A stretch of 47,728 nt of DNA from Bacteroidetes bacterium 4572_128. GTDB taxonomy: Bacteria > Bacteroidota > Bacteroidia > Bacteroidales > 4572-128. The stretch is from positions 1 through 47,728 of the forward strand of contig NBLL01000025.1 in assembly GCA_002084355.1 (NCBI GenBank), read 5' to 3'. Shown here in pieces: positions 1-47,728 of this stretch. The notes under the pieces were generated by a model. The model made no database searches and was not told the DNA's origin. It saw only the letters and a list, made by a program, of their open reading frames with translations. The position numbers and the translations under genes are program-made. How positions within the stretch are numbered: position 1 is the first letter of the stretch; each line of letters begins with the position of its first letter.

Positions 1-222
1 TTTTTTTTTAAAATTATAAAATTCATTAAAAAAATCCGTTTTTTTGAAAAAAAATTTTTTTTTAATTATAAAATTCATTAAAAAAATCCGTTTTTTTGAA
101 AAAAAATTTTTTTAAAATTATAAAATTCATTAAAAAAATCCGTTTTTTTTGAAAAAATTTTTTTTAAAATTATAAAATTCATTAAAAAAATCCGTTTTTT
201 TGAAAAAAAATTTTTTTAATTT
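1..222 (+). repeat. 52-bp tandem repeat array, 4 copies
   Basis: Four head-to-tail copies. The TCCG centre recurs at 38, 90, 142 and 194, so the spacing is exactly 52 bp each time. Each unit has ATTAAAAAAATCCG, then a T-run, G, an A-run and a T-run, followed by an AAATTATAAAATTC spacer. It is locus 1 of the window-wide repeat family and lies downstream of the minus-strand fmt gene. The array reaches the window edge, so the true copy number is unknown. Confidence 0.95.
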
Positions 223-243
223 TTTATTGAAATTTCTTCAGTA

Positions 244-1170
244 TTAAAAATTTTTTATTTGCATTCTTTTTTTACCCATTATTTGCAATTCTTTTATAAA
301 AATAAAACCATCATTTACAGCAATTTTTAAAAATTTTTTATTATCACTAATAATTTTACAAACTTCAAAATTATGTTTTGAAATTTCTATTTTAGAAGAA
401 AAAATTTTTAAAATTTTACATTTTTTTTTAATTAAAAAGTTCGTCCATGCACAAGGCGCAGGACTTAAACCGCGAATATGATTATAAATGTTTTTTGAAT
501 TTTCTCCCCAATTTATTTTACAAGTTTCCTTAAAAATTTTTGGAGCATTTTTTAAATTTTCGTTTTTACAAATAATTTCATCTTGCATAAAAGTTTTAAA
601 ATCATTGTTTTTTATGCTTTTTATAGTTTTCAAAGTTAATTTAGAACCTTCCAACATTAATTTATTATGCAAAGTTTCTGCATTATCTGTGTCAGAAATT
701 TTAACTTTTTTTTGAAAAATAATATCTCCAGTATCTATTTTTTGTTTAAGAAAAAATGTTGTTAAACCTGTTTCTTTTTCGCCATTTATAATCGCCCAAT
801 TAATTGGAGCCGCTCCTCTATATTGTGGTAAAATTGAAGCATGTAAATTAAATGTTCCAAATTTTGGCATTTTCCAAACTAATTCTGGCAACATACGAAA
901 AGCAACAACAATCTGTAAATTTGCTTTTAAACTTTTCAATTCTTTCAAAAAATCTATATTTTTCAAATTTTCTGGCTGTAGAATTTTTAAATTCTTTTTC
1001 AAAGCAAATTCTTTTAATGCAGAAAATTTCATTTTCTTTTTTCTTCTGTCGAATTTATCTGTTGCAGTTATAACTCCAACAATATTGTAATTATTTGCAA
1101 TTAAAATTTTTAAACTTTCAACAGCGAAAACTGGTGTTCCAATAAAAATTATTCTTAAATTTTCTTTCAT
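244..1170 (-). CDS. fmt: methionyl-tRNA formyltransferase
   Basis: Transfers a formyl group from 10-formyl-THF to Met-tRNA(fMet) for translation initiation in the cytoplasm. The N-terminal formyltransferase domain shows FIGTPVFAV (about residues 9-17), the catalytic FNLHASILPQYRGAAP block (about 107-122, Asn108/His110 type) and the KIDTGDI aspartate (about 147). The C-terminal OB-type domain follows from about residue 205. Length (308 aa) is slightly short. The usual tail after GKKRM (an FLxGF-like segment) is cut off after IKNF. One extra T in the T-run just upstream of the stop would restore a reading IKNFLILKKFQ, so the extreme C-terminus may be frameshifted. It works with folD in the folate pool. 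The core looks intact. Confidence 0.95.
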   Translation of the reverse strand: MKENLRIIFIGTPVFAVESLKILIANNYNIVGVITATDKFDRRKKKMKFSALKEFALKKNLKILQPENLKNIDFLKELKSLKANLQIVVAFRMLPELVWKMPKFGTFNLHASILPQYRGAAPINWAIINGEKETGLTTFFLKQKIDTGDIIFQKKVKISDTDNAETLHNKLMLEGSKLTLKTIKSIKNNDFKTFMQDEIICKNENLKNAPKIFKETCKINWGENSKNIYNHIRGLSPAPCAWTNFLIKKKCKILKIFSSKIEISKHNFEVCKIISDNKKFLKIAVNDGFIFIKELQIMGKKRMQIKNF

Positions 1171-1222
1171 AATTATAATAATTTTTTTTCAAAAAAAATG
1201 TTTTTTTTGAAAAAAAAAAATT

Positions 1223-3949
1223 ATGAAATTTATCTTAAAAACATATTTTGAAAATATTAACAAAAAAATAAATAATATTAGAATAAAAAATTGTTCCGAA
1301 TATACTTTTAGAACAGATTTTGAAAATTTCTTAAATGTATCGAAAATAGAAAATTCTATAAATATTGTTCATGAGAAAAAATCCATTGGCTTCGGAAAAC
1401 CAGATTTTGTTTTGGAAAAAAATGATTTCGTTCTTGGATACATAGAAGTTAAGAATATTCAAAAAAATATATCAGATAAAATATTAAATTCTGAGCAAAT
1501 TCAAAGGTATTTAAGATTTTGCAATAATTTTATAATTTCCAATTATAGAGATTTTATTTTGTTTAGGAATGAAAAAATAATTTTAAAATCATCTTTATTT
1601 TCTTTGAAAGATAAAAAATTAAAAGGTAAAAATATAGAAGAAACAGAGAATTTATTAAAATCTTTTTTTTCTTATAAACCAGAACTAATTAGAAAGCCAA
1701 AAAAATTATCTGTAATTCTTGCCTATAAAACAAAGATTTTAAGAGAACTATTAAATAATCTTGAAGAAAAAAGATTTAAAAAAGAAATTTATGGACTTTA
1801 TAATATTTTCAAAACTACTTTAATAGAAGATTTAAAATATAAAGATTTTATCGATACTTACGCTCAAACAATAACTTATGGTTTATTTTTATCTCGTTTG
1901 AATGTTGATAAAAAAATTAACAGGAAAACGGCTTTTTCTGAAATTCCAAAATCATTAGGAATAATAAAAGATATTTTTAGGATACTAAAAGCAGATGAAA
2001 TTCCAAAAAATATTTCATGGATAATTGACGAAATTGTTGAAAGTTTAAATAATATAGATATTGAAAACTTACAAAAAGAGCTTTCTTTTTCTAAGAAAAA
2101 AAATAATGAAGAAGATCCTTATGTTTATTTTTATGAGCATTTTCTCGCAGAATATGATAAAACAAAAAGAAAATCTAAGGGCGTTTATTATACTCCAATT
2201 CAAGTGGTAAAATTTATTGTGAAGTCTATAAATGATATTTTAATAAAAGATTTTGATAAGGATTTTACAAGTGAAAATGTAAAAGTGCTTGATTTTGCCG
2301 CCGGAACAGGAACTTTTTTATTAGAAACTTTTAAAGAAACTTTAAAAGAATTTTCTTCTGATACAGAAAAAAAATTATTTATTAAAAATAGATTATTAAA
2401 AAACTTTTTTGCTTTTGAATATTTGATTGCACCTTATACAATAGCTCATTTAAAATTGTCAAAATATCTCGAAGAAGAAGGACATAAATTTGATAATGAA
2501 AATATAGAAGACAGGTTAAAAATTTACCTTGCCGACACTTTGGACAACACAGAACATAAAGATATTTTTGGTTTTATGAATTTATCAGAGGAAGGACATT
2601 TTGCAAATGAAATTAAAGTAAAAGAGCCAGTTTTAATTGTGATGGGAAATCCGCCTTACAATTCAAAATCTCAAAATAATAAAAATTTTATTTTGGAATT
2701 GCTGCAAGAATATAAGAAAAATTTAAATGAACGAAAAATAAATTTAAATGATGATTATATAAAATTTATTCGTTATGCTCAATGTAAAATAGACGGTTAT
2801 AATTCTGGGGATACAAAAATTGAAAGCTTGAAAAAAGGAATTATTGGAATAATTACAAATAATTCTTACCTTGATGGAATCTCACACAGACAAATGCGAA
2901 AAAGTCTTTTGGAAACTTTTGATGAAATTTATATTTTAAATCTTCATGGAAATTCTATAAAAGGCGAGACAGATAAAAATGTTTTTGACATTAGAGTTGG
3001 AGTTTCTATTGCTTTATTTGTTAAAAAGCAAACGAAATCTAATAAAATTGGAAAATTATTTTATTTTTCTACATTAGATAATAATATTTTTTATAGGAAA
3101 GATAAATTTAATTTTTTAGAAAAAAATAATTTAAAAAGCATAAATTGGAAAAAATTAAAACCAAAAAAGCCAAATTACTGGTTTGTAGAAAGAGATTTAT
3201 CTCTGGAAAAAAGCTATAATAAATTTTGGAGTTTGAAAGAAATTTTTAAAATGTATAGTTCTGGAATTCAGACTAAAAGAGATCGTATAACTATACATTT
3301 TTCTAAAAAAAGTTTAAAAGAACTAAAAAATAATTTTTTAAAATTATCTGAAAATGAATTAAAAGAAAAATATTCTTTGGAGAATGGAAGAGATTGGAGC
3401 ATAAAAAATGCTATAGAAGATTTAAAAACAAATGATAATATACAAAAAATAGATTACCGACCATTTGATTTTAGATTTACTTTTTTATCAAAAAAGTCAA
3501 AAAAATTTATAGCTTATCCAAGATATAAAATAATGAAGCATTTTGAAAATAAAGAAAATATAGGTTTATGTTTTAGTAGAATTTGGGATTTGAAAAAAAA
3601 TTATACTGGTTTTTTTGTAACGAAATTTATTTCAGATGTTCATTTTTCAAACGGACAAACTTATGTTGCGCCGCTTTATATTTATAATGAAAAATTCAAC
3701 AAACTTGATACAGTAGAAGAGAAATCTGTAAATTTTACAAAGGAATTTCAAAAATATTTTTATAAAAAATATAAAGAATATAAAAAACCAGAAGAAATTT
3801 TATCTTACATTTATGCAGTTTTAAATAATCCTAATTATAGAAAAAAATATTTTGAATTTTTGAAATCCGATTTTCCTAAAATTCCGTTTGTAAATGACGA
3901 AAAAATATTTGATAAATTATCTAAAATAGGAAAAAAATTAATTGATTAA
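1223..3949 (+). CDS. type ISP/IIG-like restriction-modification enzyme (main ORF)
   Basis: Single polypeptide predicted to combine DNA cleavage, N6-adenine methylation and target recognition. The N-terminal PD-(D/E)xK nuclease has GKPDF (Asp61) and EVK (Glu75/Lys77). A family-typical linker VYFYEHFLAEYD then GVYYTP leads to methyltransferase motif I, DFAAGTGTF (about 357-365), and motif IV, NPPYN (about 476). The C-terminal specificity domain carries DYRPFDFRF (about 745), a signature of type ISP (LlaBIII-like) enzymes. No helicase segment is seen between nuclease and methylase, unlike classical translocating ISP enzymes, so it may act as a IIG-type enzyme. The ORF stops at GKKLID, where the family continues for about 70 residues; those residues are in the next frame (3942-4169). 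The start lies about 50 bp from the divergent fmt. Confidence 0.88.
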   Translation: MKFILKTYFENINKKINNIRIKNCSEYTFRTDFENFLNVSKIENSINIVHEKKSIGFGKPDFVLEKNDFVLGYIEVKNIQKNISDKILNSEQIQRYLRFCNNFIISNYRDFILFRNEKIILKSSLFSLKDKKLKGKNIEETENLLKSFFSYKPELIRKPKKLSVILAYKTKILRELLNNLEEKRFKKEIYGLYNIFKTTLIEDLKYKDFIDTYAQTITYGLFLSRLNVDKKINRKTAFSEIPKSLGIIKDIFRILKADEIPKNISWIIDEIVESLNNIDIENLQKELSFSKKKNNEEDPYVYFYEHFLAEYDKTKRKSKGVYYTPIQVVKFIVKSINDILIKDFDKDFTSENVKVLDFAAGTGTFLLETFKETLKEFSSDTEKKLFIKNRLLKNFFAFEYLIAPYTIAHLKLSKYLEEEGHKFDNENIEDRLKIYLADTLDNTEHKDIFGFMNLSEEGHFANEIKVKEPVLIVMGNPPYNSKSQNNKNFILELLQEYKKNLNERKINLNDDYIKFIRYAQCKIDGYNSGDTKIESLKKGIIGIITNNSYLDGISHRQMRKSLLETFDEIYILNLHGNSIKGETDKNVFDIRVGVSIALFVKKQTKSNKIGKLFYFSTLDNNIFYRKDKFNFLEKNNLKSINWKKLKPKKPNYWFVERDLSLEKSYNKFWSLKEIFKMYSSGIQTKRDRITIHFSKKSLKELKNNFLKLSENELKEKYSLENGRDWSIKNAIEDLKTNDNIQKIDYRPFDFRFTFLSKKSKKFIAYPRYKIMKHFENKENIGLCFSRIWDLKKNYTGFFVTKFISDVHFSNGQTYVAPLYIYNEKFNKLDTVEEKSVNFTKEFQKYFYKKYKEYKKPEEILSYIYAVLNNPNYRKKYFEFLKSDFPKIPFVNDEKIFDKLSKIGKKLID

Positions 3950-4169
3950 AAATAAATTATTTATAAACAGTACAGATCATTTCGAAGGAATTTCTAAAGA
4001 AGTTTTTGATTTTGAAATTGGAAGCTACAAAGTTATTGATAAATATTTGAAATCTCGTAAAGGTTTAAAACTTTCTTTTGACGAAATACAAGAAATTAAA
4101 AAAATTTCAAAATCTATAGAGAAAACTATAAAAATTATGAAAAAATTGAAAAAATTTGACATTTTTTGA
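3942..4169 (+). pseudogene. C-terminal fragment of the type ISP RM enzyme, shifted frame
   Basis: This 75-residue reading overlaps the end of the preceding ORF by 8 nt and starts with TTG. It contains the segment expected at the end of type ISP enzymes: STDHFEGISKEVFDFEIGSY, then DKYLKSRKG. It is therefore best read as the displaced C-terminus of the 1223-3949 gene after a one-base shift near 3940, not as a separate gene. Its last residues (KFDIF, TGA) are encoded by a copy of the intergenic repeat (TTTGACATTTTTTGA). It could be true truncation, phase variation or a sequencing error. Confidence 0.8.
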
Positions 4170-4192
4170 AAAAATTTTTTTAATTAAAAAAA

Positions 4193-4226
4193 CCAAACCC
4201 CAATTTTAAAAAAAATTGGGATTTGG
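4193..4226. terminator. bidirectional hairpin terminator
   Basis: CCAAACCCCAATTTT pairs with AAAATTGGGATTTGG (one C:A mismatch) around a short A-rich loop. It sits between the converging RM gene (+) and rpsT (-), with A/T runs on both sides, so it can serve both directions. Confidence 0.8.
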
Positions 4227-4260
4227 CTGAAAACAAAAAATAAATCTATTTTATAAAAAA

Positions 4261-4512
4261 TTACATTTTATTAATTTTCACATAAAGACCAGATTTTAAA
4301 TTAGAAGCTTTATTATTATGAATAATATTTTTCTTTGCCAATTTGTCAAGCAAAGAACAAACTTTAGGAAGTAAAGTTTTTGCTTCTTCTTTATTTTCAA
4401 TCTCTCTTAAATTTTTTATTGCATTACGAGCTGTTTTTGCATAATATTTGTTATGCAATTTTCTTTTTTCTGATTGCCTTATTCTTTTTTTTGCAGATTT
4501 ATGATTTGCCAT
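4261..4512 (-). CDS. rpsT: 30S ribosomal protein S20
   Basis: Small basic 83-residue protein that binds 16S rRNA during assembly of the 30S subunit. It starts with the highly typical MANHKSAKKRIRQSEKRKL and has the conserved KNII/ASNLKSGL C-terminal helix. Length matches the family (about 84-88). It is transcribed leftward, close to tRNA-Glu on the same strand, with the 4193-4226 hairpin as its likely terminator. Confidence 0.97.
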   Translation of the reverse strand: MANHKSAKKRIRQSEKRKLHNKYYAKTARNAIKNLREIENKEEAKTLLPKVCSLLDKLAKKNIIHNNKASNLKSGLYVKINKM

Positions 4513-4557
4513 TATAAATATTTAATAAAAATAAATTTTAGTATTATCATATTATTG

Positions 4558-4629
4558 TAGTCTATAGGGGAATCGAACCCCTGTTACCAGGATGAAAACC
4601 TGGCGTCCTAACCCCTAGACGAATAGACC
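4558..4629 (-). tRNA. tRNA-Glu (anticodon TTC)
   Basis: On the minus strand the cloverleaf reads acceptor GGTCTAT/ATAGACT (G1:U72 wobble), D-arm GTCT...GGAC, anticodon stem CCAGG/CCTGG with loop TTTTCAT (anticodon TTC), and T-arm AGGGG TTCGATT CCCCT. The discriminator base is A, and CCA is not encoded. About 72 nt. It lies about 45 bp upstream of rpsT on the same strand. Confidence 0.97.
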
Positions 4630-4870
4630 ATCAATTTTGTTTAGAACAAAAGCAAATAATTTTCTCATTTGCTAATGCAAAAGTAATTATACTTTTTATA
4701 ATTCCAAAATTTTTAAGGGGAAATTTAAAAAAAAAATGTAAGTCATTGATTTTCAAATAAAAAAGTTTAATTTAAAATTAAAAATAAAATATTTTTTTCA
4801 ATAAATCATATTTTATTTAAAATAAAATAATAAAAAAAATGCTTTATGAAGAATTTTTTTTATAAAAAAA

Positions 4871-4891
4871 AGCGAATTTTAGAAATTCGCT
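4871..4891 (-). terminator. hairpin terminator of the lamin-tail gene
   Basis: AGCGAATTT-TAG-AAATTCGCT is a perfect 9-bp stem with A/T runs on both sides, directly after the stop of the minus-strand gene at 4902. The remaining gap back to tRNA-Glu (4630-4870) is plain AT-rich sequence with no gene seen. Confidence 0.85.
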
Positions 4892-4901
4892 TTTTATATA
4901 A

Positions 4902-5897
4902 TTAATTTTTTTGTAGGAGTATCTTTTTTATTGCAAATTTTTCATTTTCGAATGAAACTTTTACTAAATAAATTCCATTTTCACAAATAGGTAGTTCTAC
5001 TTTAAATTCTTTCTTTCTAGTGTCCAAATCATATTTTGCTATCTTTTGACCGATAACATTTAAAATTTCAACTGAATGAATATCTTTTTTAGATTTTACT
5101 GTAAATTTACCATTTAAAACAGGATTAGGATAAAATGAAATTATATCATCTTTAGACACAAAATTAACTTCTACGGCATCTCCACAAATAGAAGTATGCA
5201 TACCAAGATTTTCGAAAGAATTCATTGGTAAACTATCCCATTCTGCAAGAGCATTCCAACCTTCGTACCAAGTTTCATTGATATTTCCAATTTCAATTTC
5301 AGATTTTCTAATTAATGTGTGATTCTTAGTTAAATAAGTACCAAGTCCATCACTGTAAGGTGCTTCATCATCCCATCCACCATTTGGACTTGTTGTGCCA
5401 AGCCAATTTGGAGGTCGCACACCAATTTCACCCAAAATATCAATATCTATCCAGCTTCCACCGTCCAATTTCTGCAAAGAAATTGCATCATCTCCATTCC
5501 ATTTAAAACATTTTGAACCTTGAACTCCATCACTATAAGAAGCATCTACCCAAAGGTCTACAATATTTCTTATCTCCTCAAAAACGCAAGTATCTTCTTC
5601 AATTCCATTTACGTCTTGCAAATCTCCAGAAACAACAAAAACACTATGTCCTCCTATGCTTCCAGTCAATAATGCAATATATTCCATTTGTTGGTCTGAA
5701 TTTGTTGAACCATTTGACCAACGTATTACTCTATAATTATCATCGAGAGAAATTGCCTGATCTGTAGGATTATAAAGTTCTAAAACTTTATTATTATGAG
5801 AGCCTTCTACATATTCAGAAATAAAAATCTCGTTACACTGTGCCATTGCAAAATTATATATTAGAACGGCAAAAAATAGCGATAAAATTTTTTTCAT
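4902..5897 (-). CDS. secreted lamin-tail domain protein with T9SS sorting tail
   Basis: 331 residues. The signal peptide MKKILSLFFAVLIYNFAMAQ is followed by a lamin-tail domain (FISEYVEGSHNNKVLELYNP, about residues 25-45, onward to about 210). The C-terminal sorting domain (about 252-331: FYPNPVLNGKFTV, NVIGQ, GIYLVKV, KKILLQKN) is the type A signal recognised by the type IX secretion system, so the protein should be exported across the outer membrane and probably surface anchored. No nuclease domain is visible, although lamin-tail domains often accompany one. The substrate is unknown. It has its own terminator at 4871 and no operon partners. Confidence 0.9.
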   Translation of the reverse strand: MKKILSLFFAVLIYNFAMAQCNEIFISEYVEGSHNNKVLELYNPTDQAISLDDNYRVIRWSNGSTNSDQQMEYIALLTGSIGGHSVFVVSGDLQDVNGIEEDTCVFEEIRNIVDLWVDASYSDGVQGSKCFKWNGDDAISLQKLDGGSWIDIDILGEIGVRPPNWLGTTSPNGGWDDEAPYSDGLGTYLTKNHTLIRKSEIEIGNINETWYEGWNALAEWDSLPMNSFENLGMHTSICGDAVEVNFVSKDDIISFYPNPVLNGKFTVKSKKDIHSVEILNVIGQKIAKYDLDTRKKEFKVELPICENGIYLVKVSFENEKFAIKKILLQKN

Positions 5898-6041
5898 AAT
5901 TATACAAATTAAAAATTTAAAAAATAATTTTGATTAATGTTATTAAATTATCAACAAATATCATTCCTAATTTTTTAGGAAAAATAAAATATTTTATTTA
6001 ATATATTACAAAATTAATTAATTTTACAAAAAAAAAAAATT

Positions 6042-7511
6042 ATGAGAAAAGAAATAAATATTATTTTAACACCAAAACAAAGTTCTTCGGAGAAAAATAT
6101 TTTGTCCTTTTTATCAAAAAAATTTCAAATTCCAGAAGATAAAATAAGTTATTTAAAAATTTTATCTCGTTCTGTAGATGCTCGTTCGAGAAATGTAAAA
6201 ATAAATTTAAAAGTTTTATTCATTTATAATGAAGAAAAACCATCTATTGAAAAAGATAATTTTATTTACCAAGATGTAAAAGGCAAAGAGAAAATTATAA
6301 TCGTTGGTTCTGGACCATCTGGACTTTTTGCTGCTGATTGAAGAAAGACGTAAAGATATTAGAGATATTTATCGTATAAGGAAAATTAATGAAAATTCGA
6401 ATTATTCTTTCGGCGAAGGAGGAGCAGGAACTTTTTCAGATGGAAAATTATTTACTCGTTCTAAAAAACGAGGAGATGTAAAAAATATATTAAAAATACT
6501 TGCTTTTCACGGAGCAAAAGAAAATATTTTATATGAAAGTAAAGCACACATTGGAACAGATAAGTTGCCAAAAATTATTGAAAATATAAGAAAAAGTATT
6601 TTAAATGCCAATGGAGAAATTCATTTTAATACAAAATTAGAAGATTTTATTATAGAAAAAGAGCTCATAAAAAAAGTAAAAACGAAAAATACTTTAAATG
6701 ATGAAATAAAATATTTTACAGGAAAATATTTTATTTTAGCAACTGGACATTCAGCAAGAGATATTTATAATTTATTATATAAAAAAAATATCTTATTAGA
6801 AGAGAAAAGTTTTTCTGTTGGAGTTCGTGTTGAACATTCTCAAAATTTAATTGATAGCATTCAATATCATACAAAAAAAAGAGAGGAGTTTATTCTTTTT
6901 GTATGTGTCCTGGTGGGTCTATTGTTCCTGCTTTTACAGAAAATAATCAAATTGTTTTAAATGGAATGTCGCCTTCTAATAGAAATTCTAAATATGCTAA
7001 CTCTGGAATAGTTGTGGAAGTTAAGAGTGAAGATTTGAAAAATTATAAAAAATTTGGTGTTCTCGCTGGCATGAAATTTCAAGAAGATTTAGAAAAATTG
7101 GCTTTTGAAGAATCAAATAAATCTATGGATGTACCAGCCCAAAGAATGCTCGATTTTACAAGAAATAAAAAATCTAAATCTTTACACAAAACTTCTTATT
7201 TTCTTGGATTAACATCCTCCGAAATGCATTTATGGTTGCCAGAAAATATTCGTATATCTTTGCAAAAAGCATTCATAGAATTTAATAAGAAGATGAAAAA
7301 TTTTCTTACAAATGAAGCAATTATTCTCGGTGTAGAAACGAGAACTTCTTCGCCAATTAGAATTCCACGAGATAAAAAAACTTTACAACATTTGCAAATA
7401 AAAAATTTATTTCCTTGTGGTGAAGGTGCAGGTTATTCTGGAGGAATAGTTTCGTCCGCAATAGATGGACAACGTTGTTCAGAAAGTATAAACTTATTAA
7501 TAAATAAATAA
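6042..7511 (+). pseudogene. broken NAD(P)/FAD-dependent oxidoreductase (YP_-type flavoprotein)
   Basis: Three consecutive reading frames (6042-6341, about 6330-6900, 6903-7511) together make one bacterial FAD-dependent dehydrogenase. Piece 1 ends in the FAD motif IIVGSGPSGLFAA. Piece 2 holds ENSNYSFGEGGAGTFSDGKL and SVGVRVEHSQNLIDSIQYH. Piece 3 holds CPGGSIVPAFTENN, NGMSPSNRNSKYANSG, ETRTSSPIRIPRD and GEGAGYSGGI. At the first junction the segment after GLFAA that completes the Rossmann strand and the ERG motif is missing (about 14 residues). At the second about 20 residues before FCMCPGG are missing. Both gaps also shift frame, so this looks like two short internal deletions. Everything else is well conserved, so decay is recent or the sequence is in error. 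Confidence 0.85.
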
Positions 7512-7682
7512 ATTCATAAAAAATTGGCGTTTTTTTGAAAAAATTTTTTTTTAAATTTAAAATTAATTTTTGAAAATCTCAAAAAAATGGGTTTTTTTGG
7601 AGAAGTTTTTTTTGAAATTATTTTAATAAAAATTGTTTTTTTATTAAAAAAAATAAATATTTATTTTAAAAAAATTATAAAA

Positions 7683-8564
7683 ATGCAAATTATAGATGGT
7701 AGAGCAGTTTCTAATGAAATAAAAAAAGAAATTGCAAAAGATTTAAAAATATTTATCGATGCAGGTGGGAAAGTTCCTCATCTTACTGTAATTATAGTTG
7801 GAAATGATGGCGGAAGTCAGACTTATGTTTCTCACAAAATAAAGGCTTGTAAAAAACTTGGTTTTCAATCAACAAAAATTCAATTTGATGAAAAAATTAC
7901 AGAAAAAGAGCTTTTAGAAAAAATTAAGGAAATTAATAAAGATGATAATGTAGATGGTCTTCTTGTACAATTGCCTTTACCGAAACAAATTTCTGAGATG
8001 AAAGTTATAGAAACAATAATTCCGGAAAAAGATGTCGATGGTTTTCATCCTTTGAATATTGGTAAAATGCTCTTAGGTTTACCAACTTATTTATCTGCAA
8101 CTCCGTATGGAATTATTGAATTATTAAAGCGTTATAAAATAAAAACTTCCGGAAAGAATTGTGTTATTCTTGGCAGAAGTAATATTGTTGGTACGCCTAT
8201 GAGTGTTTTGATGTCTCGCAAAAGCGAAATTGGAAACTCTACGGTTACGCTTTGTCATTCAAGAACAAAAAACATAAAAGAGATAACAAAAAAAGCGGAT
8301 ATTATTATTGTTGCCTTAGGTTCTCCTGAATTTTTAAAAGCAGATTTTGTAAAAGATGGTGCTGTTGTAATTGATGTTGGAACAACAAGAATAAAATCTG
8401 ACAAAACAAAATCTGGATGGAAATTAAAAGGTGATGTAAAATTCGACGAAGTCGCTGAAAAATGTAGTTTTATAACTCCAGTTCCCGGCGGAGTTGGACC
8501 TATGACTATAGTTTCGCTTTTAAAAAATACTTTGAAAGCAGCGAAATTAAATTTTAAAAAATAA
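7683..8564 (+). CDS. folD: methylenetetrahydrofolate dehydrogenase / cyclohydrolase
   Basis: Bifunctional cytoplasmic enzyme interconverting 5,10-methylene-THF and 10-formyl-THF, which feeds Fmt and purine synthesis. The start is set at [10 protein letters not shown] (ATG 7683), because the 32 preceding residues in the ORF are low-complexity translation of AT-rich spacer. Motifs: [13 protein letters not shown] with the active-site Lys near residue 55, [22 protein letters not shown], the dinucleotide-binding [13 protein letters not shown], and the C-terminal [11 protein letters not shown]. The 293-residue length is normal. It converges on the NuoE-like gene, with a perfect palindromic terminator between them. 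Confidence 0.96.
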
Positions 8565-8582
8565 ATTTTTATAATAAAAAAG

Positions 8583-8612
8583 CATTTTTGGAAAAAATTT
8601 TTTCCAAAAATG
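8583..8612. terminator. perfect palindrome, bidirectional terminator
   Basis: CATTTTTGGAAAAAA followed by its exact complement TTTTTTCCAAAAATG: 30 bp of perfect symmetry between convergent folD (+) and the NuoE-like gene (-), with A/T runs at both ends. Confidence 0.85.
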
Positions 8613-8618
8613 GTATTT

Positions 8619-9137
8619 TTAATTGTTTTTTTTAATAATATTTTTTAAAAACTTAACTGTTTTCTTTTGATTTAATTTTCCATAAGTTTCTTCTCCTATC
8701 ATCATCACAGGTGCTAATGAACAGCATCCCAAACAAGCAACTGATTCTAAAGTAAATAAACCATTTTCTGTTGTTTCGCCGTCATTAATTTTTAAAAAAT
8801 CTTTTATTGCATCGGTAATTTCTACCGCATCCTGAACGTGGCACGCTGTTCCGTGACAAACTTTAATTATATGTTTTCCAACTGGATTTAATCTAAATTG
8901 TGAATAAAAAGTTGCAACTCCATACAATTCGCTTAAACTATGTCCTAAATCTTTGGAAATTTTATAAAATACAATGTCTGGAATGTATTTATAAATTTCC
9001 TGAGTTTTTTGCAAAACAGGAATTAGATTTCCTTTTTTGTTTTTATATTTCTCAATTATTGGATTTAATAGATTTAAATCTATATTTTCGTTTTTTTTCT
9101 GAGAAACTTTTTTATTTAAAATTTTTTTTATTCTCAT
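8619..9137 (-). CDS. NuoE-like [2Fe-2S] NAD-linked dehydrogenase/hydrogenase subunit
   Basis: 172 residues of the thioredoxin-like [2Fe-2S] family (NuoE, HydC, FdsG). An N-terminal helical part (IIEKYKNKKGNLIPVLQKTQ, LGHSLSELYGVATFYSQF) precedes the cluster domain. Ligands fit CHGTAC (Cys94, Cys99) and CLGCC (Cys135, Cys139), the C-x4-C...C-x3-C pattern. It would pass electrons between a NuoF-like NADH site and a NuoG, hydrogenase or formate dehydrogenase partner. No partner lies beside it. The only NuoG-like protein here is at 40.8 kb. Whether it belongs to complex I, HydABC or a formate dehydrogenase cannot be told from this window. Confidence 0.88.
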   Translation of the reverse strand: MRIKKILNKKVSQKKNENIDLNLLNPIIEKYKNKKGNLIPVLQKTQEIYKYIPDIVFYKISKDLGHSLSELYGVATFYSQFRLNPVGKHIIKVCHGTACHVQDAVEITDAIKDFLKINDGETTENGLFTLESVACLGCCSLAPVMMIGEETYGKLNQKKTVKFLKNIIKKNN

Positions 9138-9211
9138 AAAATTTTATATTTTTATAAAAAATTTTTTTTGTAAAAAAAGCATTTTTTTTTATAAAAAAAA
9201 TTTTTTTATAA

Positions 9212-9237
9212 ATACAAAATTTGTTCAAATTTTGTAT
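9212..9237. promoter_or_regulatory. 12-bp perfect inverted repeat upstream of the REC/sugar-transferase gene
   Basis: ATACAAAATTTG-TT-CAAATTTTGTAT ends 21 bp before the ATG at 9259. It could be an operator or a 5' hairpin. An upstream T/A run block (9150-9210) contains AT-rich filler only. Confidence 0.55.
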
Positions 9238-9258
9238 AAAATTATTAATAATTTAATT

Positions 9259-10281
9259 ATGGAAAATAAAAAAAAATATATACTTTATATAGGTGAAGAT
9301 AAAAAAGTTTTAGAAGTTTTAAAGCAATCAGAAAATTATCAAATAGAAAATATCACAAATGGTTTTTTATTTGACATATGGACAAGAAAAAAAATAATCC
9401 CATATATTATAATTTCAGAGATGAAACTTAAAGGGATTAATGGAATTTTGCTTCACAAAGAAATTCAAAAATATGATAATTTTTCTTCTGTTCCTTTTAT
9501 TCTTTTATATCAAAATTATACACACGACCAGAAATTACAAGCTTTATATCTCGGTATAGATGATATTTATAAAAAACCTCATTTTTTAAAAATATAAAAG
9601 AAAAAAAAATAGAATATTATGTGCCAATTGGAAAAAGAATTTTTGACATTGTTTTTTCTTTAATTCTTTTAATTTTTTTATCGCCAGTTCTTTTAATAAC
9701 TATAATAATGTTAAAATTAGAATCAAAAGGAGAGGTTTTTTACAGTGCTAATCGTGTTGGTCAAGCTTATAATATATTTCCTTTGTATAAATTTCGTTCT
9801 ATGTTTGTTGGTGCAGATGCGAAATTAAAAAATTTAATGCATTTAAATCAATATTCACAAAATGAAAAAAATTCTGATGAAAATTCAGGTGAATTTGTAT
9901 ATATAGATAATTGTCCAAGATGTGCAGATTTAGGACATCCTTGTTCTCCTGTTTTAAAGCAAGACAAAAATAAAGAAATTTGTGAGTATCAATTTCGCAA
10001 AGCAAAAAGGAAAAAACAAGAAGAAGCTTTTGTGAAAATTAAAAATGACCCGAGAGTTACAAAAGTAGGACATTTTATAAGAAAAACGAGCGAGTAAACG
10101 TTTTGAAGCACCAGCAGGTTTAACTGGACTTTGGCAAGTAAAAAAACGTGGTAAACCAGATATGTACACGCAAGAAAGAAAAGAATTAGATAATGAATAT
10201 GCTGAAAATTATTCTTTTATGATGGATTTTAAAATATTCTTTTTGACTATTCCTGCTGTATTTCAAACAGAAGAAGTTTAA
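9259..10281 (+). pseudogene. broken receiver-domain/undecaprenyl-phosphate sugar transferase fusion
   Basis: In some Bacteroidota a degenerate response-regulator domain is fused to a WcaJ-like sugar transferase that starts exopolysaccharide synthesis at the inner membrane. Here the REC part runs from ATG 9259 (MENKKKYILYIG) to 9597. The transferase follows in another frame: PIGKRIFDIVFSLILLIFLS membrane helix, KLESKGEVFYSANRVG, YKFRSM, a family-typical insert with CPRCADLGHPC, then NDPRVTKVGHFIRKTS. After KTS about 36 residues are missing, including the DELPQ and GDMSIVGxRP catalytic core. The tail resumes out of frame at SKRFEAPAGLTGLWQVKKRG and ends at TAA 10281. So there is one frameshift (about 9585) plus one deletion (about 10090). 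Membrane and cytosolic ends are conserved but the enzyme should be dead as read. Confidence 0.82.
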
Positions 10282-10295
10282 AAAAAAATTTAATT

Positions 10296-10718
10296 TTTAA
10301 AAACATTAAAATTTTGGACGATTTTTTGAAAAAAATTTTTTTTTTGATAATTTAAAATCATTAAAATTTTGACATTTTTTGAAAAAAAAATTTTTTTGAT
10401 AATTTAAAATCATTAAAATTTTGACATTTTTTGAAAAAAAAAAATTTTTTTTGATAATTTAAAATCATTAAAATTTTGACATTTTTTGAAAAAAAAATTT
10501 TTTGATAATTTAAAATCATTAAAATTTTGACATTTTTTGAAAAAAAAATTTTTTTTGATAATTTAAAATCATTAAAATTTTGACATTTTTTTGAAAAAAA
10601 TCTTTTTTTGATAATTTAAAATCATTAAAATTTTGACATTTTTTTGAAAAAAAAAATTTTTTTTGATAATTTAAAATCATTAAAATTTTGACATTTTTGA
10701 AAAAAAATTTTTTTTTAA
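10296..10718 (+). repeat. tandem repeat array, about 8 copies, period 51-55 bp
   Basis: Units read ATTAAAATTTTGACATTTTTTGAAAAAAAATTTTT then GATAATTTAAAATC. The GACA centres lie at 10371, 10423, 10478, 10529, 10582, 10635 and 10690, after a first divergent GGACG unit at 10317. Length variation lies in the A and T runs. This array fills the whole gap between the sugar transferase and the methyltransferase; no gene is seen in it. Confidence 0.95.
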
Positions 10719-10736
10719 GGTTTTTAAATTATATAA

Positions 10737-11804
10737 TTAATAGCATTTTATGTAATGTAAATATTCAATTATAAATTGAACATTTTTATTTTTTACAGAT
10801 GCAAATCTTCCATATTTTTTTTTTAAATAACCATATTCACCTCTTTTTGTCATTATTCTTTTTATATCTTTTTCATTCATTAATCCTTCATTATTATAGC
10901 TTAGGAAAATATATTTTACTTTTGCATTTTGGATAATATTTTCAAAAGATTTTAAGACTTCGTTTTTTTGAGAAAATTTTGATTTTTGATGTGAATAATT
11001 TCTTAAACCTGTTTTACCTCTAAGACTTGGATTATCATATCTTGCAATTGTTTCTAACAAATGATAATTTGACGCATATTGCCTATTATTATATGGTGGG
11101 TCTAAATATAAAACATCACCTTCTATTTTTTTTATTAAAATTTCAATATCTTCATTAAAGACTTCGTTATTATATATTTTATTTTTTGTAAAATTAGCTG
11201 GACGCATTCGAAATAAATATTTTGCTGTTTTTTTTATTTTTTTTAAAAAAGCAGCATAAACACTAGCAGTGTTTGCAACTTTATCAATATTTTCAAGCAA
11301 TGTTGCAAGCAAGAAATAATATTCATTATCATTTATTTTTTTTCAACTTTCCAGCTTTCAATTTTTTTTCTTATTGCATCTGCTTTTTTTCCATTTTCAT
11401 CAGAAAAATACAATCGCTCAAATTCTTTTCCTCTGGTGCCGCCCATACAATAATTATTAAAAATAAAACCTTCAACAAATTTTATATTACAAAATAGTAA
11501 CAAACAAAATTTGCTATTTCTCAAAATTTATATTTTTTAATTTTTTTATTTCGTCCTCTAAATTTTGGAATTTTAATATTTTATGATTTTCTATGTAATT
11601 TTTATTTAAAACAAAACTATAATATTGCTGATCATTAGAAATAATTTTATGATTATTTTTTTTAAAATGTTGTCCAACAATAGATCTTCCTGCAAATAAA
11701 TCTAAAAAAGTGAAATTTTTTAATCCAACAACTTTATAAATAGAGCTTTCTAAAAATTCTAATAATGATTTTTTTGAACCTATATAATTCATAATTATTA
11801 ACAA
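10737..11804 (-). pseudogene. frameshifted D12-class N6-adenine DNA methyltransferase
   Basis: Three minus-strand frames (11514-11804, 11333-11524, 10737-11312) join into one Dam/DpnM-like methylase. Frame 1 has MNYIGSKKSLLEFLE and motif I as DLFAGRSIVG (family DLFAGTGxVG, so an R-S appears in place of T-G). Frame 2 has GFIFNNYC, GGT and LYFSDENGKKADAIRKKIE. Frame 3 has NEYYFLLATLLENIDKVANT, motif IV DPPYNNRQY, LLETIARYDNP, KTGLRNYSHQKS and SYNNEGLM. One added A in GAGAAATAG (near 11517) and one in the A8 run near 11320 would restore a continuous protein, so both breaks are single-base indels in A runs. This could be phase variation, decay or sequencing error. No restriction partner is recognised, so it is a possible orphan methylase. 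Confidence 0.85.
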
Positions 11805-11994
11805 TTTTTGCCCAAATCTGATTTGTATTTAAATCTAATATTTTTTCTCCTTTATTTTTTCCTCTCGTTATTGTCTTAATTGGCAAATCAATATAATTTT
11901 TTATTTTTAATTCAAACAAAAATAGATATGCATTATTTTTATTTCCAAATTTTTTTTTTGCAATATCAGTAGAAAAATTATTTTTTAAATTCAT
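11734..11994 (-). CDS. small hypothetical protein upstream of the D12 methylase
   Basis: 86-residue ORF on the same strand, overlapping the methylase start by about 70 nt. The first ~65 residues (MNLKNNFSTDIAKKKFGNKN..., LPIKTITRGKNKGEKIL, LNTNQIWAKIVNN) look protein-like and basic. The last ~20 residues are the methylase start read in another frame and are probably not real. It may be a truncated partner of the methylase (for example the end of a restriction or DNA-binding gene), but no family is recognised. Upstream to 12170 are only AT-rich spacer and single divergent repeat copies. Confidence 0.5.
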   Translation of the reverse strand: MNLKNNFSTDIAKKKFGNKNNAYLFLFELKIKNYIDLPIKTITRGKNKGEKILDLNTNQIWAKIVNNYELYRFKKIIIRIFRKLYL

Positions 11995-12170
11995 AATTTC
12001 TTATCAAAATTCTTCACAAAGAAAAAAAAATAAATTAATAAAAATTAATAAAAATTGACGTTTTTTAAAAAAAAATTAATATAAAAAAGCATTAAAAATT
12101 CGGCATTTTTTTGAAAAAATTTTTTTTTAATTTTAAAAAATAATAAAAAATTTGTTTTTTTTGAAATAAA

Positions 12171-12222
12171 AATATTTAAAAATTGTAAACTGAAAAAAAT
12201 CAATTTACAATTTTTAAATATT
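12171..12222 (-). terminator. hairpin terminator of the ABC-F gene
   Basis: AATATTTAAAAATTGTAAA pairs perfectly with TTTACAATTTTTAAATATT across a 14-nt loop. The 19-bp stem overlaps the last codons of the ABC-F gene (stop at 12214). The stretch 11995-12170 before it holds isolated repeat cores (for example TTCGGCATTTTTTTGAAAAAA). Confidence 0.8.
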
Positions 12223-14016
12223 TTTTTTATCTAAAATAGTAATTAAATTTCCCCAAATATTCATTTCTTTATCTAATGTTTTATTTAAATTTTTGTATTT
12301 TATATAAAAATCTTCATTTTGTTTTTCTTGTTCCTTTTCTAAACTATCTATTTTATTTTCTGATTTTTTAATTTTATTTTTTATTCTTCTAATTTCTTTT
12401 TCTTTTTCTTTGCGAGAAAAATAAATATTTTTTTGTAATGAAGTTTTATTATTTTTCTTTTTTACAATTCTATCTTTGATTTCTATTTCTCTAAGATTTT
12501 TCATCTTCTTTTTTTCTAAAAAATCATAAATTCCATTTTGATGTTGTTTGATTTTTTTATTTTTAAATTCATAAATCACTGGCGTTAAACCATTTAAAAA
12601 ATCTCTATCGTGTGAAACAATTATCAAAGTTCCATTATATTTTATAAGTGCTTTTTTTAAAATTTCTTTGGAAAGCATATCTAAATGATTTGTTGGCTCA
12701 TCTAAAATTAATAAATTATAAGGTTTTAATAAAAGTTTTGCAATTGCCAGACGAGAACGCTCTCCACCAGAAAGTACAGAAGTTTTTTTTTCAGCGTCTT
12801 CACCGCTAAATAAAAACGCTCCCAAAATATTTCGAATTTTTTTTCTTACTTCACCAACAGCAATATCATCAAGAGTTTGAAAAACTGTTCTATTTTTATA
12901 AAAAGAATTATCTTGGTTCTGGGCAAGATAACCAATATTTACATTATGACCAGTTTTTAAAACTCCTTCAAAATCTATTTCATTTAAAATAATCCTACTA
13001 AGAGTAGTTTTCCCTTCACCATTTCTACCAACAAAAGCAATTTTTTCTCCTCTTTCAATTATTAAATTAATATTTTCTAAAACAAGATGCTCACCATAAT
13101 TTTTACTTAAATTTTTTGTCTCAATAACAACACTTCCAGATCGTGGAGCATCAATAAAATTAAAATGTAAATTTCTATTATCTACTTCATCAATTTTTAT
13201 AATTTTTAATTTATTTAATTGCTTTATTCTCGACTGAACCTGAACTGATTTTGTTGATTTATAACGAAAACGCTCGATAAATTTTTTTGTGTCTTTTATC
13301 ATTTTTTGCTGATTTTCATAAGCAGCTTTTTGTTGTTCACGTCTTTCTTTTCTTAAAAAAACATATTTAGAATATGGAACTTTATAATCGTGAATTTGTC
13401 CCATGGAAATTTCTAAGGTTCGTTTTGTTACGCTGTCTAAAAATTGCCTGTCATGAGAAACAAGTAAAATTGCACCGGAATAATATTTTAAAAAATCTTC
13501 TAACCATTGTATAGATTCTATATCTAAATGATTTGTCGGCTCATCAAGTAAAAGAATATCTGGATTTTTCAATAAAATTTTTGCAAGTTCTATTCGCATA
13601 CGCCACCCACCGCTAAACTCTAAAGTTGGACGGTTAAAATCACTTTCTATAAAACCTAAACCTTTTAAAATTTGTTCTGTTTTTTTATCAATATTTCCAC
13701 CGTCTAAAAAATTGAATCTATCATTAATACTTGTAAATTTATCTATTAATTTTAATGTTTTTGCTTCTTCTAATACTGTGCGTCCATCAACAAGAATCAT
13801 TTCTTGTGGCAAATAAGCAATTTCTAAATTTTCTGATTTATTTATAAATCCAGAATTTGCTTTTCCTACTCCAGCAATAATTTTCAATAAAGTTGATTTT
13901 CCAGCTCCATTTTTGCCAACCAAGCCTATACTATCTTTTTCATTTATCAAAAAATTCAAATTGTCAAATAACTGAAAATTGCCAAAATCAACACTAATTT
14001 GGTCTATTGAAATCAT
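12214..14016 (-). CDS. ABC-F family ATPase (ribosome-associated)
   Basis: 600 residues with two ABC ATPase domains and no membrane segment, as in Uup/YdiF/EttA-type ABC-F proteins that act on the ribosome. Domain 1: Walker A GLVGKNGAGKST (about 33-44), signature FSGGWRMRIELAK, Walker B LLLDEPTNHLD. Domain 2: Walker A GRNGEGKTT (about 338), signature LSGGERSRLAIAK, Walker B LILDEPTNHLD. The linker between domains is helical and basic, and the C-terminus (about 515-600) is a lysine/glutamate coiled coil like that of Uup. The gene is complete. Subfamily assignment (Uup-like versus YdiF-like) is uncertain. Confidence 0.93.
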   Translation of the reverse strand: MISIDQISVDFGNFQLFDNLNFLINEKDSIGLVGKNGAGKSTLLKIIAGVGKANSGFINKSENLEIAYLPQEMILVDGRTVLEEAKTLKLIDKFTSINDRFNFLDGGNIDKKTEQILKGLGFIESDFNRPTLEFSGGWRMRIELAKILLKNPDILLLDEPTNHLDIESIQWLEDFLKYYSGAILLVSHDRQFLDSVTKRTLEISMGQIHDYKVPYSKYVFLRKERREQQKAAYENQQKMIKDTKKFIERFRYKSTKSVQVQSRIKQLNKLKIIKIDEVDNRNLHFNFIDAPRSGSVVIETKNLSKNYGEHLVLENINLIIERGEKIAFVGRNGEGKTTLSRIILNEIDFEGVLKTGHNVNIGYLAQNQDNSFYKNRTVFQTLDDIAVGEVRKKIRNILGAFLFSGEDAEKKTSVLSGGERSRLAIAKLLLKPYNLLILDEPTNHLDMLSKEILKKALIKYNGTLIIVSHDRDFLNGLTPVIYEFKNKKIKQHQNGIYDFLEKKKMKNLREIEIKDRIVKKKNNKTSLQKNIYFSRKEKEKEIRRIKNKIKKSENKIDSLEKEQEKQNEDFYIKYKNLNKTLDKEMNIWGNLITILDKKNI

Positions 14017-14089
14017 ATTAAATTATAAAATTTTTTTTCAAAATTATAAAAATTGTATTCTTATTAACATTTTTTTTTTATAAAAAATT

Positions 14090-14262
14090 TTTTTTTCAAA
14101 AAACGTCAAATTTTTTAATTTTTATTAAAAATAAATTTTTCCCAAAAACATCAAATTTTTTAATTTTTATTAAAAATAAATTTTTCCCAAAAACGTCAAA
14201 TTTTTTAATTTTTATTAAAAATAAATTTTCCCAAAAACGTCAAATTTTTAATGCTTTTTATA
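14090..14262 (-). repeat. 45-bp tandem repeat array, about 4 copies, minus orientation
   Basis: Copies are marked by ACGTC/ACATC centres at about 14104, 14149, 14194 and 14238, giving a period of 44-45 bp. On the minus strand the unit reads GACGTTTTTGGGAAAAATTT followed by ATTTTTAATAAAAATTAAAAA. It is a locus-specific version of the family. It lies downstream of the minus-strand amidase operon and fills most of the 14017-14354 gap. Confidence 0.92.
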
Positions 14263-14271
14263 AAAAAATTT

Positions 14272-14343
14272 CCATAAAAAATATTTTTTATGGAAAAACT
14301 TAGCTTTATATAGCTTAAATTTTTTCAAAAAAAATTTAAGCTA
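14272..14343 (-). terminator. two hairpins: 22-bp palindrome and strong terminator after the amidase operon
   Basis: CCATAAAAAATATTTTTTATGG (14272-14293) is a perfect palindrome. TAGCTTAAATTTTTT pairs with AAAAAAATTTAAGCTA (14311-14343). Both sit just past the end of the minus-strand amidase reading frame (14355). Confidence 0.75.
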
Positions 14344-14354
14344 CATACATTTCT

Positions 14355-15279
14355 CTAATTTCTTATTTTTTTGATATATTTTTTGCTAACCCAACCTTCT
14401 ACTTTTGTTCTAACTTTATACCAATTATTTTCAGTTTCGATAATATCTAATTTAGTTCCCTTTTTTAAAGGGTCTGCAATTTTTTCTGCACGAGAAGAAG
14501 CATCCTCTCTAATATTAAGAACACTTGCAGTAACCTCAGCATCATAGTCTTCGTCAGAATTATCTTGCATAACATATTTCTTATAAACCCAACCAACAAT
14601 TTCTGCTTTGACTTTATACCAATAACCTTTGGTTTTTAAAACAACGAATATTTAAAACACTGGTTGCTACAACTCCATTTTCTATGCCGTTAAAAACATA
14701 ATTTCTTAACTCTTCCAATGGAAATCCTGGACCTGGGTCAGTTTTTCTACCCCTAGAAACTTCTTCATGACCTAATATAAATTTTATATTATAAGCCTTA
14801 GTAATTGCTTCACAAACATCAAAAACAGTATTAACTTGTGCGTCTGTATATTTTTCCCAATATAATAAACCTCCACCGTTTCTATGTCTTGCTTTCAAAA
14901 CATCTTCTTTCGGAACAACTTCACCAAACCAAGTTTTATAAACTCCATCTTTTTTTGTAAGAAGTCCAAAATTATCTATTTCTATACCAATAGATAAATT
15001 ATTAAATTTTCTTCTTCCACCATAATAACTACGTCCAGCATGCCAAGTTTTAATGTCAAATTCAGCCATTTGTGTTAATTTACCATCTTTACCAATTACT
15101 AAATGAGATGATGCTCTTGCTTTTGGATTAGTAAAATATTTAACAACTCTATCAGCATTTACTCCGGCTGTATAGTGAATAATTATTGTATCAGGTGTTA
15201 TTTTCCCGCCAATATTTGGAGTTTTTACAAAAGACCTTATCCTATAATCTCCTGTTAATTTATCTCTTCTAACTTGCAT
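14355..15279 (-). pseudogene. N-acetylmuramoyl-L-alanine amidase with two SH3b domains, frameshifted
   Basis: Amidase_2 (T7-lysozyme-like zinc) enzyme cleaving the MurNAc-L-Ala bond of peptidoglycan. Frame 1 (14614-15279) holds the full catalytic domain: IIIHYTAG (zinc His), KDGKLTQMAEFDIKTWHAGR (zinc His), SIGIEIDN, ILGHEEVSRGRKTDPGP (zinc/catalytic region). After SVLNIR the frame breaks. The other frame resumes at KGYWYKVKAEIVGWVYKKYV and continues through the second SH3b domain (14355-14570, SVLNIREDASSRAEKIADPL). About 25 residues of the first SH3b are missing. No signal peptide is seen, unlike normal cell-wall amidases. It is last in an operon with a lipoprotein and a paralogous amidase. 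The catalytic domain may still be functional. Confidence 0.85.
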
Positions 15280-15284
15280 AATTT

Positions 15285-15644
15285 TTATTCTATTAATTTT
15301 ATAGATTTTAATTTTGTTATTATACCATTAACTTCTTCACCGGTTTCTCCGTCTATTACTAAGCCATCTTTTTCTACATAAATAATAGAAAATTTTTTTC
15401 CAATAAATTTTTTATTTGCTGTATGCCCGTCTTTAGAAATAAAATCATAAGAAATCAAAGTGTTATCAACTCTTTCTTTAAATTCAAAATTTTCATTATT
15501 TGAATTTTTCATATAAATAATTATATCTCCATCAATAGCTACAGCATCTTCAAAAATTAAATCTGCTTTTAATTTTTCTATCTCTGGCTTGCAATTAATA
15601 AAAGAAAGAACAAATAAAATTAAAAAGATTTTTAATATTTTCAT
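15285..15644 (-). CDS. small lipoprotein between two amidases
   Basis: 119 residues with signal peptide MKILKIFLILFVLSFINC. The lipobox FINC puts a lipidated Cys at 18. The mature part is short and beta-rich, with no family recognised. Its ATG overlaps the stop of the upstream amidase in an ATGA-type junction, and its stop lies 5 nt before the next amidase, so the three are translationally coupled. An envelope lipoprotein coupled to two amidases lacking signal peptides could be an immunity protein or inhibitor, but nothing in the sequence proves this. Confidence 0.75.
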   Translation of the reverse strand: MKILKIFLILFVLSFINCKPEIEKLKADLIFEDAVAIDGDIIIYMKNSNNENFEFKERVDNTLISYDFISKDGHTANKKFIGKKFSIIYVEKDGLVIDGETGEEVNGIITKLKSIKLIE

Positions 15645-16631
15645 ACTTTAAGATATTTTTGAGTAACCCAACCTTCAACAAATACTCCAACTTTTAACCA
15701 TTCATTTTCCTGGTCAATTATATCTACTTCTGTTCCTTTAGAAAGAGGATTAGCAACTTTAGATGAACCTGCTTGTGGTTTAGAGCGAATATTTAAAGTG
15801 TTCGCAGTAACAATTCCATCTGCTTCGTCGTCAGAATTATCTCTATCAACATATTCTTTAAAAATCCAACCAACAACTTCTGTTTTTACTTTTACCCAGC
15901 CGTTTTCTTCTTCAAGAATTTTTACTTCGTGACCCTTTTTTAATGGGTTAGCAACTTTATCACCGTTTGGTTTAGAACGAATATTTAATGAAGTAACATT
16001 TACTTTACTAACTTTCCCGTCTAATTTACGTTTTATATAAATTAATTTTTCTTTGCCCTTAGAAACTTTTAATAAGCTGTTTCTCATATCATCCAAAGGA
16101 AAAGCTGGACCTGGGTCTAATTTTCTTTTGGGAGCAATTTCCTCGTGTCCAAGAATATATTTTATATTATATTCATTAATTAATGTTTCACATAAGTCAT
16201 AAACTGCTTGTGTACAAGCGTCTGGATATTTCATCCAAGGTTTTTTGCGTCCTCCATTTCTGTGAACTCCCCAAAAAATATCTCCTTCTGCCACAGATTT
16301 AGGATTAGTTCTATTAGCATTAAACCAAGTTACATAACCATTTCCATTAGGATTTTTAACAAGATAACCTGGATTATCTATTTCTATTCCTATAGAATAT
16401 TTATTGAAACCAGTTCTATTTCCATAAGCACTACGTCCAGCATGCCAAGTCTGGGTGTTACATTTTGCAAGTTGCGTAATATCTCCATCTTTACCAACAA
16501 CAAAATGAGCAGAAACTTTAGTTCTACTATTTGTTAAAACATTAACTGCAGATTTTTTTACCTCCATTAGGAGTTTGCTTATAAGATAAAATACGATTAT
16601 CACCTTCTACTTTATGATCAACTATTTTCAT
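15641..16631 (-). pseudogene. paralogous N-acetylmuramoyl-L-alanine amidase, catalytic core deleted
   Basis: Starts at ATG 16631 (MKIVDHKVEGDNRILSYKQT, then PNGGKKI), aligned with the start of the 15279 paralogue. It runs out of frame just where the paralogue has TPDTIIIHYTAG, and resumes in the 15641-16603 ORF at SAVNVLTNSRTKVSAHFV. About 16 residues, including the first zinc-binding His (HYTAG), are missing and the frame is shifted. The rest is intact: TQTWHAGRS, SIGIEIDNPGYL, ILGHEEIAPKRKLDPGP, then two SH3b domains (VTSLNIRSKPNGDKVANPL and VTANTLNIRSKPQAG). No signal peptide is seen. The short ORF as annotated would be inactive. First gene of the amidase-lipoprotein-amidase operon. Confidence 0.85.
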
Positions 16632-16723
16632 AATAATTTCTATTTAAGGATTTTCAAATATATTTTTTTTTTTGAAATTAAAAAAAAATAAAAAATATTT
16701 ATTTTTAATTTTAAAATTTAAAT

Positions 16724-16731
16724 TAAATTTG
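16724..16731 (+). promoter_or_regulatory. putative -7 box TAAATTTG
   Basis: Matches the Bacteroidota -7 element TAnnTTTG, 28 bp before the hemerythrin start. No clear TTTG -33 box at the usual spacing. Confidence 0.5.
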
Positions 16732-16759
16732 CAACAATTATTTTTTTTAATAAAAATAT

Positions 16760-17179
16760 ATGGCAAAAAAACTAATAAATTGGACGGAAAGATATAGTGT
16801 TTTTTATGATGAAATTGATAAACAACATAAAAAACTTATTGATATGATAAATGAATTGTATGATTCATTTTCCAATGGAAAAGCAAACGAAGTTCTTGAA
16901 GAAATTCTTCTAAGAATGATAAAATACACTGATTATCATTTCAAAACAGAAGAAAAATATTTTGCAAAATATTCTTTTTCTGATGAAAAAGCACACATTA
17001 AAGAGCATGAAGAATTTGTTTTAGAAGTAAGTAAATTTTATGACGATTTTAAAAAAAAAAATTTAAATCTTAGTTATGAGGTTATGAATTTTTTAAGAAC
17101 TTGGCTTTTGAAACATATTTTAGGCTCTGATAAAAAATATACTAATGAGTTTAAATTAAAAAATATTAAAGAACTTTAA
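16760..17179 (+). CDS. bacteriohemerythrin
   Basis: 139-residue four-helix hemerythrin that binds O2 at a di-iron site. Ligands fit the family pattern: H near residue 23 (KQHKKLIDMINELY), H-x3-E (YHFKTEEKYF), HIKEHEEF, and the C-terminal H-x4-D (LLKHILGSDKKY). Full length and stand-alone. It probably stores or delivers oxygen or senses it, and lies directly upstream of a SpoIIE-type phosphatase on the same strand, though a hairpin separates them. Cytoplasmic. Confidence 0.92.
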   Translation: MAKKLINWTERYSVFYDEIDKQHKKLIDMINELYDSFSNGKANEVLEEILLRMIKYTDYHFKTEEKYFAKYSFSDEKAHIKEHEEFVLEVSKFYDDFKKKNLNLSYEVMNFLRTWLLKHILGSDKKYTNEFKLKNIKEL

Positions 17180-17186
17180 TTAATTT

Positions 17187-17224
17187 ACAAATATTCAATA
17201 AATTAAAATTTATTGAATATTTGT
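17187..17224. terminator. 18-bp perfect hairpin after hemerythrin
   Basis: ACAAATATTCAATAAATT-AA-AATTTATTGAATATTTGT. It begins 8 bp past the hemerythrin stop and ends next to the -7 box of the following gene, so it may terminate one transcript and also shape the next promoter. Confidence 0.7.
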
Positions 17225-17231
17225 ATATTTG
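17224..17231 (+). promoter_or_regulatory. putative -7 box TATATTTG
   Basis: Exact match to TAnnTTTG, 15 bp before the TTG start of the SpoIIE-type phosphatase and just outside the hairpin. Confidence 0.5.
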
Positions 17232-17246
17232 TAAAAAAATTGTAAA

Positions 17247-18374
17247 TTGAGAAAAGAAAAAAAATTAAAAAGAAAAATTAAAAGATTAAAGAAAAAAATT
17301 TTTTTAAAAAAAAAAATCAGTGAAGATTTTAAAAAGTTAAAAAAAAAAAATCAAGAGATAAAATCTTTTATAATAAAATATCATATAAAAAATAAAAAAA
17401 ATAAAAAAGAATTAGAAAAAAAAGCAGAAAATCAAAATATTCTTAATCAAAAACTTTTTGCACAAAGTCTTGAAATAGACCAAAGAAATTTTGAAGTTGA
17501 AGAATATGCACATGAATTAAAGTCAAAAAATGAGAAATTAAAAGAGTCTAACGAAATTATTTTAGAAAATGAAAAAGAAATTAAAAAACAATATAATAAA
17601 TTAATTTTACAAAAAGAAATTATATATGAAAATCATAAATCTATAAAAGACAGCATAAATTACGCAAAAAAGATACAAAATGCGATTTTAACTTCTAAAA
17701 CATTTATAGATGAAATGTTTGATAATTTTATTCTGTTTTTGCCAAAACAAACAGTAAGTGGAGATTTTTATATTTTTAGAAAAATTGGAAAATATAAAAT
17801 TTTTACCATTGCTGATTGTACTGGACATGGTGTTCCCGGAGCTTTTATTACAATTTTAGGCATTAACTTTATTAACAGTATTTTAGATGAAAAAAACCTA
17901 AAAAAGCCATCAGAAATATTAGAAATTCTAAGAGAAAATTTCAAGAAACTTTTTAAGTTTTCTGAGCAAAAAGATGGAATGGATATTGTTTTTTGTATTT
18001 TTAACACTGAAACAAATATTTTGGAATTTTCCGGAGCAAATAATCCTTTAATTTTAATTCGAGATGAACAATTAATTGAATATAAAACTGTTAAAAATCC
18101 AATAGGTTTTTATTACAAAGAAAAAAAATTTATCAATTATAAAATTGAAATTAAAAAAAATGATAAAATATATTTATATTCTGATGGATTTCAAGACCAA
18201 TTTGGCGGGAAAAAAAATTCTAAATTTCAATCTAAAAGATTTAAAAATTTATTATTAGATACCCATAAATTGGATATGCAAAGTCAAAAAAATAAATTGA
18301 AAGAAATTTTTTTTAATTGGAAAGGGAAAACACAACAAATTGACGATATTTTAATTGCTGGAATAAATTTTTAA
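17247..18374 (+). CDS. SpoIIE/RsbU-type serine phosphatase with N-terminal coiled coil
   Basis: 375 residues. The first ~150 are a lysine/glutamate-rich coiled coil. The C-terminal PP2C-like domain follows: SINYAKKIQNAIL, PKQTVSGDFYIF (first metal Asp), ADCTGHGVPGAFITILG (DxTGHG metal motif), SGANNPLILI, LYSDGFQDQFGG (third metal Asp). Such proteins in Bacteroidota are often the output of PP2C/anti-sigma style or two-component signalling. The start is a TTG at 17247 with a promoter-like box upstream. The usual N-terminal sensor or TPR region is absent, so this may be a short variant or have lost its sensor. Neighbouring hemerythrin suggests but does not prove an oxygen link. Confidence 0.85.
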   Translation: MRKEKKLKRKIKRLKKKIFLKKKISEDFKKLKKKNQEIKSFIIKYHIKNKKNKKELEKKAENQNILNQKLFAQSLEIDQRNFEVEEYAHELKSKNEKLKESNEIILENEKEIKKQYNKLILQKEIIYENHKSIKDSINYAKKIQNAILTSKTFIDEMFDNFILFLPKQTVSGDFYIFRKIGKYKIFTIADCTGHGVPGAFITILGINFINSILDEKNLKKPSEILEILRENFKKLFKFSEQKDGMDIVFCIFNTETNILEFSGANNPLILIRDEQLIEYKTVKNPIGFYYKEKKFINYKIEIKKNDKIYLYSDGFQDQFGGKKNSKFQSKRFKNLLLDTHKLDMQSQKNKLKEIFFNWKGKTQQIDDILIAGINF

Positions 18375-18381
18375 TTAGTAA

Positions 18382-18575
18382 TTTTTTCAAAAAATGACGT
18401 TTTTTTTAATAATTTTATAAAAAAAATTTTTTCAAAAAATGACGTTTTTTTTAATAATTTTATAAAAAAAATTTTTTCAAAAAATAATTTTATAAAAAAA
18501 ATTTTTTCAAAAAATGACGTTTTTTTTAATAATTTTATAAAAAATTTTTTTTCAAAAAATGACGTTTTTTTTAAT
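18382..18575 (-). repeat. 45-bp tandem repeat array, about 5 copies, minus orientation
   Basis: ATGACG centres lie at 18396, 18441, 18516 and 18561. The period is 45 bp, with one truncated copy in the 75-bp gap lacking its TGACGTTTTTTTT part. On the minus strand the unit reads CGTCATTTTTTGAAAAAATTT then ATAAAATTATT. It separates the SpoIIE-type phosphatase from the M16 peptidase. Confidence 0.93.
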
Positions 18576-18623
18576 AATTTAAAAAATTGGAATTAAAAAA
18601 AATTACTTTCGAGTAAAAAAATT

Positions 18624-19805
18624 ATGAATATAAAAAAATATACTTTAAAAAACGGTTTAAAATTAGTTTTTCATAAAGACGAAAAAACACCTCTTGTTGC
18701 AGTAAATTTATTATATGATGTTGGTTCTAAGGACGAAAATCCAAATAAAACAGGTTTTGCACATTTATTTGAACATTTAATGTTTGGTGGATCTAAGAAT
18801 ATTCCAGATTATGATAATGCTCTGGAAAAAGTTGGTGCAGAAAATAATGCTTTTACAAGTAATGATTTTACAAATTATTACATAATTATTCCAAAAGAAA
18901 ATCTTGAAACAGCATTTTGGTTGGAATCTGACCGCATGAAAGAATTAGATTTTTCAGAAAAAAAGTTGAAAATACAGCAAAATGTTGTAATAGAAGAGTT
19001 TAAACAAACTCATTTGAACCAACCTTACGGCGATTTATGGCTAATTTTTAGACCTTTTATTTATGAAAAACACAGCTATCGCTGGACAACAATAGGAAAA
19101 GAAATTTCTCACATAGAAAAAATAAATTTAGAAGATGTAAAAGATTTTTTCTATAAATATTACGCTCCAAATAATGCGATTTTATCTGTTGTTGGAAATT
19201 TAGATTTCGAAGAATTAAAAATTCTAACAGAAAAATGGTTTGGTGACATAGAAAAAAGAAATGTTCCATTAAGAAATTTAGAGGAAGAACCAAAACAAAT
19301 AAAAGAAAAAAATTTTTCCGTAAAAAAAGATGTTCCTTACGATTTAATTTGCAAAACTTTTCACATGTGCAGAAGAGATCATAAAGATTTTCAAAAAATA
19401 GATATAATTTCTGATATTTTATCTAATGGAAAATCCTCTCGTATGTATCAAAATCTCGTTAAGGAAAAAAAAATATTTAGTAATTTAGATGCTTATGTAA
19501 CTGGACATTTAGAAAATGGTTTATTTGTAATTTATGGAAACCTTATGAAAAATGTTAAAATGGAAGTTGCGGAGGCTGAAATTTGTAAAGAACTGAAAAA
19601 TTTAAAAGAGAAAGAAGTTGGTGAATACGAATTGCAAAAAATAAAAAATAAATTAGAATCAAATATGCTTTTTTCACAAATAAATTTAACAGAAAAAGCA
19701 AGTATTGAAAAATATGAAAAAATTAGTGCCAAAGATATTAAAGAAACTGCAATTCAATTATTTAGAAAAGAAAATTCCAATACAATTTATTATTATGCAA
19801 AATAA
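18624..19805 (+). CDS. M16 family zinc metallopeptidase (pitrilysin-like)
   Basis: 393 residues, cytoplasmic or periplasmic (no signal peptide seen). Zinc motif HLFEH (H47-x2-E50-H51) inside GFAHLFEHLMFGGSKN, plus the conserved AENNAFTSNDFTNYY and VVIEEFKQ. The C-terminal half has the M16C pattern GKSSRMYQNLVKEKKIF. Near residue 352 the family usually has about 16-18 residues (MNLAxFExLGxAxxIN type) between LTEKA and SIEKYEKISAKDI. They are missing here in frame, so this seems to be another small deletion that happened to keep the frame. Whether the enzyme tolerates it is unknown. Confidence 0.9.
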   Translation: MNIKKYTLKNGLKLVFHKDEKTPLVAVNLLYDVGSKDENPNKTGFAHLFEHLMFGGSKNIPDYDNALEKVGAENNAFTSNDFTNYYIIIPKENLETAFWLESDRMKELDFSEKKLKIQQNVVIEEFKQTHLNQPYGDLWLIFRPFIYEKHSYRWTTIGKEISHIEKINLEDVKDFFYKYYAPNNAILSVVGNLDFEELKILTEKWFGDIEKRNVPLRNLEEEPKQIKEKNFSVKKDVPYDLICKTFHMCRRDHKDFQKIDIISDILSNGKSSRMYQNLVKEKKIFSNLDAYVTGHLENGLFVIYGNLMKNVKMEVAEAEICKELKNLKEKEVGEYELQKIKNKLESNMLFSQINLTEKASIEKYEKISAKDIKETAIQLFRKENSNTIYYYAK

Positions 19806-19868
19806 ATTTTATCATAATTTTTTAATACGTTTTTAAATTCAAAATTTAATTTTTAAAAAATTTTGTAA

Positions 19869-19907
19869 AAAAAATCCAAATTTTCATTAAAAAAATTTGG
19901 ATTTTTT
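19869..19907. terminator. bidirectional hairpin terminator
   Basis: AAAAAATCCAAATTTT pairs with AAAATTTGGATTTTTT across a short loop, between convergent M16 (+) and OMP (-). Confidence 0.85.
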
Positions 19908-19932
19908 ACATTTATATTAAAATATAATTTTT

Positions 19933-20430
19933 TTAAAACTTTATTGAAATTCCAATTTTCCCATTAGAAACTTGATTTCCTCCATTAAATTCTAAATTTA
20001 TTGCAAATTTACTATTAAAATAATATCTCACGCCAAGTTGCGCTCCAAGTCCAAGTCCAGATGTATGATCTTCTTCATAACCATCATAATCAATATTATC
20101 ATTCCAATAGTAAAAACCAACATTTAAACCAGCATATAAATCCCAATCTTTTGGTAGCTCCAATAATTTTGAAAAATGATAATTCGCATTAAAAAGAAAA
20201 TTGTAAAGATCTCTATGGTAATCTTTATGTTTCCAAGTTTCATTATATCTTCTCCATCCTATCTCTCCACCCAAAGAAACTTCATTTTTGAAATAATAAT
20301 CTAAACCAATATAAACAGGAATAGTGCTACCAGCAAAACCTAATCCAAGATTTAAGACTTTGCTTCCTTTTTGTGCATTTGCTGTAAAAACAAAGCCCAA
20401 AATTAAAACGATAAAAAATAATTTTTTCAT
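19933..20430 (-). CDS. small outer-membrane beta-barrel protein
   Basis: 165 residues. Signal peptide MKKLFFIVLILGFVFTANAQ is followed by alternating aromatic and glycine beta strands (LNLGLGFAGS, LGGEIGWRRY, LYAGLNVGFYYW, LGAQLGVRYYF) and a terminal strand ending IGISIKF, the C-terminal Phe typical of outer-membrane barrels. About eight strands. Function unknown. It is last in the minus-strand polysaccharide block, 6 bp after the O-antigen ligase-like gene. Confidence 0.85.
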   Translation of the reverse strand: MKKLFFIVLILGFVFTANAQKGSKVLNLGLGFAGSTIPVYIGLDYYFKNEVSLGGEIGWRRYNETWKHKDYHRDLYNFLFNANYHFSKLLELPKDWDLYAGLNVGFYYWNDNIDYDGYEEDHTSGLGLGAQLGVRYYFNSKFAINLEFNGGNQVSNGKIGISIKF

Positions 20431-20436
20431 AAAATT

Positions 20437-21888
20437 TTAATTTTTTTTAATTAATATTAATTTTTTTTTATTTATATCTAAAACAGCTATTATAGCTGTA
20501 AATCCCCAAAAAACAACAGATGCTTTATCTGTGTCGAGGAAGTTATTTAAAAAACCGTGCAAATAATAAGTTATTAAACTCAAAATAATGCAAATTGCTA
20601 ACATTCTTATTTCTTTATTCTTTGAATTATTGTAAACTTTTAAAGCAGTATAAATAGTTGTGAAAATAATTCCAAGAAAAGTTAATAAACCAAAAATTCC
20701 AGATTCTGCCATAGGACCAATATATTCGCTATGAGCGTTACCTCCGTCAGCAGCATTAGTTGAAATTATTGTTTTTTCATAAGAAAATTGAAAAGGAGCA
20801 TATTGAAACATATAAGTTCCGGGACCAAAACCAAAAAATGGTCTTTCTATAAACATTCTCATTGCAGAATTCCAACGGTTTATTCTTTCTAAATTAGAAG
20901 CATCAGATGAAATATTAGTCATAGATTGTATATGTTCGGCAAAATCTGTCGAAGAGTCTTGATTATTTTTTTCCAGTTCAATAAAAATTTTTGTCCAGAA
21001 AACAAATAATAATATAGAAATCGTAAAAAAAGTTATCAAAACTGTTCTAAATTTTATTTTTAATAAAATAATTATCCATATTCCCAAAGCTCCAAGTAAA
21101 CTCAACCAAGCAGCACGCGTATAAGATAAAATCGTTGCAAAAGTAAAAATTATTATTAAAATAAAATTTAAAGTTTTTATTTTAAAAGAACTTTCAGAAA
21201 AAAAAGTAAAACCGATTAAAATTGGTAAAATCATTGCAAGCAAAGCTCCATAAATTGTATGGTCATTAAGAAATGGAAACATTACCCAAGCTGCTGCTTC
21301 CTGGTCTAGAAAACCAAAAGAAGCATGTCTATTTATGGTGTAAAAAATAACTATTAAAAAACCAATTATATAAAGCCAAATATATTTTTTTATGTTTCTT
21401 AAATTTGTAAATAACTGAGACGCAAGAAAATAAAAAGCCACCAGAAACCAAACTCTACCCATAAAAAATTTAAAAGAAACTAAAGGCATTGAGCTTGTTA
21501 AGCTTGTTATAAATATCCAAAAAATATTTAAATAAATAGAAATAGAAATTGGATGTTTTAATATTTTTTTATCAAATTTTTTTTCGATGGCAAGTTTTAA
21601 GAAAAATAATAACATTACACCAAATAATAAAGGTTCTGTTGGTAATGCCATATCAAAATCTAAGTTTGGAACATATTCTTTTAATGGAATAGAAAGTGGC
21701 GTAACAAAAACTATAAAGAATAAAAAATTTTTTAATGAAAATACGGAAAAAAATACTATTAAAAAAATTAATGGAATTACATTAAACCAAAAAAATTCTT
21801 GTGTAATACAAAAAGTATTTATCGCTATAAAAGTAAACGAAATTAAATATATCCAGAGATTATTTTTTAAAAAAATTTTATTTAACAT
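20437..21888 (-). CDS. O-antigen ligase/Wzy-type polymerase family membrane protein
   Basis: 483 residues with about 10-12 hydrophobic helices. It has PF04932-type landmarks: the TILSYTRAAWLSLLGALG helix, RPFFGFGPGTY, and the periplasmic HSEYIGPMAESGIFGLL loop. Such proteins polymerise or ligate lipid-linked glycans in the inner membrane. Adjacent chain-length-determinant genes (21895, 22766) on the same strand argue for a polymerase working with them. Preceding stop and following start are only 6 bp apart. No glycosyltransferases are nearby. Confidence 0.88.
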   Translation of the reverse strand: MLNKIFLKNNLWIYLISFTFIAINTFCITQEFFWFNVIPLIFLIVFFSVFSLKNFLFFIVFVTPLSIPLKEYVPNLDFDMALPTEPLLFGVMLLFFLKLAIEKKFDKKILKHPISISIYLNIFWIFITSLTSSMPLVSFKFFMGRVWFLVAFYFLASQLFTNLRNIKKYIWLYIIGFLIVIFYTINRHASFGFLDQEAAAWVMFPFLNDHTIYGALLAMILPILIGFTFFSESSFKIKTLNFILIIIFTFATILSYTRAAWLSLLGALGIWIIILLKIKFRTVLITFFTISILLFVFWTKIFIELEKNNQDSSTDFAEHIQSMTNISSDASNLERINRWNSAMRMFIERPFFGFGPGTYMFQYAPFQFSYEKTIISTNAADGGNAHSEYIGPMAESGIFGLLTFLGIIFTTIYTALKVYNNSKNKEIRMLAICIILSLITYYLHGFLNNFLDTDKASVVFWGFTAIIAVLDINKKKLILIKKN

Positions 21889-21894
21889 TTAAAT

Positions 21895-22758
21895 TTATTT
21901 TTTATTTTCTATAAAACCAATTGCAATTATAGAAACAAATAATGAAGATATTACCGACAAAACAACAATTAACCAACGTATTGGATAGGTTGCATCACTA
22001 AAATGTATATCATATTCTCTTCTTACAGAATCTAAATTTTCTCTTTTACTTTCTAAACTCGTAGAAATACCTTTTAATAGTTCTCCATTTTCTGCTAAAT
22101 TATTTTTCAAATTTATTAATTCATTTGAAATATTTCCTTTTGCGTAATTCTTAGAAACTTGTTTTGCTTGAATATTAAAATCTAAAAGACCATAATTTTT
22201 CCTGATGTTTTTTATAGAATCCATAAATTTTTTTATATCTCTTTTTAAAATATTAATATCTCTATTAGTAATTCTTACCATCTCCCAAGATTTTTTCTGG
22301 TGTAAAAACAGTACTTTTTTATTATAAAAATAGATAATGGAATCTATTATATCACTTGCAATTTGTGGGTCTTTATCTAAAAGTTCTATTTCAACAGATT
22401 CATATTTAGTCTCTCTAAAAGTCAAATTTTCACTCAATTCTTTATTTAAATAAGTGTAAAAATAAGGGTCTTTTTCGTCTAACTCATAATGTTTTCCAAG
22501 ATTAAAAGTTTTAAAAATATTATCTCTAATTTCTTGCGATTGAATAACTTGCAACATTTGTTCTGTTTCTGATTCCTCAGAATAAGTTGAAAGATTTATT
22601 GGATAAATTATCGCATTAGATTTAAATTTTGGTGTAATAAATATAGCTGATGAAAATATCACAGACAAAATAATCGAAGCAATTACTACTAAGGATAATT
22701 CTTTTTTCCATTTTTTAATTAAATTAAAAATGCTCTTATTATCAAAATATTTTTTCAT
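21895..22758 (-). CDS. Wzz/GumC-like polysaccharide chain-length determinant (copy 2)
   Basis: Start placed at MKKYFDNKSIF (ATG 22758), 7 bp after the preceding stop. The ORF could extend 11 residues further, to 22791, but would then overlap copy 1 by 26 nt. N-terminal helix (SLVVIASIILSVIFSSAIFI), a long periplasmic coiled region with NITNRDINILKRDIKKFMD-like heptads, and a C-terminal helix preceded by YPIRWLIVVLSVIS. No cytoplasmic tyrosine kinase domain. Typical PCP protein controlling glycan length. Paralogous to its upstream neighbour. Confidence 0.85.
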   Translation of the reverse strand: MKKYFDNKSIFNLIKKWKKELSLVVIASIILSVIFSSAIFITPKFKSNAIIYPINLSTYSEESETEQMLQVIQSQEIRDNIFKTFNLGKHYELDEKDPYFYTYLNKELSENLTFRETKYESVEIELLDKDPQIASDIIDSIIYFYNKKVLFLHQKKSWEMVRITNRDINILKRDIKKFMDSIKNIRKNYGLLDFNIQAKQVSKNYAKGNISNELINLKNNLAENGELLKGISTSLESKRENLDSVRREYDIHFSDATYPIRWLIVVLSVISSLFVSIIAIGFIENKK

Positions 22759-22765
22759 AAAATTT

Positions 22766-23761
22766 TTAAAAATTTTTATTTTTTTTTTCAAATAAAATTA
22801 AAATGAATAATGTAAATATAAAAGTAGAAATATAAGAAATCAAAACTATCAACCAACGAATTGGATAAGATTTTTTTTCTGCTTTTACCGCTTTATTTAC
22901 AATATATTTATTAGGTAATTTTTTTTCTGCATCTACTTTTGCTTCTATATATTTTCCTTTTAAAATACTCATTCTTTCTATTTCAAACAAAAGCAAATCT
23001 CTCAGATGAATGTATTCTCCCCCATAATTTGATAAAATTTCCAATTTTTCTTCTAGGTTTTTAATTGCCTTTTTATCACCTTTTGCTAATGCGTTTGCAT
23101 ATTCTTTATTAAAAACTTCTGCTTGAGATTCGTAATCATTAATTCCTTTTTTTCGAATTTTTTTTATTGAATCCTCTAATAAATTTATTTGAGTTTTTAA
23201 ATCAAAATATTCTTTTTTTACTATTTCTAATGATGCTTTATAGCGAACTTCTTGCATATTATTAATAATAGTATCTAAAAAAGAAGAAATATCATTTGCA
23301 ATATTAGAAGCAATTTCTGGAATATTATCATAAACAGTAATTTTTAAAGAATGAAAACTCGTTCTTGAAAAGGAAATTTTATCTTCAAATTCATCATTTA
23401 AATCTGTAATTGGATAATCAGAATCTATTTTATAATGTTGCATTAAATCATATTTTTTTATGATTTTATTTTTAATCTCGTTAGAATGCAAAATTTGTAA
23501 AAATTGGTCTAATTCTTCATCTTCTCCAAAGGAAGAACTTTTTTTCGTTATTACTTTATTTGATAATAAAGATTTAGAAATAGAACCCGTATGAGCGGGG
23601 AATAAAATTACAGAAGATTTGTAAAGAGGTTCTATAGTAAAAGAAATTGTAAAAGATAAAAAAATTGAAAAAAAAGAAACGACAAGAAATTGTTTCTTTT
23701 TTTTTAAAATAAAAAAAACTAAGTTTTTTGAACTAAAATTATATTCTTCTTTATCAAACAT
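22766..23761 (-). CDS. Wzz/GumC-like polysaccharide chain-length determinant (copy 1)
   Basis: 331 residues. An N-terminal helix near residue 30 (FLVVSFFSIFLSFTISF) is followed by the Wzz domain (EPLYKSSVILFPAHTG, LLHSNEIKNKIIKKYDLMQHY), a coiled-coil periplasmic part, and a C-terminal helix with SYPIRWLIVLISYIS. It shares the YPIRWLIV motif with copy 2, pointing to tandem duplication. First gene of the minus-strand block PCP-PCP-polymerase-OMP. The pair probably forms a heteromeric length regulator. Confidence 0.87.
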   Translation of the reverse strand: MFDKEEYNFSSKNLVFFILKKKKQFLVVSFFSIFLSFTISFTIEPLYKSSVILFPAHTGSISKSLLSNKVITKKSSSFGEDEELDQFLQILHSNEIKNKIIKKYDLMQHYKIDSDYPITDLNDEFEDKISFSRTSFHSLKITVYDNIPEIASNIANDISSFLDTIINNMQEVRYKASLEIVKKEYFDLKTQINLLEDSIKKIRKKGINDYESQAEVFNKEYANALAKGDKKAIKNLEEKLEILSNYGGEYIHLRDLLLFEIERMSILKGKYIEAKVDAEKKLPNKYIVNKAVKAEKKSYPIRWLIVLISYISTFIFTLFILILFEKKNKNF

Positions 23762-23842
23762 ATAGAAAAATCACATTTAATTGTATTGCAAAATTCTTTT
23801 TTTTTTTTTTATAAAAAAAAATTTTTTTTTTATAAAAAAATA

Positions 23843-24385
23843 TTAAAAGTTTTGCCTTTTTTGTAGAAAAAATTTCCTCCACAAAAAGTTCCCAAAAGCC
23901 AGAATTTTTTGTGGATTTATTCTACCAGTAATTTCCATTGAAATTTTAATTTTCTTTTCTATTATATCATAGAATCCTGAATATTTTCTACCTTCTAAAT
24001 CCCAATAATTATAAGCTTCTATATAATAAATTTTAACATCTTCATCTTCTTTATCATTTATTTCTTGATTAAAAATATCAAATATTAAAATATTATTTAC
24101 TTCTTTTATTTTAGTAGCTTGGAATATCAATTTCCCGTTTTGAAAAAAATCAATAGTAGAATAATTACTTTCATTTTTTTTAACAATCATTATACCTTTA
24201 GTTTCACCATCAGGAATTGGAGTAATTAAACTATCTTTAATAAAAAACGCTTTTCCATAATAATTATATGCTCCAACAATATTATCTCTAATATCTTTAA
24301 TTTTAGAATAAGAAAGATGCAATATAGATAATGATGTAAATAAAAATAATATTAATAAATACTTGAAAAAATTCATATATTTCAA
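23843..24385 (-). CDS. exported hypothetical protein, C-terminus probably frameshifted
   Basis: 180 residues with an N-terminal hydrophobic signal or anchor (FFKYLLILFLFTSLSILHLS), then a beta-rich body (GAYNYYGKAFFIKDSLITPI, GKLIFQATKI). No family recognised. Removing one A in the A6 run near 23905-23910 changes the ending from KILAFGNFLWRKFFLQK to a more protein-like KFWLLGTFCGGNFFYKKGKTF. The annotated end is therefore probably an indel artefact or a mutation. It lies between the PCP genes and tkt on the same strand; AT-rich spacer only between 23762 and 23842. Confidence 0.6.
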   Translation of the reverse strand: MKYMNFFKYLLILFLFTSLSILHLSYSKIKDIRDNIVGAYNYYGKAFFIKDSLITPIPDGETKGIMIVKKNESNYSTIDFFQNGKLIFQATKIKEVNNILIFDIFNQEINDKEDEDVKIYYIEAYNYWDLEGRKYSGFYDIIEKKIKISMEITGRINPQKILAFGNFLWRKFFLQKRQNF

Positions 24386-24415
24386 AAAAAAAATTTTAAT
24401 AAAAATGTGAAATTT

Positions 24416-25258
24416 TTAGAAATCTCCTAATGTTTCTTCTAAATTATCTAATGCAATTTTTAATTCTTTATTATTTGGAGCTTTTCCATGCCATCTGTGG
24501 TCGTCTTCCATAAAATCAACACCTTTGCCCATTTTTGTTATCATAATTATTACAACTGGTTTTTGATTTCCAGTTTCTTTTTTTGCTTCATTTAAGACAG
24601 AAATTAAATCCTTCATATTATTTCCGTCCATTTCTAAAACTTTCCAACCAAAAGAGGAAAATTTATTTTTTATACTCAATAAAGGAATTACATCATCAGT
24701 ATCTCCATCTATTTGCTTATGATTATTGTCAATTATGGCAATTAAATTATCTATTTTATGTGCATTTGCAAACATCGCGGCTTCCCAAATTTGCCCCTCT
24801 TGCAATTCACCGTCTCCCATAAGAGCATAAACTAAATTTTTATCGCCATCCATTTTTTTTGCTATTCCAACACCATTCGCAACAGACAAACCTTGTCCAA
24901 GAGAACCAGAAGCAATTCTAACTCCGTTCAAATTTTTATTACTCGGATGTCCTTGTAAAATTCCTCCAATTTTTCTAAAAGATTTTAATTCCTTAATTTC
25001 AAAATGTCCAGAACGAGCAAGAGCGCTATACCAAACAGGAGAAATATGTCCTATTGATAAAAAAAATGCATCTTGATCTTTTGATTTAAAATTAAAATTT
25101 TTCGCATCAATATCTAAAATATTAAAATAAAGAGCTGTCATTAAATCTGCACAACCAAGAGAACCACCAGAATGTCCAGAGTTTTGAGCATTAACCATAC
25201 GCAAAACATCTCTGCGGATTTGAGTTGCTATTTTTTCTAATTTTGTAATTTCTGACAT
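24416..25258 (-). CDS. transketolase N-terminal subunit
   Basis: 280 residues, the size of split transketolase N-subunits. It holds the TPP-binding half (GDGELQEGQIWEAAMFANAH ... IIDNN), plus NSGHSGGSLG and ASGSLGQGLSVANGVG. It needs a C-terminal (Pyr/TK_C) subunit to transfer two-carbon units in the pentose phosphate pathway. In most Bacteroidota that gene is adjacent, but here the downstream neighbour is an unrelated exported protein and no C-subunit is in the window. Either it is elsewhere or this is an orphan half. Cytoplasmic. Confidence 0.9.
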   Translation of the reverse strand: MSEITKLEKIATQIRRDVLRMVNAQNSGHSGGSLGCADLMTALYFNILDIDAKNFNFKSKDQDAFFLSIGHISPVWYSALARSGHFEIKELKSFRKIGGILQGHPSNKNLNGVRIASGSLGQGLSVANGVGIAKKMDGDKNLVYALMGDGELQEGQIWEAAMFANAHKIDNLIAIIDNNHKQIDGDTDDVIPLLSIKNKFSSFGWKVLEMDGNNMKDLISVLNEAKKETGNQKPVVIIMITKMGKGVDFMEDDHRWHGKAPNNKELKIALDNLEETLGDF

Positions 25259-25282
25259 ATTTTTTATAATTTTTTTTGCAAT

Positions 25283-26521
25283 TTAAGAAAAATCTTTTAT
25301 AAAAATATTATTTAATTTTTCTAAAGAAATATTTTTATGTTTTATAAAGTCATTTAGATCTTTTGCTTTAACTTTTTTCGATTTTGGAAACTTTTGTTTT
25401 CGAGAATCAACTTGACGACCATTTTTCCAAAAACGATAACAAACATGAGGTCCAGTCGCTAAACCAGTACTGCCAACATATCCAATTACATCACCTTGTT
25501 TTACATAAACACCTTTTTTAATTCCTTTTGCAAATTTACTCATATGTAAATATTGTGTTTGATAAGTTCCGCTATGTCTAATTTTTACATATCTTCCATT
25601 AGCTTTTCCGTAAGATGCTTTTGTAACTATACCATCACCTGTTGACATTATTGGAGTGCCGCGGGGAGCGCCATAATCGGTTCCAAGATGTGCTTTAATT
25701 CTTTTTAAAACAGGGTGATAACGTCGTTTAGAATAGCCAGAAGTTACAGTACCAAATTTTAATGGAGCTTTTAAAAAAGGCTTTTTTAAACTTAAACCTT
25801 CTTCATCAAAAAAACTTTCTATTCCGTCTTGCAAATAAGAAAAAGCAAAAAAGTCTTCTTTTTTATGTTGAAATTGTACGGTTTTAATTTCTCCAATTCC
25901 AACTACTTCATTTGTTTCTTTTAGTTGTAATTCTTCATAAATTATTTTATAATAATCACCTTTTTCCAGACGGAAAAAATCTATACTCCATGCATAAATT
26001 TCTGATAATTCTGTTGCTAATATTGTATTTAAACCTTTTGCTTTCATAGAATTCCAAAGTGAACTTTCTATAATTCCAGAAGCAGTTTTTAGAACTTTAT
26101 TTGTTTTTCTTTCAAAAGTTTTTACATCTAAAGAATCTTTCAAATCGAAAATAACATATTTCGTTTTGGAAATTTCATAAACAAAATGCTTTAATTCTTT
26201 CTCGTCATTGGAAGTAAAAAAACTATAATTTCTACCAATTCTCATCGTTCGTAAATCAAAAACACCTTTGCATTTTTCTACTATCTTATCTATAGTATTT
26301 ACAGAAATACCTTTTTTTGATAAAATTATAGATAAATTTTCTCTTTTTTTTATTTTTTCATTTTCTATCTCGAAATCACTTTTATTAAATCCATATTTTT
26401 TTAATGTAAAATCTTCTTTAAAAACAGGAAAACTTTCTTCTCCTATAATTTTCGCTTTTTCAGATGGAATTTTAAAAAGTAAAATAAAAATTATAAAAAT
26501 ATTAAATAAACTTTTTTTCAT
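25283..26521 (-). CDS. M23 family peptidoglycan endopeptidase (LytM-like)
   Basis: Start set at MKKSLFNIFIIFILLFKIPS (ATG 26521), which gives a signal peptide; the 14 upstream residues are AT-rich spacer. 412 residues: an N-terminal helical and LysM-independent region, then the M23 domain at about 275-385 with HLGTDYGAPRGTPIMSTGDG (zinc His/Asp), YLHMSKFA and GPHVCYRFWKNG (HVC-type variant common in Bacteroidota). Predicted periplasmic crosslink hydrolase acting on the cell wall. It precedes tkt on the same strand (gap 24 bp). Confidence 0.9.
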   Translation of the reverse strand: MKKSLFNIFIIFILLFKIPSEKAKIIGEESFPVFKEDFTLKKYGFNKSDFEIENEKIKKRENLSIILSKKGISVNTIDKIVEKCKGVFDLRTMRIGRNYSFFTSNDEKELKHFVYEISKTKYVIFDLKDSLDVKTFERKTNKVLKTASGIIESSLWNSMKAKGLNTILATELSEIYAWSIDFFRLEKGDYYKIIYEELQLKETNEVVGIGEIKTVQFQHKKEDFFAFSYLQDGIESFFDEEGLSLKKPFLKAPLKFGTVTSGYSKRRYHPVLKRIKAHLGTDYGAPRGTPIMSTGDGIVTKASYGKANGRYVKIRHSGTYQTQYLHMSKFAKGIKKGVYVKQGDVIGYVGSTGLATGPHVCYRFWKNGRQVDSRKQKFPKSKKVKAKDLNDFIKHKNISLEKLNNIFIKDFS

Positions 26522-26662
26522 TATTTTATAAATTTGTGTAAAAATTATAATAAATAAATTCAATTTTTAAACCAAAAACAATTTTTTAATTTCAATAATC
26601 TTATTATTTTTTTATAATAAAAAAATTTTTTGATAAATCTGTGTGTTTTTTACATAAATTTA

Positions 26663-26697
26663 ATAAATTATTGCATAAGTTAAATACAATAATTTAT
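26663..26697 (-). terminator. hairpin after FtcD
   Basis: ATAAATTATTG pairs with CAATAATTTAT across a 13-nt loop, 11 bp beyond the FtcD stop. The rest of 26522-26662 is AT-rich with no feature seen. Confidence 0.6.
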
Positions 26698-26707
26698 CAA
26701 ATAAAAA

Positions 26708-28292
26708 TTAAATTTTTGAATTTACAATTTCTAAAATTTCTTTTTCTAAATTTATAGTTTTTTCTTCTATAATTTTTCCTTCTTTTAAGATTTTATTTGC
26801 AAAATCTTTATCATTCAAATCAGAAGAATTAATTTTTACATTCAAAAATGCTCCCATCACAGCAGAACGCATTGCAAGAGCACCAACACCTGCATCACTT
26901 ACAGAGTTCGGATTTCCCATTTCTGCCATAACTTTTATCATTTCCATAGCTTCATAAGAAAGTTTCATAACTTTAAAAGGTATTTCTATTGCATATTTTG
27001 TTGCTTTTTGTATCTCATTATTACGAACATTTTTTTCTTCGTCTGTATTTTTTGGCAAACTAAAAGCGTCCATAATTTTGTTGAAAGCATTTGTGTCTTC
27101 ATCAACCATTTTTAACAATTCATTTTTATAGAATTGTCCATTTTCTGCCCACTTAGAATAAAATTCCCATTTGTCGTCCCATCCTCTTTTGTGAGAAGCT
27201 AAATTCGCAACCATCGTTCCAAGTGCAACTCCAAGACTTCCAATATATGCAGAAATAGAACCACCACCAGGAGCAGCTGATTCAGAAGCTGTTTCATTAA
27301 CAAATTCTTCAAGATTCATAGAGATTAATGGATTCTTTTTATCCTTATCAAGTATGTACTCTATGATTTTTTCCTCTGGTTTAAACTCTTTTAATTCGTC
27401 CAGACCAAGCGATTTTACAGCAATTTTTATTATTTCACTTTCTGAAATTCCAAGAGAACGCTTTTGCTTTTGTAAAAAATATTTTCCAGCATCCATCATC
27501 GCTTTTAATGGAATCAAACCAACTAACTCCGAACCAGTAACTCTAATTCCTCGTTCTTGTGCTTTTTTACAAGCTGCATCGAAAGCAATATGAACCGGAG
27601 TAACTTTAATATCTGTTAAATTAATAGATATTTGTGTTATTCCATATTCTTCTATAAACCAGCCGATTGCTTTTGTTTTTTTCAAAATACCCTGAGTTCT
27701 GAGAGCTTTACCATTTTCATCTCTTATGATTTTACCCAAAATAGAATCATTTTCTCTTTTTATTCTTCCTGCTTCTCTTAAATCAAAAGCGACAGCATTT
27801 GCTCGTCTTGTTGAAGTTGTATTCAAATTTATATTATAAGCCACAAGAAAATTTCTCGCTCCTATTGCTGTTGCTCCGGATTTTTCTACTTTTTCGTTAT
27901 ATTTTGATGAACCAAAATCTGGTTTCATTTTTATATCGGCAAGTTTTTCACTTAATTTTTCATATTCGCCAGAACGACAATAAGCTAAATTTTTTCTTTC
28001 TTTTTCGAAAGATGCTTCTTCATAACAGTAAATAGGAATTTCTAATTCTTCACCAACTCTTTTAGCTAATTTACGTGCATACTTTACCGTTTCTTCCATA
28101 GAAATATTTGCAACCGGAACAAATGGACAAACATCAGTCGCTCCCATACGTGGATGTTTTCCTTTGTGTTTACTCATATCTATCAACTCAGAAGCCTTTT
28201 TTATTAATAATTTCATCAGTTATTTTGTTGATAATTTTCATATCATTACCTTCACTGAAATTAGGAACACATTCTATTAATTGTTTGCTCAT
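26708..28292 (-). pseudogene. ftcD: glutamate formimidoyltransferase / formimido-THF cyclodeaminase, N-terminal deletion
   Basis: Histidine-degradation enzyme that moves the formimino group to THF and deaminates it. The true start is ATG 28292 (MSKQLIECVPNFSEGNDMKI). Frame 1 runs to INKKGF and stops. The body resumes in the 26708-28216 ORF at KKASELIDMSKHKGKHPRMG. About 35 residues, the LLDVDPG ... NRTVVTFVG stretch of the formimidoyltransferase domain, are missing at the junction, which is A-rich. The remaining transferase domain and the cyclodeaminase domain (ASESAAPGGGSISAYIGSLG, about residue 312) are intact. The 502-residue ORF still looks well preserved, so the break may be recent. It shares the folate pool with fmt and folD. 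Confidence 0.87.
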
Positions 28293-28450
28293 AATATTTT
28301 TTTTATAAAATTTCTCAAAATTAAAAAAAATTTCTTTTTTTTCAAAAAAACAAAAAAAATTTTAATATCTTTATTTAAAATAAAAAAAATGAAATTTTAT
28401 AAAAAAAATTTTTTTTTGATTTTAATTGTTTTTTTATTAAAAAAAATTAT

Positions 28451-28816
28451 ATGAAAAAAATTAATACTTCAGTTTTGTTCGTTGAAGATGAAAAAATCGT
28501 AAGAAATGCAATTTCTGAGATGTTAAGAAGAAGAGTAGAAAATTTATTTGTTGCAGAAAATGGAAAAGAAGGTTTAGAATCTTTCAAAAAAAATAAAGCG
28601 GAAATTATTATAACAGACATAAATATGCCTATAATTGATGGATTAGAGATGTTAAAAAAAATAAAAATTATAAATCCAAAATCCAAGACAATAGTTATGT
28701 CGGCACATAGTGAAGTGAAATATTTTTTGAAAGCAATAGAAATCGGAGTAGATGGTTTTTTAATTAAACCTATAAATCGCAAAAAATTATTTTCGGTTTA
28801 TTTCAGTCAGAATTAG
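28451..28816 (+). pseudogene. receiver domain, cut from the following hybrid histidine kinase
   Basis: 121 residues. Complete CheY-like fold: VLFVEDEKIV acidic pair, phospho-Asp in IITDINMP (about residue 57), VMSAHS threonine/serine region, and the IKPI lysine. After RKKLF the frame is lost. In another frame the text continues as LFQSELDAIMIYDSK, the start of the PAS domain of the next ORF, 9 nt away. This strongly suggests a REC-PAS-kinase-REC protein with its linker deleted and frame shifted. Read alone it would be a free-standing response regulator. Confidence 0.75.
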
Positions 28817-28824
28817 ATGCAATT

Positions 28825-30285
28825 ATGATTTATGATTCAAAAACTTTTAAATTTTTAAACACAAATCCATCTGCAACAGAACTTTATAAATATACGAAAG
28901 AGGAATTTCTTAATATAAAAATTACAGATATTTTCGCACAAAAAGAAGATATTTCAGAAAATAGAATAAAAATTGCAAAATCTTTACAAGGTAAAAATTA
29001 TATTTTTTGGCATAAAAAAAAGAACGGCGAGATTTTTCCTGTTGATGCAAGTTTAAGTACTTATTTTATAAATGAGAAAAAAGTTATAAGTATAGTTGTC
29101 AGAGACAAAAGTAAAGAAATAAAATATCAACAAATTTTAATTAAGTCTAAAAAAATAGCAGAAGATTCGGCAAAGTCAAAAAGTGAATTTCTTGCAAATA
29201 TGAGCCATGAAATTAGAACTCCTATGAATGGAATTATTGGAATGACTGATTTATTAAAAGAAACAAAATTAGACAAAAAACAAGATGAACTATTAGAAAT
29301 TATTGATACTTCCGCAAGAAATTTATTGACAATTATTAATGATATTTTAGACTTTTCTAAAATAGAAGCAAGACAAATCGAGTTAGAAAAAATTGATTTT
29401 AATTTACAAAATGTTATTAGTGATACCGTTCAATTGTTAAAAATTAAAGCGAATAATAAAAACCTAAAATTAGATTTTAAAATAAATTCAGATGTTCCGG
29501 AATTTATAAATGGAGACCCAATTAGGTTAAAGCAAATTATTATTAACTTGACAAATAATGCAATTAAATTTACAGAAAAAGGTGGTGTAAATATATTTTT
29601 TAAAAAATTAAAAAACGAGAATAAAAAAATCACTTTTTTATGTGAAGTAAAAGATACTGGAATTGGTATTTCTGAGGAAATAAAAAGTAAATTGTTTAAA
29701 GTTTTTTCTCAGGCGAATGCTTCTATTTCACGAAAACACGGTGGAACTGGTCTTGGTTTAGCAATTTCAAAGCAATTGACAGAATTAATGGACGGAGAAA
29801 TCGGTGTAAATAGTAAAATTGGTAAAGGTTCTAATTTTTGGTTCACTTGTGTTTTAAATGAAAAAACAAATTCCGAAAAACCAAAAATTAAAAAGAAAAT
29901 TGAAAATAATTTACAAAAAAATAAATTTAAAATTTTACTTGCGGAAGATAATATTATAAATCAAAAAGTTGCCATTTTGAATTTGAAAAAATTAGGACAC
30001 GAAATAGAACTTGCAGAAAATGGAAAAATTGCAATAGAAAAGTTCAAAAAAAGTAAATATGATTTAGTTTTGATGGATATTCAAATGCCAGAAATGGACG
30101 GAATAGAAGCAACAAATAAAATAAGAAATTTTGAAAAAATAAATAAATTAGAAAAAACAAAAATTTTCGCAATGACAGCGAATGCTTTAAAAGGACACAG
30201 GGAATTTTTATTGTCTTGTGGAATGGACGATTATATATCTAAACCTTTTAGATATACGGATCTAATAAAATTATTAAATTTTTAA
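28825..30285 (+). CDS. PAS hybrid histidine kinase with C-terminal receiver domain
   Basis: 486 residues, apparently soluble. PAS core (about 1-95: YDSKTFKFLNTNPSATELYK, FPVDASLSTY), HisKA with H128 in NMSHEIRTPMNG, HATPase_c (N-box NNAIKFTEKGG, KDTGIGI, GGTGLGLAI), then a REC domain (about 378-486; ILLAEDN, DLVLMDIQMPEMDG, SKPF). The ATG at 28825 is inside the PAS domain. In-frame sequence upstream (FQSELDAI) shows the true N-terminus lay further 5', fused to the receiver ORF at 28451. No transmembrane or periplasmic sensor is seen. Downstream is the radical SAM gene. Confidence 0.85.
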   Translation: MIYDSKTFKFLNTNPSATELYKYTKEEFLNIKITDIFAQKEDISENRIKIAKSLQGKNYIFWHKKKNGEIFPVDASLSTYFINEKKVISIVVRDKSKEIKYQQILIKSKKIAEDSAKSKSEFLANMSHEIRTPMNGIIGMTDLLKETKLDKKQDELLEIIDTSARNLLTIINDILDFSKIEARQIELEKIDFNLQNVISDTVQLLKIKANNKNLKLDFKINSDVPEFINGDPIRLKQIIINLTNNAIKFTEKGGVNIFFKKLKNENKKITFLCEVKDTGIGISEEIKSKLFKVFSQANASISRKHGGTGLGLAISKQLTELMDGEIGVNSKIGKGSNFWFTCVLNEKTNSEKPKIKKKIENNLQKNKFKILLAEDNIINQKVAILNLKKLGHEIELAENGKIAIEKFKKSKYDLVLMDIQMPEMDGIEATNKIRNFEKINKLEKTKIFAMTANALKGHREFLLSCGMDDYISKPFRYTDLIKLLNF

Positions 30286-30301
30286 AATATTTTTTAAAAA
30301 T

Positions 30302-31289
30302 ATGATAAAATTTCAGTTATCAAGATGATTATGTTGATGATGGTGTAGATTTTTCTATGCAAAAATTTTTCCTAGAAAAAATGAAGAAATTTGCTGAGCA
30401 TTTTAATAAAAAAAATAATGTTCATGCTCATATAAATTTTACCGGAGGCGAACCTTTTTTAAAAAAAGATTTTCTTCATTTGTTAAACGAAACAAATGAA
30501 AAAAGAATTTTCACTTATGGAATTCTTTCGAATGGTTATTTGTTATCAGAAAAAAAACTTTTATTATTAAAAAAATTAAAACCAAAATTCATTCAAATTA
30601 GTCTGGAAGGAGGAAAGGAAATGAACGATTATATTCGTGGAAAAGGCAGTTTTGAAAAAATTACAAAAGCATTAAAAACATATTCAAAATTAAAAATCAA
30701 TGTAATAATTTCATTTACAGCAAATTCGAATAATTATAAAGAATTTCCAGAAGTTGTAAGAATTGCAAGAAAATATAAAGTTTTAAATGTGTGGACTGAC
30801 AGATATTTACCTCAGAATAAATCTGATAACTTAACTATGAACAACAAACAAACGAAAGAATTTTTTGAAATAATTTTGAAAGAGCAGAAGAAAATTAAAT
30901 TTTATTTTTTTTCACATACCAAAGTTGTTTCAAATCGTGCTTTGCAATTTTTGGTTTGTGGAGGAATGCCTTACCGATGTTCTGCCGGAGATACATTAAT
31001 GGCATTTATGCCGAATGGAGATATTTTTCCTTGCAGAAGATTGCCAATAAAAGTTGGAAATTTGAAAAAAGATAATTTGATAGAAGTTTATAAAAATAAT
31101 ATTTTCTTAAAAAAATTAAGAAATTATAAAAAATTCGCAAAGAACTGTCATAATTGTCATTATAAAATCACTTGTAACGGTGGATTAAGATGTCTTGCTT
31201 ACGCTAAATATAAAAACATTGATAAAAAAGACCCTAATTGTTGGATATTTGAAAAATTAAAAAAAATTAAAATTTTGGACGTTTTTTGA
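30302..31289 (+). pseudogene. radical SAM/SPASM protein lacking its CxxxCxxC segment
   Basis: The start MIKFQ at 30302 is followed by a stop. Another frame continues as YQDDYVDDGVDFSMQKFF and the rest of the protein (ORF 30357-31289). In the family the missing stretch between these pieces carries the CxxxCxxC triad that binds the [4Fe-4S]-AdoMet cluster (CNxxCxHC before YQDDY). About 14 residues and the frame are lost. The SPASM region is intact: CGGMPYRCSAGDTLMAF, FPCRR, CHNCHYKITCNGGLRC and a final Cys. GGEPFL of the radical SAM core is present. As read the enzyme cannot form its radical. The last residues (KILDVF, TGA) are encoded by the first copy of the downstream repeat. Confidence 0.85.
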
Positions 31290-31419
31290 AAAAAATTTTT
31301 TTTATTTTGAAATTTAAAAATATTAAAATTTTGGACGATTTTTGAAAAAATTTTTTTTTATTTTGAAATTAAAAAAAATTAAAATTTTGGGCGATTTTTT
31401 GAAAAAAATATTTTAACAT

Positions 31420-31453
31420 AACATTGGAGGTTTCTTTTTTAACCTCCAATGTT
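31420..31453. repeat. AACATTGGAGGTT hairpin element, copy 1
   Basis: AACATTGGAGGTT-TCTTTTTT-AACCTCCAATGTT: 13-bp perfect stem. Family members in this window lie at 31605, 34434, 38152, 40267 and 47487, with decayed ones at 31829 and 35718. Confidence 0.9.
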
Positions 31454-31604
31454 TCGACATCAAATTTTGGACGAATTTTGAAAATAAATTTTTTATTTTG
31501 AAATTTAAAAATATTAAAATTTTGGGCGATTTTTTGAAAAAAATTTTTTATTTTGAAATTCAAAAATATTAAAATTTTGGGCGATTTTTTATTGAAAATT
31601 TTTT

Positions 31605-31638
31605 AACATTGGAGGTTTCTTTTTTAACCTCCAATGTT
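31605..31638. repeat. AACATTGGAGGTT hairpin element, copy 2
   Basis: Identical 13-bp stem and loop to copy 1, inserted in the ~56-bp array. Confidence 0.9.
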
Positions 31639-31756
31639 TGTTTTAATTTAAAATTTTGGACGATTTTTGAAAAAATTATTTTTTATTTCAATTTAAAATC
31701 ATTAAAATTTTGGTCGAATTTTGAAAATTATTTTTTTTAAATTATAAAAATCACAA

Positions 31757-31789
31757 CCTGCGCCTGTGTGGTGTTTTCACTGCAGATTA
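31757..31789 (+). repeat. REP-like GTGCGGTG element, copy a
   Basis: CCTGCGCCTGTGTGGTGTTT then TCACTGCAGATTA: a degraded copy of a GC-rich hairpin (consensus GTGCGGTG-TTTT-CACCGCAC). Family members lie at 31974, 33359, 38242 and 47305. Confidence 0.75.
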
Positions 31790-31828
31790 CTAAATTTAAA
31801 TATTAAAATTTTGGTCAAATTATGTCGA

Positions 31829-32006
31829 AACATTGGTGTTAAAAAGAAACCTCCAATTTTGTATTTTTTAATTAAAAATTAAAAAAAATTTTTTTTTAAA
31901 TTCGTCCAAAATTTTAATCTTTTTTAATTGAAATTATATTTTTTTTTCAAATTCACCAAAAATTTTAATATTTAATAATTGTGCGGTGAAAAGACCACAA
32001 GCACAG
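31829..32006 (-). repeat. inverted-orientation repeat cluster: decayed hairpin, two ~56-bp cores, REP-like copy b
   Basis: A decayed hairpin (ACATTGGTGTTAAAAAGAAA, then CCTCCAAT) at 31829-31857 is followed by minus-strand repeat cores (CGTCCAAAATTTTAAT near 31902; CACCAAAAATTTTAAT near 31954) and a minus-strand REP-like element at 31974-32006 (GTGCGGTGAAAAGACCACAA). It is the only inverted stretch of this family in the right third of the window. Confidence 0.75.
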
Positions 32007-32119
32007 AAAAACATTTTTTTTAATCTAAAAAATATTGTTTTTGGTGTAATGTTTGATAAACATTGTCATAATTTAATTATAACTTATTTATTGTTTATAT
32101 AAAAAATATATCATTTAAA

Positions 32120-33322
32120 ATGAGAAATTATTTGAAAATTTTAATCTTTATTTTTTTATTATCTATTATGTTATCTAGTTGTTTTGTTTTTAACTCTGTA
32201 AAACATGTAATTAATCAAGAATTAACCATTAATTCTAATAAAAAACAATATTTTACAATAGGAAAAAAAAACTGGATACTACTGAATGTAGAAATTAATA
32301 AAGAGGGAAAACAAACAATGCTTTTAGATACAAAAGCACCAGGTGTTCTTTTTAGAAAAGCAAAACCATGGATAGATACATTACCTTTTTTATTTGAAAC
32401 TAAAGGTTTATTTAATCCAAGAGTTGCAGGAGGAGAAAAAATAAAGAGAGAAGTTGTTAGGATTGATACTGCATCTTGTAAATTATTTTCCACAAAAAAT
32501 TGGCCAATAAGTTTGATAAGTATGGATTTGGTTTGTAGTGATATTATAGGTATAGTTGGAGGAGATTTTTTTTCAATGGAAGAATCAAAATTAGAAATCA
32601 ATTTTGATGATAAGTATTTATCTGTCATCGATAGCATACCTACGAATTTTACAGAAATAAAATCTAACTTTAGTTTAATTAAAGCAGGAGTTGATATATA
32701 TTTAACTATCAATGGTATAGAATATTTATTTGGTTTAGACACAGGGTTTAATGGTTCTATGTTTTTTAATCCTAAAAAAAACGATGGATCAGAAAAATAT
32801 CTAAAACATAAGGTATCTACTTATGGTGCTATGGCACTAGTAGCTGGTGGTATCATTAATGATACAGTTCATACAAAAATTGCAGATAAAATTTATTTTG
32901 ATGATAATCATTATGTAGAAAATTTAGAAGTTAAATTAACGAATGGAAGAATACAAAATTTAATTGGTATAGATTTTATCAAGCATTATAATTGGCTTAT
33001 AGATTATGGAAATGAAAAAGTTTATATTCAAAAACGTAAAATAAAACCAGAACCTGAATCGCCATTGTTTTATAGAGATATTTTAGGTTGTACATTTACA
33101 TACAAATCAGATACTATTACGGTTAATTTATTATCTGTAGATGGAAGAGCAGAAAAAGCTGGTTTATTATTAGGAGATGAAATTTTATCTTTTAATGGAG
33201 TAAATATTTTAGACATTCCAATGTGTGAAAGATCAAGTAAAGCAATAAAAATATTAAAACAAAAAGATAAAGTTGTTTTAAAAGTAAAACGTAATGATAA
33301 AATATTAGATATAGAAATTTAG
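32120..33322 (+). CDS. lipoprotein with two retropepsin-like aspartyl protease halves and a PDZ domain
   Basis: 400 residues. The lipoprotein signal MRNYLKILIFIFLLSIMLSS gives Cys21. Two aspartyl-protease-like repeats follow, with active-site-like MLLDTKAPG (about residue 74-82) and FGLDTGFNGS (about 213-222), and a C-terminal PDZ domain (about 325-400; SVDGRAEKAGLLLGDEILSFNG). The first repeat has Asp-Thr-Lys in place of Asp-Thr-Gly, so only the second may be catalytic. It is probably anchored in the envelope. Flanked on both sides by REP-like elements and repeat arrays. No operon partner. Confidence 0.85.
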   Translation: MRNYLKILIFIFLLSIMLSSCFVFNSVKHVINQELTINSNKKQYFTIGKKNWILLNVEINKEGKQTMLLDTKAPGVLFRKAKPWIDTLPFLFETKGLFNPRVAGGEKIKREVVRIDTASCKLFSTKNWPISLISMDLVCSDIIGIVGGDFFSMEESKLEINFDDKYLSVIDSIPTNFTEIKSNFSLIKAGVDIYLTINGIEYLFGLDTGFNGSMFFNPKKNDGSEKYLKHKVSTYGAMALVAGGIINDTVHTKIADKIYFDDNHYVENLEVKLTNGRIQNLIGIDFIKHYNWLIDYGNEKVYIQKRKIKPEPESPLFYRDILGCTFTYKSDTITVNLLSVDGRAEKAGLLLGDEILSFNGVNILDIPMCERSSKAIKILKQKDKVVLKVKRNDKILDIEI

Positions 33323-33358
33323 AATTATCCAAACATTAATTTTTGAGATCTTAGTCAA

Positions 33359-33390
33359 TCCTGCGCCTATGCGGTGTTTTCTCCACATCT
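33359..33390 (+). repeat. REP-like GTGCGGTG element, copy c
   Basis: TCCTGCGCCTATGCGGTGTT then TTCTCCACATCT, 37 bp past the aspartyl-protease stop and in the gene's direction, so it may act as its terminator. Confidence 0.75.
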
Positions 33391-33404
33391 ATTTTTAGAT
33401 TAAA

Positions 33405-33665
33405 AAAATATTAAAATTTTGGACGATTTTTGAAAAAAAATTTTTTTTAATTTTGAAACTAAAAAATATTAAAATTTTGGATGAATTATGAAAAAAAATT
33501 TTTATATTTTGAAATTAAAAAATATTAAAATTTTGGACGATTTTTTGAAAAAAATTTTTTTATTTTGAAAATTAAAAATATTAAAATTTTGGACGATTTT
33601 TGAAAAAAAAATTTTTTTATTTTAAAATTCAAAATTTTAGGCGTTTTTTGAAAAAAAAAAATTTT
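33405..33665 (+). repeat. about 56-bp repeat array, about 5 units
   Basis: GGACG/GGATG/GGCG centres lie at about 33419, 33478, 33535, 33593 and 33638. Plus orientation. Fills the gap between the aspartyl protease and the 33713 gene. Confidence 0.92.
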
Positions 33666-33690
33666 TTTTCGTTAAAAATTAAAAATTTTA

Positions 33691-33698
33691 TAAATTTG
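33691..33698 (+). promoter_or_regulatory. putative -7 box TAAATTTG
   Basis: Exact TAnnTTTG match 14 bp before the ATG at 33713, just after the repeat array. Confidence 0.55.
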
Positions 33699-33712
33699 TA
33701 TAAAAAATAATA

Positions 33713-34072
33713 ATGATTAAGGAACAGGAAATAAAAAAACATTTGTCTGAAGACATAAAAAAAATTATGAATCTTCCCATTAATAAAAAAAATTATTTTG
33801 CTTTTCAAGAGGTAATAAAAGATTTACGTCCAAAAAATTGTATGGTAAAATTTGGTTGGGAATCTGGAACTGCTATAAATTTTACACTTGTTTATAAAAA
33901 AAATGGCTCTGGTGACCCTTATGACGAATTTATAAAAGGCATAAATGATAAAGCTCATGCTTATTATTTTATAATGGGTTTAAACCCTAATATTTTTCAT
34001 TTTAACCAGATAACTGTTGCCCACATTGAAGATTATTTAATATTAAAGTTTAATTTGAAACGCAATGAATAA
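33713..34072 (+). CDS. hypothetical protein, first gene of a two-gene unit
   Basis: 119 residues, soluble, mixed helix/strand, no family recognised. Features: N-terminal charged helix (KEQEIKKHLSEDIKKIMNLP), a central strand block (MVKFGWESGTAINFTLVYKK), the glycine/aspartate loop GSGDPYDEFIKG, and a C-terminal helix-strand (NQITVAHIEDYLILKFNLK). Its end overlaps the start of the HNH-type gene by 8 nt, so the two are almost certainly co-translated. It sits in a cluster with a TA pair and a type II RM system, so a defence or toxin role is possible but is only inference. Confidence 0.7.
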   Translation: MIKEQEIKKHLSEDIKKIMNLPINKKNYFAFQEVIKDLRPKNCMVKFGWESGTAINFTLVYKKNGSGDPYDEFIKGINDKAHAYYFIMGLNPNIFHFNQITVAHIEDYLILKFNLKRNE

Positions 34073-34334
34073 AAAACGAATATGTGAAAAATGTGGGAAA
34101 GAACATTATTGTGATGCACACCATATTTTACCAAAAGGCATTTTTGGGGAAGATGGAGATATTGCTTATTTATGTAAAAACTGCCATGATGAATATCATA
34201 GAGTGCTTGGGCATAAATTTTTACGAAAGAAAAATAAACAATCTATGGAATTTTATATATATAAATATTATCGTTGGTTTGTTGGGTTTTCAATAATTAT
34301 AGGATTATTCATATTTGCTAAATATTTTATTTGA
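34065..34334 (+). CDS. HNH-type zinc-finger protein with C-terminal membrane helix
   Basis: 89 residues. A CEKC pair (Cys8/Cys11) leads to DAHHILPKGIFGEDGD, with the double His of HNH nucleases, then YLCKNCHDEYH (second zinc pair and the last His). This is a compact HNH fold of the kind often called HNH endonuclease in Bacteroidota. Unusually, the last ~25 residues (YRWFVGFSIIIGLFIFAKYFI) form a hydrophobic tail that looks like a transmembrane anchor. It overlaps the upstream 33713 gene by 8 nt. Whether it cleaves nucleic acid is unproven. The membrane tail is the odd feature. Confidence 0.75.
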   Translation: MNKKRICEKCGKEHYCDAHHILPKGIFGEDGDIAYLCKNCHDEYHRVLGHKFLRKKNKQSMEFYIYKYYRWFVGFSIIIGLFIFAKYFI

Positions 34335-34340
34335 AATACA

Positions 34341-34630
34341 TTAAAATTTTGGACGAATTTTGAAAAAAAATTTTTTTTAATTTAAATTTTAAAAATATTA
34401 AAATTTTGGACGATTTTTTATTAAAAATTTTTTAACATTGGAGGTTTCTTTTTTAACACCAATGTTTTCGACATCAAATTTTGGACGATTTTTGAAAAAA
34501 AATTTTTTTATTTTGAAATTCAAAAATATTAAAATTTTGGGCGATTTTTTGAAAAAAAATTTTTATATTTTGAAATTAAAAATTGTTAAAATTTTGGACG
34601 TTTTTTTGGAAAAAAATTTTTTTTTCAAAT
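34341..34630 (+). repeat. about 56-bp repeat array, about 5 units, with hairpin copy 3
   Basis: Centres lie at about 34349, 34408, 34485, 34543 and 34600. The hairpin at 34434-34466 (AACATTGGAGGTTT ... AACACCAATGTT) has a GGAGG left arm but an ACACC right arm, so its inner stem is mismatched. ORFs 34438-34632 and 34563-34751 are repeat translations. Confidence 0.9.
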
Positions 34631-34644
34631 AATTAAAAAAAATG

Positions 34645-34652
34645 TAATTTTG
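34645..34652 (+). promoter_or_regulatory. putative -7 box TAATTTTG
   Basis: Exact TAnnTTTG match 22 bp before the antitoxin ATG at 34675. Confidence 0.5.
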
Positions 34653-34674
34653 AAAAAGTTTAAAAAATTTAAAA

Positions 34675-34980
34675 ATGATTAGTATAGAATTATCATATAA
34701 AACAGAAAAACGATTAAAACAAATATTACTTGTCCAAAGTAATAAAGACAAATTTTTTAGGAAAATTATAGATTTTCAAATAGATGAATTAAAACTTGGT
34801 TTATATAATATAAAAAAAGATTTAGATGAATTTGAAAAAAAATATTTAATAGATACGAAATTATTTTATAAAAAATTTCAAGCAGGAGAAATAGACGACA
34901 AAGATGATTTTATGATTTGGGCAGGAATTTATGAAATGTTTTTAAGAGATAAACAAATTTTAGAAAAATTAAAATGGTAA
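34675..34980 (+). CDS. putative antitoxin of the TumE-type pair
   Basis: 101 residues, acidic and helical. The N-terminal strand ISIELSYKTEKRLKQIL suggests a ribbon-helix-helix start. The C-terminal part (DEFEKKYLIDTKLFYKKFQA, DDKDDFMIWAGIYEMFLRDK) is the toxin-binding segment seen in small Bacteroidota and cyanobacterial antitoxins upstream of TumE/DUF6516 toxins. It overlaps the toxin start by 7 nt. Probably autorepresses the operon from the -7 box at 34645. Assignment rests on context and general resemblance. Confidence 0.75.
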   Translation: MISIELSYKTEKRLKQILLVQSNKDKFFRKIIDFQIDELKLGLYNIKKDLDEFEKKYLIDTKLFYKKFQAGEIDDKDDFMIWAGIYEMFLRDKQILEKLKW

Positions 34981-35345
34981 AAAAATATTTTTCAAATCTT
35001 GAAGATAAAATATCTTTATTTCAAAATATTATAAATGAATATTCTATCACAAAAAAATATTATAACAATTATAAAGCTTATATATCCGGCAGTATAATTT
35101 TTAAAAATAATAGCAAATTATTTTTTACGGAAGTAAAAGATACTGAATTTTATAGAAAAGATAAATATAGTTATCATTATATGAATTCAGAAAATGAGCT
35201 GATCTTCAGATATGATAATGCCTATCATCATCCTGAAATAAAAACATTTCCGCATCATAAACATACAAAAAATGCAATTGAAGAAAGTAGTGAACCAGAA
35301 ATAGATAATATATTGTTTGAAATTAAAACACAAAATCAGTTATAA
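34974..35345 (+). CDS. TumE/DUF6516-family putative toxin
   Basis: 123 residues. The diagnostic block is SYHYMNSENELIFRYDNAYH then HHPEIKTFPHHKH and SSEPEIDNILFEI, matching the conserved core of proteins annotated as toxin-antitoxin TumE family (DUF6516). The preceding beta region (YKAYISGSIIFKNNSKLFFTEV) is also family-like. Translationally coupled to the antitoxin. The mode of action of this family is not well established, and none can be read from the sequence. His-rich PHHKH is the best candidate active-site patch. Confidence 0.85.
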   Translation: MVKKYFSNLEDKISLFQNIINEYSITKKYYNNYKAYISGSIIFKNNSKLFFTEVKDTEFYRKDKYSYHYMNSENELIFRYDNAYHHPEIKTFPHHKHTKNAIEESSEPEIDNILFEIKTQNQL

Positions 35346-35350
35346 GATAT

Positions 35351-35810
35351 AAAAATATTAAAATTTTGGACGAATTTTGAAAAAAAATTTTTTTTATTTT
35401 GAAATTAAAAAATATTAAAATTTTGGACGATTTTTGAAAAAAATTTTTTAACATTTCGACATCAAATTTTGGACGATTTTTGAAAAAAAATTTTTTTTAT
35501 TTTGAAATAAAAAAAATATTAAAATTTTGGACGATTTTTGAAAAAAAATTTTTTTTATTTTAAAATTCAAAATTTTGGGCGATTTTGAAAAAAAATTTTT
35601 TTTTATTTTGAAATTAAAAAATATTAAAATTTTGGACGATTTTTGAAAAAAAATTTTTTTTATTTTGAAATTAAAAAATATTAAAATTTTGGACGATTTT
35701 TGAAAAAAAATTTTTTTGAAACCTCCAATGTTGTATTTTTTAAAATTTTAAAATTTTGGTCGTTTTTTTGAAAAAATTTTTTTCAATTTTGAAATTAAAA
35801 ATATTAAATT
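35351..35810 (+). repeat. about 56-bp repeat array, about 8 units
   Basis: Centres lie at about 35368, 35425, 35471, 35527, 35576, 35633, 35690 and 35758. A half hairpin (ACCTCCAATGTT) lies at 35718-35732, and CGACATCAAATTTTGGACG at about 35458 marks the scar of another. No gene in this gap. Confidence 0.92.
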
Positions 35811-35833
35811 TTTTTAACGTTTAAAAAAAACTG

Positions 35834-35841
35834 TATTTTTG
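35834..35841 (+). promoter_or_regulatory. putative -7 box TATTTTTG
   Basis: Exact TAnnTTTG match 13 bp before the ATG of the restriction gene at 35855. Confidence 0.55.
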
Positions 35842-35854
35842 TAAAAAAATAATT

Positions 35855-36788
35855 ATGACTACTCTAAATATTCTAAAAATTATTATAGAAAATATTAAGA
35901 ATAAAGAAAATGTATTAAATCAAAATATTGATTTGAAAATTATATCCAATTTCTTTAAAAAAGTAAAAACAGATAAAAATAAATTTAATTACGCCTATCT
36001 AAATTATTATCTATATAATAATATTTCTAATGAAATTGTAGCGAAAAGAAAAACAACGTCAAGAGATTTTGAAGATATTATTGCAACTATTTTTGATGGG
36101 AGTATTACAGATGAAAATAAAAGAGAAAATATTAATATAGAAAATTTCATTTTAGAGAATGAAACAATAACAGGATTTGCTATTTCTAATAAAAGAGAAA
36201 AAGCTGATATTAAAATAGGAAAAGATTATTTAGTCTCAATTAAGACCTTAATGAATTCTAATAAAGAAATTAATTTTGGTTCTTTTGAAAAAACAACTCT
36301 TTTTAGTGGCTTTCATATTGAAAGATATTTGAATGAAAGAAAAGGAATATCTGGAGAAAAAATTGGATTAGGTTCAAAAGTGCGTTTATTTAATTTATTA
36401 AAAAAAATAGAAAAAGATAATTTATTATATTCTAAATTTCAAATAAGATTTAACAAACTTATCAAATTTGTATTTGCTGATGATTTAGTTATTTTAATTA
36501 AAAATAATAAAAAAGTTGATTTATATTTTATAGAAGGTAAACAATTTATAAAATTATTGATTAATAAAAGCAATTCTCCTGAAGAACTAACTTCTATTAT
36601 TAACCGCTGGGAAGGTAATTCAATTAGAATGAATAGAGTCCCTATTTTAGACAGAAAAACAAATTTCTACTTACTTTATAAAATATGTCAATAGCTACCC
36701 AAATAATGCGATTTATAAAGAATTAATCTTTGAAGAATGTAATAAAATTCTAAAAAATATTGATACAAATATTAATGATTTAATATAA
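35855..36788 (+). pseudogene. putative type II restriction endonuclease, C-terminus frameshifted
   Basis: The main ORF (35855-36694, 279 aa) is followed in another frame by FIKYVNSYPNNAIYKELIFE and on to TAA 36788, 5 nt before the methyltransferase ATG. The natural gene therefore probably ended there and lost frame near 36680. A PD-(D/E)xK-like core may be ADIKIGKDYLVSIKT (Asp118 ... Lys130), with Ser in place of the usual Glu two residues before the Lys. SRDFEDIIATIFDG upstream fits a helix of such nucleases. Family not recognised; the restriction role is inferred mainly from tight pairing with the C5 methylase. Either inactive, phase variable or misread. Confidence 0.7.
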
Positions 36789-36793
36789 TTATT

Positions 36794-37801
36794 ATGAAAG
36801 TAGTATCTTTATTTTGTGGTTGTGGTGGCTTGGATTTAGGTTTAAAACAAGCAGGTCATCAAATCATTTGGGCAAATGATTTTGACAAAGATGCCATAGA
36901 AACTTATAGAAGAAATATTTTAGAAAAAGATGAGCATTTAATTTGTAAATCTATTGTAGAAATTCCATCTAATGAAATTCCTGGTTGCGATTTAGTAGTT
37001 GGAGGTTTTCCTTGTCAAGGTTTTTCGGTAGCTAATCCTTACAGACAAGAAAAAGATAAACGAAACTTTCTATATCAAGAATTATTAAGAGTTGTAAAAA
37101 ATAAACAACCTAAATTTTTTCTTGGTGAAAATGTGCAAGGAATTACAAATTTAGGAGGTTATAACAGTGTGCAGGATAAGAAAAAGAAATTAGGACGAGT
37201 TTTTAAAATGATTTTAAATGATTTTAAAAATATAGGTTATAAAATATATTGGGATATTTTAAATTCTGCAGATTATGGAGTTCCTCAGTTACGAAAAAGA
37301 ATGATTATGATTGGCATTAGAAATGATATAAATTTATCTTTTGAATTTCCTAAAAAAACACATTTTCCTAAAAAAGTAAAAAATCATAGTTTACAAATTG
37401 GATTTACATTTTTATGTTCAAATGTTAAATATCATAAAACTGTTGGAGAAACAATTAATGATTTACCTTTAGAATATAGTTCAATTATTCCAAATCATCA
37501 AGGAACAAAACACAAAGTTAAAATAAATGGTTACTTAGGAAATAGACATACTTTTGTAGATAAACCATCTCCAACAATAGTTGGTAGGGGAGGAGGCACT
37601 GGTGGTCCTGTTATTTTACCACATCCTTCTCAAAAAAGAAGAATGACAGTTAGAGAAGTTGCTCGTTTACAAACATTTCCTGATGACTTTATTTTTTATG
37701 GTTCAGTTAGTTCACAATACAGACAAATTGGAAATGCAGTTCCTGTAGAATTAGCTTATATTTTAGGTGAAAAATTAAAACAAATAGAAAAAATGTTATA
37801 A
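36794..37801 (+). CDS. type II DNA (cytosine-5)-methyltransferase
   Basis: 335 residues, complete. Motif I LFCGCGGLDLGLKQAGH, motif IV GGFPCQGFS with the catalytic Cys (about residue 78), motif VI ENVQGI, motif VIII YGVPQLRKRMIMIG, the short target-recognition domain around TIVGRGGGTGGPVILP, motif IX REVARLQTFPDDF and motif X QIGNAVPVELAY. It methylates the recognition site of its partner endonuclease 5 nt upstream. The recognition sequence cannot be read from the protein. Confidence 0.93.
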   Translation: MKVVSLFCGCGGLDLGLKQAGHQIIWANDFDKDAIETYRRNILEKDEHLICKSIVEIPSNEIPGCDLVVGGFPCQGFSVANPYRQEKDKRNFLYQELLRVVKNKQPKFFLGENVQGITNLGGYNSVQDKKKKLGRVFKMILNDFKNIGYKIYWDILNSADYGVPQLRKRMIMIGIRNDINLSFEFPKKTHFPKKVKNHSLQIGFTFLCSNVKYHKTVGETINDLPLEYSSIIPNHQGTKHKVKINGYLGNRHTFVDKPSPTIVGRGGGTGGPVILPHPSQKRRMTVREVARLQTFPDDFIFYGSVSSQYRQIGNAVPVELAYILGEKLKQIEKML

Positions 37802-37879
37802 TTTAATTTCTTAAAAAATCAATTAAATATACTTATTTTTTTTTGACAATGTTCTAATAATGCCATTTTGAAAAAATTC

Positions 37880-38235
37880 TTTATTGAAAATAAAATTAAA
37901 AAATATTAAAATTTTAGACGATTTTTTGAAAAAAATTTTTTTATTTTGAGATTAAAAAATATTAAAATTTTAGACGATTTTTAAAAAAAAAATTTTTTGA
38001 AATTAAAAAATATTAAAATTTTGGACGAATTTTGAAAAAAAAAAATATTTTGAAATAATAAAAATATTAAAATTTTGGACGTTTTCTAAAAAAATTTTTT
38101 GAAATTAAAAAGTATTAAAATTTTGGACGTTTTTCGAAAAAAAATTTTTTTAACATTGGTGTTTCTTTTTTAACACCAATGTTTGTTTTAATTTAAAATT
38201 TTGGACGTTTTTCGAAAAAAAAATTTTTTATTTTG
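37880..38235 (+). repeat. about 55-bp repeat array, about 6 units, with hairpin copy 4
   Basis: Centres lie at about 37915, 37972, 38027, 38082, 38127 and 38205. The hairpin at 38152-38183 reads AACATTGGTGTT-TCTTTTTT-AACACCAATGTT, the GGTG/CACC stem variant. The array keeps the plus orientation although rsgA ends toward it on the minus strand. With 38242-38274 it fills the 37802-38285 gap. Confidence 0.92.
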
Positions 38236-38241
38236 AAATTG

Positions 38242-38274
38242 AATAATTGTGCGGTGAAAACACCGCACTGCACA
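38242..38274 (-). repeat. REP-like GTGCGGTG element, copy d (perfect stem)
   Basis: On the minus strand: GTGCGGTG-TTTT-CACCGCAC, followed by AATTATTC. Perfect 8-bp stem, 11 bp past the rsgA stop and in its direction; may serve as its terminator. Confidence 0.8.
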
Positions 38275-38285
38275 TGAAAATATTT

Positions 38286-39350
38286 TCAATATTTATGTTT
38301 ATTATTTTTGAAATTTTTATACATTTTCCCAAAATCTTTATCCTTTTGTCGTTTTTCTGCTACACTTGAAACAAAATGTTTTTTTTCTATTTCCATTTTT
38401 AGATAATTATCATAAGAAGCTTTATCTATAATTCCGTTGTCCAATGCTTCAATTATTGCACAGCCTTTTTCATGAATATGTGAACAATCTTTAAATCTAC
38501 AATTCTGCGATAATTTTGTTATTTCATCATAAGTTATTTCTAATCCGTTTGATATATCCGCAATTCCGATTTCTCGCATTCCAGGGTTGTCAATTATAAT
38601 TCCGCCTGTTTCCAAAACAATTAATTCTCTGTGAGTTGTAATATGCCTACCTTTTTTAGAACTAAGACTAATTGAATTAGTTTTCATTAATTCTTTATCC
38701 GAAATATTATTTAAAAGTGTTGATTTTCCAACACCTGACGAACCAAGTAAACAATAAGTTTTTCCTTTTTTAATGATAGATTTCAATTCCTTGTATCCAT
38801 CTTGTGTTTCACTACTAACAGTGATTATTGATATGTTTTTAACTCGCTTTTGTAATTTCTCTAAAATTCTGTCTAAATCTTGTTTGCCTATTAAATCAAC
38901 TTTACTGAGTATAATAATCGGTTCTACTTTTGAAGCATTACAAATTGTTAAATATCTCTCTATTCTGTTTATGTTAAAATCATTATCAATCGCCTGAACT
39001 ATAAAGGCATAATCAATATTTGTTGCAATAATTTGTTTTTCACCAGATTTTCCTACTGCTTGTCTGTCAAGTATTGTTTTTCTCGGAAAGATGACATAAA
39101 TTATTGCTTTATTTTTATCAAATTCAGAAATTGCAACCCAATCGCCAACTGCGGGAAAATCATATCTGTTTTTTGCAGAAAATCGTAAATTACCTATTAT
39201 TTCAGCATCAAATTCGTTATCTATTGTTTTTACAATATATCTTTCTCTATGTTCGGATATAACTCTCCCTATCTCAAAGGAACTGAGATTTTTATTATTT
39301 TTATAATAATTTTCAAGATTTATATTATATCCTAAATTTTCTAATGTCAT
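38286..39350 (-). CDS. rsgA: ribosome small-subunit-dependent GTPase A
   Basis: 354 residues of the circularly permuted YjeQ/RsgA GTPase that proofreads 30S maturation. N-terminal OB fold (about 45-110; VGDWVAISEF, RKTILDRQAVG), then the permuted G motifs: G4 LSKVDLIG, G1 GSSGVGKSTLLN, G3 DNPGMREIG, and the C-terminal zinc finger CRFKDCSHIHEKGCAI. It has a ~40-residue N-terminal extension typical of secondary or mobile RsgA copies. Codon use looks less A/T-extreme than its neighbours and it is paired with a GNAT gene between RM and repeats, consistent with transfer. Intact. Confidence 0.93.
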   Translation of the reverse strand: MTLENLGYNINLENYYKNNKNLSSFEIGRVISEHRERYIVKTIDNEFDAEIIGNLRFSAKNRYDFPAVGDWVAISEFDKNKAIIYVIFPRKTILDRQAVGKSGEKQIIATNIDYAFIVQAIDNDFNINRIERYLTICNASKVEPIIILSKVDLIGKQDLDRILEKLQKRVKNISIITVSSETQDGYKELKSIIKKGKTYCLLGSSGVGKSTLLNNISDKELMKTNSISLSSKKGRHITTHRELIVLETGGIIIDNPGMREIGIADISNGLEITYDEITKLSQNCRFKDCSHIHEKGCAIIEALDNGIIDKASYDNYLKMEIEKKHFVSSVAEKRQKDKDFGKMYKNFKNNKHKY

Positions 39351-39368
39351 TTTTCTTTTCTTTTGTTA

Positions 39369-39890
39369 TTATACGCCGTCGAATTCTTTCATATATTGAA
39401 CAACACCTGTCACATTTTTCAATCCGTTTTCAACAAGTTCAAGCCCCATAAACACATTATCAGGAACTTCAAAAGGACATTTTATATTCCATCTCGTTGT
39501 AGGAACAAAACCAAATTTTGGATAATAATGTTCATGTCCTAAAACAATGACTGATTTAAACTTTAATTCTTTTGCTTTTTTTAATCCTGCATTAATTAAT
39601 TTTCCGCCAATTCCTTTTTTTTGATATTTTGGTGAAACTGCCATTGGTGCGAGAGCTAAACTTTCACTTTCGTTCCTGTTGTCGTCAATTATCTTGATTT
39701 TAGTAAATAATATATGACCGATAATTTCATCGTTCAATGTTGCTACTAACGATAATTGAGGATTAAATTCATCATTTTTTCGCAGATGGTCAACGAGAAC
39801 CGCTTCTTCTTTTTCTTCAAATGCAAGTATATTCAATTCATAAACTTTTGAAAAATCAGTTTCTTTTTCTTTTCTTATTTTAATTTCCAT
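39369..39890 (-). CDS. GNAT-family N-acetyltransferase
   Basis: 173 residues, complete. Acetyl-CoA site at SPKYQKKGIGGKLINAGLKK (Q/R-x2-G-x-G/A motif, about 94-104); preceding beta strands include EIIGHILFTKIKI and LALAPMAV. The closing segment VIVLGHEHYYPKFGF is typical of the YhbS-like group. Substrate unknown. Same strand as rsgA, 18 bp upstream of it, so probably co-transcribed; together they look like a cargo pair. Confidence 0.88.
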   Translation of the reverse strand: MEIKIRKEKETDFSKVYELNILAFEEKEEAVLVDHLRKNDEFNPQLSLVATLNDEIIGHILFTKIKIIDDNRNESESLALAPMAVSPKYQKKGIGGKLINAGLKKAKELKFKSVIVLGHEHYYPKFGFVPTTRWNIKCPFEVPDNVFMGLELVENGLKNVTGVVQYMKEFDGV

Positions 39891-39933
39891 TTTTGAGTAT
39901 TTTTAATTTTATTTTTTCAATTATTAATATTTT

Positions 39934-39980
39934 ATGCTTCCGCTAATGAGCCTTAACGGATTGCTTTGTGTACCTCAATT
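39934..39980. other. GC-richer patch upstream of the GNAT/rsgA pair
   Basis: ATGCTTCCGCTAATGAGCCT then TAACGGATTGCTTTGTG stands out from the surrounding AT-rich spacer. It may be the imported boundary or leader of the rsgA-GNAT cassette. A clean recombination-site structure is not visible. Confidence 0.4.
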
Positions 39981-40099
39981 ACATCATAAAGTATTCTAAT
40001 ATATTTATTTTTTTTACAAAAAATACTTTACAAAAGTATAAAATAAATTAAATAAAAAAAAATGAAAATATTTTTTTTTATTTAATTTTATCGCACATT

Positions 40100-40745
40100 A
40101 TTATTAAATTTAATATATTAAAATTTTGTGTAAATTCTGAAAAAAAATTTTTTTATTTTGAAATTAAAAAATATTAAAATTTTGGACGAATTTGAAAAAA
40201 ATTTTTTTTTAATTGAAATTAAAAAATATTGAAATTTTGGACGAATTTTTTTATTAAAATTTTTTTAACATTGGTCTTTCTTTTTTAACACCAATGTTTG
40301 ATGTAGAAAATTTTGGACGTTAAAAAAAAAAAAAATTGAGATTAAAAAATGTTGAAATTTTGGTCGTTTTTTTTGAAATTTTTTTTATTTGAAATTAAAA
40401 AACATTAAAATTTTGGACGAATTTGAAAAAAAATTTTTTTTTTAAATTTGAAAATTTGAAAATTTGAAAAATATTGTATTTTTTAAAAGATTAAAATTTT
40501 GGTCATTTTTTGAAAAAATTTTTTTATTATAAAAAACCATTAAAATTTCGGTGTTTTTTGGAAAAAATTTTTAAATTATAAAAAACCATTAAAAAATTGC
40601 CGTTTTTTGGAAAAATTTTTTTTTAATAAAATAATTAAAATATTTGCGTTTTTTGAAAAAATTTTTTTTTAATAATTTAATTCATTAAAATTTTGACGTT
40701 TTTTGGAAAAAATTTTTTTTAACAGTAATTTTTTTTAATTTTTTT
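40100..40745 (+). repeat. mixed repeat array, about 10 units, with hairpin copy 5
   Basis: Left half uses the GGACG centre with GAAATTAAAAAATATT spacer (about 40134-40430). Right half drifts to other centres: TTTCGGTG, TTGCCG, TTTGCG, TTTGACG (about 40500-40720), with ATTATAAAAAACC spacers. A hairpin at 40267-40298 (AACATTGGTC ... AACACCAATGTT) is imperfect. Nothing gene-like in 39981-40804. Confidence 0.9.
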
Positions 40746-40804
40746 TTAATTTTAAATTTCATAAAATTTTTTTTAATTTGTTAAAATTTTAATTTTTTTT
40801 ATTT

Positions 40805-43800
40805 ATGAAAAATATCAATGTATTAATTAATAATAAAAACTATAAGGGAAAATCTGGCGAAACGATTTTAGAACTTGCAAAGCGAAATAATATTAATATT
40901 CCTACACTTTGTAACGACGAACGTTTAGAACCTTATTCTTCTTGTTATCTTTGTGTTGTTGAAATTGACGGTGTAAAAAATTTACAAACTTCTTGTTCTA
41001 CTCGCATATTAGATGGTATGAAAATTTTCACTGACAATGAAAGAATAAAAAAATCTCGCAAAGCGGCTTTGGATTTATTATTAAGTAATCATTATGCTGA
41101 TTGTGTTGCTCCTTGCAAAGAAACTTGTCCCGCTGGAGTTGATGTTCAAGGATATATTTCTCTCATTGAGAAATCTTTATATAAAGAAGCAATTGCTTTG
41201 ATAAAAGAAGTTAATCCGTTGCCGGCTATTTGCGGACGAGTTTGCGTTAGACCTTGTGAAGTAGCTTGCAGAAGAAATCTTACTGACAATTCTCCGGCAG
41301 GAATAGATTATATGAAGCGTTTTATTGCTGATTATGATTTGCAAAGTGAGGATTATTTTATTCCAGAAATAGAAAAATCTACCAATAAAAAAATTGCTGT
41401 AATTGGTGCTGGACCTGGCGGATTATCTTGTGCTTATTTTTTACAAAAAAAAGGTCATCAAGTTGATATTTTTGAGGCAAATTCTCATGCTGGAGGAATG
41501 TTAAGATATGGAATTCCTGAATATCGTCTTCCTAATGATATTTTGGATAAAGAAGTTGAAAGAATTAAAGAAATTGGAGTAAAAATTTTTTTTAATAAAA
41601 AACTTGGTAAGAATATTAATTATGAAGAAATCAAGCAAAATTATGATGCTACGATTTTAACTATTGGCTCACAAAAAGGAACTTTGATAGGTTGCGAAGG
41701 TGATGATGCTGAAAATGTTTTTTCTGGTATTGAATTTTTGAAAAATATGGAAATGACAGGCAAACCTATGGATTTTTCTAATAAAACAGTTGCTGTTGTC
41801 GGCGGAGGAAATACAGCTATGGACTGTTGCAGAACAGCAATGCGTTGCGGAGCAGAAAAAGTTTTTGTAATTTATAGACGTACAGAAAAAGAAATGCCTG
41901 CAAATCCTATAGAAATTCACGAATCTAAATTGGAAGGTATAGAATATTTATTTTTAACAAATCCATCGAAAGTTAATAAAGATGAAAATGGAGTTTTAAA
42001 ATCTGTTACTTGCATAAAAATGGAACTTGGTGAGCCGGATAAATCTGGACGAAGAAGACCTGTTCCTATAAAAAATTCCGAGTTTGAATTAAAATTAGAT
42101 TTCATACTTGCTGCAATAGGTCAGAAAACTGTTGTTGATTTTTTGGATAATGTTAATGAACATTTTGAAAATGAAGAGTTAAAAATTAACCGTTGGGGAG
42201 ATATTGATGCAAATCCAAAAACTTTACAAACAGGAGTTTCATCTATTTTTGCCGCCGGAGACGGTGTAACTGGTCCAGCAACTTTGATAGAAGCCATTGC
42301 TCAGGCAAAAATTGCTTCTTTAAGTTGTCATCAATTTTTGATGAACGAGGAAATTAAAGCTGTAGAAAAAGAATTTTTATCCAAGAAAGAAAATTTTAAA
42401 AAACAAGTTTCTGATGATTATTTTGGAAAATTTGAGAGTATGAATAAAAATGAAATGCCAACTCTTGATAAAAATAATAGAGTTAATTTCAAAGAAGTTG
42501 AACTTGGTTTTGACGAAAGAACTTGTCAAAATGAAGCAAATCGTTGTTTGGAATGTGGTTGTGAATCTTATTTTACTTGCGATTTAAAAAAATATGCAAC
42601 AGAATATAATGCAGAACAAAAAAGATTTGCCGGAGATTTCAAAGAATATGAGATTGATAATTCGCATCCGTTTATAGAAATTGATAATAATAAATGTATT
42701 TTATGTGCAAAATGTGTACGCATTTGTCGTGATCTTGTTGGGGCAAATGCTCTTGGACTTGTAAAAAGAGGTTTTGATACTTTCATTGCTCCAAGTATGG
42801 AAAATTCTCTCATCGAAACAAATTGCGAATCTTGTGGAATGTGCATTTCTGTTTGTCCGACTGCAGCGATAATAGAAAATGTAAATTTCAAAATTTCACC
42901 TATAAAAATGGACAGTTTTGAAACAATTTCTAATTATGGAAGTATTGGCGAAAAAATCAAAGTTCATTACAAAAATGATTTTGTTTTCAAAGTTACAGGT
43001 GAAAAAGGTTTAATAAATAAAGATGGAAATATAGGCAAATTTGATAAATTTGGTTATGATTTTTATAATTCTTCACAACGAATTACCAAGCCTTTACAAA
43101 AAGTAAATGGTGAATTTAAAGAAATTTCTTTTGAGAAAGCGTATCAGATTATTAAAGAAAAAATCAATCAAGTTAAACCTGATGAAAATATGTTTTTTGC
43201 GGGTGCAAGACTGACGAATGAAGAAATTTATTTAATTCAAAAATTTGCAAGAGTTGGCGTAAAAACAAATAATATTTCTAATTTTCATTATTTGAACAGA
43301 GGCGATTATAAATTAAATACTTTGGCAAATACGCCTTTTGAAGAGATCAAACAAGCGAGTAAAATTTATGTTTTGGGTGCTGAATTAAGTCAAGATTACC
43401 AAACTGTTGGCTTTATGGTTCACAATGCAAAAGTGCAAAATGAAATTTCTGTTGATTTGATTACGACCAAAGAAGATAGTAAAATGCTTCATAAAGTTGA
43501 TAATATTTTAAATGTAAAATCTTATTATCATTTTATAAAAGCTGTTAATTATTATTTCATAGAAAATAACTTACAAAATCAATTTTTCATAGATGGAAAT
43601 TGTCAAAATTTTGCATATTACAAAGAAAAATTATTAGTAGAAAATTTTGATAATTTAGTAAATCTTTCTGGTTTAGATAAAAAGCAAATTATTGATTTTG
43701 CCAATGCTTACAATCGTGAAATGAATGTGATAATTATTTTTTCTGAAAAGGAAGTTTCTTCTAATGCTTCTAAGGAATTATTTAATTTAGCGATAATTTT

Positions 43801-44368
43801 GGGTAAATTAGGAAAAACGGCAAGTGGTTTAATTTCTTTAAAAGAGAAAAATAATGCTCAGGGATTATTTGATATGGGTGCATTTACAGATTTTAGTGTT
43901 GGTTGTCAGTCTGTTTTTGATAAGATGTTTACGGAGCAATCTAAAAAAGTTTGGGAAGTAGAGCATTTACCAAAGAAAATAATTAAAGACCAATGCAAAT
44001 TACTTGCTGATGGAGAAATTAAAAATACTTTTATTTTTGGTGAAGACCCTATAGCTTGTGCGGTAAATAAAGATACTGTAAAAGCTGTTTTTAGCAAAAT
44101 GGATTTTATAGTTGTTCAAGATTATTTTTTGACTGAAACGGCATTGGTTTCTGATTTGGTTTTACCTGCGTCATTTCCTGCGGAAACAGGCGGAAGTTTT
44201 ACGAATACGCAAAAAGTTATTCAGACTTTTGAAAAAGCATTAAGCTCAAAATTGGAAAAAACAAATCCAGAGCAATTAATAGATTTATTAAAGATATTTG
44301 GCAATGAGCAAATTAATGATTTAAGCGATGTTTATAATAGCTACATGCTACTATATGACAAGTTGTAA
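40805..44368 (+). CDS. NuoG/formate dehydrogenase-like protein fused to a GltD-type NAD(P)H:acceptor module
   Basis: 1187 residues. Order: [2Fe-2S] ferredoxin (1-80; CNDERLEPYSSCYLCVVEID), GltD N-terminal 4Fe-4S helical part (CKETCPAGVD, CGRVCVRPCEVACRR), FAD site IAVIGAGPGGLSCAYF, NAD(P) site VAVVGGGNTAMDCC, CLECGC, two [4Fe-4S] motifs (CILCAKCVRICRD; CESCGMCISVCP), then a molybdopterin-oxidoreductase-like domain (about 700-1187; FGYDFYNSSQRITKPL). In this last domain the usual cluster Cys (CNYC... and GNIC-type positions) are S/G here (ISNYGSIGE, GNIGKFDKFGY), so its cluster is probably absent. Likely shuttles electrons from NAD(P)H to an acceptor. The final ~12 residues are the lipoprotein gene read in another frame, so the true C-terminus may be lost. 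Possible partner: the NuoE-like protein at 8.6 kb. Confidence 0.85.
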   Translation: MKNINVLINNKNYKGKSGETILELAKRNNINIPTLCNDERLEPYSSCYLCVVEIDGVKNLQTSCSTRILDGMKIFTDNERIKKSRKAALDLLLSNHYADCVAPCKETCPAGVDVQGYISLIEKSLYKEAIALIKEVNPLPAICGRVCVRPCEVACRRNLTDNSPAGIDYMKRFIADYDLQSEDYFIPEIEKSTNKKIAVIGAGPGGLSCAYFLQKKGHQVDIFEANSHAGGMLRYGIPEYRLPNDILDKEVERIKEIGVKIFFNKKLGKNINYEEIKQNYDATILTIGSQKGTLIGCEGDDAENVFSGIEFLKNMEMTGKPMDFSNKTVAVVGGGNTAMDCCRTAMRCGAEKVFVIYRRTEKEMPANPIEIHESKLEGIEYLFLTNPSKVNKDENGVLKSVTCIKMELGEPDKSGRRRPVPIKNSEFELKLDFILAAIGQKTVVDFLDNVNEHFENEELKINRWGDIDANPKTLQTGVSSIFAAGDGVTGPATLIEAIAQAKIASLSCHQFLMNEEIKAVEKEFLSKKENFKKQVSDDYFGKFESMNKNEMPTLDKNNRVNFKEVELGFDERTCQNEANRCLECGCESYFTCDLKKYATEYNAEQKRFAGDFKEYEIDNSHPFIEIDNNKCILCAKCVRICRDLVGANALGLVKRGFDTFIAPSMENSLIETNCESCGMCISVCPTAAIIENVNFKISPIKMDSFETISNYGSIGEKIKVHYKNDFVFKVTGEKGLINKDGNIGKFDKFGYDFYNSSQRITKPLQKVNGEFKEISFEKAYQIIKEKINQVKPDENMFFAGARLTNEEIYLIQKFARVGVKTNNISNFHYLNRGDYKLNTLANTPFEEIKQASKIYVLGAELSQDYQTVGFMVHNAKVQNEISVDLITTKEDSKMLHKVDNILNVKSYYHFIKAVNYYFIENNLQNQFFIDGNCQNFAYYKEKLLVENFDNLVNLSGLDKKQIIDFANAYNREMNVIIIFSEKEVSSNASKELFNLAIILGKLGKTASGLISLKEKNNAQGLFDMGAFTDFSVGCQSVFDKMFTEQSKKVWEVEHLPKKIIKDQCKLLADGEIKNTFIFGEDPIACAVNKDTVKAVFSKMDFIVVQDYFLTETALVSDLVLPASFPAETGGSFTNTQKVIQTFEKALSSKLEKTNPEQLIDLLKIFGNEQINDLSDVYNSYMLLYDKL

Positions 44369-44870
44369 AAATCAAAAAAAAATATCTATTACAAAAATTG
44401 AAGATGAAGTGAAAATTACAATTCCATGCACTGGTGTAAAATATAATTCTGAAGAAGGATTTATCAGGGCAACTGGAATTGGTGAAAGTATGGATATTAC
44501 AATGGCTAAGAGAATGGCAAGAAGTAATGCTCTTGAGGAATTGGCATCAAAAATTAACACTAAAGTCTTAGGATTAATTGATGATTACTTCATTAGTAGA
44601 AAACAAAATATGAATGAAGACCTCAGAAAATCGTATCAAGGTTTAGTATCTAATGAAATAGATGCTCAAATCTCTGATTATAGAACAATATGTGAAGAAT
44701 ATACAAAAACAAAATCAAAGAATTATAAAGCTTATTATTGTTTTGAAATACCTATTGAAAGTGTTACAAATCCACTATATAAAAGAATGCAGGATAAAGA
44801 GCAACTGAAAATAGATTATGACTATGAAAAATTTAAAGAGGAATTTAAAAAAAGGTTAAAGAAGGAATAA
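44328..44870 (+). CDS. LPP20-like lipoprotein, 5' end fused into the preceding gene
   Basis: 180 residues. Starts at ATG 44328 with a short hydrophobic stretch MFIIATCYYMTSC (lipobox YMTSC), a truncated-looking signal peptide. The mature part GFIRATGIGESMDITMAKRM ... NALEELASKINTKV is the LPP20/FlgT-like repeat fold. Later FEIPIESVTNPLYKRM. Its first 41 nt overlap the end of the oxidoreductase gene, so a deletion that joined the two genes is likely. Heads a cluster of envelope proteins with 44874 and 45658. Confidence 0.75.
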   Translation: MFIIATCYYMTSCKNQKKISITKIEDEVKITIPCTGVKYNSEEGFIRATGIGESMDITMAKRMARSNALEELASKINTKVLGLIDDYFISRKQNMNEDLRKSYQGLVSNEIDAQISDYRTICEEYTKTKSKNYKAYYCFEIPIESVTNPLYKRMQDKEQLKIDYDYEKFKEEFKKRLKKE

Positions 44871-44873
44871 AAA

Positions 44874-45653
44874 ATGCTTTTTTATAAAAAAAATCTAATA
44901 TTTATACTTCTATTTTCACTAATTGCCTATCCTATATATTCTCAAAAAATTTATATAGGAAAAGGCGTTGCATATTATAAAAAACATAAAGATGAGAATA
45001 AAGCAAGAAATGAAGCGGAGTAGTACAATCTTTTGACCTTAAAATTGCAAAAGAAAGCTCATCAAAAATAAGAAAAAAAAAACGAGTGAAGGTTTTTGGA
45101 AAATAGTTTTACTTCAAACTCAATAAAAGGTTTAGTTCAAGCAACATCAACGCCAGAAATAGAAGAAGGGAAAATTGGCAGAAAAAAATTTTTTAAGGCA
45201 ACTGGAAAATACACAATTAAACCAGAAAATTTTAAACTTACTTTAAATGAATTTATATCTTATACAGGAAATACAATAAATATTTATTTTGCAAAAAATC
45301 AAACACCATGTAATGAACATATTTATGATTATCTAAGCGAACATCTAAATAAAGAAAATAAAAATTTTACGGTTTCAAGTGAATATAAATTCATTGCGAT
45401 ACAAGTAAGTAATAAGCAGAATTATTTAACAATAGATGTTTATATTAAAAAAATACTTGAAAAAAGAAATTGGCTAATACTATCTGATGAAGAAATAGAA
45501 ATAAAAAAATATAAAACGTATAATATTAAACTATCTAAAAATGAAAGTTGTGATAATTTAGTGATAAGATTAACAAAAACTAATGGTATATTTGATGAAA
45601 TACTTTCTGATATAAATAAAAAATGTATTATTGAATTATTTTCAAAATTATAA
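44874..45653 (+). pseudogene. decayed exported LPP20-like protein
   Basis: Starts MLFYKKNLIFILLFSLIAYP with a signal peptide ending in IYSQ. Frame 1 stops at 45023 after NKARNEAE. Frame 2 carries VQSFDLKIAKESSSKIRKK, frame 3 TSEGFW, then the 45096-45653 ORF carries ENSFTSNSIKGLVQATSTPE and the C-terminal domain. At least three frame changes occur in ~80 bp, two of them at an A10 run and its edge. The AEARAVQSF-type sequence marks the same LPP20-like fold as its neighbour. Clearly inactive as read. Confidence 0.8.
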
Positions 45654-46075
45654 TATTATGAAATTAAAAATTTTAAGTTTACTCTTTGGAATTTTAATTG
45701 TCTCTCAATTACATTCTCAAGAGATTAATAATGTTAATCTCCTAAAAATGGGTAATAATATTACGGTAAGATATGATTTACAATGCAAAAAAGGATTTAG
45801 TTGCACTGTAAAAGCAAGTTTATACAAAGAAAATGACTATTACCCAATAGAATTTTTTGGTGGAAAAACTAAAAATGATATTGGAAAAGGTGTAAAAGGA
45901 GGTACTGGAAAATATTTTACTTGGGAAGTTCCTTCAGACGTATTTGCTGAGACACCTAAATGCAAGTTAGAAATAGAAGAAGTTTACCCATCAAGATTTT
46001 ATCAAATAGGTTTTACTGCTATTGGTGGTCGCATTGGTATAAGTACTCTTTTAAAAGTTTTTCCGTATAAAATAT

Positions 46076-46083
46076 TATCTTTG
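46076..46083 (+). promoter_or_regulatory. putative -7 box TATCTTTG of the IS630 transposase
   Basis: Exact TAnnTTTG match only 8 bp before the transposase ATG at 46092, just inside the left IS boundary. Confidence 0.45.
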
Positions 46084-46091
46084 CATTTACA

Positions 46092-46817
46092 ATGAAAAAA
46101 GTCAATCATTTATCAAAAAAAGACCAAAAATTTCTTAACAATTTATATCATTATGATAAAAAAAGAAGTTAAGACTTCGCAGTCATATACTTCTTTTATC
46201 ATACAAAGGCATTTCAATCAATGACTTAATTAAAATATTCAATTTAGATTTTGACACAGTCAGTGATTTAATCTTGCTTATAATAAAACTGGAATATCTG
46301 CTTTATATGATAAACCAAGAAGTGGTCGTCCTGCTTCTCTTTCTGCACAATATGCTCAAGATTATATATTGGAAAAAATTGCAAAAGAAATTTATTTAAA
46401 GATGAAAAGCAAGGTAAAATTGATTTATATTTTTTTGATGAAACTTCTTTTAACTTAGTACCAAAAATTCCTTACGCTTGGATTAAAATAAATGATAATA
46501 TTGAATTGCCAAGTTCTAAAAGCAAGAGTATCAGTGTATTAGGATTTTTAAATCGAAATAACAAATTAATATCTTATACTATTGAAGGCAATGTAAATTC
46601 CGATCTTGTTATATCATGTTTTGATGATTTTTCAAAAGATTTAACAAAAAAAACAGTTTAATTCAAGTAAGAAATTTAAAAATAAAATCCCCGAATGGAT
46701 GGCTAATAATTTATTTATTTACAAATACCAACATATTCTCCAGAACTAAATATGATTGAAATTTTATGGAGATTTATAAAATACAAATGGATAAATTTTA
46801 ATACGGAAAAACTTTAG
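46092..46817 (+). mobile_element. decayed IS630-family transposase inserted in the barrel gene
   Basis: Several frames of one IS630 transposase: MKKVNHLSKKDQKFLNNLYH (start), SYKGISINDLIKIFNLDFDT helix-turn-helix, NKTGISALYDKPRSGRPASL, then the DDE core FFDETSFNLVPKIPYAWIK (first Asp) ... LISYTIEGNVNSDL, and YSPELNMIEILWRFIKYKWI (the NxxE glutamate segment near the end). At least three frame changes, and the middle Asp segment (VVxDNAxxH type) is missing between KKTV and EWMANN. Terminal inverted repeats are not recognisable, and the barrel frame resumes directly after the transposase stop at 46817. Dead element; IS630 targets TA, but the target duplication cannot be read. Confidence 0.8.
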
Positions 46818-47304
46818 AATGACTACTTAGCTACTAAAGATTTAGGTTTTCTTTTTGATATAGGAGTAAAACCTGAAGATGGATTATATCAGGATAAATT
46901 AAATGAGTATAATAGATTTGGAACTGACTATAGTAATAAATTAAAAAGTTCAGATTTATATATGCTATGCAGTATGCCAATATCACTGTACGAAAATTTA
47001 AAAAATATTAATGAAGATGATAAAATGAATTTTTATTCAATACAATTATATCCTACAATGGGTATTTATATTCCTCGTGAATTTAAAGCTGAAGGGACTG
47101 AAAAAAATCCCACCTTTTCTTATCCATATTCTGACGGAATTTTCACGTATGGTGGCGGTATTTCAATTTGTTTACATGGGTTTACATTTCATTTAGATAT
47201 ACTATTTAGAGATTTTGAAGATAAGAGAACAACATTCGTTAAAGGTGGAATTGGAGTTACTTTACATAGTGGATTATAATAAGCTTTTAAGTTTATAGTT
47301 TAAT

Positions 47305-47343
47305 CCTTGCGCCTGTGCGGTGTTTTCTCCGCACAATTATTCA
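47305..47343 (+). repeat. REP-like GTGCGGTG element, copy e
   Basis: CCTTGCGCCTGTGCGGTGTT then TTCTCCGCACAATTATT: GTGCGG pairs with CCGCAC across an 8-nt loop, 26 bp past the barrel gene stop and in its direction. Confidence 0.8.
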
Positions 47344-47394
47344 TATAAATTTATAGCCCAACACAAGATTTATAATATTTTTAAATAAAATATT

Positions 47395-47620
47395 ATAAAT
47401 CTTGGCGTTTTTTGAAAAAATTTTTTATTAATTTCAAAATAAAAAATCGTAAAATTTCGGACGATTTTTGAAAAAAAAATTTTTTTAACATTGGAGGTTT
47501 CTTTTTTAACCTCCAATGTTTGTTCTAAATGTTGTTTTTATTAAAAATGTTAAAATTTTGGACGTTTTTTTGAAAAATTTTTTTTTAAATTTCGAAATTT
47601 AAAGATGTTAAAATTTTGGA
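47395..47620 (+). repeat. about 56-bp repeat array, about 4 units, with hairpin copy 6
   Basis: Centres (TTGGCG, TCGGACG, TTGGACG, TTGGAC) lie at about 47403, 47457, 47561 and 47617. A perfect AACATTGGAGGTT/AACCTCCAATGTT hairpin is at 47487-47520. Confidence 0.9.
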
Positions 47621-47672
47621 CCACATATGCGTCAAGCGTCCACGCCATAGCCGTCAGTCTAAGGACTTAAAT
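47619..47672. other. GC-rich patch at the right edge
   Basis: GACCACATATGCGTCAAGCG then TCCACGCCATAGCCGTCAGT and CTAAGGAC is far richer in G+C than anything nearby and begins abruptly inside a repeat unit. It may be the start of another element that continues beyond the window. The last 55 bases are AT-rich with no feature seen. Confidence 0.45.
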
Positions 47673-47728
47673 TATTGATTTTAAGGCAATTATAATTCTT
47701 TTTTTTGATATAAAAAATAATATTTTAT

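Follow-up and report, generated by a model that had tools for sequence, protein, structure and literature searches.

We found that two overlapping genes, here called A and H, form a two-gene family, apparently undescribed, of uncultured Bacteroidales and some of their phages. Both lie in the window, by which we mean the whole stretch of 47,728 nucleotides that was analysed. On the basis of sequence comparison we put at roughly 0.55 the probability that the pair is a module of the toxin-antidote type, in which a membrane-tethered HNH effector (H) would be restrained by its antidote (A). The pair probably also has a role in defence or superinfection exclusion, which is somewhat less certain than the antidote-restrained effector. 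No description of the A-H pair was found in the literature searched and no matching family in the libraries searched, in agreement with the preliminary description of this locus, which had named the unit as a candidate for an undescribed defence or toxin module. The features of the locus are as follows.

33390..33690, + strand: upstream array of ~56-bp AT-rich repeats, four cores (TRF)
33691..33698, + strand: TAnnTTTG, promoter box of the -7 type, TAAATTTG (pattern match, weak alone)
33713..34072, + strand: gene A (partner type T1), 119 aa, presumed antidote (ORF; homologues adjoin H)
34065..34334, + strand: gene H, 89 aa, HNH domain and C-terminal transmembrane helix, presumed effector (ORF; HNH profile match)
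34065..34072, + strand: A/H overlap of 8 nt, ATGAATAA (sequence)
34083..34199, + strand: HNH/zinc part of H, residues 7-45 (C7, C10, H19, H20, C37, C40, H41, H45), conserved in 34 aligned H proteins
34275..34331, + strand: C-terminal transmembrane helix of H, residues 71-89 (hydropathy and predicted structure)
34340..34640, + strand: downstream array of ~56-bp AT-rich repeats, five cores (TRF)
34675-35345: TumA/TumE pair, 3' of A-H (TumE Pfam E 2e-23)
36794-37801: C5 methyltransferase, 3' of A-H (E 5e-78)

The two open reading frames and their 8-nt overlap, as proposed earlier, were both confirmed. Between paralogues dN is lower than dS, which indicates purifying selection on both A and H, and since the pair also recurs in other genomes these reading frames are far from chance. 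Many T1 relatives share the overlap of 8 nt, and the other relatives have short overlaps of different lengths; translational coupling of A and H through the overlap is likely. The preliminary description had also placed a -7 box before the unit. The motif is indeed present and ends 14 nt ahead of the ATG of A, but its position is weak promoter evidence because TAnnTTTG turns up roughly every 1.1 kb on each strand of the window, the GC content of which is 24%. An RNA family search of the A-H region found none. The unit was rightly said to lie between repeats, as the ~56-bp arrays flank it on either side. Further arrays of this kind were noticed in the window at 31250-31750, 35350-35750, 37890-38200, 40100-40720 and 47450-47620, bordering the small cassettes of the 31-41 kb region; their core, AAAATTTTGGACG, is strand-biased (39 on + versus 2 on -), and the repeats are also present on other contigs of the same genome and in the sister species. 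Such arrays might aid cassette exchange. The neighbourhood had been described as holding a toxin-antitoxin pair and a type II restriction-modification system, and of these TumA/TumE and the C5 methyltransferase stand, whereas the supposed restriction enzyme, a 279-aa protein at 35855-36694 adjoining the methyltransferase, gave no family match in Pfam, NCBIfam or defence-protein profiles. It is presumably the restriction enzyme of that methyltransferase.

All intact H proteins are stand-alone proteins of 81-95 aa with no upstream extension. In an alignment of 34 H proteins C7, C10, H19, H20, C37, C40, H45 and W71 are invariant and H41 is kept in at least 90%, and H has the metal and general-base histidines (H19, H20, H41 and H45) together with four zinc cysteines. 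In place of the central Asn of the HNH motif these proteins carry D, E, K, S or T. Hpy99I is likewise without a counterpart of Gme Asn68 (PMC3765158), and nuclease activity of H is therefore plausible but not assured. The AlphaFold2 model of H has strands at residues 3-6, 13-20 and 33-37 and helices at 24-30 and 38-48, which make up a beta-beta-alpha-metal fold with a zinc ribbon, and a long C-terminal helix at 61-88 (pLDDT 85-98). The tail has a Kyte-Doolittle hydropathy of 2.03 over 19 residues, with positive charges on its N side only. A C-terminal hydrophobic helix was seen in 37 of the 37 H relatives, preceded by positive charges with almost none after it, from which the HNH part is expected on the cytosolic side. 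The compact HNH domain with a membrane tail, which the preliminary description had pointed out as unusual, is hence borne out by the zinc and metal residues, by the single helix predicted at 71-89 and by the structure prediction, apart from the missing Asn; homologues devoid of the tail, which it had named as an outcome against its proposal, did not turn up among the 37.

The HNH profile of H aligns with the HNH domains of EcoKMcrA and IscB (E about 2e-6), and the best fold match by Foldseek was EcoKMcrA (PDB 6ghc) at a probability of 0.94, though with an E of 0.14. The HNH domain of EcoKMcrA has four Cys and an HH...CH...H pattern in register with H. However, EcoKMcrA is larger, has a part that reads modified bases and possesses the central Asn, whereas H is without this Asn and has a membrane helix and a partner. 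A Pfam scan returned weak LHH/HNH similarity, H scoring 15.6 bits against PF01844 (under the curated cut-off of 21.4), and among catalogued defence proteins there were only weak cross-matches to DpdF, type IV and ZorE HNH (E 0.007-0.04). The best NCBIfam match was HlpB (NF058586; E 2e-4, 21.7 bits against a cut-off of 130), to which a relative of H from the T5 type described below matched with E 2e-5. HlpB/YisB of Bacillus is, like H, an HNH-like stand-alone protein of about 90-100 aa, but H stays far under the cut-off (about 22-25 of 130 bits) and the similarity ends before the membrane tail. HlpB is essential through AddAB, and it binds DNA with cleavage undetected (PMC3765158). H could be a non-cleaving DNA binder of the HlpB kind, because its central Asn is replaced by D, E, K, S or T. 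That H is a housekeeping DNA-repair protein of this kind, with A as an accessory partner, agrees with HlpB being its best NCBIfam match, also for the T5 relative, but is very improbable given the score of 21.7 bits and given that H is rare, patchy, apparently missing from most related species, multicopy, frequently broken and membrane-tailed.

The partner, A, had been taken for a novel protein, and this was upheld. Its AlphaFold2 model is confident (mean pLDDT 92.8) and consists of two helices, two strands, two helices and two strands. No family was found for A in Pfam, NCBIfam, PADLOC or PHROG, nor any match among PDB sequences or catalogued defence proteins. In Foldseek searches no PDB entry came below E 0.02, and among viral models the E was 0.007 with a TM of 0.21. 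A kinship of A with H-NOX proteins or histidine kinases was dropped, there being no significant structural neighbour by Foldseek.

A occurs in 5 of 393 Bacteroidales genomes, the window's own counted, and in one further MAG, and each of these genomes has H directly 3' of at least one copy of A. The coupling of the two genes is thus found elsewhere, and the outcome that they never co-occur, tested here, did not arise. One genome (G017) holds 17 A copies or fragments, five of them in a row as A-H-A-H repeats with a spacing of ~631 bp, and 28 H copies or fragments. The H profile matched 13 of the 393 genomes, which comes to about 11 after two weak matches (a multihaem protein in G052, and one in G387) were discarded as false. 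In a phylum-wide draw of 396 genomes only the window's genome was positive, and the family is therefore rare and patchy. At the bacterial loci examined an intact H always stands beside a partner gene, one such partner being broken. Five types of partner adjoin H at these loci:

T1: A itself, 119 aa in the window, upstream of H
T2: ~115 aa, upstream of H
T3: ~130-170 aa, upstream of H
T4: ~143 aa, upstream of H
T5: ~145-160 aa, downstream of H, with faint DUF4241 likeness

T3 and T4 are related (hhalign 94%). A single family of all partner types was rejected, as T1 against T2 reached only p 0.016 and T1 against T3 only p 0.005, and a T1-T4 relation was not supported; apart from T3 with T4, no kinship between types could be demonstrated, and a common fold is our guess. 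On the tree of H the partner type changes 5 times for 6 labels, which is the minimum (mean of shuffled labels 20.7), with no swap, indicating that each H lineage stayed with its own kind of partner.

We scored units by hand as intact or broken across the loci collected. About 35 units, including three on phage contigs, have both genes intact, and another 19 retain the partner but have an H that is either missing or broken by a frameshift, a stop or a truncation:

L031 first copy, L032 units 4 and 5, L035 first, L037, L038, L039
L041 second, L043, L044, L107 first, L108 second, L109 second
L113, L114, L115 two, L117 two

The opposite case, an intact H with a broken partner, was met once, at L127, and the H of phage L058/L134, which has no recognisable partner, is a second possible one. 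By sign test the excess has a p of 4e-5 (19 versus 1) or 2e-4 (19 versus 2), most of the 19 lesions coming from the single genome G017 and hence not being independent. Sequencing errors in draft assemblies are possible, but they should affect both genes. The window's own genome (G000) provides two examples outside the window: the T2 pair at L043 (G000:C99, 4043-4587) has 2-nt and 1-nt deletions in H beside an intact partner, the same pair being intact next to the same neighbour gene in the sister species (G001), and in the T5 pair at L044 (G000:C25, 763-1479) a 4-nt difference shifts the frame of H with the partner intact. A decayed T2 relic was seen as well in this genome, at about 1148-1494 of L193 (G000:C90). 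At L037 (G017:C313, 9612-10451) a tail-less H is in frame with a neighbouring secreted-protein gene, DUF4159-like by appearance, and this fusion is apparently a deletion product.

An excess of lost H over lost partner is as expected if H is harmful and its partner an antidote. The 119-aa protein had been proposed as a sensor or an inhibitor, and the lesion asymmetry favours the inhibitor or antidote. We weighed against this a sensor-effector defence system, in which the partner would activate H, both would be needed and H alone would be harmless. It would fit the defence and phage surroundings, the partners diversified in their middle and C-terminal part within arrays and the pair placed inside a Wadjet operon (see below), but it is doubtful, as a mere activator leaves the many intact partners at loci that have lost H unexplained. 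The antidote reading brings to mind type II toxin-antitoxin systems such as TumA/TumE, with which A-H has in common a small upstream gene that overlaps the effector and is kept when the effector breaks. The A-H genes are likewise small, adjacent and co-occurring, and the partner can stand alone where the effector does not (19 versus 1-2, mostly in one genome, with L127 and phage L058 as exceptions). They differ in that the A-H effector is a membrane-tailed HNH protein and the partner has neither an antitoxin domain nor a DNA-binding domain of a known kind; A-H matched none of the toxin-antitoxin families in the libraries searched. A plain addiction module, kept by post-segregational killing with no role in defence, would account for the gene order, the overlap, the lesion bias, the patchy distribution and the carriage by phages. 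We consider it unlikely, since several loci have defence neighbours, and A and a T4-type H were not found on 72,556 plasmids, the one match there to the window's H being weak and confined to the HNH. No relatives of A were found on reference phages either.

Four arrays of T1 and T4 units were compared. The N-terminal part of the partner is 90-100% alike in most comparisons, as is the H tail in most of those of T1 arrays, and identity drops to about 60-75% in the middle of the unit. In this middle dN is well below dS, and at the unit ends dS is low, which suggests that the ends were probably homogenised by gene conversion. Purifying selection prevails in both proteins; with dN below dS almost everywhere, the idea that the diverged middle is positively selected was rejected. 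Segments are shuffled among array units; a strict linkage of the partner's C-terminal hairpin to its own HNH was rejected too, as units 3 and 5 share much of the HNH and differ in their hairpins. Simple ATCATTGT/ACCATTGT repeats were observed directly 5' of several units in G017 (L032, 17-75; L036, upstream of 7863 and 8837).

Arrays of this kind, like the weak LHH/HNH similarity and the partner-only copies, recall polymorphic toxins. H could then be a loose HNH toxin tip left as an orphan, with A as its immunity protein, and the arrays, which resemble homogeneous polyimmunity loci (PMC3482391), would serve as stores against the toxins of neighbours. Polymorphic toxin and polyimmunity loci (PMC3482391) share with A-H an HNH-superfamily toxin, a diverse dedicated partner and tandem arrays, but A-H has no delivery apparatus, most of its units keep both genes and its effector is tail-anchored. 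No intact H was fused to a delivery or trafficking region, and no delivery gene was seen by eye beside the loci. Such an origin is quite improbable in view of this lack of delivery domains and fusions at the loci examined, the partner-first order in four of the five types, the whole H owned by most units, a conserved tail helix that would hardly suit delivery, and the carriage of the pair by phages.

Three complete T2 pairs lie on phage contigs. Two of these contigs are IMG/VR entries from the same sample, where the pair follows the late genes in the position of cargo, with a serine integrase next to come in one (L135, 983-1585; PHROG integrase, E 5e-84) and a tape measure gene ahead of it in the other (L136, 5624-6243); the third is a 334-kb contig with the pair near a Dda-like helicase (L138). 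The partnerless H of L058/L134 has terminase and portal genes close by. Phages commonly carry HNH genes, and this H and its neighbours would agree with a stand-alone homing or packaging HNH that came from phages and was captured by the host, the partner being incidental. This is hardly credible, however, as such proteins are, to our knowledge, soluble, and the tail and a partner of the matching type are conserved in hosts and phages alike.

A defence-related setting, as the preliminary description had it, was recognised for several relatives, though many loci have housekeeping, not defence, neighbours. The window pair keeps company with TumAE and the methyltransferase, and other pairs lie beside Septu (L118), type IIG restriction-modification genes (L041, L109) and an OLD/HEC-01-like ATPase (L125). 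In G058 a T3 pair sits inside a Wadjet operon, where jetA and jetB flank it at gaps of 6 and 1 nt, in the order JetA-partner-H-JetB-JetC (L131, G058:C25, 4527-10799); all other pairs were seen outside Wadjet. JetD_C (PF09983) was not found in this 98% complete genome, whereas control genomes gave matches. It is possible that the operon is a Wadjet/MksBEF system with a substitute nuclease, but replacement of JetD by the pair is only one reading, because JetD loss has also been proposed for MksBEF condensins (PMC10586767). A wider idea, which we regard as improbable, is that of a portable membrane-tethered nuclease module put to use in various conflict contexts: by itself in tandem arrays, in temperate phages as a means of superinfection exclusion, and in G058 as a stand-in for JetD that would cut DNA for a Wadjet complex.

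Combined together, these observations suggest how a toxin-antidote module of this design might work. The C-terminus of H would anchor the protein in the inner membrane and leave its HNH domain on the cytosolic side. A would be made first from the shared message, translationally coupled to H, and would bind H and hold it inactive. If A were lost or disabled, for example upon phage infection or the entry of foreign DNA, H would be released and, still tethered, could cut DNA at the membrane, either the incoming DNA or the chromosome. Hosts may keep the pair as a defence, and in phages that carry it the pair may exclude superinfecting phages or act as an addiction module. The design is unusual in that a nuclease-like domain would be stationed at the inner membrane, the point of entry of phage and plasmid DNA, along with a matched partner, and the tandem arrays and five partner types offer natural variants ready for work on specificity. 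If it is true that the Wadjet-embedded pair of G058 replaces JetD, an SMC defence machine can accept another nuclease and would work with a membrane-anchored one of the HNH kind.
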